A stretch of 55,616 bases of DNA from assembly GCA_021158405.1 (NCBI GenBank), contig JAGGUP010000075.1:1-55616 (forward strand), written 5' to 3'. A program made the translations under genes and the position numbers. The notes under the pieces were generated by a model. It ran no database searches and had not been told where the DNA came from. It saw nothing but the letters and a program-made list of their open reading frames with translations. This stretch comes from Bacteroidales bacterium (GTDB taxonomy: Bacteria > Bacteroidota > Bacteroidia > Bacteroidales > UBA12170). Shown here piece after piece: positions 1 to 55,616 of this stretch (positions within the stretch are counted from its first letter, which is position 1; every line of letters begins with the position of its first letter).

Positions 1-982
1 GCGATTCCAGGTAATCGAAAACCTTGTCTTGAATTTCGATTAAATAACTGCCAATCAATTTTTTGTAATCGTAGGTGGCTTGTCTGTATTTATCGGGAAC
101 AATATTGTCGATATTTTTTATAAAGATGATTTCTGCTTTTAAATCATTCAAATTTTCAATTAAAGCGCCATGTCCACCCGGACGAAATAGGATAGATCCA
201 TCTTTTTTGCGAAAAGGCTCATTGTTTAAATCTACCGAAATAGTGTCTGTTGAGGGTTTTTGTTGCGAAAATTCGATAACATATTCCACCTTAAATTGTT
301 CAGCATATTTTGATGAGGTTTTGTCGATAGCATCTTTAAATTTGAATTGATGTTCTGGTGAAACTGTAAAATGCAAGTTTACTTTATTGTTATCATCTTT
401 TCCATACACGGCTCCTTCAACCAGATGTTCTTCAATGGCTAGGCGATTACCGTCCGCATAGGGGTGAAATTTTAACAAGCCTTTTGGAAGCGTCGCATAT
501 TCTAAACCATCTGCATCTAAGAGATTGTTTAAAACACATTGATAATCTTTTTGCTCAAGTTTTTCTTTTAAGTTGAGCCCTTTTCTCTTCATTTTTTGAA
601 GCAAGTCTGGATAAAAGGCAAATTCTTCAATATGGGAAAAGAAATAAGCAACTGAATTGAAGTCTGTCTTTTCTGATAAATCCAAAGTTTTCCCACTTTG
701 TAGCTTTTTACGATATTCGAATAAATGCTTAAACATACGTGAGGCAGCACCTGATGCAGGCACGAATTTGAGTAGTGATTTATCTGTTATAGCCTCAAAA
801 TAGTCGGAAATAAGCTCTTCTATTTCTTTTGAGTTAAAAGTTTTGAGTCCTTTTCCGGGAGTAGCAGCAGCTTTTAGTTTTATAAAAGGAAAGGTCGATT
901 TAAAATTTTCAATCTGATCCTCAACTTGTTTTAAACTCATTCCTTTAGCTTCAATTTGTGCAATGTCTTTTTGGTTAAACAT
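1..982 (-). CDS. DUF4301 family protein (partial, C-terminus beyond left edge)
   Basis: Translating the minus strand from ATG at 982 gives an uninterrupted frame of about 327 residues that runs off the left edge, so the C-terminal part is missing. The motif PASGAASRM lies near residues 75-83 and FRPGGHGALIENL near residue 265. Both look like the glycine-rich and substrate loops of nucleotidyltransferase-like folds and are the pattern I associate with Bacteroidota DUF4301 proteins, usually about 500 aa. The biochemical function is not known to me; a nucleotidyltransferase-type activity is inference. There is no signal peptide, so it is probably cytoplasmic. It is divergent from the tRNA-Leu gene that follows. 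Confidence 0.75.
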   Translation of the reverse strand, partial: MFNQKDIAQIEAKGMSLKQVEDQIENFKSTFPFIKLKAAATPGKGLKTFNSKEIEELISDYFEAITDKSLLKFVPASGAASRMFKHLFEYRKKLQSGKTLDLSEKTDFNSVAYFFSHIEEFAFYPDLLQKMKRKGLNLKEKLEQKDYQCVLNNLLDADGLEYATLPKGLLKFHPYADGNRLAIEEHLVEGAVYGKDDNNKVNLHFTVSPEHQFKFKDAIDKTSSKYAEQFKVEYVIEFSQQKPSTDTISVDLNNEPFRKKDGSILFRPGGHGALIENLNDLKAEIIFIKNIDNIVPDKYRQATYDYKKLIGSYLIEIQDKVFDYLES

Positions 983-1073
983 ACGTTCTGTTGTTTATTG
1001 TTCGAGTGGTAAAATTCTTATCGTTCAAAAGTAAGAATAATTTAGAAATCCCTTTTCTGAAAGAAAAAATTTA

Positions 1074-1081
1074 TAGATTTG
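1074..1081 (+). promoter_or_regulatory. Candidate -7 box for the tRNA-Leu
   Basis: TAGATTTG matches the Bacteroidota -7 consensus TAnnTTTG. It lies 16 bases before the first (partial) copy of the tRNA 5' end but 83 bases before the real tRNA, which suggests a later insertion pushed the tRNA away from its promoter. No good -33 TTTG at the usual spacing was seen. Confidence 0.45.
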
Positions 1082-1089
1082 CAGAGCAA

Positions 1090-1178
1090 AAAATGAAGCC
1101 CAGGTGGCGAACCGATTCCCGAAATTTCGGGATAAGCTCCGTCAGATGGGCGTAATAAAATGAAGCCCAGGTGGCGAA
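1090..1178 (+). repeat. Direct duplication of the tRNA-Leu 5' end
   Basis: A 22-base block occurs identically at 1090-1111 and 1157-1178. It covers the last 8 bases of the leader plus the first 14 bases of tRNA-Leu. The period is 67 bases. The spacer between the copies carries the perfect palindrome TCCCGAAATTTCGGGA at 1117-1132 and a TGGGC at 1147-1151 that could pair with the GCCCA of the first copy. It looks like a REP-type insertion with target duplication, or the remnant of a tandem tRNA gene. Confidence 0.8.
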
Positions 1179-1248
1179 ATTGGTAGACGCACCAGCTTGA
1201 GGGGCTGGCGCCTGTATGGGTGTGCAAGTTCGAATCTTGTTCTGGGCA
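1165..1248 (+). tRNA. tRNA-Leu (anticodon GAG)
   Basis: The acceptor strand GCCCAGG (1165-1171) pairs with TCTGGGC (1241-1247), leaving discriminator A1248; CCA is not encoded. The anticodon stem CCAGC/GCTGG encloses loop TTGAGGG, so the anticodon is GAG at 1199-1201. A T-arm with TTCGAAT is present, and the 84-base length with a long variable arm fits a class II leucine tRNA. A strong hairpin terminator follows 13 bases downstream. The gene stands alone. Confidence 0.96.
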
Positions 1249-1260
1249 CAAGAAAATATA

Positions 1261-1300
1261 AAACATCACTGTAAATCAATAATTTGCAGTGATGTTTTTG
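1261..1300 (+). terminator. Intrinsic terminator after tRNA-Leu
   Basis: An 11-bp perfect stem AAACATCACTG (1261-1271) / CAGTGATGTTT (1287-1297) is followed by T residues. It lies directly after the tRNA and reads in its direction. Confidence 0.85.
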
Positions 1301-1600
1301 CAAAATTATATCTTATTCAACTTTGACCCAAATATTAATCCTGATCCATGATTATATTTCAAAGCCCATTAAAAAATTAAAACTTTTTGTAATGATTCAA
1401 AAATATTTATTTAGCTTAAAAGATTGATTCATAAGTGTGTAGAAAACGTGAGCATAACCTTGAAGTAGTGTTAATTGGTTTAATTAGCGGAAATTTGTGG
1501 ATAAAAAAAGATAATCCGCTAATTATCACAAATTAGGCAAATTTTCACGAATTATATTTACACTAATTTAAATGTACAAATACCCAATAATCAGAAATAT
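1301..1600. other. Intergenic stretch with one inverted repeat
   Basis: This 300-base gap between the tRNA-Leu terminator and the end of the nucleotidase gene holds no credible gene. The only structure seen is the 10-bp inverted repeat AATTAGCGGA (1482-1491) / TCCGCTAATT (1515-1524), with related ATCACAAATT wording beside it. It looks like degenerate intergenic repeat sequence. Confidence 0.5.
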
Positions 1601-3034
1601 TTATTGATACTTAAAATAATTAATACAATTCGGGTAGTCTACCACACTGTTTATGTTTTCCAAATAAGATATAATAGTTTCGGCCTCTGTAAGCGTTTGT
1701 ACATTTCCAGTTAAAGGAAAATAAGCATTGTAAACGGCAGGGATATAATCGATAACACCCACAGATAAAATGGTCTCGTCGTTTATTATAGTATCGTCTA
1801 AATCTTTAATTAAAACAGCTCCATTGCTTTGCTCAATTTTAATTCCCGAGTAATAAAATCCTGCTCTCGATCCAATTAAAAAGTTTTTAATTTCAGATAC
1901 AGACATCGTGTAAATAATGGTTCCGTTATTAAAAGGAGAAATTTCAAAAACCTCTCTTTTCGTAATATCTCCCTTATTTAAACCAGATCGAATACCACCG
2001 GAATTCTGAAAAGAAACATCCACATTCATCTGAGCTCTTAAGGCTTCCGCAACAAAACAACCTACTTGAGAATTGGAATGATAGATTTGCGAATAACCTA
2101 TAACTTCATCAAAATAGGGCGTATTGTTGTATTCATCAATAGTTGTTTTTAATTCGGAATCAAACTTAGTATAAGTATTCAGATTGATTAGTTCATAATT
2201 TATTGATTCTATGCTTTTGTCTGAAATCGTCATTTCTATTTTTCCTAAATAATTCAGATAACTTCCAGCCTGAAAAATGGGGATTTCGTTAATTGTTGTA
2301 TTTATTATTTGGTGAGAATGTGCTCCAATAATTAAATCGAAGTAAGGGAATTGGTTTGCCAATTGAACATCGCCTAAACTATAATATTTGTCATAACCCA
2401 AATGCGATAAAGCAATGAATAAATCGGCATTTTCCTGTTCTTTAACATTTGCATAGCGTGCCACAACATTTTCGGGTCTTTCAAAAGTGAAATTTTGAAC
2501 TTTCCAGGGATGCGTCGAAGGAATTATTCCATCTTGTTTGCCATCTGTTTCTACTAATCCCAGAAAAGTGACTTTTAAATTGTCGACACTAATTGTTGTA
2601 TATTCCAATGGTTCAGGAACTTCTGTATTGCTCATATCCACATTTGCACACACCCAATCAAAATTTGATTGATTCATCCTGTCTTTTAAAATTACTTCAC
2701 CATAATCAAATTCATGATTTCCTAAAACAGCAATATCAAATCCAATTTTATTTAACACATCTATCATTGGATATCCTTTTTCAGGATAATTATCCACAAC
2801 GGGATTCCCTGAAAAAAGATCGCCACCGCTAGCAACAATTACATTCGTTTCTAGTCTTTCTTGATCGATGATAAATTTAATTTTTGAGAAATTATTCAAT
2901 TGACCGTGAACATCGTTAACGAAAAATACAGTCAGATTTTTTGAAATAACGGCAGGCTTGTTGTTTTGATCGACTTTGGTACAGCCGACAAAAAAGAGAA
3001 TAATGAGTAAAAGACTTATGTATTTGTTTTTCAT
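1601..3034 (-). CDS. UshA/5'-nucleotidase-like metallophosphatase lipoprotein
   Basis: This 477 aa protein belongs to the 5'-nucleotidase (UshA/CpdB) family, which hydrolyses nucleotides or related phosphoesters outside the cytoplasm. The N-terminal signal ends in lipobox FVGC (Cys18), so it is a lipoprotein. The metallophosphatase motifs are in order: NDVHG (residues 40-44), GGDLF (70-74), GNHEFDYG (105-112), SHLGYD and GAHSHQ. The C-terminal substrate domain carries NSGGIRSGL, then a phenylalanine-containing segment typical of the family. Length is near the family norm. It is the second gene after the CDGSH protein (35-base gap... the two probably share a promoter or are loosely linked). 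Which nucleotide it acts on cannot be told from sequence. Confidence 0.9.
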   Translation of the reverse strand: MKNKYISLLLIILFFVGCTKVDQNNKPAVISKNLTVFFVNDVHGQLNNFSKIKFIIDQERLETNVIVASGGDLFSGNPVVDNYPEKGYPMIDVLNKIGFDIAVLGNHEFDYGEVILKDRMNQSNFDWVCANVDMSNTEVPEPLEYTTISVDNLKVTFLGLVETDGKQDGIIPSTHPWKVQNFTFERPENVVARYANVKEQENADLFIALSHLGYDKYYSLGDVQLANQFPYFDLIIGAHSHQIINTTINEIPIFQAGSYLNYLGKIEMTISDKSIESINYELINLNTYTKFDSELKTTIDEYNNTPYFDEVIGYSQIYHSNSQVGCFVAEALRAQMNVDVSFQNSGGIRSGLNKGDITKREVFEISPFNNGTIIYTMSVSEIKNFLIGSRAGFYYSGIKIEQSNGAVLIKDLDDTIINDETILSVGVIDYIPAVYNAYFPLTGNVQTLTEAETIISYLENINSVVDYPNCINYFKYQ

Positions 3035-3069
3035 TTTATTGTTTTCATAGAAATGAATAAAATCCTATT

Positions 3070-3336
3070 CTATTTTGGTTGATAACCGGGCAATTCTCGA
3101 TGTGAGTGATCGCAAAAAGGAAGGTTTTTACTGTGTCTACAATCACACCATCTAACCTCATATTTAAAATCTATAGTGACAGGAATAGGTTTAATATCCG
3201 TTTCTTTTCTGTGTGATCCATCGCAAAAAGGATTCTTTTTTGTGCGGCCACAAGCGCAATACATATAATTTCCGGGTTCTGTAATCAGTCGCAAAGATTT
3301 AAAACCACGGATTTTTGGTTCTGATGTTTTGGCCAT
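3070..3336 (-). CDS. Double CDGSH iron-sulfur domain protein
   Basis: A small (88 aa) mitoNEET-related protein with two tandem CDGSH motifs. The first has Cys27, Cys29, Cys38 and His42, each expected to bind a 2Fe-2S cluster. The second has Cys64, Cys66, Cys75 and His79, with CDHSH replacing CDGSH. Both three-Cys-one-His ligand sets are intact. I start at ATG 3336 (MAKTSEP) rather than the in-frame ATG at 3357, because a -7 box lies at 3355-3362 and would make the longer start impossible. The role is probably redox or iron-sulfur handling in the cytoplasm; the exact partner is unknown. It lies upstream of the nucleotidase gene. Confidence 0.9.
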   Translation of the reverse strand: MAKTSEPKIRGFKSLRLITEPGNYMYCACGRTKKNPFCDGSHRKETDIKPIPVTIDFKYEVRWCDCRHSKNLPFCDHSHRELPGYQPK

Positions 3337-3354
3337 TTTAAAAACTATTTTATA

Positions 3355-3362
3355 CAAACATA
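3355..3362 (-). promoter_or_regulatory. Candidate -7 box of the CDGSH gene
   Basis: Read on the minus strand this is TATGTTTG, matching TAnnTTTG. It sits 18 bases before the ATG at 3336 and supports that shorter start. No clear -33 box was found. Confidence 0.4.
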
Positions 3363-3771
3363 CATTATTTTTTAAATCTTTTGAATGTTAAACATCTACG
3401 ATGCATTTGATATGTCGCGCGTCATTTGTTCTACAATACTTTATGCTCTACGAGCAAATACAATTATAGAATAATCAGCATATGTCATAGCAAATTATAC
3501 CGTGTAGCGGTTATAGTATTGTAGAAAAGCGTATAAATTGAAACATAATTCTCCGTAGGGGATTAACAATTATACCAACAACAATCCCAAATAACCGATA
3601 TAAACAATTTCTTTTCTCATCAAAAAATATTTCCATAAAAAGGCTATTAAAAGATTTTGTGATTCAAAAAAGAAAAAAATAATTCTATTTATTTATCAGT
3701 CATTTGGAATTATAATTGGTATTAATGATGTACGAAAAATTTATAGATTGATTAATCAAATCAAAGCGTAA
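3363..3771. repeat. Intergenic region with hairpin-rich degenerate repeat
   Basis: A non-coding stretch of about 410 bases. It contains a 12-bp inverted pair TTCTACAATACT (3429-3440) / AGTATTGTAGAA (3515-3526). Inside or beside this pair are three small hairpins: TGCTCTACGAGCA (3443-3455), ACCGTGTAGCGGT around 3500-3511, and an imperfect AATTCTCCGTAGGGGATT near 3547-3564. The loops all contain TAC, GTA or TGTAG. It resembles scattered short-hairpin intergenic repeats of Bacteroidota; family assignment is from memory. Confidence 0.5.
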
Positions 3772-3804
3772 AAAAAACGCCAACCCACAAAGTGAACTGG
3801 CGTT
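3772..3804 (-). terminator. Intrinsic terminator of the coaBC-fabI operon
   Basis: Stem AACGCCA (3776-3782) / TGGCGTT (3798-3804). On the minus strand it is followed by a run of eight T residues. It lies 22 bases past the fabI stop. Confidence 0.88.
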
Positions 3805-3825
3805 TTACTTTATTGTTAAGCTATA

Positions 3826-4659
3826 TTAATCTTCCGGAATAATATCGAAGCTTTTATTATACTGATCCATCGCACGCATGCTCATCCCCATACTCGAAAA
3901 GCCACCATCGTGGAAAAGGTTTTGCATAGTCACTTTTCTAGTGAGATCACTAAACATACTAATGCAATAATCGGCACATTCGGAAGCAGTAGCATTTCCT
4001 AATGGAGACATACGCTCGGTAAAGTCCATCAAACCATCAAAGCCTTTAACTCCGCTTCCGGCAGTAGTTGGTGTTGGTGATTGAGAAATAGTGTTGATCC
4101 GTACTTTTTTCTCTCTACCATAAATATATCCAAAACTACGGGCTATAGATTCTAAGAGCGATTTTGCATCAGCCATATCGTTATAACCATACAAGGTGCG
4201 TTGCGCAGCTACATAAGATAAAGCTACAATAGAGCCCCAATCGTTGATAGCATCTTTGGCTTTACATACCGAAATCATTTTATGAAATGATAGTGCTGAG
4301 ATATCCAGAGTTTTTTGGTAATAATCATAATTCAAATTATCATAAGTCAATTTTTTACGCACATTGGGCGACATTCCTATAGAATGCAATACAAAATCGA
4401 TTTTTCCATATTTATCAACTGCCGCTTGAATCAGATTTTCCAAATCTTTTGTGCTGGTAGCATCTGCCGGAATCACTTCCGTATTGCATTTTGCTGCCAA
4501 TTCATCGATTTCTCCAAAACGCATGGAAACGGGCGTATTGGTTAACAGGAATTCTGCGCCTTCTTCAAAAGCACGTTCGGCAACTTTCCAAGCAATCGAC
4601 TTATTGTTTAGGGCTCCAAATATGATCCCTTTTTTTCCTTTTAATAAATTATAGGCCAT
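3826..4659 (-). CDS. fabI: Enoyl-[acyl-carrier-protein] reductase (NADH) FabI
   Basis: This 277 aa protein catalyses the last reductive step of each fatty-acid elongation cycle, reducing enoyl-ACP with NAD(P)H in the cytoplasm. It has the atypical short-chain dehydrogenase features of FabI: an N-terminal GIIFGALNNKSIAW nucleotide loop (residues 11-24), HSIG (92-95), and the catalytic Tyr159 and Lys166 in GYNDMADAK (Y-x6-K). Length is slightly above the E. coli enzyme (262 aa), as in other Bacteroidota. It is the last gene of the coaBC-porD-recN-fabI run, 22 bases after recN, and is followed by a strong terminator. Confidence 0.97.
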   Translation of the reverse strand: MAYNLLKGKKGIIFGALNNKSIAWKVAERAFEEGAEFLLTNTPVSMRFGEIDELAAKCNTEVIPADATSTKDLENLIQAAVDKYGKIDFVLHSIGMSPNVRKKLTYDNLNYDYYQKTLDISALSFHKMISVCKAKDAINDWGSIVALSYVAAQRTLYGYNDMADAKSLLESIARSFGYIYGREKKVRINTISQSPTPTTAGSGVKGFDGLMDFTERMSPLGNATASECADYCISMFSDLTRKVTMQNLFHDGGFSSMGMSMRAMDQYNKSFDIIPED

Positions 4660-4681
4660 AAAATATTGTTTTTATCGTCTG

Positions 4682-6334
4682 TTATTTTCCTAATAATATG
4701 CGGGCATTTTCTCTTGCCGATATGCTTATTTCTGAGCCGCTTAGCATTGCTGCCAGCTCTTCAATACGCTCCTCATCAGACATTTTTTTAATTTCTGTGC
4801 GGGCAAAATTAGTTTCATTTTTCTTATAAACCAAATAGTGATTTTTAGCCAGAGCTGCAATTTGTGGTAAGTGAGTAATAGAGAGAACCTGCATGTTTTT
4901 CCCCATTTGTTTCATCAGTATCCCAAGGCGTTCTGCAATCTCACCGGAAACGCCACTATCGATTTCATCAAAAATAATTCCGGGTAGATTCTTCTTTGTC
5001 GCTAAAAGATATTTAATTCCTAACATCAAACGGGAAAGTTCACCGCCCGAAGCTGTTTTACTCACTAAATCGGGTTTTAATCCGGCGTTTGCTGAGAAGA
5101 GAAAATCTATTTCATCACGACCATATTCCAGAAAATCGGCTTGTGGCTTTAAAACCAAACTAATTTGTGCATTGGGAATTCCTAGTTGAACCAATTGCTC
5201 TACTAATTTTAAGGACAAAGGAATTGATGCTTGTTGACGTTGATAATGTAATTGTTCCGCCAAAGTATTCAACTCATTTTCATCGGTTAAAAGCTGTTTT
5301 TCCATACTCGCCAATTGCTCTTGCAAATTAGCACTTGAAAAAAGCTGATTTGCCAAAGATTCTTCTTTTTGTGGTAATTCGTCCGCATGATTCAAATGAT
5401 GCTTCTTCATCAATTTAAATAACAAGGCCATGCGCTCATTTAGCAATTCCTGTCTTTTTGGATCCAATTCAACAGAATCTTCCATAGCGGCTGCTTCGCG
5501 AGCAATGTCGTCGAGCTCGATATAGACAGAATTCAAACGTGTAGCAACAGTTTCAAGCTCTCCTTGATAAGATTGCAAGGGTCTTAGTTGTTGTAAAAGG
5601 TTATTGAGTTGATCGAGTATTCTATTTTCATTTGTAAGCGTATTGGATAATTGGTGCCACCCCGTTTTAATTTCTTCGGCATGATTCAACAAATTCAATT
5701 CGTTTTCAATTTCTTCCATTTCCCCACTAAGCACTTTTGCTTCTTCTAATTCGTCGAGTAAAAAGCGAATATAATCGTTGTCGGCTTGTGTTTGTGCAAT
5801 TTGTTTTTTTAGTTTAACAGCGATGGATTGATTCTTGCGAAATTCAGTATAACGTTCAAAATAAGTCGATCTTAAATTTTCATTTCCGGCAAAAGCATCC
5901 AATAAATCGAGTTGATATTCAGGATTATGAATCAATAGTGTGTTGTGTTGTGAGTGAATATCTATAACCAACTCACCAAACTGCTTTAATAAATTAAGAT
6001 TTACGGGTGTATCATTGATAAAAGCACGGCTTTTTCCTTGGGGAGTAATTTCTCTTCGAACACGAGTTGGGTTTTCAAAATCCAGATCGTTAGCCTCAAA
6101 AAAGGGTTTCAAATCAAAAACAGCGATATCGAAAACGCCTTCAATAATGCATTTTTGTTCAGGATTTAGCAAAGTGGCTGTATCGGCACGCTTGCCTAGA
6201 ATTAATCCCAAACCGCCAATAATAATGGATTTACCGGCACCTGTTTCACCTGTGATGGCAGAAAATCCAGCATGAAAATCTATATTGAGTTTGTCGATGA
6301 GGACATAATTAGAAATAGACAGATTTTTTAGCAT
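4682..6334 (-). CDS. recN: DNA repair protein RecN
   Basis: A 550 aa SMC-like ATPase that acts in double-strand break repair and recombination. Walker A GETGAGKS is at residues 29-36. A long coiled-coil region fills the middle (about 150-370). The ABC signature TASGGELSRL is near residue 430 and Walker B GIIFDEIDSGVSG near 465. Length matches E. coli RecN (553 aa). It starts 12 bases after the porD-like gene and is followed 22 bases later by fabI, so it is probably cotranscribed with them. I see no LexA box. Confidence 0.97.
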   Translation of the reverse strand: MLKNLSISNYVLIDKLNIDFHAGFSAITGETGAGKSIIIGGLGLILGKRADTATLLNPEQKCIIEGVFDIAVFDLKPFFEANDLDFENPTRVRREITPQGKSRAFINDTPVNLNLLKQFGELVIDIHSQHNTLLIHNPEYQLDLLDAFAGNENLRSTYFERYTEFRKNQSIAVKLKKQIAQTQADNDYIRFLLDELEEAKVLSGEMEEIENELNLLNHAEEIKTGWHQLSNTLTNENRILDQLNNLLQQLRPLQSYQGELETVATRLNSVYIELDDIAREAAAMEDSVELDPKRQELLNERMALLFKLMKKHHLNHADELPQKEESLANQLFSSANLQEQLASMEKQLLTDENELNTLAEQLHYQRQQASIPLSLKLVEQLVQLGIPNAQISLVLKPQADFLEYGRDEIDFLFSANAGLKPDLVSKTASGGELSRLMLGIKYLLATKKNLPGIIFDEIDSGVSGEIAERLGILMKQMGKNMQVLSITHLPQIAALAKNHYLVYKKNETNFARTEIKKMSDEERIEELAAMLSGSEISISARENARILLGK

Positions 6335-6346
6335 ATTCAGCAGATT

Positions 6347-7258
6347 TTAGCGCGAAAGAATTCGTTGATAACGTGAACCATTGGCGGGGTCGATTTCTTT
6401 TAAAGTGTTTACAACTTCTGTTTTTATATTTGGTGAACCTTCCGAAAAAATTTGAATTAACTCATCGCGTTTGGCTTCCAAAATCAATTGAATCAGAAAA
6501 GATCCGGGTTTTTGATTATTAGCCTGTCCAAGTAATTTTATACTTTCGGCAATAGAAATCCGACCCATTTCCGGATTATCGTACATTTTATCAAGTCCTT
6601 GTAAATGGTATTTGTATATACTTTCTCTTACTGAACGGTAAACTGGATTTGAAAGGTTTTCGCTTAACCAATAGCGATTCTTCTGGTTTTCATAAGACTT
6701 CCAGCCTGGTTCAGCGGTACTTTGAGCACTTTGAACAATTGCTTGAGCTCTCTCAAAATAAGGTGTTCCACCCAAAGGACTGAAGGAATCTCCATCAAGA
6801 CCAAGAAAGATATTGATATAAAAGGCAATAAGGGCAGTAAGATTATTATCAAAAGAATTGTCGCTAAACTCCAAGGGCTCATTTTCGACATACGTAAACT
6901 CAATATCCTTATCGATATAATTTAATAAAGTGGTGTTAAAATTGGATTTATAAACCGGACGTTTTAGCACTAAATTTAATTGACCCTTAAATTTTTCTGA
7001 AGAAACTTGTTCGTTGATAGTGAGTAGGATAGTGGCTTCAATACGCTCTTCTAATTTATAAGTATAGGGAGTCCATTTTCTGGCATTAACAAATTCATAT
7101 AAAGCGGTTTGTAAGGCTTCAAAAGCAGTTCTGTCTGTACCTTCAATTTGTCGTGCACTTACTTGAACCTGACAGTTTATTTCTTGTCCAATTCCTTGAA
7201 AATAAAAGAGTTGAATAAAAATAAATAGACTTAGAATTCTCAAGCTTTTTTTTGTCAT
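6347..7258 (-). CDS. porD: DUF4835 family protein, PorD-like T9SS-associated protein
   Basis: A secreted or periplasmic protein of about 303 aa with an N-terminal signal ending near GIGQ. The conserved N-terminal core includes a CQVQV strand and a KWTPY motif, and a later FINIFLGLDGD-like segment, the pattern of Bacteroidota DUF4835 (called PorD in type IX secretion annotation). I choose ATG at 7258 (MTKKSLR); the longer frame to 7276 needs a TTG start. Genomic position between coaBC and recN is the usual one for this family. A direct mechanism in T9SS is not shown by sequence; the role comes from family naming. Confidence 0.8.
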   Translation of the reverse strand: MTKKSLRILSLFIFIQLFYFQGIGQEINCQVQVSARQIEGTDRTAFEALQTALYEFVNARKWTPYTYKLEERIEATILLTINEQVSSEKFKGQLNLVLKRPVYKSNFNTTLLNYIDKDIEFTYVENEPLEFSDNSFDNNLTALIAFYINIFLGLDGDSFSPLGGTPYFERAQAIVQSAQSTAEPGWKSYENQKNRYWLSENLSNPVYRSVRESIYKYHLQGLDKMYDNPEMGRISIAESIKLLGQANNQKPGSFLIQLILEAKRDELIQIFSEGSPNIKTEVVNTLKEIDPANGSRYQRILSR

Positions 7259-7342
7259 ACGAAGGTAGTTTATCAAACAAACGATTGGGATGATTGAAAA
7301 TTATTCCGGCATAAAAATAAGCATAAAAATTTGACAGTGCAA

Positions 7343-8539
7343 TTAAATCATTGTCAGAATAAAATCACAAATATCTGTCGCCACTTCAGCTTTCGATTTT
7401 AGCGGATAATCAGTTTTGTTGAGCGATTTGTCAATGATGGAAATTTTATTGGTATCGTGTTGAAATCCGGCTCCTGCATCTTGCAGAGAGTTTAGAACAA
7501 TAGCATCGCAATTTTTACTTTGTAGTTTCTTTTGCGCATTTTCCAACTCATTAGAGGTTTCTAGAGCAAACCCAATTAAAATTTGTCTTTTCTTCAACGA
7601 ACCCAATGTTTTTAAAATATCAACAGTAGGTTCCAGCTCAATTCTATTCAAACCATCTTCTTTCTTGATTTTGACCTTAGGAACATTTTTTGGTTTGAAA
7701 TCGGCAACGGCAGCTGACATAACAGCAATATCTGATTGATCGAATAAATTTCGACAAGCCTCAAACATTTGTTGAGCTGATTGTACTCCTAATCGTTGAA
7801 TATTGTGATGGCTTACTTTTTGTGAACTTGGGCCGCTAATTAAAGTAACCTCCGCACCACGATTGGCAAATTCATGAGCAATGGCATAACCCATTCTTCC
7901 GCTAGAAAAATTTCCGATAAAACGAACAGGATCAATGGATTCATAAGTTGGCCCGGCAGTAATCAGGATTTTTTTACCCGCAAAATCATTTTTTTTTTTG
8001 AAATGATGGATAATGATTTCCAAAATTTTCTCCGGCTCTTCCATACGTCCGGCACCACATAAACCACTGGCTAATTCTCCTGTTTGGGAATCAATTAAAT
8101 GGTTGCCATAACTGATAAGTGTGTCGATATTTTTCTTTGTGCTTGGATGAGCAAACATATCCAAATCCATTGCAGGAGCAAAATAAACCGGACATTTGGC
8201 TGAAAGATAAGTCGTTATTAGAAGATTATTGGAATTTCCTTGTGCCATTTTACTCAATGTGGAAGCTGAACAAGGAGCAATAAGGATCAAATCGGCCCAA
8301 CGGCCAAATTCCACATGGCTGTTCCAAGTTCCATCTGTTGGATTAAAGGGCAAATAATAAGCAGGGTTTCCTGATAAAGTGGCAAGCGTAAGCTGACTAA
8401 CAAAATCGCGCGAAGCTTCGGTCATTATTACCTGAATTTCAGCGCCTTCCTTTTTCAATAAACGAACGAGAATAGGAATCTTATAAGCAGCAATGCTCGC
8501 CGTAATTCCAACTAAAATTTTCTTTCCTTTTAACTGCAT
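7343..8539 (-). CDS. coaBC: Bifunctional CoaBC (phosphopantothenoylcysteine decarboxylase / phosphopantothenate-cysteine ligase)
   Basis: A 398 aa fusion enzyme making 4'-phosphopantetheine precursor for coenzyme A. The N-terminal flavoprotein half (CoaC) has GITASIAAYK (residues 11-20), catalytic His75 in NSHVEFG, PAMDLDM (122-128) and the catalytic-loop Cys161 in GLCGAGRM. The CoaB ligase half begins near residue 188 with ITAGPTYESIDPVRFIGN and FSSGRMG. Length is that of the E. coli enzyme. It heads the porD-recN-fabI run; a terminator separates it from rpoZ upstream. Confidence 0.97.
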   Translation of the reverse strand: MQLKGKKILVGITASIAAYKIPILVRLLKKEGAEIQVIMTEASRDFVSQLTLATLSGNPAYYLPFNPTDGTWNSHVEFGRWADLILIAPCSASTLSKMAQGNSNNLLITTYLSAKCPVYFAPAMDLDMFAHPSTKKNIDTLISYGNHLIDSQTGELASGLCGAGRMEEPEKILEIIIHHFKKKNDFAGKKILITAGPTYESIDPVRFIGNFSSGRMGYAIAHEFANRGAEVTLISGPSSQKVSHHNIQRLGVQSAQQMFEACRNLFDQSDIAVMSAAVADFKPKNVPKVKIKKEDGLNRIELEPTVDILKTLGSLKKRQILIGFALETSNELENAQKKLQSKNCDAIVLNSLQDAGAGFQHDTNKISIIDKSLNKTDYPLKSKAEVATDICDFILTMI

Positions 8540-8660
8540 ATCCTTCTGAATTTGAATTTGCTATCCTTAATAGATTAAAAAAAAACAACCCATTAGAATT
8601 AGTTTAATCAGTTTCTTATTTTACTTAGATATAGTCTTTTTCACCACAGATTCACTAAGA

Positions 8661-8712
8661 TAAAAAAACTTCTTTACGATTCCGTATTCTACGGAAACAG
8701 CGTAAAGAAGTT
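8661..8712 (-). terminator. Long-stem terminator after rpoZ
   Basis: Stem AACTTCTTTACG (8667-8678) / CGTAAAGAAGTT (8701-8712), with an inner TCCGT/ACGGA pair near 8681-8695. On the minus strand it runs into a seven-T tract. It ends the bamD-rpoZ transcript and separates it from coaBC. Confidence 0.88.
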
Positions 8713-8730
8713 CTTAAAAACTAAATGATT

Positions 8731-9066
8731 TTAGTTTAAAGCATCAATATCCTTTGCAGGATTGCGATAATAAATGTTATCATCCATAAATTCTTGAATG
8801 GCAATCAAGGTTGGCTTTGGAAGTCTTTCATAAAACTTAGCCAGTTCGATTTGCTCTCTATTTTCGAAAATTTCTTCTAAATTATCATTAGGAGTAGCAA
8901 ATTCTTCAATTTTGCGATTTAACTCTTCCTTGATGTCTTTTCCAATCTGATTAGCACGCTTTGATAATATAGACACTGATTCGTAAATATTTCCAGTGGG
9001 AGCATCAAAGTCTTTCAATTTACGGGTTATTGCTTCAGTATCCGTTTTAATTTTTTTGTAATCCAT
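8731..9066 (-). CDS. rpoZ: DNA-directed RNA polymerase omega subunit, Bacteroidota type
   Basis: This 111 aa protein matches the divergent Bacteroidota omega family: ETGNIYES-like start (APTGNIYESVSILSKRANQIG at about residues 22-42) and an acidic middle followed by a conserved LPKPTLIAIQEF segment. Omega helps assemble and stabilise RNA polymerase. The ANQI helix corresponds to the conserved region that clamps the beta' C-terminus. It lies 11 bases after bamD and before coaBC, the standard order in this phylum, and a strong terminator follows. Confidence 0.88.
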   Translation of the reverse strand: MDYKKIKTDTEAITRKLKDFDAPTGNIYESVSILSKRANQIGKDIKEELNRKIEEFATPNDNLEEIFENREQIELAKFYERLPKPTLIAIQEFMDDNIYYRNPAKDIDALN

Positions 9067-9077
9067 TTTATCTTTGT

Positions 9078-9890
9078 TTAATTTTCTTCAACTGTTTTAG
9101 TAATATAAGTAGCTGCAACAGCATTCATTCTTTCAGCCTCTTTTACATAATTGCTTTCAGGAAATTGAGAAACAAAATCTACAAATGCTTCGGAGGTTTC
9201 AGAAAACCGTTCTTCTTGTTTAAAGGCAATACTGTTTAAAGCATATTCGTAATTGGCTTTAATAATTAAAAACATAGCCTCTTCGTGGTATATGCTTGAT
9301 TGATATTGTTTTATAAAAGATTTGAACGAAGCAATAGCTGCTTTATAATCGTTCATTTTTATATAGAGCTTGGCCATATTAAAGGCCTTTAATTCCAAAC
9401 GACTATCCATAGACGAAATAAGTTCTTTGGCTTCGGCAATTTTCTCGCTTTTTGGAAATCGAGAAATAAATAATTTCATTTCCTGTATAGCATCCACCGT
9501 AGTTTTTTGGTCGAGACTGGCACGAGGAGAATCCAAATAGTTAGAATATGCACTTAAAAATAAAGCTTGTTCAGCTTCAGGAGTTTTTGGATAAGATTGA
9601 TAAAAACGCTTGAAATAATAGCTTGCCAAAATATAATCTTTTTGATTATAATGGCACATAGCATACATAAATTCAATTTTTTGCGCTTTGTCTGTTCCCC
9701 GATAAATAGGAGAAATTTGATCAAATAGTTGCAAGGTCTTATTGTATTCTTCATTTTCGAAAAATTCAAGTGCCATTGCATATTTTTCTTCATAGTCGTT
9801 GCTTTTGAGCAATTTTTGGAATTTACCACAAGAGTTTAATCCTATAGTAATCAACACAAAAGCAATTAGTGTAAGTCGGGTTTTAAACAT
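9078..9890 (-). CDS. bamD: Outer membrane assembly lipoprotein BamD
   Basis: A 270 aa lipoprotein of the BAM complex, which folds beta-barrel proteins into the outer membrane. The signal from MFKTRLTLIAF ends in lipobox LNSC. Tetratricopeptide-like helices follow: YEEKYAMALEFFENEEY, FEYMYAMCHYNQKDY-like and FKRFYQSYP segments, then repeated FPKSEKIAEA and FPESNYVKEA units, all typical of BamD/YfiO. I start at ATG 9890; the in-frame ATG at 9917 lies upstream of a -7 box. It is the first gene of bamD-rpoZ. Confidence 0.93.
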   Translation of the reverse strand: MFKTRLTLIAFVLITIGLNSCGKFQKLLKSNDYEEKYAMALEFFENEEYNKTLQLFDQISPIYRGTDKAQKIEFMYAMCHYNQKDYILASYYFKRFYQSYPKTPEAEQALFLSAYSNYLDSPRASLDQKTTVDAIQEMKLFISRFPKSEKIAEAKELISSMDSRLELKAFNMAKLYIKMNDYKAAIASFKSFIKQYQSSIYHEEAMFLIIKANYEYALNSIAFKQEERFSETSEAFVDFVSQFPESNYVKEAERMNAVAATYITKTVEEN

Positions 9891-9894
9891 TTTG

Positions 9895-9902
9895 CAAAAG
9901 TA
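9895..9902 (-). promoter_or_regulatory. Candidate -7 box of bamD, nearly leaderless
   Basis: On the minus strand TACTTTTG matches TAnnTTTG and ends only four bases before the A of ATG 9890. If used, transcription would start at or next to the start codon. This argues against the longer reading frame to 9917. Confidence 0.4.
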
Positions 9903-10068
9903 TATTTTTTCAATCAATAATAAAAGATTTATTTTCAGGTGTTTTTTTAGCTTTTTAAGCTAGAAAACGATGAACGAGTAGCTTTATTTGAAAGCGTTTG
10001 CTAATTTCCATTAATTTTTAAGATGAGCAAAAATTGATGCGCTCTTTTATGATAATTTAACCATTAGT

Positions 10069-11790
10069 TTAGGGATTTATAAAACGTTGCTGAATATGCT
10101 CTCCGTTTGAAAATTCTAATTTGGTAATATAAATTCCCGGTCTGAAGTTTTGGATATCAATTTGAAGTTCTTTTGTGTTGTATTGGCTTGAATAAATCAG
10201 TTGACCTAAAATGGAATAAATTTTAATTTGTTTAATATTTAATGAGCTGATAATATGAAGTGTGTGGTTATGAACGGGATTAGTAATTTGAATTTTCGAG
10301 ATTGTATTCTCTTCTATTCCCGTATTTAATTTTTGAAGTTGAACGTTTATGGTTTTCGAATCGTAATCGGCAATCTGTTGGTTCGTTTTCGAAACGGATT
10401 CGTATTCATCCGCAGAAAAGTTGAGTGTATAAAGTCCCGCCTTGATTGGACGATAATAATAACCATCTTGATTAGATAAAACAAAGGATTCGTCAAAATC
10501 ATGTCCATCAATTTCGATTTTTGCCTGTATTGGATCTCCTGTTTCGAGATCGGTAATTCTTCCATTAAAACCGTAAGTTACTTGCTCCAAATAATTTAGA
10601 AGAGCTTGTCTGTTATAATCCCAATAATCTGGAAGCTGGCTTTCAGAGATATGTTTTTCAGTAGACTGTTCTAATGTAAACTCCCGACAGTGATGAAAAT
10701 AGTTCATATAATCTTGTCGGCCACCATTGATTGGATACCAATCGATACCGTTAGTTATTCCATCATTAAATCCATCCATATATCCTATTGGGGAATAAAA
10801 TTGAGCCGTATCTGCATATTCATGAGAGACAAATTGCCACCAATTGTCGTCTGCATGGCGAACTGTCCAAGTATCCCAGGGATAGTTAACCACTTCCGCT
10901 CCTGCATGCGTATTGGCAGACATGACAAAATGTTGCGCTTCAGCCAGATTCATAAAATGTTGGGTTTCTGTTTGCCAGCTTTTTCCATCAGGATGTTCTC
11001 CATCTTCCGGATCAGGAAAATTTCTGTTTAAATCAATGGAATTGGCATTAAAACGAGTTGCATAATTAACAGTTGTATTGCCACCGGCATAAAGGCCGTC
11101 GGGATTGGCTAATGGATTTATCCATATTTCAATACTATTTACTAATTTATTCACTTGCTCATCCGTGCCATAATTGGTTGTAAGATAATCGATTAAGCGT
11201 AACATTAATATGGAAGTAACTAGTTCGTCGCCATGAATTTGTCCTGAATAAAAAAACTGGGGTTCTGCTTCTGATACATCGATATTGTCCGAAATTTTTG
11301 CTACTAGCAATTCTCGGCCTTCTACGGTTTGCCCGATACTAAATACCTGACAGATAGCCGGATAATCATTTGCAAATTGATACATCATATCAACATAATC
11401 TTCATACATAAGGTATTGATCCCAGGCATATGTTTTCTTTAATTTGGAATCAAACATCTCCGCATGAAAAAATGTATTTGGATGATCTAAAAGCTCGTAA
11501 TCAAGATGTGTATTAAAAAAATTATCGAAATCTGCGCGACTAGCATAGGCATAGACTTTGTCTTTTTCTACTTTGTCGATAGAAATTATCTTCGAAAGCT
11601 GATTGAGTTGGTCTCTTGATTCAAACGAAAAGCTGAAATAACGTTCTTTTGCAGATTTAAAAGCCTCATCTAGTATCTGCGTTTTTCCGCCTTGTGCTTT
11701 CGTAATTGAAAAGTTAATGAGCATCAAAAAGCTAAGAATGAATAATTTAGTACATTTAGATATTCTAGAAATGAGATGCGGCAAGGACAT
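10069..11790 (-). CDS. Secreted M14 zinc carboxypeptidase with T9SS sorting domain
   Basis: A 573 aa extracellular peptidase. Signal peptide to about residue 32 (TKAQG). The M14 domain has zinc ligands His186 and Glu189 in HGDE, then NPDGLY, the substrate-binding DLNRNFPDP, a third His in NTHAGAEV, and catalytic Glu in CREFTLEQS. A carboxypeptidase-regulatory beta-sandwich follows (about 405-480, GRITDLETGDPIQAKI), then a C-terminal T9SS type A sorting domain (about 495-573) ending in ILGQLIYSS, GIYITKLE and QQRFINP. It starts directly after the dapA stop with no gap, so it is probably cotranscribed, although functionally unrelated. Confidence 0.93.
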   Translation of the reverse strand: MSLPHLISRISKCTKLFILSFLMLINFSITKAQGGKTQILDEAFKSAKERYFSFSFESRDQLNQLSKIISIDKVEKDKVYAYASRADFDNFFNTHLDYELLDHPNTFFHAEMFDSKLKKTYAWDQYLMYEDYVDMMYQFANDYPAICQVFSIGQTVEGRELLVAKISDNIDVSEAEPQFFYSGQIHGDELVTSILMLRLIDYLTTNYGTDEQVNKLVNSIEIWINPLANPDGLYAGGNTTVNYATRFNANSIDLNRNFPDPEDGEHPDGKSWQTETQHFMNLAEAQHFVMSANTHAGAEVVNYPWDTWTVRHADDNWWQFVSHEYADTAQFYSPIGYMDGFNDGITNGIDWYPINGGRQDYMNYFHHCREFTLEQSTEKHISESQLPDYWDYNRQALLNYLEQVTYGFNGRITDLETGDPIQAKIEIDGHDFDESFVLSNQDGYYYRPIKAGLYTLNFSADEYESVSKTNQQIADYDSKTINVQLQKLNTGIEENTISKIQITNPVHNHTLHIISSLNIKQIKIYSILGQLIYSSQYNTKELQIDIQNFRPGIYITKLEFSNGEHIQQRFINP

Positions 11791-12687
11791 TTATTTTAAA
11801 GGGCTTGTATATTCATCAACAAAAGTCTTGATTTTATTAAAAGTTGGAACATTTACTTTAACCAAAGGCAAACGCAAATTATTTTTCATCAACCCCATAA
11901 CACTTAAAGCTGCTTTTATTCCGGAAGGATTTCCATCCTCGAAAATTGCTTCCATAAACTCAAGCAATGAATTATTTATTTTATGTGCTTCTTCAAAATC
12001 TTTTTTCAATCCGGCTTCAACAAGACGGTGAAATTCTGCAGGATAAGCATTGGCTGTTACACTAATTACCCCTGCGCCTCCAAGAGCAACTATCGAATCG
12101 GTTAAAGGATCATCTCCGGAAATGACTAGAAAATCTTCAGGCTTATTCTTTATAATATTCATAACCTGAATCATATTTCCAGAAGCTTCTTTAATGCCTA
12201 TTATATTGTCTAGTTCATTAGCAAGTTTAAGCGTAGTTTCAGCATCCATATTCACACAAGTTCTACTTGGAACATTGTACAAAATAATGGGCAATGTAGA
12301 TATGCTCGACAACGTTTTATAATGATAATACAACCCTTTTTGATTGGGTTTATTATAATAGGGTGTGACAGATAAAATAGCATCGATTCCTTCAAAATCG
12401 CAATGCTTGATTGTTTCTACAATGGATTGTGTATTATTTCCACCAATACCAACTACTATAGGGACACGTTTATTTACGTTTTCGATAATGAAATTAATTA
12501 CGGCTTGCCTTTCGTCTTCAGTAAGTGTGGCGGCTTCGGATGTTGTTCCCAAAGCCACAATATAATCAATTCCTCCATTAATGACATGCTCAATAAGGTT
12601 GCCTAGGGAAGTAAAATCGACTGTTCCATATTTATGGAAAGGAGTAGTTAGTGCCACTCCGGCTCCGTATAATTTTGAATAGATCAT
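11791..12687 (-). CDS. dapA: 4-hydroxy-tetrahydrodipicolinate synthase
   Basis: A 298 aa class I aldolase joining pyruvate and aspartate semialdehyde, the first committed step of lysine/diaminopimelate synthesis. The (beta/alpha)8 barrel has GTTSE (residues 47-51), catalytic Tyr137 in LYNVPSRT, and the Schiff-base Lys166 in GIKEASG. Length is normal. Its ATG overlaps the stop of the DUF6913 gene by four bases, suggesting translational coupling, and it ends directly against the M14 carboxypeptidase gene. Confidence 0.97.
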   Translation of the reverse strand: MIYSKLYGAGVALTTPFHKYGTVDFTSLGNLIEHVINGGIDYIVALGTTSEAATLTEDERQAVINFIIENVNKRVPIVVGIGGNNTQSIVETIKHCDFEGIDAILSVTPYYNKPNQKGLYYHYKTLSSISTLPIILYNVPSRTCVNMDAETTLKLANELDNIIGIKEASGNMIQVMNIIKNKPEDFLVISGDDPLTDSIVALGGAGVISVTANAYPAEFHRLVEAGLKKDFEEAHKINNSLLEFMEAIFEDGNPSGIKAALSVMGLMKNNLRLPLVKVNVPTFNKIKTFVDEYTSPLK

Positions 12688-13370
12688 AGTTGGTTCTTAT
12701 TTATTATCTCTAAGTAATGAATTAATTCTATTGTAAAAGCAAACTTATCTTGAGGATCGGATGTTTTTAATGTTAAATCGGCAAAATGATTGCTTAGGTC
12801 ACTCGTGTTCATGATTTTTAAATGTGCTTTCGATTGAATAAAAATAGATTGCAAGCTATAATTTTTTGAGTAGCTAAGGTCGATTAAAATATCGAACTCT
12901 TTGCTAATAAAAAGATTTATTGTGGGGATAAGCCTTGGTTTTCCTATCCAATTGCAATTTTCTTTTGCTAATTGAATCCAATGCTGATTTTTAGTGATTG
13001 AAGATGAAAAGCTTAATTCGTTTATAGCATTGACTAATACATTTGCATTTTGATCTAAATCTTGGTTCTGCTTGGGAATTGCATTCTTTTGCAGATTCTC
13101 CATCTCAAGAATACTCCAGACATTATCTACTCTAAAAACTTTATTTTCTATTGGCTTGTCAAAATAGAGGAGTGGGACAATGAGTTTGTTATGACCCGCG
13201 AAATGTTTAATCACTTTCTCCAGCTCATTAATTTCAGCCAAATTACGAGGATTGGAAAGGATTCCTATTGATTGAATGGAATCAAAATTTGCCATATTTA
13301 CAGAACGAAGATTCTTTTGATAAGCATTCTTCAAACTGTATTCCTGTACGTATTGCTTTATAAATTTCAA
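12684..13370 (-). CDS. DUF6913 family protein
   Basis: A 228 aa protein with an amphipathic basic N-terminus, a SIGILSNPRNL strand-loop near residues 33-43, and alternating strand/helix predicted segments such as YFDKPIENK and FDILIDLSYS. It matches my memory of the Bacteroidota DUF6913 family that accompanies dapA. No catalytic motif is visible, and function is unknown. The frame opens with TTG at 13370; an internal ATG at 13295 would lose the family's usual N-terminal helix. It precedes dapA with a four-base overlap. Confidence 0.7.
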   Translation of the reverse strand: MKFIKQYVQEYSLKNAYQKNLRSVNMANFDSIQSIGILSNPRNLAEINELEKVIKHFAGHNKLIVPLLYFDKPIENKVFRVDNVWSILEMENLQKNAIPKQNQDLDQNANVLVNAINELSFSSSITKNQHWIQLAKENCNWIGKPRLIPTINLFISKEFDILIDLSYSKNYSLQSIFIQSKAHLKIMNTSDLSNHFADLTLKTSDPQDKFAFTIELIHYLEIINKNQL

Positions 13371-13406
13371 TTTGAGCTATTTTTCTCTATTCTGATTATA
13401 GGATAA

Positions 13407-13414
13407 CAAATTTA
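13407..13414 (-). promoter_or_regulatory. Candidate -7 box of the DUF6913-dapA operon
   Basis: On the minus strand TAAATTTG, a match to TAnnTTTG, 36 bases before the TTG start at 13370. Confidence 0.4.
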
Positions 13415-13527
13415 CATTTTTTTCTTACTGGTTGGAGTCATAGTCTTAATGATTTATTTTTTTTGTTTACCAAGTTCGAGGTTTAGCCTGATTTTGTTTA
13501 ATTTTACTTTTTATCAAATACAACATT

Positions 13528-14583
13528 ATGAAAGTATCAAATCAGTTTAACTCGCTTGCGAGTTTAAAATTTTGGATTATATCTGCTTCGCTGGTCATTC
13601 TTATTGCCGGTTTAAAGAGTGCTTCGAATATTGTGACGCTGTTTTTGCTTGCCATTTTACTGACCGCCATTAGTTTGGCTCCATTCGATTGGTTAAAGAA
13701 AAAAGGTGCTTCAGATGGAATTGCATTAATTATCATTTTATTTATTCTCTGGGTTGTCACTAGCGGTTTAGTGGTTTTATTGGGCTCGTCGCTTACAAAT
13801 TTTCTTGCTACTATTCCCACTTATCAAATAAGATTAGAAGGGCTTTGGGAATCCTTGCAAGAGTTATTGGTTAAATATGGTTTGATGGAAGAAAATATTG
13901 ATGCGCTACAACAGATTAACCCCGGAAAAGCCCTCACTTTGGCGGGAAATGTTTTTTCCGGATTTAGTAGTTTGCTTAGCAATTCGTTGTTGATTATACT
14001 TATTTTTGTGTTTATGCTTCTGGAGGTTTCTAGTTTTAAACATAAGTTGGCTATCATATCGCCGGATTCTTTAGGTAGTTTAGATAAAGTGGTTTTTAGT
14101 TTGAAGAAATATTTTGGAATAAAAACTTTAACTAGTCTAGCAACAGGAATCTTGGTAAGTATAGGTTTACTTATTATAGGTGTTGATTTTCCTATTCTTT
14201 GGGGTGCTTTGGCCTTTCTTTTGAATTTCATTCCCAATATTGGGTCTTTTATAGCGGCTATTCCTGCCATTCTGTTGGCTTTTTTGCAGTTGCCTTTTGG
14301 GTATGGAATTGCTACAACCATTTTGTATTTTGCAATTAATTTTGGTATTGGAAGTATTGCTGAGCCCAAATTAATGGGGAAAAGTTTAGGTTTATCCTCT
14401 TTTGTGGTTTTTATCTCCTTGATAATTTGGGGATGGATTTTAGGAACTGTGGGTATGTTGATAGCGACTCCTTTAACTATTACTTTGAAAATTATATTTG
14501 ACAGTAGGGAAGAGACAAGAAATATTGGAATACTGTTGGGCGATAGTTCAGCGATAAAAGAGCTCCAAAAAAGTAAAGAATAA
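13528..14583 (+). CDS. AI-2E family transporter
   Basis: A 351 aa inner-membrane protein of the AI-2E/PerM-like family. About eight hydrophobic segments are visible: two near the N-terminus (residues 13-58), one near 63-85, a helical periplasmic region about 95-150, then VLLIILIFVFMLLEV (about 153-168) and four more from about 205 to 330. The motif NFIPNIGSFIAAIPA and the C-terminal WILGTVGMLIATPL are family signatures. The substrate is unknown; members have been linked to AI-2 export, ions and other solutes. It is divergent from DUF6913-dapA and is followed by the tRNA-Arg. Confidence 0.9.
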   Translation: MKVSNQFNSLASLKFWIISASLVILIAGLKSASNIVTLFLLAILLTAISLAPFDWLKKKGASDGIALIIILFILWVVTSGLVVLLGSSLTNFLATIPTYQIRLEGLWESLQELLVKYGLMEENIDALQQINPGKALTLAGNVFSGFSSLLSNSLLIILIFVFMLLEVSSFKHKLAIISPDSLGSLDKVVFSLKKYFGIKTLTSLATGILVSIGLLIIGVDFPILWGALAFLLNFIPNIGSFIAAIPAILLAFLQLPFGYGIATTILYFAINFGIGSIAEPKLMGKSLGLSSFVVFISLIIWGWILGTVGMLIATPLTITLKIIFDSREETRNIGILLGDSSAIKELQKSKE

Positions 14584-14588
14584 TTTTC

Positions 14589-14607
14589 AAGAAAGCGTTC
14601 TTTTTTT
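14589..14607 (+). terminator. Small terminator after the AI-2E gene
   Basis: Stem AAGAA (14589-14593) / TTCTT (14598-14602) with loop AGCG, running into a T tract. It is short, so moderate support only. Confidence 0.45.
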
Positions 14608-14618
14608 GAAAAATAGTG

Positions 14619-14626
14619 TAAATTTG
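14619..14626 (+). promoter_or_regulatory. Candidate -7 box of tRNA-Arg
   Basis: TAAATTTG matches TAnnTTTG and is followed by C, as is common. It lies 23 bases before the tRNA. The -33 region is not convincing. Confidence 0.5.
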
Positions 14627-14649
14627 CACCCGCAACAATACGTTGTATT

Positions 14650-14723
14650 GGACCTGTAGCATAATTGGATAGTGCACCTGACTACGGATCAGGAGGTTGG
14701 GGGTTCGAATCCCTTCAGGTTCA
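14650..14723 (+). tRNA. tRNA-Arg (anticodon ACG)
   Basis: The acceptor strand GGACCTG (14650-14656) pairs with CAGGTTC (14716-14722), with discriminator A14723 and no encoded CCA. The D-arm is GCAT/GTGC. The anticodon stem CCTGA/TCAGG encloses CTACGGA, giving anticodon ACG, which is normally edited to ICG. The T-arm is GGGGG-TTCGAAT-CCCTT. A terminator hairpin follows 27 bases later. Confidence 0.96.
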
Positions 14724-14750
14724 CAGATTTTATAAAAATAAAATAAATTA

Positions 14751-14787
14751 AACCCTTGTAAATCAATAAATTACAAGGGTTTTTACT
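14751..14787 (+). terminator. Intrinsic terminator after tRNA-Arg
   Basis: An 11-bp perfect stem AACCCTTGTAA (14751-14761) / TTACAAGGGTT (14771-14781) followed by T-rich sequence. Confidence 0.9.
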
Positions 14788-14794
14788 TTTTTAT

Positions 14795-14815
14795 GGTTTA
14801 AACTTTGGTTTAAAC
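14795..14815. repeat. Twin GGTTTAAAC boxes
   Basis: GGTTTAAAC occurs at 14795-14803 and 14807-14815, each holding the palindrome GTTTAAAC, 12 bases apart (about one helical turn). It lies just beyond the tRNA-Arg terminator. It may be a protein-binding site or part of an old integration junction. Confidence 0.5.
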
Positions 14816-14922
14816 ATTTTTCAATTTATTTTGTGTTTAACCTTTATATCTCATCCCAGGATTAGACAGGAGTGGATAGTAACTCCAGTTGAACAGCGGG
14901 AGAAGTGCGACTAGAAACGCTG

Positions 14923-14939
14923 TAGTATATAATATACTA
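14923..14939. repeat. 17-base palindrome before the hsdR fragment
   Basis: TAGTATATAATATACTA is an exact inverted repeat around A14931, directly ahead of the HsdR remnant. No partner gene for it is evident. Confidence 0.5.
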
Positions 14940-14941
14940 GT

Positions 14942-15184
14942 ATGTGGATTCAGCACTCTTTTTTTCCTATGGAACAAGACAAGCTTAGAGAGCTTGCTGT
15001 GGTTCTATTTGAAAATGCTACTATTGATTGGACAATAAAAGAAAGCGTAAGAGCCAAGCTAAAAGTCATTGTTAAAAGAACATTGCGCCAGTTTGGATAT
15101 CCACCAGATATGCAGAAACTAGCTACAGAAACTATCTTGAGGCAAGTAGAGATGATTGCGGTTGAGTTGACAGCTAAAAGTTAA
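14942..15184 (+). pseudogene. C-terminal fragment of type I restriction endonuclease subunit HsdR
   Basis: The 80 aa frame contains the highly characteristic C-terminal tail of HsdR (DUF3387-type region): LRELAVVLFENATIDWTIK, then ESVRAKLKVIVKRTLRQ and FGYPPDMQKLATETI. Full HsdR is about 1000 aa; the helicase and nuclease parts are absent, with a stop in frame at 14930. The similarity begins at about MEQDKL (ATG 14969), so the preceding residues are chance. No hsdM or hsdS lies nearby. This is a decayed remnant, probably left after deletion of a restriction island beside tRNA-Arg. Confidence 0.82.
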
Positions 15185-15649
15185 TCGTTATAGATTTCTT
15201 TAGACTAGCTCGCTTATTTTGCCTATATTTACTTCAAATTGATTACGTTAACAAGCTTGAAATAAGGTATTAATAGGTGTTTAATTCGGTGTCACATTGA
15301 ATATGAAATTTGTAACCATCTGTATAATAACCGTGTATATGTAAGTGGCTAATTTCTCAGATTTATCTAAAAATGAGAGAGTTACGATCTAAAAAGATTA
15401 TAGCCTTTTTTCATTTGCATACAACTGTATATTTTATTTTGTAACAAAACAAGGCTTGTTTATATTTTATCGTGCAGTTTATCATGTAATTACATATTAA
15501 TTTCCCCAAAAATTCCTTCTTTAAAACAGCTCTCATAAGGTATTCGTTGTTAACAATCTATTGTTTATTTTTTTGCGTTTCCAACATCTTCCTTCTCTTT
15601 TATAAGCAGTAAATTCACAAAATAGAATACTGTCACAAATCTACAGTGT
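15185..15649. other. Non-coding gap before the OmpA gene
   Basis: A 465-base AT-rich stretch without a credible reading frame. The only structure I see is a small near-palindrome AAACAAGGCTTGTTT at 15447-15461. It likely includes the promoter of the OmpA-family gene, but I could not place one with confidence. Confidence 0.5.
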
Positions 15650-17746
15650 ATGAATTCAATGAAAAGGAATCAAAATAGAATGAAGCATATAGGGCGGAAG
15701 GGAATTGGTTTAATTGGATTAATCCTTTTATCAACACTAACTTTTGCTCAAACCAATACAAGCAATAGCGGGAATAGTTTTTATGGCAACAATACTGTAA
15801 ATACAAATTCTAATAATGGGTTACTTGATAATTGGTATGTCGAACTGAATGGGGGCGCAACTGTTGTGCTTGCTACTTTGCGCGACAAGCCTTATAGTTG
15901 GGCTTTTGGTGCGTCTTTGGGTAAACAATTGAATAGTAGATTTGATATTCAAGCCAGATTTATCAATGGAAAAATGCATTCAGAAGGTTTATATGGTGGT
16001 CTTGTCTTGTCCAACGATGTGAATTTTATGGATGCATCGCTTGTTTTAAAATTAAAATTGAAGGAACTTATTTTTAGAAATGCGCCACAATTTGTCAATG
16101 AATTATATTTGTTTGGTGGTGCCAGTTATACTTTTTACGATTCAAAAGTAATTAATTCTGCTGATGGAACTTTTGTTTCTGGTGTAGGATGGGATGCAGC
16201 AGGAGCAATTAAAACAAATCAATTAAATTCGCTATTCATTCCTTTGGGTATGGGTTTAAAATTCAATATTGACAAATCAGGTCGTTATTATTTAACCACT
16301 GACCTTACCTATTATTACTCTAAGGATAATCGATTAGACGGAGATATAAACCCAACTCATGCGGCTCATTATACATACACTTCTGTTGGTTTTGTATATA
16401 ATATTGGAAAAAGTAATTCTCCACAAAAGAAAATTGCGAGGGCGGCAAAAGAAAGACTGAAGCCTTCTATTGTGAAACCTTCTGTTGCGAAGGCTGCAAG
16501 AGTAAGACCCTCACGCTCTGAAACATCACCCTCTGAAAATGCATTACTTACGAACTGGTATGCGGGCCTTAATTTGGGAGCAACAACTATGCTTGCAACA
16601 ATACGAGATAAACCATATAGTTGGGCAGTAGGCGTTTTTTTTGGCAAACAATTAAATCGCAAAATCGGTATCGAGGCTAATCTGTTGAATGGTAAAATGC
16701 ACGCCGAAGGTTTGTATGGAGGATTAAATTTGGCGAATGATGTAAACTTTACGGATGCTTCTTTACTGCTTAACTTGAATTTAAATGATGTTATTTTTAC
16801 TAAATCGCCTAAGGTAATACGTGAGTTTTATCTTTTTGGAGGTGCTGGTTTGACTTTTTTCAATTCAAAAGTGATTAATACTGCCGATAATTCTTTTGTT
16901 ACAGGGCTTGGATGGGATGCTACTGGAGTAACTAAAACAAATAGAATAAGTACTCCGTTTATCCCTTTGGGATTAGGAATGACTTTTAATATTGGAAATA
17001 CAGGTCGATATGTTTTGACCACAGAATTTACTTATCGTTATTCTGGTGATAATCAATTGGATGGTGGTTTAACAACTCATGCTGCTCATTATACATACAC
17101 CTCTGTAGGCTTGGCTTATAATCTTGGTAAACAAACAATTTCTACGCAGCAAATTACTGCAGATGCCATTGAAGAAAGAGTTACTTTATCTGCCGTGAAG
17201 CGAGTGAAAGGTGAAATTGCCAACATAGTTCAGGAAGAATTGCAGCCGGTAAAAGAAGAATTATCAGCTCAATCTAAAACGATTGCCAGCATACAGCAGG
17301 AAGTTGAAATGCGGATTAATGCACTCAAGGAAACGATTAGGGAAGGTGTTGTCACCACTAAATTACCTGATGGAACCATGCAAGCCACTCCAATAAGTCA
17401 ATTGGGAGCGGGAGCAACACCAACGATCACCAGCATTTATTTTGCTTTTAACTCTTTATATTTAACACCTGATATGCAAAGAGAGATAGCGACTATTGCC
17501 AGGTTGATGAGGAAAAACAGAAAATTGAGATGTGAAATCTCAGGAAATTCCAGCAATGATTTAGGAAGTCCGGAATATAACTTAATGCTAAGTCAGAAAC
17601 GAGCCCAAGCAGTAGCTGGTTTTTTGGCTAATGAATTTGGAATTGATAACGAGCGTTTGCTCGTGAAGTCTAAAGGAGTAACCGATCCTTTGGCAAAGAA
17701 TTTGCATAAAATGAACCGTCGAGTTGATATGCAATTATTTTGGTAA
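15650..17746 (+). CDS. OmpA-family protein with two tandem homologous beta-barrels
   Basis: A 698 aa outer-membrane protein. Signal peptide to about residue 33 (LTFAQ). Two homologous barrel modules follow at about 59-254 and 299-494, sharing DKPYSWA, GKQLN, NGKMH, EGLYGGL, NDVNF.DAS, YLFGGA, SKVIN and THAAHYTYTSVG at a spacing of 240 residues. A basic linker (258-290) separates them. A predicted coiled coil (505-565) precedes a C-terminal OmpA peptidoglycan-binding domain (about 592-698) with YNLMLSQKRAQAV. The usual HTD of the OmpA motif is replaced by NSSND, so peptidoglycan binding may be altered. A terminator follows. The single-barrel ancestor probably duplicated inside the gene. Confidence 0.85.
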   Translation: MNSMKRNQNRMKHIGRKGIGLIGLILLSTLTFAQTNTSNSGNSFYGNNTVNTNSNNGLLDNWYVELNGGATVVLATLRDKPYSWAFGASLGKQLNSRFDIQARFINGKMHSEGLYGGLVLSNDVNFMDASLVLKLKLKELIFRNAPQFVNELYLFGGASYTFYDSKVINSADGTFVSGVGWDAAGAIKTNQLNSLFIPLGMGLKFNIDKSGRYYLTTDLTYYYSKDNRLDGDINPTHAAHYTYTSVGFVYNIGKSNSPQKKIARAAKERLKPSIVKPSVAKAARVRPSRSETSPSENALLTNWYAGLNLGATTMLATIRDKPYSWAVGVFFGKQLNRKIGIEANLLNGKMHAEGLYGGLNLANDVNFTDASLLLNLNLNDVIFTKSPKVIREFYLFGGAGLTFFNSKVINTADNSFVTGLGWDATGVTKTNRISTPFIPLGLGMTFNIGNTGRYVLTTEFTYRYSGDNQLDGGLTTHAAHYTYTSVGLAYNLGKQTISTQQITADAIEERVTLSAVKRVKGEIANIVQEELQPVKEELSAQSKTIASIQQEVEMRINALKETIREGVVTTKLPDGTMQATPISQLGAGATPTITSIYFAFNSLYLTPDMQREIATIARLMRKNRKLRCEISGNSSNDLGSPEYNLMLSQKRAQAVAGFLANEFGIDNERLLVKSKGVTDPLAKNLHKMNRRVDMQLFW

Positions 17747-17760
17747 ATTTTTTATTAGTT

Positions 17761-17797
17761 AATAGGGTGGCCATTGATTTGACCGCCCTATTTTTTT
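17761..17797 (+). terminator. Terminator of the OmpA-family gene
   Basis: Stem AATAGGGTGG (17761-17770) / CCGCCCTATT (17783-17792) with one G-T pair, then seven T residues. It sits between convergent genes; the minus side is less T-rich, so it mainly serves the plus gene. Confidence 0.85.
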
Positions 17798-18266
17798 ATT
17801 GGAATACCATGTTTTCTTGAGTGGTGGTTTTTTCGCAATAATGGCAACGTAATTTTAGGGTGCCAAATTCATCTGTAAAGACTTTAAATTTAGTGGGTAC
17901 TGCTTGATAATTGGTGATACATTTTGGATTGAAACATTTGACAAAAGATTGTATTTCATCAGGAGTCTCTACCGTATATTTACTAACGACTTTGTAGTTC
18001 TTAATTTCAATTAGGGTTGCTGTAGGAGCTACCAAAGCAATTTTATTAATCTCTTCACGACTAAAAAAACGGTCGCTGATTTTTATTATTCCCTTGCTAT
18101 CATATTTTTGACTGTTCATATTTGTGCCAAAATAGACGGGATTTGAAACAGTTTCAAGTTTTAATATTTTGATAGCAGTAAAAAGTCGATTGGAAGGGAT
18201 ATGATCGATAACAGTACCGTTTTCCAGTGCGGATACTTTTAATTCTTTTTGAACTGAATTTTCCAT
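17796..18266 (-). CDS. pyrI: Aspartate carbamoyltransferase regulatory subunit
   Basis: A 156 aa subunit that binds nucleotide effectors and joins PyrB trimers into the allosteric ATCase holoenzyme. The N-terminal effector domain holds NGTVIDHIPS (residues 16-25). The C-terminal zinc domain has all four cysteines: Cys111, Cys116, Cys141 and Cys144. Length is close to E. coli PyrI (153 aa). It starts 11 bases after pyrB, so the two form one transcript, and both subunits should be made together. Confidence 0.97.
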   Translation of the reverse strand: MENSVQKELKVSALENGTVIDHIPSNRLFTAIKILKLETVSNPVYFGTNMNSQKYDSKGIIKISDRFFSREEINKIALVAPTATLIEIKNYKVVSKYTVETPDEIQSFVKCFNPKCITNYQAVPTKFKVFTDEFGTLKLRCHYCEKTTTQENMVFQ

Positions 18267-18277
18267 GTTCTTTTTTT

Positions 18278-19186
18278 TTATTTTAAACCTAATATGGAAG
18301 CTAAAAGGGCTTCTCTTACATAAACTCCATTTCGTGCCTGTTGAAAATAATATGCTTTTGGATTTTTATCCACAGTTTCTTCAATCTCATTTACACGAGG
18401 TAGTGGATGCAATACGCGCATAGTGGGTTTTGAGTTTTCAAGCATTTTATTTTTTAAGATATACGAATTCTTTACTCTTTCGTATTCCATAGGATCGGCA
18501 AATCGCTCTCGTTGAATACGCGTCATATAAAGGATATCAATCTTATTCATAATCGCCTCCATATTGGTATATTGATGATATTTTAGACCGGCATCTTTGA
18601 TGTATTTCTTTATCACGCTGGGAAGTTTTAATTCTTCAGGAGAAACTAAATGGAAGGTTGCATTGAATTGAGTAAGTGCAATAACTAAAGAGTGAACCGT
18701 ACGGCCATATTTTAAATCGCCCACAAATGCAATATGGATATTTTCAAGTGTGCCTTGTGTCTTGCGGATTGAATACATATCAAGCAAACATTGCGTTGGG
18801 TGCTGATTAGCTCCATCTCCCGCATTGATAATTGGGACATTAGATACTTCGCTAGCCCAGCGTGCACTGCCGTCGAGTGGGTGTCGCATCACGATTAAAT
18901 CGGAATAATTAGCTACCGTTTTAATGGTGTCCATCAATGTTTCTCCTTTGGAAACACTTGAACTGGAAGCATCTGTAAACCCAATTATTTTTCCACCTAA
19001 TTGCGAAATAGCACTCTCAAAACTCAAACGAGTACGCGTGGAGGGTTCAAAAAACAAGGTAGCAATTACGTGGTTTTCTAAAATTTTTTGATGGGGATTT
19101 TTCTCAAAATCTTCAGCAATATCAAGTATATGCAAATACTCTTCTTTGCTGTAATCGTTGATTGAGATTAAACTTCGATTCTTCAT
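18278..19186 (-). CDS. pyrB: Aspartate carbamoyltransferase catalytic subunit
   Basis: A protein of about 302 aa that condenses carbamoyl phosphate with aspartate, the committed step of pyrimidine synthesis. The carbamoyl-phosphate motif FEPSTRTR is near residues 46-53. Also visible are HPLDGSARWA, DGANQHPTQCLLD (catalytic His and binding loop), and HPLPRVNEI near the end. I begin at ATG 19186 (MKNRSLIS); an in-frame ATG at 19195 would add three residues. It is followed by pyrI. A terminator upstream isolates it from the 446 aa P-loop gene. Confidence 0.96.
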   Translation of the reverse strand: MKNRSLISINDYSKEEYLHILDIAEDFEKNPHQKILENHVIATLFFEPSTRTRLSFESAISQLGGKIIGFTDASSSSVSKGETLMDTIKTVANYSDLIVMRHPLDGSARWASEVSNVPIINAGDGANQHPTQCLLDMYSIRKTQGTLENIHIAFVGDLKYGRTVHSLVIALTQFNATFHLVSPEELKLPSVIKKYIKDAGLKYHQYTNMEAIMNKIDILYMTRIQRERFADPMEYERVKNSYILKNKMLENSKPTMRVLHPLPRVNEIEETVDKNPKAYYFQQARNGVYVREALLASILGLK

Positions 19187-19221
19187 ACGGTTCATTTTTC
19201 TAATTAATGCTTATCTGGTTC

Positions 19222-19251
19222 AAAAAAAATGGCGACTATAAAAGCCGCCAT
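19222..19251 (-). terminator. Terminator between the cDPGS-like gene and pyrB
   Basis: ATGGCG (19229-19234) pairs with CGCCAT (19246-19251); on the minus strand it runs into an eight-T tract. It ends the 446 aa gene's transcript just before pyrB. Confidence 0.8.
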
Positions 19252-19256
19252 CAAAG

Positions 19257-20597
19257 TTATTTTTTTAATTTATATTTTAAGATAAAATCATCAATTATAT
19301 CAACTAAATCGGGTTGCCCAATCTCTTGGAGATCGTAATATACACGAGTAGCTGGTTTATTGATTTTAATTTCTCTTTGCAAGTCGATCGGAGTTCCAAT
19401 TACAACCGAATCACAATCGGTATTGTTTATGGTTGTTTCCAAATCTTTTAGTTGCTGATCGCTATAGCCCATAGCAGGCAATAAAGTACCAATATTTGGG
19501 TAAATTTTAAAGGTTTCGGCTAATTTTCCAACAACATACGGACGAGGATCAATTAACTCTTTTGCTCCATATTTCATAGCAGCAACGGTGCCGGCACCAA
19601 TTTTCATTTCCCCATGAGTAAGTGTAGGTCCATCTTCAATAACCAAAACTCTTTTTCCTTTAATAATGGCAGGATTGTCAACAGCTAATGGAGATGCGGC
19701 ATCCACAACAATTGCGTTAGGCGCAACTTTAATAATATTTTCGCGGACGATTTGAATGTTTTCCGGTGGAGCTGAGTCCATCTTATTGATAATTACGACA
19801 TCGGCTAAACGCAAAGTGACTTCCCCTGGATAATAGTTTAATTCGTGTCCCGGCCGATGGGGGTCAACGACAGTCATATTTAAATCGGGTTTGTAAAATG
19901 GAAAATCGTTATTTCCACCGTCCCATATTATTACATCACAGCCATCGGGATCATTTTCGGCCGCTCTAACAATGGCCTCATAATCTACTCCCGCATAAAT
20001 TACATTGCCACGAACCACATGAGGTTCGTATTCTTCCATTTCTTCGATGGTGCATTTATGTTTATGTAAGTCTTCAATAGTCGCAAATCGTTGCACTTTT
20101 TGTGCTACTAAATCTCCATAAGGCATTGGATGTCTGATGGCAACTACTTTTAAGCCTTTTGCCATTAAAAGCTCAATTATGCGTCGAGAAGTCTGGCTTT
20201 TTCCGCATCCTGTGCGAACAGCACCTACAGCAATAACTGGTTTGGTGCTTTTAATCATAGTGTCTTTTGGGCCAAGCAAGATAAAGTTTGCTCCGGCGGC
20301 ATTTACACGAGCACTCATATTCATCACCCTTGGGTAAGGAACATCGCTATAAGAAAAGACACAATCATCAATTTTCAAATCAGTGATTAGTTTTTCTAAA
20401 TCGTCTTCAGCATAAATAGGAATCCCATTTGGATAAAGATCTCCAGCGAGTTCAGTTGGGTATTTTCTTCCGTCAATATCCGGAATTTGAGCAGCTGTAA
20501 AAGCTGCTACTTTGTAGTTTTGATTGCCGCGATAATAGGTGTTGAAATTATGAAAATCTCGACCTGCAGCGCCAATAATTAATACGTTTTTTGTCAT
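19257..20597 (-). CDS. Cyclic 2,3-diphosphoglycerate synthetase-like P-loop protein
   Basis: A 446 aa cytoplasmic protein similar to archaeal cyclic 2,3-diphosphoglycerate synthetase and the GTPase-like proteins related to it. The N-terminal Rossmann-like region has IIGAAGRDFHNFN (residues 7-19). The P-loop GAVRTGCGKS is at 125-134, and DGGNNDFPF near 227 and a NKMD-like segment (INKMDSAP) near 270 suggest nucleotide handling. In methanogens the enzyme cyclises 2,3-bisphosphoglycerate with ATP; whether this bacterium makes that solute is inference. It lies upstream of pyrBI but is separated from them by a terminator. Confidence 0.78.
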   Translation of the reverse strand: MTKNVLIIGAAGRDFHNFNTYYRGNQNYKVAAFTAAQIPDIDGRKYPTELAGDLYPNGIPIYAEDDLEKLITDLKIDDCVFSYSDVPYPRVMNMSARVNAAGANFILLGPKDTMIKSTKPVIAVGAVRTGCGKSQTSRRIIELLMAKGLKVVAIRHPMPYGDLVAQKVQRFATIEDLHKHKCTIEEMEEYEPHVVRGNVIYAGVDYEAIVRAAENDPDGCDVIIWDGGNNDFPFYKPDLNMTVVDPHRPGHELNYYPGEVTLRLADVVIINKMDSAPPENIQIVRENIIKVAPNAIVVDAASPLAVDNPAIIKGKRVLVIEDGPTLTHGEMKIGAGTVAAMKYGAKELIDPRPYVVGKLAETFKIYPNIGTLLPAMGYSDQQLKDLETTINNTDCDSVVIGTPIDLQREIKINKPATRVYYDLQEIGQPDLVDIIDDFILKYKLKK

Positions 20598-20785
20598 CTG
20601 TTTATTATTTAATTAGTGAGTTTCAGATGTTAAATCCCCAATAAAAAGAGTCTCCTTTGTTTGTTTACCCTGCGTCTGCTTCTTTTTTTGGCGATGTATT
20701 TGTATTAATATAGTTTTTTGGTTCGACTACAAAGTTATTGTTTTAAATGAGTTACACAAATTAAAATTAGAATTTTTATTAAAGA

Positions 20786-20813
20786 AAAAAGGCAGCTGAA
20801 TTCAGCTGCCTTT
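20786..20813 (-). terminator. Terminator of the TonB-receptor-like gene
   Basis: A perfect 26-base inverted repeat at 20788-20813 (arms AAAGGCAGCTGAA and TTCAGCTGCCTTT) lies 23 bases past the stop. On the minus strand it continues into T-rich sequence. Confidence 0.85.
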
Positions 20814-20836
20814 AGAAGTTTATAAGTCTAGAGTTT

Positions 20837-23359
20837 CTAGATTTCAAAATCGCTCATATCGTCGTTACTTTCTTGAGATGGTTTTTTATTGCGATTTTTG
20901 TCCATCGACATTTTACCAAATTTATAGCTAAAACTGATTTGCAGCATACGTGTTGATGGAAAACGTTCTGTATATTGAGTGTAATTTGCTCCGATAGATT
21001 CGTAAGCAAATTTTCTTGTATTGAAAATATCTCGCATGCGGATATTAATACTGGCTTTTTTCTTGAATAGATCTTGTTTGATTCCCGCATCTATTGCAAA
21101 ACGAGCATCCATACTTCCCTGAGAAGTTACACGAGCTGCATCATATCTGCCGGATAATTGAGCCGTTAAATCAGAACCAATACGAAAGTTGTTGCTAGCT
21201 TTAAAATTCCAGGTAAAACCGGCATTGGAAAGTTCCGCACTAGCTCCGCTGGAATAGCTTAACTGATAAAAGTTGAAACCGGCATTCATGCTCCACCATT
21301 TGTAAAACTGACCCGAATATGTTAATTCTCCGCCATAAGATTCTCGTGAACCAATATTTTGATAAGTCACAGTTGAAACACCAAAGGCATCCACTATATT
21401 AATGTTTTCGATAACATCTGTTATAAAACGATAATAAAGAGTTGCATTCACAACCGATTTGTTAATGTATTTGGAATATCCTGCTTCTAAAGCATTTACA
21501 TATTCAGGCCTAAGATCAGGATTTCCTCTGCGAATATTGTAGGGGTCGCTCGAATTTCCAAAAGGGTTTAATTTTCGAGAATTAGGACGGTTTACTCTAC
21601 GACTATAATTTAAATTAATTTCATTGTCATCGTTTAACTTTTGCATCAAGAAAACGCTAGGATATATGCTAAAGTAGGTGTAAGGAAATTTTTCGTTGGT
21701 GGTTACCAACTCAGATTTTATATCAACATACTCTGCGCGCAAACCTGTTTGATAGCTGAACTTTCCAATTTCTCCGCCAAATTGACCATAAAGAGCATTT
21801 ACGTTTTCGTTATAAATGAAATTGTTTGTTAAACCGGCATCAGGAACAATAACATTACTCGCATTTAATTGTCCTGCCACATAATCGTTATTCGACTTTT
21901 TGAAAGTGCTTTTAGCGCCTATTTCTAGTTTGCTATGTTCATACGTTTTTAAATAGTCTAATCGATATGTATCTACTTTGCTTTCTGAAAGTGTATTTTC
22001 GCTCAAATCTTTTGGTACAAAGCCATCAGGATAAATTGTTTCATCGATTACCGAAGTAGCTCTGTTTTGATTCATTTCCGAATTGTAATTAGAAAAGGCG
22101 ATTTCAGCTTCTAAATAATGATCTTTTTTGTTAAATGTTTTACGGAAGTTTGTATTCAAGTCGTAAGATCTACCAATATATGAACTTGAAATATCATTTT
22201 TGTAAAAATCTGTCAGAACGTCGGGCTCGTAATAATTTTTGTAAGTGCTTAATTGTGTTCTTTCCATTGAACGAGAACTGATTCTTCCTCCAAAACTCCA
22301 TACTGTGGAAGGATTTAAAAAGAAATCGGCATTTAAAGAAAAATTATGGTTTCCTCCAAATCTTTCGCTATCGTTTATATCGTTATAATGTTTGATGGTA
22401 TCGCCGATAAAAACTGTTTTATCGCTTGAACCACTCATAGGACGTTCAAATTCGCGGTAGCTATAATTCGTACTCAAATTCATTTTGGAATTTCGATAAT
22501 TTGCGCTAGCTCCTAAATTATATGATCCGTTAGTTCCAAATCCGGCATTTACCTGGCCATTCAAACCTGATAATTTATTCTTTTTTAGTATAACATTTAG
22601 GATGCCGCTAACGCCTTCCGGATCGTATTTGGCCGATGGATTGGTAATAATTTCAATAGATTCAATACTCTCGGCAGGAATTGCTTCGAGTAAAGCTCCA
22701 ACAGATTCCGTAGATAATCCACTTGGGCGTCCATCTATAAGGATAGTTAAGTTTTGACTTCCTCTTAAACTAATATTTCCATCTGTATCTACTTCGATCG
22801 AGGGTACATTTTCAAGAATATCTACTGCAGTTCCGCCAGCCGATACTAAGTCTTTATCTACACTTACAACCTTACGGTCGATTTTATTTACAATGACTGC
22901 ACGTTCTGCAGTTACACTTATTTCATTTAGTTCCGTATATTTAGACTTAATTTTGATGTTATTGAAAAGAAGTTCGAAATTTTCGCGGCCAATGCGCACG
23001 TCTTCCAAAATAAATGGTTCGTAGCCAATAAACTCAACTTTCATTTGATAAGCGCCCATAGGTACATTATTAACTTCAAAGTTACCATGTTCATCAGTTA
23101 TTCCTCCGGCTATTATTTTTTGGAATTTTTTGTGAAATAGTGCAATTGTCGCATATTCAATAGTTTCGCCATTATCAGCATCAATCACATTGCCCTTTAC
23201 AACTCCAATTTTTGAAAGATTGTTAGGATCTGTATTTCCTTTGGAGGATTCTGTTTTTGGTTGTGTTTCAGCTAGTGGATATAATATTGGTGTTTGTGCC
23301 AAGATGATTTGTATACTACTCAAGATCAAGCAGGCAATAAGGATTAATTTTCTGTACAT
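20837..23359 (-). CDS. TonB-dependent-receptor-like outer membrane beta-barrel protein
   Basis: An outer-membrane protein of about 840 aa. From ATG 23359 the signal peptide (MYRKLILIACLIL to about ILAQ) is followed by a carboxypeptidase-regulatory-like beta-sandwich (KGNVIDADNGETIEYATI), then a plug domain with VDKDLVSAGGTAVDIL, ENVPSIEVDTDGNISLRGS and LIDGRPSGL, and a long C-terminal barrel with many NLSTNYSYR-type strands. The last residues form an unusual basic/acidic tail after the final aromatic strand (QISFSYKFGK). This resembles the 'outer membrane beta-barrel family' proteins related to TonB receptors. I reject the longer frame to 23416 because it would put 19 residues before the signal. 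Cargo is unknown. Confidence 0.85.
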   Translation of the reverse strand: MYRKLILIACLILSSIQIILAQTPILYPLAETQPKTESSKGNTDPNNLSKIGVVKGNVIDADNGETIEYATIALFHKKFQKIIAGGITDEHGNFEVNNVPMGAYQMKVEFIGYEPFILEDVRIGRENFELLFNNIKIKSKYTELNEISVTAERAVIVNKIDRKVVSVDKDLVSAGGTAVDILENVPSIEVDTDGNISLRGSQNLTILIDGRPSGLSTESVGALLEAIPAESIESIEIITNPSAKYDPEGVSGILNVILKKNKLSGLNGQVNAGFGTNGSYNLGASANYRNSKMNLSTNYSYREFERPMSGSSDKTVFIGDTIKHYNDINDSERFGGNHNFSLNADFFLNPSTVWSFGGRISSRSMERTQLSTYKNYYEPDVLTDFYKNDISSSYIGRSYDLNTNFRKTFNKKDHYLEAEIAFSNYNSEMNQNRATSVIDETIYPDGFVPKDLSENTLSESKVDTYRLDYLKTYEHSKLEIGAKSTFKKSNNDYVAGQLNASNVIVPDAGLTNNFIYNENVNALYGQFGGEIGKFSYQTGLRAEYVDIKSELVTTNEKFPYTYFSIYPSVFLMQKLNDDNEINLNYSRRVNRPNSRKLNPFGNSSDPYNIRRGNPDLRPEYVNALEAGYSKYINKSVVNATLYYRFITDVIENINIVDAFGVSTVTYQNIGSRESYGGELTYSGQFYKWWSMNAGFNFYQLSYSSGASAELSNAGFTWNFKASNNFRIGSDLTAQLSGRYDAARVTSQGSMDARFAIDAGIKQDLFKKKASINIRMRDIFNTRKFAYESIGANYTQYTERFPSTRMLQISFSYKFGKMSMDKNRNKKPSQESNDDMSDFEI

Positions 23360-23413
23360 AGTTTGTGTAATTTGCGTTTTAGACGTTTCTAAATCGTCAA
23401 GGTTTAAGGCGCG

Positions 23414-23421
23414 CAAAGATA
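23414..23421 (-). promoter_or_regulatory. Candidate -7 box of the TonB-receptor-like gene
   Basis: On the minus strand TATCTTTG matches TAnnTTTG, 54 bases before ATG 23359. It sits back to back with the holB promoter candidate. Confidence 0.45.
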
Positions 23422-23445
23422 ATTTTTTTTCACACTAAAAAAATC

Positions 23446-23453
23446 TAAATTTG
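23446..23453 (+). promoter_or_regulatory. Candidate -7 box of holB
   Basis: TAAATTTG followed by T, 16 bases before the holB ATG at 23470, implying a very short leader. Confidence 0.45.
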
Positions 23454-23469
23454 TGCTTGTTTAAATCCT

Positions 23470-24648
23470 ATGCAGTTTAAAGATATTATTGGTCAGGAAA
23501 CGCTTAAAAAGCGATTGGTAAACTCTGTAAAAGAGAATAGAATTTCTCATGCACAAATGTTTCTGGGAAGAGGAAGTGTTGGAAAACTAGCTTTGGCGTA
23601 CGCTTATGCTCAATACATTAATTGTACTGATAAGCAAAACGGCGATTCGTGTGGACAATGCAGTTCTTGTCGGAAATATGCGGCCATGAGTCATCCGGAT
23701 TTGTTTTTTAGTTATCCTGTGAATACAAATTACACATCCTCTTCAAAAGCTACCGAAACACGGGTAAAGAAAGATCCGGTAAGCGCAGATTTTTTAGCCG
23801 ACTGGAAGAATTATATTGATGAAATAAAAGGTTATCCCGATTTGTTTCAATGGTATCAGCGCATTGGAATTGAAAACAAACAAGGGTTTATTAGCAAGGA
23901 AGAAGCAAGGAAGATAGTGCATCAATTGCAATACAAATCGGTAGAAGCAAAATATAAAGTTTTGATTGTGTGGATGATTGAAAAAATGAATGAGGTAGCT
24001 TCCAATGCATTATTGAAATTAATTGAAGAGCCACCGGATAATACACTTATCTTCTTGATTGCGGAAGAAAAGGAAAAATTGCTTTCCACCATTTTATCGC
24101 GGGTTCAGATAATTGTTGTTCCATCCATCGAAACCGCGAAATTGCAATCTTATTTAATTCAACAAAATCCAAAGCTTTCAGAAATTGAATTGAGAGATAT
24201 AGCAAATTTGGCCAGTGGCGATGTTTTCAAAGCCAATGAGATCATTTCTAATTCTTCTGAAATGATGGAGAATTACGAATTATTTGTAGAGTGGATGAGG
24301 TTATGTTATAAAAAAGGGAGTCTGGAAGGGATTAAAATTTGGGTGGAAAAGACAAGTAAATTTGGCCGCGAAAAGCAAAAGAGTTTCCTGGACTTCTCTT
24401 TAAGAATGGTGAGAGAAAGCTTGCTCTTGAATTATGGCAATGATCAATTGGTAAAAATTATGGGCCACGAAGAGCAATTCTTAAATAAATTTGCGCCTTT
24501 TATTCATATGGGAAACGCACAAGCCATTCAGGAAATACTCAATCAGGCTATTTATGAAATTGAAAGAAATGTTTCTGGTATTTCACTGTTTGCTGATCTT
24601 TCATTAAAAATGAGCCGTCTTTTAAAGGTCGTTCCACCGGGAAGATAA
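23470..24648 (+). CDS. holB: DNA polymerase III subunit delta'
   Basis: A 392 aa clamp-loader subunit. The AAA+ fold begins with FKDIIGQETLKKRLV (residues 3-17). The modified P-loop GRGSVGKL is at 33-40. The zinc module has Cys52, Cys61, Cys64 and Cys67, and NALLKLIEEPPDNTLIFL (about 178-195) with the later STILSRVQ sensor segment is typical of delta'/tau. It opens a plus-strand cluster with ricT and gldH, an order seen widely in this phylum; holB next to ricT also occurs in Firmicutes. Confidence 0.93.
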   Translation: MQFKDIIGQETLKKRLVNSVKENRISHAQMFLGRGSVGKLALAYAYAQYINCTDKQNGDSCGQCSSCRKYAAMSHPDLFFSYPVNTNYTSSSKATETRVKKDPVSADFLADWKNYIDEIKGYPDLFQWYQRIGIENKQGFISKEEARKIVHQLQYKSVEAKYKVLIVWMIEKMNEVASNALLKLIEEPPDNTLIFLIAEEKEKLLSTILSRVQIIVVPSIETAKLQSYLIQQNPKLSEIELRDIANLASGDVFKANEIISNSSEMMENYELFVEWMRLCYKKGSLEGIKIWVEKTSKFGREKQKSFLDFSLRMVRESLLLNYGNDQLVKIMGHEEQFLNKFAPFIHMGNAQAIQEILNQAIYEIERNVSGISLFADLSLKMSRLLKVVPPGR

Positions 24649-24686
24649 AATTGAATTTTCTACTTCTTAAAACTGGAATTATTGAT

Positions 24687-24694
24687 TACTTTTG
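24687..24694 (+). promoter_or_regulatory. Candidate -7 box of ricT
   Basis: TACTTTTG matches TAnnTTTG. It would give a leader of about 80 bases before ATG 24782, which contains a possible small hairpin (ACTTACT/AGTAGGT). The -33 match is weak. Confidence 0.4.
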
Positions 24695-24781
24695 TATGTT
24701 AATTAGCTGTACTTACTTCATGCAAAGCAATGCTTGAGTAGGTGGATTAAGGAAGAAGGTATGGCGATATATTATATGTAA

Positions 24782-25885
24782 ATGAAAGATAGTCAGACGA
24801 ATGACAAGAGCTTACTTTTCAGAGGCTGTTGTGCATCACAATCAATATCAGATAAGAGTAAAAGTCGACAGCCCTATACTTGTTCTAAGCTCGATGCTCA
24901 GAACTGGTTGGCCTCGATTGATTTAGCAGTGGTTCCTCCAAAATTCAATTGTGTGGAGGTGCGATTTAAAAATAGCCATAAAGAATTTTTTAAGGTTCCT
25001 GCCGATTTATCCGTTGAAAATAGAGATATAGTTGCTGTGGAAGCTTCTCCTGGCCATGATATAGGTATTGTTAGCCTCACGGGTGAAACGGCCAGGCTTC
25101 AGATGATTCGGAAAAAAGTGGATCCGGAATCAGAAAATATTAAAAATATTTATCGGCTAGCTCGGGTAAACGATATCGAAAAATGGATTAAAGCGGCTGA
25201 ACGTGAAGAGAGCACAATAATAAAATCTCGGCAACTTGTGGGTGGTTTGGGTTTGAAAATGAAAGTGAACGATGTGGCCTTTCAAGGAGATGAAACTAAA
25301 GCAGTTTTCTATTATACAGCTGATGACAGAGTCGATTTTCGTCAGCTGATACGTGTGTTAGCCGAAACATTCAGAATTCGAATAGAAATGCGGCAAATAG
25401 GTGTTCGCCAAGAAGCTGCCCGAGTTGGAGGAATAGGTTCATGTGGAAGAGAATTATGTTGCTCTACCTGGCTAACTAATTTTACTTCCGTTACAACTCA
25501 AGTAGCTCGCACACAGCAATTATCCTTGAATCCTCAAAAATTAGCAGGTCAGTGTGGTAAGTTAAAATGTTGCATTAATTTTGAGTATGATTCTTATGTT
25601 GATGCTCAATCAGACTTTCCAGATACCAATCTTCTACTGAAAACAAAAAAGGGAGATGCCGTTTTTCAGAAAATGGATGTTTTTCAAAGACTCTATTGGT
25701 ATACATATCTGAATGAACCAGGAACGTTTATGGCTGTTCCAGTTAATAAAGTGAAGTATATTCTTGATAAGAATAAAAATGGAAAGAAACCGGATGATTT
25801 GGAATCTTATATGATTAAAACGCCTGAAAAAAAGAAAATGAATGGGATTGATGAAGGCGATTTAACCCGTTTTGATCGAAAATAA
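24782..25885 (+). CDS. ricT: RicT/PSP1-domain iron-sulfur regulatory protein
   Basis: A 367 aa cytoplasmic protein of the PSP1 C-terminal-domain family, relative of B. subtilis RicT (YaaT), which with RicA and RicF forms an Fe-S complex controlling RNA processing. The PSP1 core spans about residues 58-200. Conserved cysteines lie in GSCGRELCCS (Cys221, 226, 227) and QCGKLKCC (Cys258, 263, 264), likely cluster ligands. A Cys-Cys pair at 16-17 is extra. Whether RicA/RicF-like partners exist in this genome is not seen here. It lies between holB and gldH; gldH starts 10 bases after its stop. Confidence 0.85.
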   Translation: MKDSQTNDKSLLFRGCCASQSISDKSKSRQPYTCSKLDAQNWLASIDLAVVPPKFNCVEVRFKNSHKEFFKVPADLSVENRDIVAVEASPGHDIGIVSLTGETARLQMIRKKVDPESENIKNIYRLARVNDIEKWIKAAEREESTIIKSRQLVGGLGLKMKVNDVAFQGDETKAVFYYTADDRVDFRQLIRVLAETFRIRIEMRQIGVRQEAARVGGIGSCGRELCCSTWLTNFTSVTTQVARTQQLSLNPQKLAGQCGKLKCCINFEYDSYVDAQSDFPDTNLLLKTKKGDAVFQKMDVFQRLYWYTYLNEPGTFMAVPVNKVKYILDKNKNGKKPDDLESYMIKTPEKKKMNGIDEGDLTRFDRK

Positions 25886-25895
25886 AATTTTGTAC

Positions 25896-26393
25896 ATGCA
25901 CTCTCGAAAAAATAGCGATTGGAAAAAAATGCTTGTCGCAACTCTGGTTTTTGCTTTTTTCGGATTGGCCATGATGTCTTGTAATAACCCTAGCTATTAC
26001 GAACATGATGAGGCAATAAAGAATAATATTTGGTGTTATGAGGATGCTAAAGCATTTGAATTTGAGATAAAAGATAGTTTGCTTGCTTTTAATTTTTATA
26101 TAAACGTGCGCAATACAGTAGATTATGAATTTGCTAATTTGTATTTCTTTATTCAATCTGAATTGCCTGATGGTAGTTTTGCTCAGGATACTGTTGAATG
26201 TCAATTGGCCGATTATCGAGGCAAATGGTTAGGAGAGGGAAGAGGTCAGTTGCGAGATAACAGCTTTATTCTAAGAAAGAATATGCGATTTCAAAAAAAT
26301 GGGAAGTATCGATTTTTATTAAAGCAAGGAATGCGTCGTGATAGTTTAAAAGGCATTTCAGATGTAGGAATTCGATTGGAAAAAGTTAATTAG
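25896..26393 (+). CDS. gldH: Gliding motility lipoprotein GldH
   Basis: A lipoprotein of about 165 aa. From ATG 25896 the signal ends in lipobox LAMMSC (Cys29 in this numbering). The body is a jelly-roll-like beta protein with FNFYINVRNT and YANLYFFIQSELPDG-like strands; ADYRGKWLGEGRGQLRDNSF is a family hallmark. In gliding Bacteroidota GldH is an outer-membrane or periplasmic lipoprotein linked to motility and T9SS function, but it is also found in non-gliders. The frame to 25872 would overlap ricT, so I prefer 25896. Confidence 0.88.
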   Translation: MHSRKNSDWKKMLVATLVFAFFGLAMMSCNNPSYYEHDEAIKNNIWCYEDAKAFEFEIKDSLLAFNFYINVRNTVDYEFANLYFFIQSELPDGSFAQDTVECQLADYRGKWLGEGRGQLRDNSFILRKNMRFQKNGKYRFLLKQGMRRDSLKGISDVGIRLEKVN

Positions 26394-26410
26394 CATAAGA
26401 ATTAATTAAA

Positions 26411-28702
26411 ATGGGAATTAAGAAAATGACAACAGCTAAATCAAGCGACAAGAAAACAAAAAAAAGCACTGGTTTTCAAAAGTGGATTTTGATTCTTTGG
26501 GCGAGTTTCTTTGTAGGTATTGGATTGCTTATTGGTTTGTTTGTTTTAATTTCAAATGGTTATTTGGGTAAAATGCCGAGTTTTGAAGAATTAGAAAATC
26601 CTCAATCTTCCCAAGCTTCACTCATTTATGCTGACGACGGTCGTTTAATAGGTTCCTATTTTATAGAGAATCGTTCGGATGTTGATTTCCGTGAATTATC
26701 ACCAAATCTTATTAATGCATTGATTGCCACAGAAGATATTCGTTTTTATGAACATTCAGGAATCGATTTTAAAGCACTGGCTCGCGTTTTTGTTGGGCTT
26801 ATTACTGGCTCAAATAAAGGGGGAGGCTCTACCATTACGCAGCAATTAGCAAAGCTATTGTTTACGGAGCGGCCGGGTTCAAGTCTGGCTCGTGTAAAGC
26901 AAAAGCTGAATGAATGGGTGATTTCAGTTAAACTGGAAAGGAGCTATTCCAAAGAGGAAATTTTAGCCATGTATCTCAATAAATACGACTTTATTAACAA
27001 TGCGGATGGAATTCAAACCGCTTCTCGCGTTTATTTTAATACTACACCCGATTCATTACAGTTAACCGAAGCGGCAACATTAGTTGGGATGTTACAAAAT
27101 TCTTCCTTATATAATCCTTTTCGCCGTCCCGAAATGGTAACCGAACGTAGAAATGTAGTTTTAAGACAGATGTATCGTTACAATTATATCGATCAAATTA
27201 CTTACGATTCTGCCATTGTCCAACCACTTGGTTTGAATATTAATAAGCAGGGACATACAGAAGGTTTAGCCAACTATTTTAGAGAGTATTTGCGGGGATG
27301 GCTTACCGATTGGGCTGGACAACACTTGAAACCCGATGGTACTCCCTATAATCTTTATCGTGATGGACTTCGTATTTATTCCACGGTTAATTACGATATG
27401 CAAGTCTATGCCGAAAAGGCTGTTCGTGAACATTTAGGAAAAGATTTACAACCTTCTTTTTATCAGCATTGGAAAGGATATCCAAATGCTCCTTTTGTCT
27501 TTGAAGAGGATGATGCAGATGCTGAAATAGAAAAAATATTACAAACCGCCAAGTTACGTTCGGAACGTTATCGTTTGATGAAAAAAGCGAATTATTCGAA
27601 CGATTCTATTGATTTTTCCTTTAATACACCGACAGAAATGACTCTGTTTTCGTGGAATGGAGACATTGACACGGTGATGACACCTATGGATAGTATTCGT
27701 TATTACAAATACATTCTTCAAGCTGGTGTGATGTCAGTTCAACCGCAAACAGGACATGTAAAGGCTTATGTTGGTGGACTTGATTATCGGTATTTCAAAT
27801 ACGATAATGTCACACAAGCAAAACGACAAGTAGGTTCCACTTTTAAACCTTTTGTGTACACGCTGGCTATGCAGGAAGGGAATATGTCGCCCTGTAGTAA
27901 AATGCCAAATGTTCAGCCAATTATACGTTTGGCAGATGGCACTTTTTGGAAACCACGAAATTCGAATAAAAAATTTGAAGGACAAGAAGTTACCTTAAAG
28001 TGGGCTTTGGCAAATTCCATTAACTGGATTTCGGCTCAATTAATAGATAAGTACAATCCGGCCGCAGTTGTAAAAATGGCTCGAAATCTTGGTATTACAA
28101 GCTACTTGCCTGCAGTACCTTCCATTGCTCTTGGAACGCCTGATGTTTCGCTTTACGAAATGGTGGGTGCTATGGCCACTTTTGCAAATAAGGGAGTTCA
28201 CCTAAAACCTATTTTTATAACTCGAATTGAGGATAAAAATGGAAATGTCTTAGAGCGTTTTACCCCCGAATCTAATGAAGCAATGAGTGAAGAAACGGCT
28301 TATTTGATGATATCGTTGATGAAAGGAGTTGTTGAAAGTGGAACAGGAGTGCGCCTGAGATACAAATATGGCTTTAGAAATCCGATTGCGGGCAAAACAG
28401 GAACTACGCAAAATCAATCGGATGGTTGGTTTATGGGGATTACTCCAAAATTAGTTACCGGAGTTTGGGTAGGAGCTGAAGATCGATCCGTTCATTTTAG
28501 AACCATAAAGGAGGGGCAAGGTGCCAATATGGCTTTGCCAATCTGGGCTTTGTATATGAAGGATGTTTATGCAGATAAAAAAATTGATTTGTATCGAGGT
28601 GATTTTGAGAAACCTTCTAAACCGCTTTCCGTAGAAATAGATTGTGATAAATTTGATGCTTTACAGAGGAAAAAATTTTACGAATCGGTAGATGATTTTT
28701 AA
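26411..28702 (+). CDS. Penicillin-binding protein 1A (class A, glycosyltransferase and transpeptidase)
   Basis: A 763 aa inner-membrane peptidoglycan synthase. One transmembrane segment lies at about 25-49. The GT51 glycosyltransferase domain has catalytic Glu108 in EDIRFYEHSG and GGSTITQQLAK (138-148). The transpeptidase has the S476-x-x-K479 motif in STFKPF, S536-x-N538 in NSINW and K662-T-G664 in GKTGTT. All three active-site motifs are intact. It starts 17 bases after gldH and is followed 11 bases later by the VTC-domain gene, so these are probably cotranscribed. Confidence 0.95.
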   Translation: MGIKKMTTAKSSDKKTKKSTGFQKWILILWASFFVGIGLLIGLFVLISNGYLGKMPSFEELENPQSSQASLIYADDGRLIGSYFIENRSDVDFRELSPNLINALIATEDIRFYEHSGIDFKALARVFVGLITGSNKGGGSTITQQLAKLLFTERPGSSLARVKQKLNEWVISVKLERSYSKEEILAMYLNKYDFINNADGIQTASRVYFNTTPDSLQLTEAATLVGMLQNSSLYNPFRRPEMVTERRNVVLRQMYRYNYIDQITYDSAIVQPLGLNINKQGHTEGLANYFREYLRGWLTDWAGQHLKPDGTPYNLYRDGLRIYSTVNYDMQVYAEKAVREHLGKDLQPSFYQHWKGYPNAPFVFEEDDADAEIEKILQTAKLRSERYRLMKKANYSNDSIDFSFNTPTEMTLFSWNGDIDTVMTPMDSIRYYKYILQAGVMSVQPQTGHVKAYVGGLDYRYFKYDNVTQAKRQVGSTFKPFVYTLAMQEGNMSPCSKMPNVQPIIRLADGTFWKPRNSNKKFEGQEVTLKWALANSINWISAQLIDKYNPAAVVKMARNLGITSYLPAVPSIALGTPDVSLYEMVGAMATFANKGVHLKPIFITRIEDKNGNVLERFTPESNEAMSEETAYLMISLMKGVVESGTGVRLRYKYGFRNPIAGKTGTTQNQSDGWFMGITPKLVTGVWVGAEDRSVHFRTIKEGQGANMALPIWALYMKDVYADKKIDLYRGDFEKPSKPLSVEIDCDKFDALQRKKFYESVDDF

Positions 28703-28713
28703 TAGAGAGAAAG

Positions 28714-29415
28714 ATGTCGTCAGTACCCGAAAATATTCAGGAGCGTTATGAACAGAAATTTGTTTTCGAACAGAAGCATAGTACTTTTGTTGAGGAAATA
28801 GTAAAAACACATCCTGCCAATTTTCACGAAATCTTTCAGCAAAGGCAAATCAATAATATTTATTTTGATAAACTTGGATTCAAGTTTTATGCGGATCATA
28901 AAGATGGAAATCCTCAATGTAAAAAAGTGAGGATAAGATGGTATGGCAATACTTTTGATCAAATTAATTATCCTGTTTTGGAATATAAATATAGAAACGG
29001 CGATATAAGAATAAAAAAATCCTACCCGTTACCAGCCTTTAATAATGAAAACGGATGTAATTCCACGCAAATAAAAGAAGTATTAGTACAGGCAAATCTG
29101 CCCGACTATGTTCGAGAGGAAATAGAGGAATTGGAAGCTTATTTAGTAAATTCATACACTCGGAGATATTTCCGATCATTCGATAATCATTATCGTTTTA
29201 CTATTGATCAAAATCTTGAATACTTTAAATTTATGCAGGAACAAAAATCGTTTTTGCAAAAAGAAATTGATGAGAATAGGGTTGTTTTGGAATTAAAGTT
29301 TGGCTTAGAATTTGCGCTCGAAATCATCAAGTTAAACACTAAATTACCTATACAGGATTATGTTTTTTCTAAATATGTATCTGGTATGGAAAAAGTATAT
29401 TCTTATCTGTTTTAA
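28714..29415 (+). CDS. VTC-domain polyphosphate polymerase-like protein
   Basis: A 233 aa protein resembling the catalytic VTC domain of the CYTH/triphosphate-tunnel superfamily. The N-terminal RYEQKFVF, the FYADHKDGNPQCKKVRIRWYGN and LEYKYRNGDIRIKKSYPL strands hold the basic residues that line such tunnels, and VLELKFGLEF carries the conserved Glu-Lys near residue 190. In yeast VTC makes polyphosphate from ATP; bacterial members are usually only annotated by homology. It follows PBP1A by 11 bases, and a link to the envelope is inference. Confidence 0.8.
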   Translation: MSSVPENIQERYEQKFVFEQKHSTFVEEIVKTHPANFHEIFQQRQINNIYFDKLGFKFYADHKDGNPQCKKVRIRWYGNTFDQINYPVLEYKYRNGDIRIKKSYPLPAFNNENGCNSTQIKEVLVQANLPDYVREEIEELEAYLVNSYTRRYFRSFDNHYRFTIDQNLEYFKFMQEQKSFLQKEIDENRVVLELKFGLEFALEIIKLNTKLPIQDYVFSKYVSGMEKVYSYLF

Positions 29416-29468
29416 TCAGTATTGATTTCCTAATCAACAGCTTGTTTTTTTGTTGCAATAGTCTCAGG

Positions 29469-30131
29469 TTATTTTAGTTTTCGCATATAAAGTATGCTAA
29501 AAATGATTAAACATAGGGCTAGAACAATACTAAGGATTAATAAAAGGGGATTATCACTCAAGTTTTGGTTTTGTTGAATAAAATAGCCCATACTAACATT
29601 GATAATGGAGGTAGGAAGCAAGCCTATAGCTGAACCCAAAAAATAAGGCGCGGGTTTTATTTTGGAAATGGAAAAAGCAGCGTTTAAAAAACTAGTTGGG
29701 AAAATATACAAACTGCGTAAGATAATAATGGCCGAAAATCCTTTCTCTTTAATCAATTGATTGATCTTTTTAATTTGCTTTTGTTCTCCATATTTTCTTG
29801 TGAAGACATTGAAAAACAAAAAGTGGATATTGTAATACGCAAGAATTACGCCTAAGGTCCTACTTATCAAACTGATGGTAAGCCCGGGAATAAATCCAAA
29901 CAAATAACCAAAAAGAATAGAAAAATAAAAGGTGGGCAAATTTAGTACAGAGAATAAAATCAGGATTAAAGATAGGAGGAATGCGCTTAATAAGCCATTT
30001 TCCTGAATGTAATTTAGAAATTGAACGAGATAATCTACCTGAAAATAGTGTTGCAAATCAAAAAGATAAAAAATAATTACGGCAATAATTACTGTGATTA
30101 TGTAAGCAATACGTATAAGAGAGGATTTCAT
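29469..30131 (-). CDS. TVP38/TMEM64 (DedA-like) membrane protein
   Basis: A 220 aa polytopic inner-membrane protein with five or six hydrophobic helices. The VTT-domain signature lies in FSILFGYLFGFIPGLTISLISRTLGVILAYY (about 72-102), with FSAIIILRSLYIFPTSFLNAAF in the second half. Members are implicated in lipid handling in other organisms; here function is unknown. It starts two bases after the murF-alr stop and is probably read from the same transcript. Confidence 0.88.
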   Translation of the reverse strand: MKSSLIRIAYIITVIIAVIIFYLFDLQHYFQVDYLVQFLNYIQENGLLSAFLLSLILILFSVLNLPTFYFSILFGYLFGFIPGLTISLISRTLGVILAYYNIHFLFFNVFTRKYGEQKQIKKINQLIKEKGFSAIIILRSLYIFPTSFLNAAFSISKIKPAPYFLGSAIGLLPTSIINVSMGYFIQQNQNLSDNPLLLILSIVLALCLIIFSILYMRKLK

Positions 30132-30133
30132 AT

Positions 30134-32614
30134 TTATTCTTTGAAATAAACACGTTTAACGCGCCTTGAAATTCCACTTATGATTTCGTAGGGAATAGTT
30201 TGAGCAATATTAGCTAGTTCTCTAATATGTTGTTGATTGCAAAAAACGACAACTTCATCACCTTCTTGGGCTGTTGTTTCACTCAAATCAATCATGCACA
30301 TATCCATACAAATATCTCCAATTATAGGCACTTTTGTATCTTTAACAAGTACAGTGCTTTTTTCATTTCCAAGCAAACGATTCAGACCATCTGCATATCC
30401 AATAGGAATAATCCCAATTGTTTTATCTTCTTTACAAATATAAGACCTGTTGTAACCTACAGTTTCACCACTTTTTAAATGTTTAATTTGTGTAATGCGT
30501 GTTTTCAAACTGCCTATGTTTTGTAAATTTTTTTCTTCTATTGGTATGGGTGATATGCCATAAAGACCAATTCCTAAACGAACCATATCCAATTGATATT
30601 TAGAAAAACGACTTATGCCGGCAGAATTTAACACATGCTTTATTAAAGGTTGATCGTAATGCGCTTGAATTTTATCGGTAATATCATTTAATAAAGCCAC
30701 TTGCTGATGCGTAAATTCATCAAAGCGAGGATCTTCGCTGGCTGCTAAATGAGTGAAAATGGTAGTTGGATAAATCTGATTATTTGATTGAATATGGGTA
30801 ATCAATTGGTCTATATCGCTTGGCTCAAAACCCAGGCGGTGCATTCCGGTATCAATTTTAAGATGGATTTTTACGGGTTTATTTTTGGGAAGGATATTCT
30901 TTTTTATAGCTTCTTCAAGCTTGGTTAGCACCCTAAAACTATAGATTTCGGGTTCTAAATCGTATTTTAGAATAGTGTCGAAACTTTGCTCATCCGGACT
31001 CATGACCATGATAGGCAAGTTTATTCCTGACTTTCGAAGTTCAACACCTTCGTCGGCATAAGCAACAGCTAAATAATCCACATTAAAATATTGCATAATA
31101 TTTGCAACCTCATAACTTCCACTTCCATAGGAGAAAGCCTTAACCATAATCATCATTTTGGTCTCAGGTTTCAACTTTAATCGGAAGTAATTTAGATTGC
31201 TAATCATAGCATCCAGATTGATTTCCAATACCGTTTGATGCGATTTTTGTTGCAGCACCTTTGATATTTGCTCAAACTCAAAAAAACGAGCGCCTTTTAA
31301 CAAGATGCTTTCATTTTGAAAATTAGTGAGTAGAAATTGGTTGAGAAATTCTTCTGTTGTTAAATAGAATTTTCCTTCTAGTTTAAATTGATCACGCATG
31401 CGCGAAATGGCAGGACCAATACCAATAAGCCGATCTACATTTTTATCTTCCAACAAAAGAGAAATTTCATGATATAGATCCATATCGCTTTTCCCACTTT
31501 GCAAGATGTCAGAAAGGATCAATGTTTTTTTAGCGTGCTGATTTTGCTGATTTAGAAAATCGAGTGCAATCGCTAAGGAGTTGATGTCTGAATTGTAGCT
31601 ATCATTAATGACGGAGCAATTGTTAATCCCTTCTTTCAGTTCCAATCTCATGGCTACAGGATTCAGCTTGAGCATACGTTCTTTTATAATTTCATTATCG
31701 TATCCTAAATGAAGCATCATAGCCCACACATGACAACTGTTTTCTATAGATGCAGCATCAATAAATGGAATCTGAATATCAATTTCTTTTTCTTCAAAGA
31801 GAGCAATTAATTGAGTGTTATTATTAATTTTATTTGATTGAGTGATTTGTAAATCAGCGATTTGTTTAGTGCTCCAAGTAAAAGGTTTAACACTTTCCAG
31901 AATTTGAGAACGAATGATAATTCCTTGTATTTCAGCGTGATCGAGATTGTAAATCAAGGTATCAACCTTGGTAAAAAGTTTGAGTTTTTCACCAATTTTT
32001 TGGTTGGTATTTATAAAATTTTCGTCGTGTGCCTGACCAATATTTGTAAAAATTCCGAGCGTGGGTTGTATGATGGCTTGCAATTTTTGCATTTCATCGG
32101 GCTCAGAAATACCTGCTTCAAAGATAGCTATTTCGTGTTGCGGTTTCATTTGCCAAACACTTAAAGGGACACCTACTTGCGAATTATAACTTTTTGGACT
32201 GCGAATAATTTCTTTGTCGGGATGAAGCATTTGAAACAACCATTCTTTAATAATGGTCTTACCGTTACTCCCTGTGATACCAATGACAGGGATGTTAATT
32301 TTTTTGCGTTTATCGCTGACCAGATGCTGGAGTGCGGCGAGAGTATCCTCCACCACAATAAAATGAGCTTTTTTAAAATGCTCAGGAGTATCAGGCAGTC
32401 TGGATACTAAGAAATACTTAATGCCTTTCTCGTAAAGTGATGAAATATATTTATGACCGTCGTTTCTTCTTGTTTTTAAGGCAATAAAAAGCGTCCCTTT
32501 TGGAGAAATTAATTTTCGGCTATCGATAAGAATATCGTTTATTTTGGGATCGTTATCTGTGTTGGAGATTAAACGGCCATTTACAACAGAAGCTATATTT
32601 GAAATAGTATACAT
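30134..32614 (-). CDS. murF-alr: MurF-Alr fusion (UDP-MurNAc-tripeptide:D-Ala-D-Ala ligase / alanine racemase)
   Basis: An 826 aa bifunctional cytoplasmic enzyme. The first half (about 1-440) is MurF: ATP-binding GITGSNGKT at residues 112-120, SYNSQVGVPL, and the EAGISEPDEM region. The second half (about 445-826) is PLP-dependent alanine racemase: NLNYFRLKL, the PLP lysine in MIMVKAFSYGSG near residue 485, the catalytic tyrosine in VGYNRSY, and GDICMDMCMID. The fusion of D-Ala supply with its use in the peptide stem is a Bacteroidota trait. pdxA, which helps make PLP, lies directly upstream (36-base gap). Confidence 0.95.
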   Translation of the reverse strand: MYTISNIASVVNGRLISNTDNDPKINDILIDSRKLISPKGTLFIALKTRRNDGHKYISSLYEKGIKYFLVSRLPDTPEHFKKAHFIVVEDTLAALQHLVSDKRKKINIPVIGITGSNGKTIIKEWLFQMLHPDKEIIRSPKSYNSQVGVPLSVWQMKPQHEIAIFEAGISEPDEMQKLQAIIQPTLGIFTNIGQAHDENFINTNQKIGEKLKLFTKVDTLIYNLDHAEIQGIIIRSQILESVKPFTWSTKQIADLQITQSNKINNNTQLIALFEEKEIDIQIPFIDAASIENSCHVWAMMLHLGYDNEIIKERMLKLNPVAMRLELKEGINNCSVINDSYNSDINSLAIALDFLNQQNQHAKKTLILSDILQSGKSDMDLYHEISLLLEDKNVDRLIGIGPAISRMRDQFKLEGKFYLTTEEFLNQFLLTNFQNESILLKGARFFEFEQISKVLQQKSHQTVLEINLDAMISNLNYFRLKLKPETKMMIMVKAFSYGSGSYEVANIMQYFNVDYLAVAYADEGVELRKSGINLPIMVMSPDEQSFDTILKYDLEPEIYSFRVLTKLEEAIKKNILPKNKPVKIHLKIDTGMHRLGFEPSDIDQLITHIQSNNQIYPTTIFTHLAASEDPRFDEFTHQQVALLNDITDKIQAHYDQPLIKHVLNSAGISRFSKYQLDMVRLGIGLYGISPIPIEEKNLQNIGSLKTRITQIKHLKSGETVGYNRSYICKEDKTIGIIPIGYADGLNRLLGNEKSTVLVKDTKVPIIGDICMDMCMIDLSETTAQEGDEVVVFCNQQHIRELANIAQTIPYEIISGISRRVKRVYFKE

Positions 32615-32650
32615 AGGATAAAATCAGGTTAAACTAGGTGAGTATAACGA

Positions 32651-33787
32651 TTAAAATGGAACGCCCGATTTATCATTGTTTTCTTCAGGAAGGTCAGATG
32701 CATCCTCATCCTGAGTAGATTTTTGATTTATCTTTTTAAGCGCCGAAGACAAAGGATTTTGACTTATTTCGTCATATTCCTTACGGTTTTTAAAAATTTC
32801 AATTCCCAAATAGACAGCTTGTCTAAAAGAGGTGGGTGATGCTTGGTTTTTGCCTGCTATTTCATAAGCAGTTCCATGTGCCGGGGAAGTGCGAACAACA
32901 GGTAAACCAGCCGTAAAATTCACGCCTTCTTTGAAAGCTAGGGTTTTAAAAGGAATCAATCCTTGATCGTGATACATGGCTAATATTCCATCGAAATTCT
33001 TATGATTTTCTGAGGCGAAAAAACCATCTGCCGGAAAAGGACCATAAACAAACATGCCTTCTTTCTGAGCTTTTTTAATTGCAGGAATAATAATTTCTCC
33101 CTCTTCCGTACCGATTAAACCGTTGTCGGAAGCATGTGGATTCAATCCCAACAAAGCAATTTTGGGTTTCCGAATACCAAAATCATATTCCAAGGAATGA
33201 TGAAGCACTTTTATTTTTTGAAGGACAAGATCGGTGGTGATACTTGCAGCAACGTCTTTTAAAGGAATATGACCTGTAATTACTCCAATTCGTAAATTTT
33301 GCTGAACCATCAGCATCAAGTACTTATCAGTATTAAATGCTTTTGCCAAATAATCTGTATGTCCGGCAAATTGGAAATTTTCCGATTGAATATTCTCTTT
33401 GTTTATTGGTGCAGTTACCAATACATCGATATTTTTTTTTCTTAAATCATCAACGGCTTTCTCAATCGACCAAAAAGCCATTTCCCCGGCTTTTTTAGTT
33501 GATTTACCCGCTTCAATAACCAGATTTTTCTCGTCACTAGTTACTAAATTTAGCTTATTTGCCTGAAGTCGAGAAGCGTCTCTTACAAAATATAATCCAA
33601 AATTATGGAGATTCAGGTTTTTCAAGTAATAGTTGGTTAGGTCTTGAGAGCCATAGAGTACATTGGTTGAGAAATCGAACATGCGCTTGTCACTAAATGT
33701 TTTTAGAATTACCTCATAACCAATGCCATTATAGTCTCCCTGACTAATTCCTACTATAATTTGGTTCTTATTTCGCCTTGTTTCCAT
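32651..33787 (-). CDS. pdxA: 4-hydroxythreonine-4-phosphate dehydrogenase
   Basis: A 378 aa NAD-dependent, metal-dependent enzyme of pyridoxal phosphate synthesis. Seen motifs: SQGDYNGIGYEV near the start, TAPINKE (about 132-138), GHTDYLA, GLNPHASDNG with a metal His, and MYHDQGLIPFK with another metal His. A charged, probably disordered tail of about 30 residues (QKSTQDEDASDLPEENN) follows the catalytic core, longer than the E. coli protein (329 aa). It precedes murF-alr, whose racemase needs PLP. Confidence 0.95.
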   Translation of the reverse strand: METRRNKNQIIVGISQGDYNGIGYEVILKTFSDKRMFDFSTNVLYGSQDLTNYYLKNLNLHNFGLYFVRDASRLQANKLNLVTSDEKNLVIEAGKSTKKAGEMAFWSIEKAVDDLRKKNIDVLVTAPINKENIQSENFQFAGHTDYLAKAFNTDKYLMLMVQQNLRIGVITGHIPLKDVAASITTDLVLQKIKVLHHSLEYDFGIRKPKIALLGLNPHASDNGLIGTEEGEIIIPAIKKAQKEGMFVYGPFPADGFFASENHKNFDGILAMYHDQGLIPFKTLAFKEGVNFTAGLPVVRTSPAHGTAYEIAGKNQASPTSFRQAVYLGIEIFKNRKEYDEISQNPLSSALKKINQKSTQDEDASDLPEENNDKSGVPF

Positions 33788-33800
33788 TGCCTATTTTTTG

Positions 33801-33808
33801 CAAATATA
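33801..33808 (-). promoter_or_regulatory. Candidate -7 box of pdxA
   Basis: On the minus strand TATATTTG, 13 bases before the pdxA ATG at 33787, giving a very short leader. Confidence 0.45.
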
Positions 33809-33901
33809 CTCAATAAATCGCAAGTATTATTCCTGTCATTTACTCATTGTTTTTAATAGAAAATGAAGCTATTTAATAGCTGGGTATCGTTATTTATTTG
33901 C

Positions 33902-33909
33902 TATATTTG
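33902..33909 (+). promoter_or_regulatory. Candidate -7 box of the GH3-type gene
   Basis: TATATTTG lies 22 bases before ATG 33932 and inside the longer frame starting at 33863, so it favours the 33932 start. Confidence 0.45.
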
Positions 33910-33931
33910 GAGAGCTAAAAAATTAAATCTT

Positions 33932-35452
33932 ATGGCTTTACTCAATTCTGTAATTAGTTGGATAATGAAAAAGCGGATGCATCAAATCGAGTTATTTATT
34001 AAATATCCGCATGATGTTCAACAAGAATGGTTTAAAACTTTGTTATATAGGGCAAATGATACGGAATGGGGAAGGCAATATGATTATAAAAGCATACAGA
34101 CTGTTGAGCAATATCGCGAACGTGTTCCTATCTCCAATTATGAAGATTTAAAACCTTTTATCGATCGAACGCGTGCTGGAGAACAAAATATTTTGTGGCC
34201 GACAGATATAAAATGGTATGCCAAATCGAGTGGAACTACTGCCGGTAAAAGCAAATTCATACCGGTTAGTAAACATGCGATAGAAGAATGCCATTTTAAA
34301 GGAGGAAAAGACTTACTTTCCTTGTATATCAATAGTCATCCTGAATCCTTGATATTTGACGGTAAAAGTATTGCCATGGGTGGGAGTAATAGGATTATCG
34401 AAGTGAATAATGAGGCTTACTATGAAGGTGATTTATCTGCCATTCTTATTCAAAATTTGCCTTTTTGGGTTGAAATGAATAGAGAGCCAAATTTAGCTGT
34501 CGCTTTGATGGAGGAGTGGGAAGAAAAGATAGAAAAAATGGGTCAAATTACTATGCAGCTTGATGTTACAACTTTGGCGGGAGTGCCTTCCTGGATCATG
34601 GTCTTGATTAAAAAAGTAATGGAACTGAGTGGAGAAGAAAATATTAAAAAGGTTTGGCCCAATTTTGAAGTGTTTTTTTGGGGAGGTGTTAACTTCGAAC
34701 CTTACCGTAAGCAATTCAATCAACTTTTTGGTAATGAACCCGTAAATTTTTGGCAAACCTATAATGCGTCCGAAGGTTTCTTTGGAATTCAGGATAGAAA
34801 AGGTGCGGATGATTTGTTACTCATGCTCGATTATGGTGTTTTTTATGAGTTTATGCCTATGGATCAGCTTAATAAAGAAACACCCAAAACTATCGGACTT
34901 AATGAGGTTAAACTGGATGTAAATTATGCTTTAATTATCAGTACAAATGCTGGTTTATGGCGATATAAAATTGGCGATACAATTGTTTTTACTTCATTAG
35001 ATCCTTTTAGAATCAAAGTGAGTGGTAGAACGAAGAATTTTATTAATGCAGTAGGCGAAGAGGTGATAATGGATAATGCTGACAAAGCAATCGCTATTGC
35101 GTGTGAAAAATGTAAGGCAAGCGTAAATGAATATACAGCAGGGCCGGTTTATTCTTTGAGCAGCAATAGTGCTTGTCATGAATGGATTTTTGAATTTGAA
35201 AAAGAGCCCTCCAATCTTGCCGTCTTTGCAGATTCATTAGACAATGCATTAAAATCGCTCAACTCTGATTATGAGGCAAAACGATATAGAAATATGATTC
35301 TCAATGAGCCTTTGATTCATGTGGCTCCTCAAGGCACTTTTTATAAGTGGCTGAAAATGAATAATAAACTGGGTGGTCAACACAAGGTACCTCGCTTAGT
35401 GAATGGGAGGAAATATTTGAATGAAATCCTTGAAGTAATGAAAGGGAAATAA
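33932..35452 (+). CDS. GH3-family acyl-adenylating protein
   Basis: A protein of about 506 aa in the GH3 auxin-responsive promoter family, an acyl-adenylate/amide-forming enzyme fold. The ATP loop KSSGTTAGKSKFIPVS is near residues 95-110. YNASEGFFGIQ (about 275-285) matches the adenylate-binding region, and YKIGDTIVF and the later GRTKNFINAVGEEV mark the C-terminal lid. Bacterial substrates are unknown; a carboxylic acid to amino acid linkage is the family reaction in plants. I choose ATG 33932 (MALLNSVI), because the longer frame spans the promoter box. Gene is alone on the plus strand. Confidence 0.82.
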   Translation: MALLNSVISWIMKKRMHQIELFIKYPHDVQQEWFKTLLYRANDTEWGRQYDYKSIQTVEQYRERVPISNYEDLKPFIDRTRAGEQNILWPTDIKWYAKSSGTTAGKSKFIPVSKHAIEECHFKGGKDLLSLYINSHPESLIFDGKSIAMGGSNRIIEVNNEAYYEGDLSAILIQNLPFWVEMNREPNLAVALMEEWEEKIEKMGQITMQLDVTTLAGVPSWIMVLIKKVMELSGEENIKKVWPNFEVFFWGGVNFEPYRKQFNQLFGNEPVNFWQTYNASEGFFGIQDRKGADDLLLMLDYGVFYEFMPMDQLNKETPKTIGLNEVKLDVNYALIISTNAGLWRYKIGDTIVFTSLDPFRIKVSGRTKNFINAVGEEVIMDNADKAIAIACEKCKASVNEYTAGPVYSLSSNSACHEWIFEFEKEPSNLAVFADSLDNALKSLNSDYEAKRYRNMILNEPLIHVAPQGTFYKWLKMNNKLGGQHKVPRLVNGRKYLNEILEVMKGK

Positions 35453-35588
35453 AAGTACAACGCCCAATTTTGAGGAAATTCTAAAAAATATTAACAATGT
35501 CAAATGCTTGCGTTTGCCTAAAATTCAATGGATTGTAAACGGATTTGTTTATCAGATGAAGATTTAGTTAATAGAATCTGTTTTTGAT

Positions 35589-35621
35589 GTTGAAATCAAA
35601 TAAATTTATCATTTACCTTTG
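35589..35621 (+). promoter_or_regulatory. Promoter of the dNK-kdsB unit
   Basis: GTTG at 35589-35592 and TACCTTTG at 35614-35621 are separated by 21 bases, a good fit to the Bacteroidota TTTG/TAnnTTTG pattern. Transcription would begin near 35628, giving a leader of roughly 108 bases before ATG 35736. Confidence 0.55.
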
Positions 35622-35685
35622 CTAGGTTTTCGGGCAAAATTCTTTGCCGAGATATATAAATAGGAACACATTACTCAATTTTTTA

Positions 35686-35703
35686 TGGAGAAATATTTCT
35701 CCA
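35686..35703. promoter_or_regulatory. 18-base palindrome in the dNK leader
   Basis: TGGAGAAATATTTCTCCA is a perfect palindrome at 35686-35703, 32 bases before the deoxynucleoside kinase ATG and inside its likely leader. It is followed by eight A residues. It could be an operator or an RNA hairpin; it is not a terminator for any plus gene, since T residues do not follow. Confidence 0.5.
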
Positions 35704-35735
35704 AAAAAAATTAAAAAACATAAAATAGACGAATT

Positions 35736-36350
35736 ATGCATATTGCTATCGCAGGGAATATTGGATCAGGAAAAACTACGCTTACAGGACTGTTAGCCAA
35801 ACAAATGGGCTGGAAAGCTTTGTACGAAAGTGTGGATGATAATCCGTATTTAGACAGTTTTTATGAAGACATGAAGCGCTGGTCGTTCAATCTTCAGGTC
35901 TATTTTTTAAATAGTCGCTTCCGACAAGTGGTGGATATTCGCAAAAGCGATAAAACTATTATACAGGATAGAACCATTTACGAAGATTCCTATATTTTCG
36001 CACCCAATTTGCATGCGATGAATCTAATGACTACGCGCGATTTCAATAATTATTTATCGCTTTTTGAGCTGATGAGTTCTTTTATCCAGCCCCCTGATTT
36101 GCTTATCTATTTGCGTGCAAGTGTTCCCACTTTAGTGAATCAAATTCAAAAAAGAGGTCGCGATTATGAAGAAACTATCCGCATTGATTATCTCAAGAAA
36201 TTAAATGAAAGATATGAAGAATGGATTAGCTCCTATAATATTGGGAAACTATTAATTGTGGATGTTGACAATACTGATTTTACAGAGAATCCACAAGATT
36301 TGGGTGATGTTATCGAAAAGATAAATGCCGAAATTCACGGTTTGTTTTAA
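35736..36350 (+). CDS. Deoxynucleoside kinase
   Basis: A 204 aa cytoplasmic salvage enzyme that phosphorylates deoxynucleosides. P-loop GNIGSGKTT is at residues 7-15. Catalytic Glu lies in YESVDDNPY, the DR motif is in QDRTIYEDSYIF (about 83-94), and the lid region has the QIQKRGRDYE basic stretch (about 126-138). It matches the dNK family (dCK/dGK-like) found in Bacteroidota. Base specificity cannot be read. kdsB follows after 20 bases. Confidence 0.92.
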   Translation: MHIAIAGNIGSGKTTLTGLLAKQMGWKALYESVDDNPYLDSFYEDMKRWSFNLQVYFLNSRFRQVVDIRKSDKTIIQDRTIYEDSYIFAPNLHAMNLMTTRDFNNYLSLFELMSSFIQPPDLLIYLRASVPTLVNQIQKRGRDYEETIRIDYLKKLNERYEEWISSYNIGKLLIVDVDNTDFTENPQDLGDVIEKINAEIHGLF

Positions 36351-36370
36351 GTCTATTTTAAGTTGATATT

Positions 36371-37117
36371 ATGCGATTTTTAGGAATTATTCCTGCACGT
36401 TATGAATCTAGTCGTTTTCCCGGAAAACCGCTAGCTGTAATTCAGGGGAAGTCGATGATACAGCGTGTTTACGAGCAAGCTTCCAAGGCAAAATCTTTAG
36501 AAGGCGTTATTGTAGCTACTGATGATAAACGTATTTTTGATCATGTTAAAGGTTTTGGTGGTGAGGTTGTAATGACAGATCCTACACAGCCTTCCGGTAC
36601 GGATCGATGTAATGAAGTAGTGCGGAAACTTCAAAATAAAGAGCAGAAGTATGATGTGATTGTCAATATTCAAGGAGACGAACCTTTTATCAATCCTGTT
36701 CAAATAGATCAGCTTACAGAAGCTTTTAGTTTGGAGGAAACGGAAATAGCAACACTAATAAAACCAATTAAAGATATTGAGCTGCTTAATAATCCCAATG
36801 TGGTGAAAGTAGTCCGCCAAAAGAATGGAAAAGCGCTTTATTTTAGTAGATATGCCATTCCTTATTTTCGGGAGAAAAAGACCGATGAAATTTTTAAAAA
36901 AGCAGATTATTATAAGCATTTAGGAATCTATGCTTATAGAACAAATATTTTGAATCAGATTTGCGCCTTGCCGAAAAGTAAATTAGAAGAAGCTGAATCC
37001 TTGGAACAGCTGAGGTGGCTGGAAAATGGGTTTAGTATTCAAACGAAAATAACCAAGTTCGAGTCCTTGGCTGTTGACACACCAGAAGATTTATTAAAAC
37101 TTACCAACATTTCTTGA
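36371..37117 (+). CDS. kdsB: 3-deoxy-manno-octulosonate cytidylyltransferase
   Basis: A 248 aa cytoplasmic enzyme activating Kdo with CTP for lipopolysaccharide core assembly. The signature IIPARYESSRFPGKPLA is at residues 6-22; VATDDKRIF, SGTDRCNE and IQGDEPFI follow, and the C-terminal HLGIYAYR and EAESLEQLRWLENG segments are family hallmarks. Length matches E. coli KdsB (248 aa). It follows the deoxynucleoside kinase, likely as one unit. Confidence 0.97.
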   Translation: MRFLGIIPARYESSRFPGKPLAVIQGKSMIQRVYEQASKAKSLEGVIVATDDKRIFDHVKGFGGEVVMTDPTQPSGTDRCNEVVRKLQNKEQKYDVIVNIQGDEPFINPVQIDQLTEAFSLEETEIATLIKPIKDIELLNNPNVVKVVRQKNGKALYFSRYAIPYFREKKTDEIFKKADYYKHLGIYAYRTNILNQICALPKSKLEEAESLEQLRWLENGFSIQTKITKFESLAVDTPEDLLKLTNIS

Positions 37118-37162
37118 TTTATTCTGTATTCCGCGTTACATTTGATTTTTTTAAAGTTTACG

Positions 37163-38212
37163 ATGGATATTGCTGCACATATAGGTAAGTTGGTTCTAGA
37201 GCACGAATGTGTTATTATTCCCGAATTAGGCGGTTTCCTCACCAATTATAATACTGCTGAAATTAAGCCGCAGCAACATCATATTCTGCCACCTTCACGC
37301 ACTTTAGTCTTTAATTCTCAACTAAATACCAACGATGGTTTGCTGGCAAATTATTTAGCAAACCAATTGGATATTTCTTATAAAACAAGCTTACTTCTTC
37401 TCGAAGTATTTGTTAATTATTGCCAGCGAGATCTTGCCGAAGGAAAACAAATTGCGTTTGGCAATTTGGGAATGCTGGATATGAACACGAACAATAAATT
37501 GGAATTTCATCCGAATACAAGCATTAATTATAATGAAGATGCTTTTGGGTTAAAAGCAATACCATTAAAATCTATTGAGCGCAAGCCCGATTTTAGTTTA
37601 CAAGCGCCCCTAATGAAAAAGCTTGTTAAACCGCCTAAAACGAAAGTGATTAAATTGAATGGTTTAGCATTGAGAAAAATTGCAGCAGTAATTATTCCTC
37701 TTGGGATATTAATAAGCGCTGTATTTTATTTTCCATCTGCACATAATAACTTGCAACAAACTTCATTGTTTTCATTTTTAGACAGTTCAAAATCTGCTCT
37801 TCCTTCTGCTGATAAAGATGTTAACCTTGGTGAATTAAAAGTTCAGCAAGCAGAGGATAACTCATCTCAAGAGATTACTGAAATTGATAATTCTATTCCA
37901 TCGGAAATGGATGAAAGTATTGCTATTGAAACAAATGGAAATGAGTTTATCGTTAAAGAATCTAAAGTTGAACTTCCTAAAGGACAATTTCATATCATTT
38001 GTGGATCTTTTATTGAAAAGGAGAGAGCAGAAGTTTTGGTGGATCGTTTGAAAGCAGAAGGTTTTAAGGCATTTATAGCCGGTCAAAGTAAATTGGGAAC
38101 CTATCGTGTTAGTATGCTTTCATTTACAAATGCTCAAGATGCAACTCGACAAATTAATTGGGTAAGACATCAGGGATATGATAGAGCCTGGATTTTGAAT
38201 AAAATTTTATAA
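37163..38212 (+). CDS. HU-like (CCDC81-type) and SPOR-domain membrane protein
   Basis: A protein of about 349 aa. The N-terminal half has two HU/CCDC81-like modules (MDIAAHIGKLVLEHECVI, then a TLLLLEVFVNYCQRDLAEGKQIAF-like helix-strand unit). One transmembrane helix (about 176-192, AAVIIPLGILISAVFYF) follows. A Ser/Glu-rich linker leads to a C-terminal SPOR domain (about 270-349, FHIICGSFIEKERAEVL, GTYRVSMLSF) that binds denuded septal peptidoglycan. The topology places the DNA-binding-like module in the cytoplasm and SPOR in the periplasm. ATG 37163 (MDIAAH) is chosen over 37142 because the family begins there. Confidence 0.85.
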   Translation: MDIAAHIGKLVLEHECVIIPELGGFLTNYNTAEIKPQQHHILPPSRTLVFNSQLNTNDGLLANYLANQLDISYKTSLLLLEVFVNYCQRDLAEGKQIAFGNLGMLDMNTNNKLEFHPNTSINYNEDAFGLKAIPLKSIERKPDFSLQAPLMKKLVKPPKTKVIKLNGLALRKIAAVIIPLGILISAVFYFPSAHNNLQQTSLFSFLDSSKSALPSADKDVNLGELKVQQAEDNSSQEITEIDNSIPSEMDESIAIETNGNEFIVKESKVELPKGQFHIICGSFIEKERAEVLVDRLKAEGFKAFIAGQSKLGTYRVSMLSFTNAQDATRQINWVRHQGYDRAWILNKIL

Positions 38213-38276
38213 ATAGTCGCTAATTTTTTCGTATCAATTCTATAATTCTTAAATTCGTGCCCATAGAAATTTAATT

Positions 38277-39632
38277 ATGGCATTAGATCGAAGAGAATTT
38301 ATTAGGAATTCCACTATTGCGGGATTGGGTTTGGCCTTCTTACCTAAAATTGGTTTTGCAAACTCTGTAAAACAAACCTTGAATATTGGCTTTATCGGAA
38401 TGGGACTTCGAGGCGAAGAGCATTTGAAAAACGCTCTTTTTCGTTCTGATATCCAAGTAATTGCTATTTGCGATATTGATCCCAATCGACTCAAAGTGGG
38501 TAGGGAGATGATAGAGGAAAAGGGAAAATCTCCTGCATTAGAGTTTGGTAAAGACGATTATGATTATCGTAATTTATTGAAATTAAAGGAGATTGATGCA
38601 GTTATTATTGCTACTCCTTGGCTGTGGCATACCCCAATGAGTGTAGATGCGATGAAAGCCGGAAAATATACAGGCGTTGAAGTTTCAGCTGCAATGACTA
38701 TGGAAGAATGTTGGGATTTGGTAAATACGCATGAAGCAACAGGTTCCCATTTAATGATACTCGAAAATGTAAACTATCGACGAGACGTTATGGCTGTCTT
38801 AAATATGGTTCGTCAAAATGTTTTTGGTGAGTTATTACATATGCGTTGTGGTTATCAGCACGATTTGCGTGAAGTTAAATTTAACGATGGAATCCATGCT
38901 TATGGTCATGGTGTCGAATTTGGCGAAAAGGGATTTAGCGAAGCTCGCTGGCGAACACAGCATAGTTTGAAAAGGAATGCAGATATTTATCCAACTCACG
39001 GCCTTGGTCCGGTGGCAACTTATGTAAATGTGAATCGTGGAAATCGTTTTATTTCACTTACTTCTCATGCAACAAAATCGAGAGGTCTGCACAAGCATAT
39101 TGTTGATGTTGGAGGCGAGGATCATCCAAATGCCGGTCTAAAATGGAAGCTGGGTGATATTGTAACCACAACGATAGATACTGCAAATGGCGAAACTATA
39201 ATTGTTACACACGACACCAATTCTCCACGACCTTATTCTTTAGGATTTAGAGTGCAAGGAACGAATGGAATATGGGAAGTAGATGGCAATAGAATCTATA
39301 TTGAGGGGGAAGCAAATAAGCCACATCGTTGGGATGATGCCACGGCTTGGTTGGAAAAATACGATCATCCACTTTGGAAAAGATTTGCCTCAGAAGCAGA
39401 AGGAGCAGGTCATGGCGGTATGGATTTCTTCGTAATGAATGCCTTTGTAGAATCTGCCAAAAGACAAATTGCTCCTCCTTTGGATGCTTATGATGCGGCG
39501 GCATGGAGTTCTATAACTCCACTTTCGGAAGCTTCGATAGCAGGAGGAGGACAAGTCCAATATTTTCCGGATTTTACACGAGGAAAATGGATAAAGCGAA
39601 AGCCTTATAATTGGATGAAGGATATATACTAA
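38277..39632 (+). CDS. GH109-type Gfo/Idh/MocA oxidoreductase (alpha-N-acetylgalactosaminidase-like)
   Basis: A 451 aa exported enzyme. The N-terminus has a twin-arginine-like signal (LDRREFIRNSTIAGLGLAF) ending near FAN. The Rossmann domain has NIGFIGMGLRGEEHL (about 37-51). ATPWLWHTPMS, GKYTGVEVSAAMTMEECW and ENVNYRRDV, GYQHDLRE and THGLGPVA match the GH109 family, which uses NAD in a redox-assisted hydrolysis of N-acetylgalactosamine-terminated glycans. The substrate is inferred only from family. It overlaps the following convergent gene by four bases. Confidence 0.88.
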   Translation: MALDRREFIRNSTIAGLGLAFLPKIGFANSVKQTLNIGFIGMGLRGEEHLKNALFRSDIQVIAICDIDPNRLKVGREMIEEKGKSPALEFGKDDYDYRNLLKLKEIDAVIIATPWLWHTPMSVDAMKAGKYTGVEVSAAMTMEECWDLVNTHEATGSHLMILENVNYRRDVMAVLNMVRQNVFGELLHMRCGYQHDLREVKFNDGIHAYGHGVEFGEKGFSEARWRTQHSLKRNADIYPTHGLGPVATYVNVNRGNRFISLTSHATKSRGLHKHIVDVGGEDHPNAGLKWKLGDIVTTTIDTANGETIIVTHDTNSPRPYSLGFRVQGTNGIWEVDGNRIYIEGEANKPHRWDDATAWLEKYDHPLWKRFASEAEGAGHGGMDFFVMNAFVESAKRQIAPPLDAYDAAAWSSITPLSEASIAGGGQVQYFPDFTRGKWIKRKPYNWMKDIY

Positions 39633-40540
39633 GTTTTAATCCTATTGATCTTTAATCCCTTGATCAAAACTCCCAATTTATAAAAATCGAATAACCAAAG
39701 GTTTACATAACCTTGTCTAAACATATATTTTAAAAGTGGCCGGAGAAAGTAAAATTTCATTCCAAACCACCAGATTAATCGTAAAGCCTTCATTCGATAA
39801 TAAAAACGCAGAATAGCAATATCGCTAATAAATTCTTTGTCGAAATCCACATAATTTAAAATAGAAATTAAATTATGAATTCCTTTTTCGGTTTTCCCTA
39901 AAAATTCAATATTGGATTCAATATCACCATTTAGAACTGGGTTTTCGATATGTTTAATGGCAAATCCTTTTTTCTTTAATTGATAACCAAATAAAGTGTC
40001 TTCATGCCCATATTCATTGAGCCTTTCATCAAATTTTATTTCGGAAAGAATTTGCTTGCTAATCAAGAAATTATTCGTCATAAAAGATTTTGATGGATAA
40101 AGATTTCGAATATTGGAAGGTTTGCTTTCTCTATGCATTCCATATTTCCAGTGTAAAATCTTATTTCTTTCCGGCTTTTTGGGATCGTAAATTCTTCCAC
40201 CACAGATAATGGGATTGGGGGTTTTTTTTATCGAATCAATATAGTTGGATAAGAAATCGTCTAAAACTATTTGAGAGTCACAATCAAGAAAAAGTAGATT
40301 TTCGTAGCGTGCATATTGAAGGAAAAGATTACGTATGCTAGCTCTTCCAATGTTTTTTTCAAGCTCAATATAGGTATGCTTTTTACACAAAGATTTATTG
40401 AGCCGTTTAAATTCAATTGATGAACAATCATCAATAAGCACAAGCTCAACAGGAATATCTGCTCTTGATAATTGCTTGGTTAACTCAGCAAGCAATGGCG
40501 AAATATTAAAATTATAAATCGGAATACAAACCGAAATCAT
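39629..40540 (-). CDS. Family 2 glycosyltransferase
   Basis: A 303 aa GT-A glycosyltransferase. The N-terminus reads as a nucleotide-sugar site (MISVCIPIYNF), then VLIDDCSS (about 36-43), NIGRASIRN, and the metal-binding DXD-like LFLDCDSQI near residue 92. NEYGHEDTLFGYQLKKKG matches the acceptor-binding ED motif of such enzymes. The sugar and acceptor are not identifiable; envelope or surface glycan synthesis is likely. The 3' end overlaps the GH109 gene by four bases in convergent orientation. The secreted 174 aa gene lies six bases upstream. Confidence 0.9.
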   Translation of the reverse strand: MISVCIPIYNFNISPLLAELTKQLSRADIPVELVLIDDCSSIEFKRLNKSLCKKHTYIELEKNIGRASIRNLFLQYARYENLLFLDCDSQIVLDDFLSNYIDSIKKTPNPIICGGRIYDPKKPERNKILHWKYGMHRESKPSNIRNLYPSKSFMTNNFLISKQILSEIKFDERLNEYGHEDTLFGYQLKKKGFAIKHIENPVLNGDIESNIEFLGKTEKGIHNLISILNYVDFDKEFISDIAILRFYYRMKALRLIWWFGMKFYFLRPLLKYMFRQGYVNLWLFDFYKLGVLIKGLKINRIKT

Positions 40541-40546
40541 ATTTAT

Positions 40547-41071
40547 CTAATAAGCCATTACTCTAACAGTAGGCACTTCTCCTTCAGGAACTCTAATATT
40601 AAGTGTTTTGCTCAAGGAAGAACCAGACACAAACTGAGAGCCTATAACTACAGATTTGGTGTAATGATTATAGGGGTCTTCATCTTTTTTAATAGGCGGG
40701 CACTTTTTGCATTTATAAGGAACCTTTATATACAAAGGTTTTGGATAAAAACGTGCACTGGTTGCTGACATCGCTTTCCCTGTGGCATTAGTAAACTGAA
40801 AATAAGCGATTGCATCTTCTGCAGCTTTGATATAAGTTTCTCTTCCTTGATTAAAAACTTTAAGGAAATCGGCTCCGTGATTGGTTACGCTGGCTGTAAG
40901 TTTATACAAATCAGCTCCTTTTTTGTTTCCTTTTTTAACGGTAGTAAAACTAAGCAATAAGCCGTTTACTTCTACGTCTTCTCCTGCTTTCAAGTCAACA
41001 AACGACTGACTAAAAAGTGGACTAATAAAAATACATAGAATTAAAACTAATACTGTTGTGTGTTTTTTCAT
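40547..41071 (-). CDS. Secreted protein of unknown function
   Basis: A 174 aa protein I do not recognise. It has a clear signal peptide (MKKHTTVLVLILCIFISPLFSQ, cleaved near residue 21-22). The mature part is beta-rich, with a CKKC pair near residue 130 followed by PPIKKDEDPY, which could be a disulfide or metal site. No membrane helix after the signal. It sits directly before the glycosyltransferase gene (six bases), with a candidate -7 box upstream. An envelope role is plausible but unproven. Confidence 0.6.
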   Translation of the reverse strand: MKKHTTVLVLILCIFISPLFSQSFVDLKAGEDVEVNGLLLSFTTVKKGNKKGADLYKLTASVTNHGADFLKVFNQGRETYIKAAEDAIAYFQFTNATGKAMSATSARFYPKPLYIKVPYKCKKCPPIKKDEDPYNHYTKSVVIGSQFVSGSSLSKTLNIRVPEGEVPTVRVMAY

Positions 41072-41105
41072 TTGCTATTTGTTTTTAATTATGCTTGAAT
41101 CGAAT

Positions 41106-41113
41106 CAAAAGTA
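41106..41113 (-). promoter_or_regulatory. Candidate -7 box of the secreted 174 aa gene
   Basis: On the minus strand TACTTTTG, 34 bases before ATG 41071. Confidence 0.35.
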
Positions 41114-41190
41114 CAATTGTTTTTTATACTTTAGCAGTGAAAACTTAAAACCATTAAAATTAACCTTTATAAACCAAAACCCAAATAACT

Positions 41191-43800
41191 ATGAAGAAGT
41201 ATTTCGTATTTCTCGCCTTTTCTTTTTTATTGGTGAGTTTCTTTACTGTGCAAGCACAAACCAAGTCGGAGTTTAAAACACCGCTTGAATTTTTTGGTTT
41301 TCAACCAGGTAGTGAAGGTAATTTGTACACCTACAATCAATTAATCGATTATCTGAAATTACTCGAAAAAGATTCTCCCCGATTAAAAATGGAGCAAATT
41401 GGAGAAAGTCCAGAAGGACAGCCTATGTATATTTTGTTTATTTCTTCGGAAGAAAATATTCAGAATTTGGAGAAATACAAAGCAATGAATAAGGAGTTAA
41501 TGCTAAATCCAAATTTGAATTCGGAAGAACAAACTAAATTGATAGAAAATGCCAAGGTATTTTTCTTAGCCACCTTATCCATGCATTCAAGTGAAGTAGG
41601 ACCGTCGCAAGCAGCTTCTCTGATTGCTTATGATTATGCAAGCACAAATGACCCTGAGCTTCTTTCTTATTTTGAAAATGTTGTTTATATGATGGTGCCA
41701 AATCACAATCCGGATGGTATGAATATGGTTGTTAAAAATTACAAGAAATACAAAGGAACAAAATACGAAGGAGCTACTTTGCCGGGCTTGTATCATAAAT
41801 ATGTTGGTCACGATAATAATCGGGATTTTATTACGCTTTCGCAAACAGATACAAAAGCTATTTCTAGCATAACGAGTACTACATGGTTTCCTCAGGTGAT
41901 GGTTGAAAAGCACCAAATGGGTTCACGTGGGCCACGCTATTTTGTACCCCCAAACCATGATCCAATTGCGGAAAATATTGATCCGGGTTTATGGAATTGG
42001 ATAGGCTTGTTTGGAACAAATATGATAAAAGATTTAACTGGAGCAGGTTTAAAAGGTGTTTCACAAGGATATGCTTTTGATAACTATTGGCCGGGTTCTA
42101 CAGAGACTTGTCTTTGGAAAAATGTAATGTCATTTCTTACCGAAGCTGCTAGTGTTGCTGATGCAACTTCGATCTATATTGAACCCAACGAATTGACCGT
42201 AAGTGGCAAAGGATTAGCCGAATATGAAAAAAGTGCAAACATGCCCGATCCTTGGATGGGTGGATGGTGGAAATTGAGCGATATCATTGATTTGGAATTG
42301 GTATCGACAAAATCAATCATTAAAACAGCTTCTTTTCATAAGAAAGAGATATTAAGCTATACCAATAATTTGTGTAAGAAAGAAGTGATGCTGGGTGCAA
42401 GTCAAGCACCTTATTATTATATTTTACCAGCTGAGCAGCACGATCAAGGTCAATTGGTGGCTTTTGTAAATTTAATGTTAGAGCATGGAATTCAAATAGA
42501 GAAATTAGCTGAACAAGTTATTATCAATCAAACTGTATTTCCTAAAGGATCTGTGGTTGTTCCGCTTTCTCAACCTTTTCGTGCTTTTGTGAAAGAAGTA
42601 ATGGAAAATCAGGAATTTCCTGTTCGTCATTATTCTAAAGATGGTCCAATGATTAAGCCTTACGATATTACGTCCTGGTCGCTGCCTTTGCATATGGGAC
42701 TGAAATCGTTTGAGATCAATGATAAAGTTGCCGATTTATCAAATAAACTTGTTTCAATTACTGAACCCATTGTCGTCGATGATAAATTAGCAGACGCTGA
42801 TTATGTTATTTTATCTGTAAATCAAAACAAAAGCTTTGCTCTTGCCTTCGAATTAATGAGTGAAGGACAAACGGTTTATCGTCTTACAAATGATTTTGAA
42901 ACTTATAAACAGGGAAGCTTTGTGGTAAAGTTAAATGCCAAGAATAAGCAACTTATTCAGAATAACTTGCAGGAAAATGCAGTATTCGCTGAATTTTCAA
43001 ATGCAAAGATTGACGGATTGAAAAAATTGGCGAATCCAAAAATAGGTTTTATCGAAACTTGGAATCACGATATGGATGCCGGTTGGACACGCTATGTGTT
43101 GGATAGTCATCATATTCCTTTTCAATTGATTCGTCCTGATAAATTAAAGACACTAGATTTATCTGCTTTTGATGTATTGGTTTTTCCTTCTTCCTCAAAA
43201 GATATTCTTTTGGAAGGAAAAAGAAAAGGTTCTTCAGGAGATTATAATCCAAGCCGCTTGCCACCTGAATATGCCAAAGGCATGGGTAAAGAAGGCTTAA
43301 AACGTGTTATGGAATTTGTAAATAATGGAGGAAACCTTGTGACTTGGGGCTCTTCTGTAGATTTGTTTATGGGTGTAATGAAGATTAATAATGGAAAAGA
43401 AGAGGAAGATTTCAGCTTGCCTATTTCAAATATTGCTAATAAGTTGAAGAAGAAAGGTTTGTATGTTGCGGGATCTTTAGCGACAATCAAGGTAATGCAT
43501 AATCATCCACTTACTTATGGTTTGGAAAATACTGCAAATGTGTTTTTTAGAGGTAATCCTGTTTTTCAAACGAGTCAGCCGGGATTTGATATCGATCGTC
43601 GCGTTGTGGCCTCTTTCCCAAAAGATGATATTTGCCCAAGCGGATATATGGAAAACGAGGAATTATTAGCAAAACTTCCAGCCGCCGTTTGGATACAAAA
43701 AGGCAAAGGACAAATGGTGTTCTATTCGTTTAGTCCACAGTTTAGGTCTTCGACAAGTGGTGTTTACAAATTCTTGTTTAATGCACTTTTATTGGATTAA
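41191..43800 (+). CDS. Large M14-family metallopeptidase with C-terminal GATase-like region
   Basis: An 869 aa exported peptidase. Signal peptide to about residue 22 (TVQAQ). The zinc site begins with His132-x-x-Glu135 in MHSSEVG, then NHNPDGMN, GHDNNRDF and the third His in MVEKHQMG; a catalytic Glu is probably in SFLTEAA. A second half (about 600-869) has a glutamine-amidotransferase-like fold (KIGFIETWNHDMDAGW, VLVFPSS, NNGGNLVTWGSS) as in the large bacterial M14 carboxypeptidase-like family. No T9SS sorting domain is present, so it probably stays periplasmic. A terminator follows. Confidence 0.88.
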   Translation: MKKYFVFLAFSFLLVSFFTVQAQTKSEFKTPLEFFGFQPGSEGNLYTYNQLIDYLKLLEKDSPRLKMEQIGESPEGQPMYILFISSEENIQNLEKYKAMNKELMLNPNLNSEEQTKLIENAKVFFLATLSMHSSEVGPSQAASLIAYDYASTNDPELLSYFENVVYMMVPNHNPDGMNMVVKNYKKYKGTKYEGATLPGLYHKYVGHDNNRDFITLSQTDTKAISSITSTTWFPQVMVEKHQMGSRGPRYFVPPNHDPIAENIDPGLWNWIGLFGTNMIKDLTGAGLKGVSQGYAFDNYWPGSTETCLWKNVMSFLTEAASVADATSIYIEPNELTVSGKGLAEYEKSANMPDPWMGGWWKLSDIIDLELVSTKSIIKTASFHKKEILSYTNNLCKKEVMLGASQAPYYYILPAEQHDQGQLVAFVNLMLEHGIQIEKLAEQVIINQTVFPKGSVVVPLSQPFRAFVKEVMENQEFPVRHYSKDGPMIKPYDITSWSLPLHMGLKSFEINDKVADLSNKLVSITEPIVVDDKLADADYVILSVNQNKSFALAFELMSEGQTVYRLTNDFETYKQGSFVVKLNAKNKQLIQNNLQENAVFAEFSNAKIDGLKKLANPKIGFIETWNHDMDAGWTRYVLDSHHIPFQLIRPDKLKTLDLSAFDVLVFPSSSKDILLEGKRKGSSGDYNPSRLPPEYAKGMGKEGLKRVMEFVNNGGNLVTWGSSVDLFMGVMKINNGKEEEDFSLPISNIANKLKKKGLYVAGSLATIKVMHNHPLTYGLENTANVFFRGNPVFQTSQPGFDIDRRVVASFPKDDICPSGYMENEELLAKLPAAVWIQKGKGQMVFYSFSPQFRSSTSGVYKFLFNALLLD

Positions 43801-43825
43801 AAGATTGATATAGAAGAGAATTAAT

Positions 43826-43860
43826 CAGCGGAAGGTGAAAGTCTTTCGCTGTTTGTTTTG
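43826..43860 (+). terminator. Terminator of the large M14 gene
   Basis: Stem CAGCGGAAG (43826-43834) / CTTTCGCTG (43843-43851), including one G-T pair, then a T-rich tract. Confidence 0.7.
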
Positions 43861-44168
43861 AGTTTCTTAGCATTCGTTTGTTCTGGATAAATTGTATGAA
43901 TTGTGGTAAAATAAATAGCTGAACCACAAAGGATCACCAAGTACATCACAAAGGGACACTAAGGAACTTGGGTAATAATACATTTATTCTGAATCAGAAA
44001 GGAAAGAAATCAAAAGGAATACATTCATATAAATTCTTTGTGCAAATCGTGTATGCCTTTGTGCTACTTTGTGGTAAGATATAAATAGTTAAATCACAAA
44101 GGATATCTTAATGTATCATGTCATGTTTAAAATAAGTTGATTTAACTCAAACCTATTATAGCATTAAA
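43861..44168. repeat. Intergenic region with imperfect CACAAAGG repeats
   Basis: No gene. An imperfect direct repeat of about 38 bases starts with TTGTGGTAA at 43901-43938 and 44069-44107. Between them CACAAAG and its complement CTTTGTG occur several times, so the segment can fold back on itself. It looks like degenerate intergenic repeat DNA; a shorter fragment of the same wording (TCACCACAGA) is at 8641. Confidence 0.5.
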
Positions 44169-45371
44169 TTATTTTCTATTAATTATTATTCGTTCTCTTT
44201 TTAGAACTTTATCTCCAGAAGAAATTGAGATTATATAGATGCCATTTTCGAGGTTTCCAAGCTTGATTTTTCCTTCAATATCCATTTTTGCCGTATAAAC
44301 GATAATCCCCAGTATATTATAAATGGTAATCTCAGAAGATTTAAGGCCATGAATATAAATTTGATTTCTTACTGGATTCGGATAAATCTGAATTACTGAT
44401 TCAACAGCAGAATTAGTACTTAGATGTGAACGTAAATCAGTAAAATAGTGTTTGGAAAGATAATCAAGCATTATAATAGCAAAATTTGAAGCAAAATTTA
44501 AACGGTTGGATTCGACAAACCTAACATCGTGATTACACTCTATCTGGATGGCATCAATTGTTCCTTCTGATAGGGAACCATGTGTCTTTGTATTATATCC
44601 ACCACTGAAATAGGATTGTCCAACTAAAGGGTAAGGGTTGTCTATACTTGGAACACTAGGAAATCCTTTTTCCTCGAACATCGTGCCTAGGCTGTAAAAG
44701 CCTCTTAACAATTCTGAGAGTGAACTATTTGTTAAATTAGAACTAACCAAATTGCGAATACTTACTGTATTTTCATTGTCAGGAGTATCAAGATTTGTAT
44801 CAGAATTACGTAATTGTGTGGCTGTAAGAAGATACCCAAGTTCGAGCCTTTGTATTGTATGTCCATGCCCATGAAGGTCAATTAGAAGACCCTTGCCCGA
44901 GCAATTTTTGACAATAGTTTTTGCGCTACCAATAAAGTCATGAAACTCATTCCACGCTATATTAGCGAGTTCATTTCCGCATGTTGCTTCATTAACTTCC
45001 CTGTTTGGATCAAGTTTTTTGCGTTTTAGATGGTTGATTATTAGATGTGGATAATAACCAGTCTCATTAAAAATTGCATCTCTTATTTCCATTCCAAGTT
45101 CAGTAGTATAAGAATCCGTTACTGTTTTACCACATGTTCGGTCAGGAATTTCAGTTGGCGTAAGTGCTCCTCCATGAGGAATTGAAATAATGAGAGGAAG
45201 GTTTCCCGGAAGATATTCTATATAATTATTCCTTCCATAATATGAATTTCCTGGAATATATGTCTGTGCAGAAGAATTAAAGTATAGTAACAGAGAAAAT
45301 ATTACCTGTAAAGCAATTATTAAAAGTTTATTTATATATCTGCCTTTTAAAATTCTAGATATTAGAGTCAT
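44169..45371 (-). CDS. Secreted N-formylglutamate amidohydrolase-like enzyme with T9SS sorting domain
   Basis: A 400 aa exported protein. The signal ends near SSAQ (about 36). The catalytic domain has IISIPHGG (about 60-67), DPNREVNEA and LLIDLHGHGH (about 165-174), as in N-formylglutamate amidohydrolases, which are zinc-like hydrolases of the peptidase MH clan. A C-terminal T9SS sorting domain (about 325-400) carries IYPNPVRNQIYI, TIYNILGIIVY and GIYIISISSG. Extracellular secretion suggests an amide-containing polymer or peptide substrate rather than N-formylglutamate itself. It follows a small membrane protein gene (28-base gap). Confidence 0.85.
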   Translation of the reverse strand: MTLISRILKGRYINKLLIIALQVIFSLLLYFNSSAQTYIPGNSYYGRNNYIEYLPGNLPLIISIPHGGALTPTEIPDRTCGKTVTDSYTTELGMEIRDAIFNETGYYPHLIINHLKRKKLDPNREVNEATCGNELANIAWNEFHDFIGSAKTIVKNCSGKGLLIDLHGHGHTIQRLELGYLLTATQLRNSDTNLDTPDNENTVSIRNLVSSNLTNSSLSELLRGFYSLGTMFEEKGFPSVPSIDNPYPLVGQSYFSGGYNTKTHGSLSEGTIDAIQIECNHDVRFVESNRLNFASNFAIIMLDYLSKHYFTDLRSHLSTNSAVESVIQIYPNPVRNQIYIHGLKSSEITIYNILGIIVYTAKMDIEGKIKLGNLENGIYIISISSGDKVLKRERIIINRK

Positions 45372-45399
45372 ATATTATTTTTTTGTTGTGTTACCACGT

Positions 45400-45807
45400 C
45401 TATTCTTTTTTGCTGAGTCTTTGCACCCAATACAAATGTGTGATAAATAATATTAAACTCAATAGTCCCAATATGCCGCTAACAATTAATGCTCTTTTAT
45501 TTTGATGACTTGCAGCAGAGATTTTTTGATTAATCGCTGCCTTATACATAGCTTTAATCTCTGTATTATCGGGGATATATTTATTGGAAACAGCCTCATT
45601 ACCCGAATTAGCCTCTTTAAGAAGGCTCATTTTATAGATTTCATAAGAAGCGAGATTCTCATTTCTATTGTAGGAACTGGCGTAAAGTAAGTCTCCTTTA
45701 TCAATGTATGCATTAATAAAGTTTGTTAGAGAAATTAAAAACGCAATGACTGCTATAACACAGATTGTATAGCCATAAATCTGCGGAATTTTGTTTGGTT
45801 TTTCCAT
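45400..45807 (-). CDS. Small two-helix membrane protein
   Basis: A 135 aa protein of unknown function. One transmembrane helix lies near the N-terminus (about 10-32, GYTICVIAVIAFLISLTNF) and one near the C-terminus (about 107-128, VSGILGLLSLILFITHLYW). The hydrophilic loop of about 75 residues between them would face the periplasm if both termini are inside. No motif is visible. It precedes the secreted amidohydrolase-like gene. Confidence 0.65.
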   Translation of the reverse strand: MEKPNKIPQIYGYTICVIAVIAFLISLTNFINAYIDKGDLLYASSYNRNENLASYEIYKMSLLKEANSGNEAVSNKYIPDNTEIKAMYKAAINQKISAASHQNKRALIVSGILGLLSLILFITHLYWVQRLSKKE

Positions 45808-45887
45808 CTTGTAAATTTTTAAGAATAGTCTGTAAAGTTACAATACCCTTATATGTGAAATCTACTTTGATGGTTTTTTTATCGAAT

Positions 45888-46541
45888 TTATAGCAATAAG
45901 TCGGAGAGTTCCGCTACTGTATGGCAAATGTATTTTGGTTTCTCCTTCATCACAATAGATTTCTCACCATAGCCGTAAGTTACCCAGCAAGCCTCAACCT
46001 GATTAAAATGAGCACCCATAATATCATATTCACGGTCACCAATCATTAAATATTCTGCATTGGATTTATTTCCTGTAATTTCTTTGGCGTAAGCAATAAT
46101 TTCTTTTTTATCTGTTCTGCTGCCATCAATATTGGCACCTGCAATAAAATCGATAAAAGGATCAATCTTGAAATATTCAATCACTTGTTTTGCATAATGT
46201 GTTGGCTTTGCGGTAGCTAGAGAAAGAATTTTCTTTTGCGACTTTAATGTTTTAAGCAAATCAAAAATACCTGGATAGATGGTGTTTTCATAAATTCCTT
46301 TTTCACTATAATACTCACGATAAAGGTCTACCATTTCAAATGCTACCTCCGTACTAAGATGATATCGATTTTTAAATGAATAATGTAGGGGAGGCCCAAT
46401 AAAACTGAACAACTCTTCGGGATGATTTTCAAGGATTCCTTTTTGTTTTAAAGCATACTGTACTGAATTGATAATTCCTTCTTTGGGATCGGTTAAAGTA
46501 CCATCCAAATCAAATAATAAAATGCTTGCTTTAGAAGTCAT
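45888..46541 (-). CDS. HAD-family phosphatase (phosphoglycolate phosphatase-like)
   Basis: A 217 aa cytoplasmic hydrolase of HAD subfamily IA. Nucleophile Asp11 and Asp13 are in LFDLDGTLTD (9-18). Motif II is in LSLATAKP (about 112-119), motif III Lys near residue 143, and motif IV in MIGDREYDIMGA (about 168-179). GPPLHYSFK near 50 fits the phosphoglycolate phosphatase/5'-nucleotidase-like cap. The start overlaps the preceding PorT-like gene by 11 bases, so they are coupled. Confidence 0.9.
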   Translation of the reverse strand: MTSKASILLFDLDGTLTDPKEGIINSVQYALKQKGILENHPEELFSFIGPPLHYSFKNRYHLSTEVAFEMVDLYREYYSEKGIYENTIYPGIFDLLKTLKSQKKILSLATAKPTHYAKQVIEYFKIDPFIDFIAGANIDGSRTDKKEIIAYAKEITGNKSNAEYLMIGDREYDIMGAHFNQVEACWVTYGYGEKSIVMKEKPKYICHTVAELSDLLL

Positions 46542-47205
46542 CAGAAAATGAAAATTGGTAGCTTAAATAGAATCCTATAGTCGTCATATTCGAATAATCG
46601 AGATTGGTTTCTGTCACATCATATAGGTTTTGAAATCCATAGGTGTATCGGGCTTCAAGTTGAATTAATCCTATATTGGTTTGTAATCGAAAACCTGCAC
46701 CACCCATTATTCCGAAATCACCTTTTCTTGGAGATCTGCTATCATAAAAAGAGAAATAATCAGATTCACTAGCTACGTTATGACTACTTTCCTCCTTTAA
46801 TAAGATGGAAATATAAGGGCCAAAGTTGATTAAAAATTTAAATCGATTGCCGAAATGCAAGGTTGTAAGCATAGGGATTTCGATATAATTTAGCTTTGCA
46901 TTAAAAAAATAATCACCTATTGGATTTTCTTCCCAGCTTTTGGTTACATAATTAACTTCCAGTTGAATACCTACTGTTTTTGCGTGTATATAACTAAAAA
47001 TTAAACCATAAGAAGGGACAAGGCTGCTGTTTGTTTGCTGAACGGGAATTCCTACATCGAGAAGACTATAAGTAGCTCCTGATTTCAATCCAATTCCTAT
47101 TTGTTTGGGATAGGATACTTCAGCATCTTGTCCAAAAATAGCCACGGGAATTAGTACAGCTAAGATCAGTATTAATTGATAATATTTGGATATTTTAATG
47201 CGCAC
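46531..47205 (-). CDS. PorT-like outer membrane beta-barrel protein
   Basis: A 224 aa exported barrel of the PorT/outer-membrane-beta-barrel family. GTG start at 47205, signal ending near FGQ (about 26). Alternating strands such as GIGLKSGATYSLLD, YGLIFSYIHAKTVGIQLEVNY, MLTTLHFGNRFKFLINFGPYISILL and GAGFRLQTNIGLIQLEARYTYGFQ form an eight- to ten-strand barrel ending in YQFSF. Members include PorT of the T9SS, but this one has no proof of that role. It overlaps DUF6048 (11 bases upstream) and the HAD gene (11 bases downstream). Confidence 0.8.
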   Translation of the reverse strand: MRIKISKYYQLILILAVLIPVAIFGQDAEVSYPKQIGIGLKSGATYSLLDVGIPVQQTNSSLVPSYGLIFSYIHAKTVGIQLEVNYVTKSWEENPIGDYFFNAKLNYIEIPMLTTLHFGNRFKFLINFGPYISILLKEESSHNVASESDYFSFYDSRSPRKGDFGIMGGAGFRLQTNIGLIQLEARYTYGFQNLYDVTETNLDYSNMTTIGFYLSYQFSFSDDF

Positions 47206-47965
47206 GATTTGGAGTTTTTTTCGAATAATTTAATGGTAAATTATAATATAGATTGTAATTAAAACCAATAGTAACTGTTCCTGTGGCTTTCCCATAACCC
47301 GGGATAAAAATCGCTGGTTTTATTGTTTTATCTCCCGATTGATAAATCAAGAACTTTATTCTAAATCCTAAACCCAAATACATATTTTTCATCACTTCAA
47401 CCTTAAAACCGGCAAGAGCCTCTACCCAATGTGCTGAGTTAGTAAAGTTAATTTCATCTTCAATAACTGTTGGCCAGTAGGAAGAGCTGATTTGATAATT
47501 TTCTAGTCGTTGATTAAAAGAGCCAAAAGCATAACGAGCCCCCAAATAGAACATGTCGCGATTCATCTTTTTTTCCTCTTTCCGTTTATCTGAATCAAAA
47601 CCAATACGGAAATAAGAGCCTTCCGAAAAATAGTCCATAGCATCACTTGATTCCGAATAGCTGTTTTTTCCTACTTCTACAATGCCATAAAGATTCTTTT
47701 TGATTGTATAATCAACAGAAAAATCTATTCCTGTTCTTGATGATGATAAAGCGCCAACGAGAAGATTGCTTATATCCCAGCCGAATTTAAGATCGCGCTC
47801 AAAAAATGTCTTTTGCTTTTTAGGCTTGTCTTTTTGTATTGGTCCTTCAGATTTCTTTAGCCTATCTTCGTTCGTTTCAACCTCTGTTTGTTGTGCCAGA
47901 ACCGAACTTGATATTAGCAAGAGAAAGCTAAAAAACCAATTGAATATTTTCAGTTGAAAGGACAT
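47195..47965 (-). CDS. DUF6048 family outer membrane protein
   Basis: A 256 aa exported protein. Signal to about SVLA (near residue 24), then a charged segment (about 29-53, rich in Lys and Glu), then a beta-barrel with GWDISNLLVGALSSSRTGIDFSVDYTI and YLGARYAFG, ending in IGFNYNLYYNLPL. It fits the Bacteroidota DUF6048 family. It overlaps the DUF6452 stop by 38 bases and the PorT-like start by 11, which suggests a tightly coupled set. Function is unknown; an outer-membrane site is inferred. Confidence 0.75.
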   Translation of the reverse strand: MSFQLKIFNWFFSFLLLISSSVLAQQTEVETNEDRLKKSEGPIQKDKPKKQKTFFERDLKFGWDISNLLVGALSSSRTGIDFSVDYTIKKNLYGIVEVGKNSYSESSDAMDYFSEGSYFRIGFDSDKRKEEKKMNRDMFYLGARYAFGSFNQRLENYQISSSYWPTVIEDEINFTNSAHWVEALAGFKVEVMKNMYLGLGFRIKFLIYQSGDKTIKPAIFIPGYGKATGTVTIGFNYNLYYNLPLNYSKKTPNRAH

Positions 47966-48401
47966 TAATTTCAGAGTTGATTAAAATAATATTTTTTAAA
48001 AAATTAGAGCTGTTTGTGATATTATTGATAGTGTAAGTGTATGAAGTGCCGCATTTTACAGAATTAAAAAGTAAATGCTTTTCATAGGCAAACTGGATCG
48101 TATCTTTTATTCCGCCAATACTCAAAACAAAGCCGGTTTCATTGCTCGCATCGTTTAAAGGAAAATTAATTTCGTCTATTTGGGACTCATTAATTAGCCA
48201 ATTCTTATCTTCTAATATTAAGCCATAGATTGAATCTAAATCGATTTTAAGAGGGATTGTATCCACAATGCCATCGGTTTCCAAGAGTGTATAAATGCCT
48301 GCTTTCAGCTCGATATTGCTTGGGCTACAAATTTCATTCTTTAAACACGAAGATGAAATTCCCAAGGCAAGAAAAAGAATTATCCAATTAATTTTCTTCA
48401 A
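47928..48401 (-). CDS. DUF6452 family lipoprotein
   Basis: A 157 aa protein with a TTG start at 48401. The signal ends at SSSC near residue 19, so it is probably a lipoprotein. Two further cysteines (CSPS near 25 and CGTSY near 119) could form a disulfide. This fits DUF6452, often found next to DUF6048 in Bacteroidota. Function is unknown. It opens the DUF6452-DUF6048-PorT-like-HAD run. Confidence 0.7.
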   Translation of the reverse strand: MKKINWIILFLALGISSSCLKNEICSPSNIELKAGIYTLLETDGIVDTIPLKIDLDSIYGLILEDKNWLINESQIDEINFPLNDASNETGFVLSIGGIKDTIQFAYEKHLLFNSVKCGTSYTYTINNITNSSNFLKNIILINSEINVLSTENIQLVF

Positions 48402-48473
48402 AGTGATTTTTTTTTAATTGCAACAAAGGTAGCAAAGAGCGGGCAATTGACAAACTTACTAAAACAGGAATTA

Positions 48474-48815
48474 TTATTGACTCAATCCGGCGCATCGAAC
48501 ACATTTCCTACTTTCAGGCATTACAAATAAACGACCTGTTGGAATGGTATTGCCGCAGCTTATACAACGATCAAATTCATCCTGATCGAAAATAGATAGC
48601 GCATATTCCAAGCCATTGAGTTGTTCAATTTTTTTACGCAAACCTGATTCGTTTACACTTTTATTATTGATAGCATCCATTCGGCTTATTCTACCAATGG
48701 CACAATCCGGCTCTATAGGTTTAGTAAGCTCTTTTAAATCGACGATCTGTCGTTTAAGCCGTTCCATCTTGTTTTCGATTAGTACTTTTAACTTTATTTT
48801 CTCTTCAGCAGTCAT
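48474..48815 (-). CDS. TraR/DksA-type zinc finger protein
   Basis: A 113 aa cytoplasmic protein. The N-terminal coiled-coil helix (about 4-80) is followed by an intact C4 zinc finger: Cys84, Cys87, Cys105 and Cys108 in CISCGN and CVRC. This is the DksA/TraR architecture, which inserts a coiled coil into the RNA polymerase secondary channel. The coiled-coil tip Asp residues are not obvious. It is divergent from the menaquinone genes. Confidence 0.82.
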   Translation of the reverse strand: MTAEEKIKLKVLIENKMERLKRQIVDLKELTKPIEPDCAIGRISRMDAINNKSVNESGLRKKIEQLNGLEYALSIFDQDEFDRCISCGNTIPTGRLFVMPESRKCVRCAGLSQ

Positions 48816-48877
48816 TCAAAAAATTTAGCAAATGTACATTTTATCCGAAATCATAGGACAATTCCATTTGTTAAGTT

Positions 48878-48885
48878 TATTTTTG
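48878..48885 (+). promoter_or_regulatory. Candidate -7 box of the menI-menF unit
   Basis: TATTTTTG matches TAnnTTTG, 23 bases before ATG 48909. A TTTG upstream is too close to serve as a -33 box. Confidence 0.35.
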
Positions 48886-48908
48886 CTTAGAAACTGTAAA
48901 TTCTCAAC

Positions 48909-49322
48909 ATGAAAAAGAAGATACCACTCGAACAAATAAATGAAACAAGTAAAGGCACTTTAATAGAAGTGCTTGGAATAGAATATTTAATAGTTGAGCC
49001 CGGATATATAAAAGCAAAAATGCCGGTCGATGAAAGAACAAGACAACCTTACGGCATATTGCATGGAGGCGCAAGTGTAGCTTTGGCTGAAACGATTGGG
49101 AGTATTGGCTCGGCAGTTATTATGGCTGGTAAAAATGCGGATGTGCGCGGTGCAGGAATTTCAGCCAATCATGTAAAAGCAGTTAAAAGCGGATGGGTTT
49201 TTGGTGAAGCACGCACCATTCATGTAGGAAAAAATACACATATTTGGGATATTCAAATTAAAGATGAAGAAGGCGACTTGGTTTCAACGGCTCGCTTAAC
49301 TAATTTTATTTTATTAAAATAA
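48909..49322 (+). CDS. Hotdog-fold thioesterase (probable DHNA-CoA thioesterase)
   Basis: A 137 aa PaaI/MenI-type hotdog enzyme. The conserved PYGILHGGASVALAETIGS carries His52 and catalytic Glu61, typical of acyl-CoA thioesterases of this type. The stop and the menF ATG abut (49322/49323), so the two are translated together, which suggests it hydrolyses 1,4-dihydroxy-2-naphthoyl-CoA in menaquinone synthesis. Substrate is inference from position. Confidence 0.82.
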   Translation: MKKKIPLEQINETSKGTLIEVLGIEYLIVEPGYIKAKMPVDERTRQPYGILHGGASVALAETIGSIGSAVIMAGKNADVRGAGISANHVKAVKSGWVFGEARTIHVGKNTHIWDIQIKDEEGDLVSTARLTNFILLK

Positions 49323-50420
49323 ATGGACGGTTCTTTAAATCGATTGCATGAGTTACTGTTCGCCAAAGGAATTGCCTTTGCTCGATACAGTTTGCCGGGA
49401 AATGAAAAAACGCTTACTTTAATTTCTTTCCATCCGCTTGCTTTTCAGGAAATCAATTCTCTGGCCAAGCAGGAGCAGGAAGGTTTTGTGTTTGCTCCAT
49501 TTGTGGTTTCTAAAGAACATCCTATTTGGTTTTTATCAACCGACAAGATAATTGATGAATCAACAGATATTCAAGCTATTGAAGAGTATTTGAATACTTT
49601 TCCTGATGTAAAACACAAAATAACAATTCCGGAAACAACAAGCTCGAAAAATGAATATTCCAGAGCCTTTAATCTCTATATGAATAAGCTCAAATCGGGG
49701 ACTTTGGATAAAGCAATATTATCTAAAATCAAAACTAAACCCAGAACAGAAGAGTCTTTATTTTCTCTGTTTACTCGATTAACAAAAACGTATTCGAAGG
49801 CTTTTGCTTATTTGATTCATTTGCCAACAGGTGAATTGTGGATGGGAGCTACACCCGAACTTTTACTATTAAAGGATGATAAAGGCTTAAAAACAATGGC
49901 GCTTGCAGGGACGCAATTATTGCAAGAACGCTCATTGAAAGAGGTTGTTTGGCAAAAAAAAGAAATTGATGAACAAGCCTATGTAAGAAAATACGTAGAA
50001 AAGATTTTATCTACTGTTTCCGATTCGGTAAAGGTTTCAGAGACCTATACCTCTCAAGCTGGAAATTTAGTTCATTTGCGCTCCGATTTTTCTATAGAAG
50101 AGAATTTTGAACGATACAAAATAATCGAATTAGTAAAAAATTTACATCCAACTCCAGCGGTTTGTGGGATTCCATTGGAAAAATCAAAAGAATTGATCTT
50201 GAATACTGAACAATTCAACAGGGCTTATTACACAGGATTTCTTGGTCCAATAAAAGCGAATGAAATAAATCTTTTCGTAAATTTAAGATGTATGAAAGTA
50301 ATGCCGGAAAAATTTGCATTATATGTCGGCGGAGGCATTACTCGCGATTCTGAAATGGAAAGAGAATGGGAAGAAACAGAAGCTAAAGCACAAACTTTAT
50401 TGTCTGTTATTCACCCTTAA
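49323..50420 (+). CDS. menF: Isochorismate synthase MenF
   Basis: A 365 aa chorismate-utilising enzyme that starts menaquinone synthesis by converting chorismate to isochorismate. The C-terminal chorismate-binding domain has LDKAILSKI, WMGATPELLL (about 178-187), KTMALAGT, LHPTPAVCGIP (about 276-286) and the AYYTGFLGPI segment. The EIDEQAYV helix and VGGGITRDSEMEREWEET match the active site. The rest of the men cluster (menD, menB) does not follow; instead the opposite-strand ParB-like gene overlaps its stop by three bases. Confidence 0.92.
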   Translation: MDGSLNRLHELLFAKGIAFARYSLPGNEKTLTLISFHPLAFQEINSLAKQEQEGFVFAPFVVSKEHPIWFLSTDKIIDESTDIQAIEEYLNTFPDVKHKITIPETTSSKNEYSRAFNLYMNKLKSGTLDKAILSKIKTKPRTEESLFSLFTRLTKTYSKAFAYLIHLPTGELWMGATPELLLLKDDKGLKTMALAGTQLLQERSLKEVVWQKKEIDEQAYVRKYVEKILSTVSDSVKVSETYTSQAGNLVHLRSDFSIEENFERYKIIELVKNLHPTPAVCGIPLEKSKELILNTEQFNRAYYTGFLGPIKANEINLFVNLRCMKVMPEKFALYVGGGITRDSEMEREWEETEAKAQTLLSVIHP

Positions 50421-51208
50421 TTTTTGATGAGCTTGTCAATATTTTGAGCTAATTGTGTATCAAGGAAATCTATAACTGCCTGATGTTGTTCAGGGTTTAA
50501 TTTGTGGTTGAAAGTAACTGAGAAACGATTATATTTGCCGCTGACTTTGTATTTATTGGCTTGCCCTTCAACTGTTTGCCTAATCAGGTTTTCTAATTTG
50601 CTGCGTGAAAGTTTGTTTTTGATAAATTTACTGTATATGCTAAATTGTTTGTCCGATTTGCCTTTTTTATCAACAGCTTCAACTTTTCTAATTAAACGCA
50701 ATAAGCGAACATCGTTTGTCGTTTGATTTTTAAGAATGTCTGATAAAATCCTGCTGTCAAGATTCAATAAATTTAATACATCGCCAACATAAGTTTCATC
50801 CTTGCCTATAGCTATTGATAATTCTTTTTTGCTTTTAAAAACACTGGATTTCAAGATTTTTTGAAAAGCAAAAGCCTTTTCAATATTGTTCAAATTGGTT
50901 CGTTGTAAATTAGCAACAACACTCATAATCTGAGTTTCTTTATCGCTTTTATCAACAATTATTGATTCAATAGTCTTGATATTTAGCAATTTATGTGCTT
51001 CTACCCGTCTATGACCGTCTATAATTTCGTATTTATCCTCTACTTTTCTTACCGTAATAGGATTCAGTAATCCACTGGTATTAATACTTTTAGCCAATTC
51101 TTTTAATTTGAATTGAGTATTTTGAGGAATGCGTTTTCCTTCTCCCAGTAACCTCCCTTGATATGGAGATTCCTTTAAGTCCGATATAAATATGTTTTCG
51201 ACTTGCAT
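50417..51208 (-). CDS. Orphan ParB-like partition/DNA-binding protein
   Basis: A protein of about 263 aa from ATG 51208 (MQVENIF). ParB/Srx-like N-terminal domain: box-like GLLNPITVR, the IDGHRRVEAH CTPase motif in place of the usual GERR, then NLQRTNLNNIEKAFAFQ (box III). A helix-turn-helix (SIAIGKDETYVGDVLNLL) follows, then a basic C-terminus. No ParA gene is nearby. The frame to 51247 lies inside a candidate promoter, so I use 51208. It convergently overlaps menF. A 16-base palindrome lies 112 bases upstream. Possibly a mobile-element relic, a nucleoid factor or a transcription regulator. Confidence 0.82.
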   Translation of the reverse strand: MQVENIFISDLKESPYQGRLLGEGKRIPQNTQFKLKELAKSINTSGLLNPITVRKVEDKYEIIDGHRRVEAHKLLNIKTIESIIVDKSDKETQIMSVVANLQRTNLNNIEKAFAFQKILKSSVFKSKKELSIAIGKDETYVGDVLNLLNLDSRILSDILKNQTTNDVRLLRLIRKVEAVDKKGKSDKQFSIYSKFIKNKLSRSKLENLIRQTVEGQANKYKVSGKYNRFSVTFNHKLNPEQHQAVIDFLDTQLAQNIDKLIKN

Positions 51209-51244
51209 AATTACGAATATGTATGTACTTTTAAAATTACTTTG

Positions 51245-51252
51245 CAAATATA
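51245..51252 (-). promoter_or_regulatory. Candidate -7 box of the ParB-like gene
   Basis: On the minus strand TATATTTG, 36 bases before ATG 51208; it excludes the longer frame whose start is at 51247. Confidence 0.4.
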
Positions 51253-51319
51253 TTAAAAAAACGCAAAGGTTTAGAAATAAAATTTTTACGTAAAATGCTG
51301 AATATCAGATAAATAAAGA

Positions 51320-51335
51320 ATCGGTCATGACCGAT
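51320..51335. promoter_or_regulatory. 16-base palindrome ATCGGTCATGACCGAT
   Basis: A perfect palindrome between the divergent ParB-like gene and the secreted T9SS gene, 25 bases before ATG 51361. Its size and position fit an operator or a parS-like site. It does not match the B. subtilis parS sequence. Binding partner is not known. Confidence 0.5.
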
Positions 51336-51360
51336 ACGTATTACAAAAAGATCTATTGTT

Positions 51361-53250
51361 ATGAAAATCAAAATATTATATGCTGAAATTATTGTTTTGT
51401 TATGTTTGTCTGCAACTGCTCAGACTCTCCCAAGTGATCCACAACATCCAATGTTTGGATTAAACTATTATGTTCCTGCATATGATGTGGATTATGCAAC
51501 AAAGACTGACTGGTATGGTTCAGGAGACGTAGACGGGGATGGAGATATTGATATGGATGATTATAATTCTCCAATAACTGGAAATGATCCATTTAATGAT
51601 GAAACTTATCGAGGAGACACAGATTTGGATGGAGTTTCTGGAACTTCTTCGGACAAAGAAATAATTTTAGAATATCTTAACGGAGGAAGAACACATATAA
51701 ATAAATGGGAATTAGAAACAGTTGAGGAAAAAAGAAATCATTTAACAAAAGCTTTGGCGATTGACCCAACTGATCAAATAAGTGCTTTATCTACTGGTTG
51801 GATATGTACAAATTTCAGTTCTCAAACTTTTATTAATTTTAATGGGACTTATCAGATAGAAAATTCTACTTTTGCAGAAAATACAACAAATTTACAATAT
51901 GATTTATCTCATAATGGAATTTTTAGAATACCTTTGCGAAAGGTTGGTACTGTTGTTGGTTCAGGAGTAGCACATGCAATTAATGGGGTTTATCTTGGCT
52001 CTCCTGAAAATCAAGATGCAACAGCATTTGAAAATAGAATTTATATTGAACCCCAAACAGATGAAATTGTTGAAGTTGGAAATTATTCCCTTAATCGTTA
52101 TACAAAAGAAGAATGGTATGGTTATTTTTATAATAATTTTGTTAGTCAATGGATGTATGGTGCTCGTAGTCTTATTGATTATGATTTAACCACAAATCCC
52201 CCTGTCATTGACTACACTCATTCAGGCTTATTGTCCTCATGGAACCCATTTCAAGAAGCTCAATTTCCCGAAGACAAAGACTTAGAATATTTCCCAGGAA
52301 TTGAAGATAATCTTGAAACAGGGGAAATTGATAATTTCATTTATATAAATGAAACAAAAGTAAACAAAACAATTTCTTCTGGACAAGTGAATGATGGTTC
52401 AATAAATCAATACAATTATGATGTAAATGTGTTATGGGAACTCACAGCTGGAGCCTATAACCCTCAAAACACCATTGATGCAATTCATAATCAAACTCTA
52501 AGAATAAGAGACACAACCCCTCCAGTATATAACACTGAAACTGGAGAATGGAACGATTCATCAGGGGGACCCGTTACTGCACTTGAAGAAAGAGTTGTTA
52601 CCGGAGACGTTTGTAAATCGGATACCACTATCACTAGGACTGGAATAGATGTTTCTGGAAACGAGGCAACACATGTGACTGAAATCCTCGGAGAAGAATA
52701 TCTTGGAACACCCTATTTGGTTTCAGATCCTCATGCAGGAGATACTTTAAGGATTGAACTTGAAACGGAAGAAATTCCAGAAAACGTTGGAGGATGGCCA
52801 GAATATAATGACGACAAAGCTGTCTTCACAATGGATTATTCCATTGAACAACTTGAAATGAAAAATCTTGAATGGTTAAAAAAAATGACATTCACTGCCA
52901 CAAATGAATGTGGAAATGTTTCCCCCGAAAAAGTTGAACGTTATTATTGGAAACCATCTGGAACTGGAACTGATGAACCCGTCGCGTCATTAGAAGATAT
53001 GGTCTTGCTTTCTAACCCGACTGGAAATAATTTAAGAATTGTTTATATGGGGGAAGGAACTAGAAATTTAGATGTTGATATTTACAATCTAAAAGGTAAA
53101 AAAATAAAAGACAACGAACCAAGACAATTCATTCACCTGAAATCAGAAAACTATTCGATTGCAGATCTGCCTGCTGGTTTATATATTTTTCTTATTCAGG
53201 ATGTTGAGACCAAAGAAAACACTAGCCTAAAGGTTGTGCATGTCAGGTAA
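51361..53250 (+). CDS. Secreted T9SS protein with dockerin-like calcium loops and possible cysteine-hydrolase core
   Basis: A 629 aa protein of unrecognised family. Signal peptide to about residue 20 (SATAQ). Two calcium-loop repeats follow: GDVDGDGDIDMDDYN (55-69) and GDTDLDGVSG (85-94), dockerin-like in spacing. A middle region holds GWICTNFSSQ (Cys149), GVAHAINGVYLG (His205) and YIEPQTDEI (about 228-236), which could be a Cys-His-Glu/Asn core of papain/transglutaminase type; this is inference. A DTTPP immunoglobulin-like region follows, then a C-terminal T9SS sorting domain (about 550-629) ending in GLYIFLIQD. It lies alone between palindromes. Confidence 0.78.
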   Translation: MKIKILYAEIIVLLCLSATAQTLPSDPQHPMFGLNYYVPAYDVDYATKTDWYGSGDVDGDGDIDMDDYNSPITGNDPFNDETYRGDTDLDGVSGTSSDKEIILEYLNGGRTHINKWELETVEEKRNHLTKALAIDPTDQISALSTGWICTNFSSQTFINFNGTYQIENSTFAENTTNLQYDLSHNGIFRIPLRKVGTVVGSGVAHAINGVYLGSPENQDATAFENRIYIEPQTDEIVEVGNYSLNRYTKEEWYGYFYNNFVSQWMYGARSLIDYDLTTNPPVIDYTHSGLLSSWNPFQEAQFPEDKDLEYFPGIEDNLETGEIDNFIYINETKVNKTISSGQVNDGSINQYNYDVNVLWELTAGAYNPQNTIDAIHNQTLRIRDTTPPVYNTETGEWNDSSGGPVTALEERVVTGDVCKSDTTITRTGIDVSGNEATHVTEILGEEYLGTPYLVSDPHAGDTLRIELETEEIPENVGGWPEYNDDKAVFTMDYSIEQLEMKNLEWLKKMTFTATNECGNVSPEKVERYYWKPSGTGTDEPVASLEDMVLLSNPTGNNLRIVYMGEGTRNLDVDIYNLKGKKIKDNEPRQFIHLKSENYSIADLPAGLYIFLIQDVETKENTSLKVVHVR

Positions 53251-53306
53251 TTTGGCTTTTGGCTGAAAATCCTAGAGAATTTGGAAAACCTCTATTCCGT
53301 GCTTGA

Positions 53307-53338
53307 AGTGATACGATGACTCGAGTCATCGTATCACT
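53307..53338. repeat. 32-base perfect palindrome
   Basis: Arms of 16 bases, AGTGATACGATGACTC and its exact complement, meet with no loop at 53307-53338. Neither side continues into a T tract, so it is a poor intrinsic terminator. It starts a cluster of four hairpins reaching 53467. Confidence 0.75.
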
Positions 53339-53361
53339 AAGGATTAAAAAAAGCATACGCT

Positions 53362-53417
53362 CGGCTTAATCTCCTGATTAAGTCGTAAAATACAACAGCC
53401 GAATTACAAATTCGGCT
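53362..53417. repeat. Two further hairpins
   Basis: Hairpin one pairs CGGCTTAATC (53362-53371) with GATTAAGTCG (53376-53385), loop TCCT, one G-T pair. Hairpin two pairs AGCCGAATT (53397-53405) with AATTCGGCT (53409-53417), loop ACA. Such short-stem units resemble Bacteroidota intergenic hairpin repeats. Confidence 0.65.
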
Positions 53418-53430
53418 TAGCGATTGAGAT

Positions 53431-53467
53431 TAAAAGTGAGCGTGCGACTTTAAGTCGCGCCCTCACT
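53431..53467 (-). terminator. Terminator of the ADP-forming ligase gene
   Basis: A 16-base arm (53435-53450) pairs with 53452-53467 around a one-base loop, with one mismatch and one wobble. The core is GCGACTT/AAGTCGC and the outer part AGTGAG/CTCACT. On the minus strand it leads into TTTTAATC, and it sits 6 bases after the stop of the ligase gene. Confidence 0.75.
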
Positions 53468-53472
53468 AAAAA

Positions 53473-55536
53473 CTAAACAGATTTCTCTATTCGGATACGT
53501 GCATCAACAGCGATAACGGAATTCTCTGTTCCTAGAAGTGGATTCAAATCCAGTTCCATTATTTCCGGAGCTGCTTGAAGTAGAGCTGATAAGCGCCAAA
53601 GCACATCAATAAATTTCTCCTCATCGACACCTGCTTTTCCTCTAAGGCCTTGAATAATTGGATAACTGTTTAGATTTTTAATCATTTTCTGAGCTTCTGA
53701 ATAGGAGATAGGAGCAAGACCGTAACTCACGTCTTTGAGTACTTCAATAAAAATGCCGCCCAATCCGCATAAGATCATATGACCGAATTTATCTTCGTAT
53801 TTAGCACCAACAAATAGTTCTGTTCCTGAAAGCATAGGCTGAATTAGAACAGCTGTTGTATCTGGAATTTCCATCATTCTATTGAATTCATATTCAATAG
53901 TTTCGGTATCCTTTACATTTAAAACAACGCCACCCACATCTGATTTATGAACGGGACCAACCACTTTCATAACTACAGGGAATCCTAGTCGTTTTGCTTG
54001 AGAAATGGCTACGTCGACAGTGCCACAAGTTGATTCTCCTGCTCTTGGTATTCCTGCTCCATCCAATAATGAACGCACTGCAGAAGGCAATAAATAACCA
54101 TTCTCATTGCTATCAATTATTGCTCGAATATAACCAAGATCTATTTCCAATTTCTTTTTTTTCTCTTTTTCTGGTTTTGGCGTGTGGTAAATCCGGGCAA
54201 GTGCATTTCCGAGGTTCACTTCATCAGGAAAGTTAAGCTGCCCTTTTTCTAGGAAGAATGTGACTTCTTTTGATGCGGTGAATGTAGAAGGAAGAACAGG
54301 ATAAATAGGTTTCTTGGATGTTCTTATTTTTTCATCGAGCAATTCATAAACATCAAAAATTGGAGCAAGACCAGGAGTGCCAAAAATTACAACCATTCCA
54401 TCAATTTCGTCAAAATCATTATTGATGGCATCGATGATAATTCCCAATTGTTCAGCTGTTCCTGTTGCTAGAAAATCTATTGGATTTGCCACGGATGAGC
54501 CTGGGAAAAGTTTAGCTTTTAATTCTTCCGCTTTTTCTCCGGTAATTGCTGGGATTTCCAAACCTCCTTTTGAAAGGGCATCGGTAAGCATAACTGCTGG
54601 TCCACCAGCGTGAGTGATAATGGCTAAGTTCTTCCCTTTGATAGGTGGATACATAAAAACAGAAGCAACGGCAATCAAATCTTCTCTACCAAAGCAACGT
54701 ACAATTCCTGCTTTTTGAAATAAGGCATTTACGGCTTCATCGGGACTTGCCAAAGCACCCGTATGTGAAGATGCTGCCCGACTTCCAGCTTCAGATGAGC
54801 CTGCTTTTATAGCCGCAATTTTACATCCTTTCTGAATAAGCGATTGGGCGTGTTTTAGTAATTTCTGTGGCTTATTAATAGTCTCGATATAAAGCAATTT
54901 TACTTTGCTAGAATGCTCTGCATCGAAAGTATTATCAAGGTGTTCGAGTAAATCTTCTACACCCAATTGTGCTGAATTTCCTACTGAGAATATACTGGCA
55001 AAACTTAATCCTTTTGCAATCCCTGCTTCCATAATAAAAGCTGCTGTTGCGCCAGAACCTGAAATAAAATCACATCCTTTAGGATCTAGCTTGGGAATGG
55101 GTTCTGTAAAAATACTATGGTGATTGGGTGTCAGAATTCCTGTACAATTGGGGCCAATTAATGCTCCATCGTATTTGTTTATTTGATCTACAATTTGCTT
55201 TTCCAGTTGAGCGCCGGCTTCACTTTCTTCACTAAATCCTGCCGAAAGAATAATAAAAGCTTTGCTGTCTTTTTTCTCTGTCAGGATTTGAATTGCCGGT
55301 AAAGTATATTTAGCTGCTATAGCGATAATGGCTAAATCAACTTGAGGAAGATTATTTAAATCTTTAAAACTGGGAATACCTTGAACTTGCTCTTCCTTAG
55401 GATTTGACACATAAAGTTTCCCTGAGAATTTTCCATCGATCAGGTTCTTTAAAACTTTTCCTCCAGGTTTATGAATATCATTAGATCCTCCGATTATGAC
55501 TATGCTTTTTGGATTAAATAGTTGATTAGCAATCAT
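53473..55536 (-). CDS. ADP-forming acetate/acyl-CoA ligase (fused alpha-beta)
   Basis: A 687 aa cytoplasmic enzyme that makes ATP from acyl-CoA, ADP and phosphate (or the reverse). The N-terminal CoA-binding Rossmann region has FNPKSIVIIGGSND (7-20). The CoA-ligase domains contain GPNCTGIL (128-135), SGSGATAAFI (159-168), and the phosphorylated His258 in SHTGALASPDEA. The C-terminal ATP-grasp beta part (about 465-687) has GFPVVMKVVGPVHKSDVGGV, TELFVGAKYEDKFGH and LDLNPLLG. The fused form is common in fermentative and archaeal organisms, fitting an anaerobe. Upstream gene lies beyond the window edge. Confidence 0.93.
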   Translation of the reverse strand: MIANQLFNPKSIVIIGGSNDIHKPGGKVLKNLIDGKFSGKLYVSNPKEEQVQGIPSFKDLNNLPQVDLAIIAIAAKYTLPAIQILTEKKDSKAFIILSAGFSEESEAGAQLEKQIVDQINKYDGALIGPNCTGILTPNHHSIFTEPIPKLDPKGCDFISGSGATAAFIMEAGIAKGLSFASIFSVGNSAQLGVEDLLEHLDNTFDAEHSSKVKLLYIETINKPQKLLKHAQSLIQKGCKIAAIKAGSSEAGSRAASSHTGALASPDEAVNALFQKAGIVRCFGREDLIAVASVFMYPPIKGKNLAIITHAGGPAVMLTDALSKGGLEIPAITGEKAEELKAKLFPGSSVANPIDFLATGTAEQLGIIIDAINNDFDEIDGMVVIFGTPGLAPIFDVYELLDEKIRTSKKPIYPVLPSTFTASKEVTFFLEKGQLNFPDEVNLGNALARIYHTPKPEKEKKKKLEIDLGYIRAIIDSNENGYLLPSAVRSLLDGAGIPRAGESTCGTVDVAISQAKRLGFPVVMKVVGPVHKSDVGGVVLNVKDTETIEYEFNRMMEIPDTTAVLIQPMLSGTELFVGAKYEDKFGHMILCGLGGIFIEVLKDVSYGLAPISYSEAQKMIKNLNSYPIIQGLRGKAGVDEEKFIDVLWRLSALLQAAPEIMELDLNPLLGTENSVIAVDARIRIEKSV

Positions 55537-55616
55537 TCTGTATTTTTTTATATAATTAGCTTGAGCAAAATTACTGCTTTATTTTGCATTCTGTGAATTC
55601 TAAAACAAAAAAAACC

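Follow-up and report, generated by a model that had tools for sequence, protein, structure and literature searches.

The orphan ParB-like gene in the window, which is the whole 55,616-nt stretch of DNA that was analysed, probably encodes a ParB-derived, chromosomal, sequence-specific transcription regulator that lies beside its proposed exported-protein target, a reading to which we assign a probability of roughly two in three (about 0.68). The preliminary description had proposed a ParB-type DNA-binding switch acting on the adjacent secreted gene through a 16-base palindrome in the same intergenic region; the palindrome is present there, and the comparative evidence supports the proposed switch. 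The functional unit extends over 50417-53250 and is wider than the 50417-51335 originally described. The features are listed in Table 1.

Table 1. Coordinates of the features of the orphan parB locus in the window.
Feature	Position	Strand	Remarks
Orphan ParB-like gene	50417..51208	-	263 aa, ATG start at 51208; Pfam, alignment, AlphaFold model
parB -7 promoter box TATATTTG, Bacteroidota type	51245..51252	-	44 nt before the parB ATG
Second conserved box TGAATATCA	51299..51307	+	Upstream of the palindrome, 13 nt from its 14-mer core
Palindrome ATCGGTCATGACCGAT, proposed operator	51320..51335		16-base, perfect; recurs beside orthologues
Divergent secreted-protein gene	51361..53250	+	629 aa; signal-peptide-like start and putative type A T9SS sorting domain at the C terminus; proposed target
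Two-gene insertion, between menF (ends 50420) and the acyl-CoA synthetase-like gene (53473-55536)	50417..53468		Congener comparison; ends approximate

The orphan ORF is a full-length ParB-fold protein that lacks the ParA-binding peptide. It matched the Pfam families ParB_N (E 4e-16, 59.4 bits against a curated cut-off of 26.3) and HTH_ParB (E 7e-8, 33.1 bits against 22.6) and scored 112.8 bits with TIGR00180 (cut-off 58.45), and the structure matches of its AlphaFold model (mean pLDDT 82, pTM 0.56) were Noc, ParB and KorB. An alternative TTG start at 51247 (ORF 50417-51247) would add 13 residues; the ATG is the more probable start because the TTG sits within the -7 box. Box II (IIDGHRR) and box III (VVANLQRTNLNNIEKA) are as originally described, and so is the lack of a ParA partner: ParA was absent among the ORFs of the window, and the ParA-binding motif LG[KR]GL, missing from this protein, was found in 0 of 13 clade members versus 26 of 26 canonical ParBs. 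The genome encodes a canonical ParB elsewhere, on contig C173, and contig C35 carries a perfect parS, TGTTTCACGTGAAACA, away from the orphan gene. By the features tested, the orphan protein is a member of neither ParABS nor Noc. A search with PADLOC for a link to defence gave weak generic matches only.

In the clade, residues tied to hydrolysis are altered and those that bind nucleotide are retained. In place of the GERR of canonical ParBs, all 13 aligned clade members carry GHRR, and in place of ENxQR they carry A/G/S-N-x-(Q/E)-R. The two glutamates linked to hydrolysis (E102 and E135) are replaced by H66 and A/G/S99 in 13 of 13 members, and the mutated residue of the 7o0n chain (M. xanthus ParB, E93A) aligns with H66. 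The nucleotide-binding residues R60, S74, G79, R103, R104, N136 and R139 (C. crescentus numbering, PMC8367383) were used as the reference set, and their counterparts by sequence equivalence (R19, S41, G46, R67, R68, N100 and R103) are kept in essentially all members. In C. crescentus ParB, the E102A protein binds CTP and closes its clamp with no hydrolysis, and the E135A protein binds CTP with no hydrolysis (PMC8367383). The N-terminal domain of the orphan protein looks able to bind nucleotide and to close as a clamp, with hydrolysis predicted to be slow or absent. The earlier label of CTPase appears doubtful because both hydrolysis-linked glutamates are replaced in every member; the loss of hydrolysis is a prediction rather than a certainty, since KorB hydrolyses CTP despite its GARR motif (PMC11790492).

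The sequence of the recognition helix, KDETYVGD, does not vary among 13 proteins whose identity is only 38-58%, and it replaces the residues that correspond to the parS contacts S172, R173 and N178 of C. crescentus ParB (PMC7383237). Because this invariant helix is unlike those of parS-binding ParBs, the clade should recognise one common target other than parS, for which the palindrome is the leading candidate. A base prediction from the Noc code at position 201 was dropped, as the alignment is ambiguous by two residues at that point.

Twelve relatives with 38-58% identity were found in metagenome assemblies, nearly all from Bacteroidota, and later searches added two intact relatives and a broken one; the alignment A1 comprises 13 members. 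A clade profile gave approximately 295-387 bits for intact members and at most approximately 115 bits for canonical ParBs. The clade is rare and patchy, since no further member was found in a phylum-wide sample of 395 genomes. Among ten other genomes of the genus, nine had a single distant match of the canonical-ParB type and one had none. Plasmids and phages contained distant relatives only (34% identity or so) and viral contigs contained none, and a viral or plasmid origin was rejected for this lack of close relatives; the 16-mer palindrome was found in only 6 viral contigs. The parB of locus L041, binned as Ignavibacteriales, matches a contig-end fragment of a Bacteroidales-order genome (L126:9496-9852, G793) over the available part, and one of the two contigs may be misbinned.

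The palindrome is separated from the parB start by 112 bp and from the start codon of the divergent secreted gene, which it precedes, by 25 bp. It occurs once in the window against 0.01 copies expected (up to 2 mismatches), and no second copy within 2 mismatches was found in the 2.9-Mb genome; the clustering raised in the preliminary description, of the kind seen for parS, was rejected on this ground. What lifts the palindrome above chance is its recurrence beside orthologues. Of 15 further carrier genomes (orthologues of 38-58% identity), 11 have it on the same contig as parB, a count that includes L038 and L125, whose copies have two mismatches, and that leaves out G793, which has a parB fragment at a contig end only. 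In the remaining four carriers (L036, L037, L039 and L040) the contigs stop 4-1,350 bp upstream of parB, and known sites reach up to approximately 6 kb from the gene; the best matches elsewhere in these four genomes are in coding sequence. Among 14 scanned carriers, 9 have their best whole-genome match on the contig with parB, namely the genome of the window and those of L034, L035, L041, L042, L043, L044, L045 and L053. The gene and the palindrome therefore travel together across genomes in loci that are otherwise different, and the absence of the palindrome near homologues, named in the preliminary description as an outcome that would speak against it, was not what was found.

The sequence CGGTCATGACCG is located upstream of parB in L034, L035 and L043, with a two-mismatch copy in L038, and the flanks of these four loci otherwise appear unrelated. 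L125 carries TCGGTCTCGACCGA between parB and a codirectional secreted gene, L041 has two sites with a changed centre, and L044, L045 and L124 have two sites apiece, of which one precedes a large secreted gene and the other is upstream of a converging gene. The half-site is wTCGGTCA and the full palindrome wTCGGTCATGACCGAw, and both halves are conserved symmetrically over 30 half-sites.

An order-wide count served as a control. Of 296 genomes in the order, 10 contained the exact 14-mer and 9 the reversed pattern. Four of the ten genomes are carriers, with the site approximately 80 bp to approximately 4 kb from parB, and the fifth carrier among the 296 is G056, the short-contig case L039. We estimate the chance of four linked cases in ten at approximately 1e-15 (approximately 1 Gb searched, approximately 10 kb around five genes), a figure based on rounded sizes and on a pattern chosen from one of the four carriers. 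For the latter reason 3 of 9 is the fairer count, and it is still far beyond chance. Five of the six matches in non-carriers are inside long ORFs, and one (G1002) is a full intergenic 16-mer in a genome with no orphan ParB. The G1002 copy (L149:9393-9408) is near a contig end and approximately 1.3 kb from a REP-associated transposase-like gene, and a similar transposase-like gene adjoins parB in L036.

The palindrome usually marks the start of an exported-protein gene and not the promoter of parB. In the window, L034, L038, L041, L043, L044, L045 and L124 the start codon follows at a distance of 22-38 nt; the gap is longer in L035 (approximately 80 nt) and L125 (approximately 230 nt). L042 and L053 depart from this rule: the nearest plausible target of the L042 site starts approximately 390 nt away, and the L053 site stands before a broken parB and is accompanied by no secreted gene. 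The preliminary description had suggested that the protein may be self-regulated. This is not supported, because the palindrome follows the start of the secreted gene in most loci and parB has an ordinary promoter box of its own; the site is also 4-5 kb from parB in some loci and downstream of it in one. Judged by position and co-conservation, the site is near the promoter of the proposed target and linked to the putative regulator.

The target proteins begin with signal-peptide-like sequences, and most contain T9SS sorting domains, which are internal rather than C-terminal in L035, L043, L044 and L124; the L041 target is a C10-family peptidase. For the secreted protein of the window, TIGR04183 scored 23.4 bits (cut-off 23) and the Pfam model was below its cut-off, the signal peptide was judged by eye, and the AlphaFold model (pLDDT 26) gave no usable structure. 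A single effector family was rejected, as related pairs were limited to L035/L043, L042/L125 and L044/L124, with window/L038 weakly related. Paired operators flank the secreted gene and the converging gene in L044:1105-4498, L045:1122-4499 and L124:4031-8237. In the L044 and L124 secreted proteins, which have an internal T9SS-like domain, the N-terminal 186 aa or so are conserved and the sequences diverge beyond, so that they look like a conserved export part with a variable C terminus.

A TAnnTTTG box precedes parB in 8 of 8 loci, and no such box was found near the operator of the target genes in 9 loci, the lone match being 147 nt upstream in L034. At 10 of 15 sites a box resembling TGAATATCA is located 12-17 nt upstream, against an average of 0.24 in shuffled sequence; as the motif was defined post hoc from the same sequences and the L044, L045 and L124 sites are related, this enrichment is suggestive only. 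These observations bear on the possibility that another protein binds the palindrome, or that the palindrome and TGAATATCA form a -35/-10-like promoter for an alternative sigma factor with parB as a passenger. The second box does stand at about promoter spacing, and the usual TAnnTTTG box is missing from the target genes, but the symmetric conservation of the 30 half-sites is that expected for a dimer, the site is unique in each genome and goes with parB, the neighbour lists, read by eye, contained no sigma factor or other regulator that recurred, and the TGAATATCA-type box is absent in L041, L042 and L053. We regard this explanation as unlikely, and binding by the ParB-like protein as the better reading of the site.

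Comparison with congeners demonstrated that parB and the secreted gene are a two-gene insertion that is missing from the same site in two congeners. In the window both genes stand between menF and the acyl-CoA synthetase-like gene, and these two are separated by only approximately 297 and 274 bp in G004 and G003, respectively. The parB stop codon overlaps that of menF. No full homologue of the secreted gene was found in 20 relatives, and no target duplication or paired terminal repeats were identified at the ends of the insertion. A 32-bp perfect inverted repeat (AGTGATACGATGACTC/GAGTCATCGTATCACT, 53307-53338) begins 57 bp past the stop of the secreted gene and three further hairpins lie between it and the convergent gene; these are probably terminators. 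In L035, a desulfoferrodoxin-like gene is duplicated (393-770 and 6869-7246) around a 6-kb stretch with AbiEi/AbiEii-like genes, a secreted gene and the orphan parB, which may reflect target duplication upon insertion or an artefact of assembly. In L053 (5938-6706, G032), a perfect palindrome precedes the broken parB, a tyrosine-recombinase-like gene follows, and the secreted gene is gone.

The patchy distribution and the insertion suggest mobility, and together with the ParB fold and the resemblance of the 16-bp palindrome to parS and NBS they would fit a parS-like centromere or loading site that maintains or organises a mobile element, with any effect on transcription secondary. This idea is about as unlikely as binding by another protein or a sigma-factor promoter, given that there is no ParA and no ParA motif, that the locus has a chromosomal position among housekeeping genes, that no close relatives were found in plasmids, phages and viral contigs, and that the site tracks the start of the target gene and not the element. 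It is also very improbable that the palindrome works at the RNA level, by forming a hairpin in the 5′ leader of the secreted-gene transcript: it could fold 25 nt before the ATG into a stem of 6 bp closed by a CAUG loop, but the fold was no better than shuffles (z -0.3 and 0.2), C7, a would-be loop base, is invariant, and inner stem positions break uncompensated in L038, L044 and L045. Least credible of all is the nucleoid-occlusion factor suggested in the preliminary description, for although Noc ranks among the top matches by both sequence and fold, the protein scored 125 bits with NCBIfam nucleoid_noc (cut-off 315), there is one site per genome, beside a gene, rather than many scattered sites, and the protein is absent from congeners.

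In the preferred reading, that of a ParB-derived transcription regulator, a dimer of the ParB-like protein would read the palindrome 22-38 nt before the start codon of the linked exported-protein gene and would switch that gene. The sign of the regulation is a guess from the position of the operator. Repression by covering of the promoter is the first choice, at about 60:40 over activation, because the operator overlaps the likely transcription start; activation may apply instead, since no -7 box was found near the operator of the target genes. The unit of parB, operator and secreted gene would move among Bacteroidota as a small cassette.

Among known systems, the orphan protein most likely works like KorB or VirB. 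KorB of plasmid RK2 is a ParB-fold protein with an altered GxRR motif (GARR) that represses from a 16-bp palindromic operator, with proximal operators 4-10 bp from promoters; it differs in being a plasmid-borne global repressor that acts with KorA on several operators (PMC11790492), while the orphan protein is chromosomal, with one linked target, a different operator, GHRR, and the box III Glu lost as well. VirB of Shigella is likewise a ParB relative that serves transcription regulation and not partition, but it is a plasmid-borne anti-silencer against H-NS with virS sites upstream of promoters (PMC10770331, PMC10653881); in the present case the palindrome sits at the start of the gene and there is no known silencer. 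Noc, a paralogue of ParB, likewise has an altered recognition helix and a 16-bp palindrome of its own, NBS, but it has many scattered sites and binds membranes (PMC7383237, PMC8429893), in contrast to one site beside one gene. Surveyed orphan ParBs are similar in being encoded outside parAB operons with no ParA motif, often linked to mobile elements and divergent in nucleotide use, and the passages of that survey covered here mention neither Bacteroidota nor GHRR, nor an operator or target gene for such a clade (PMC12704722). Canonical ParB shares the domain order, in which an N-terminal domain is followed by the HTH domain and a C-terminal segment; the orphan protein differs in lacking the ParA peptide and in a recognition helix and a site that are unrelated to parS.

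To our knowledge, the characterised ParB-fold transcription regulators, KorB and VirB, are plasmid-borne. The present clade would be a chromosomal case of ParB-fold regulation with a predicted operator and a predicted target gene. Tentatively, and with less confidence than in the regulator itself, the cassette may represent a hydrolysis-deficient ParB-like clamp that serves as a dedicated regulator of an exported (T9SS) protein through a parS-like operator of new specificity, and thus a separate chromosomal origin of ParB-based control. The natural loss of two hydrolysis-linked glutamates could provide a direct test of what CTP hydrolysis is for, and the system would add a new DNA specificity to the ParB/Noc family and a possible route for the control of exported proteins in Bacteroidota.
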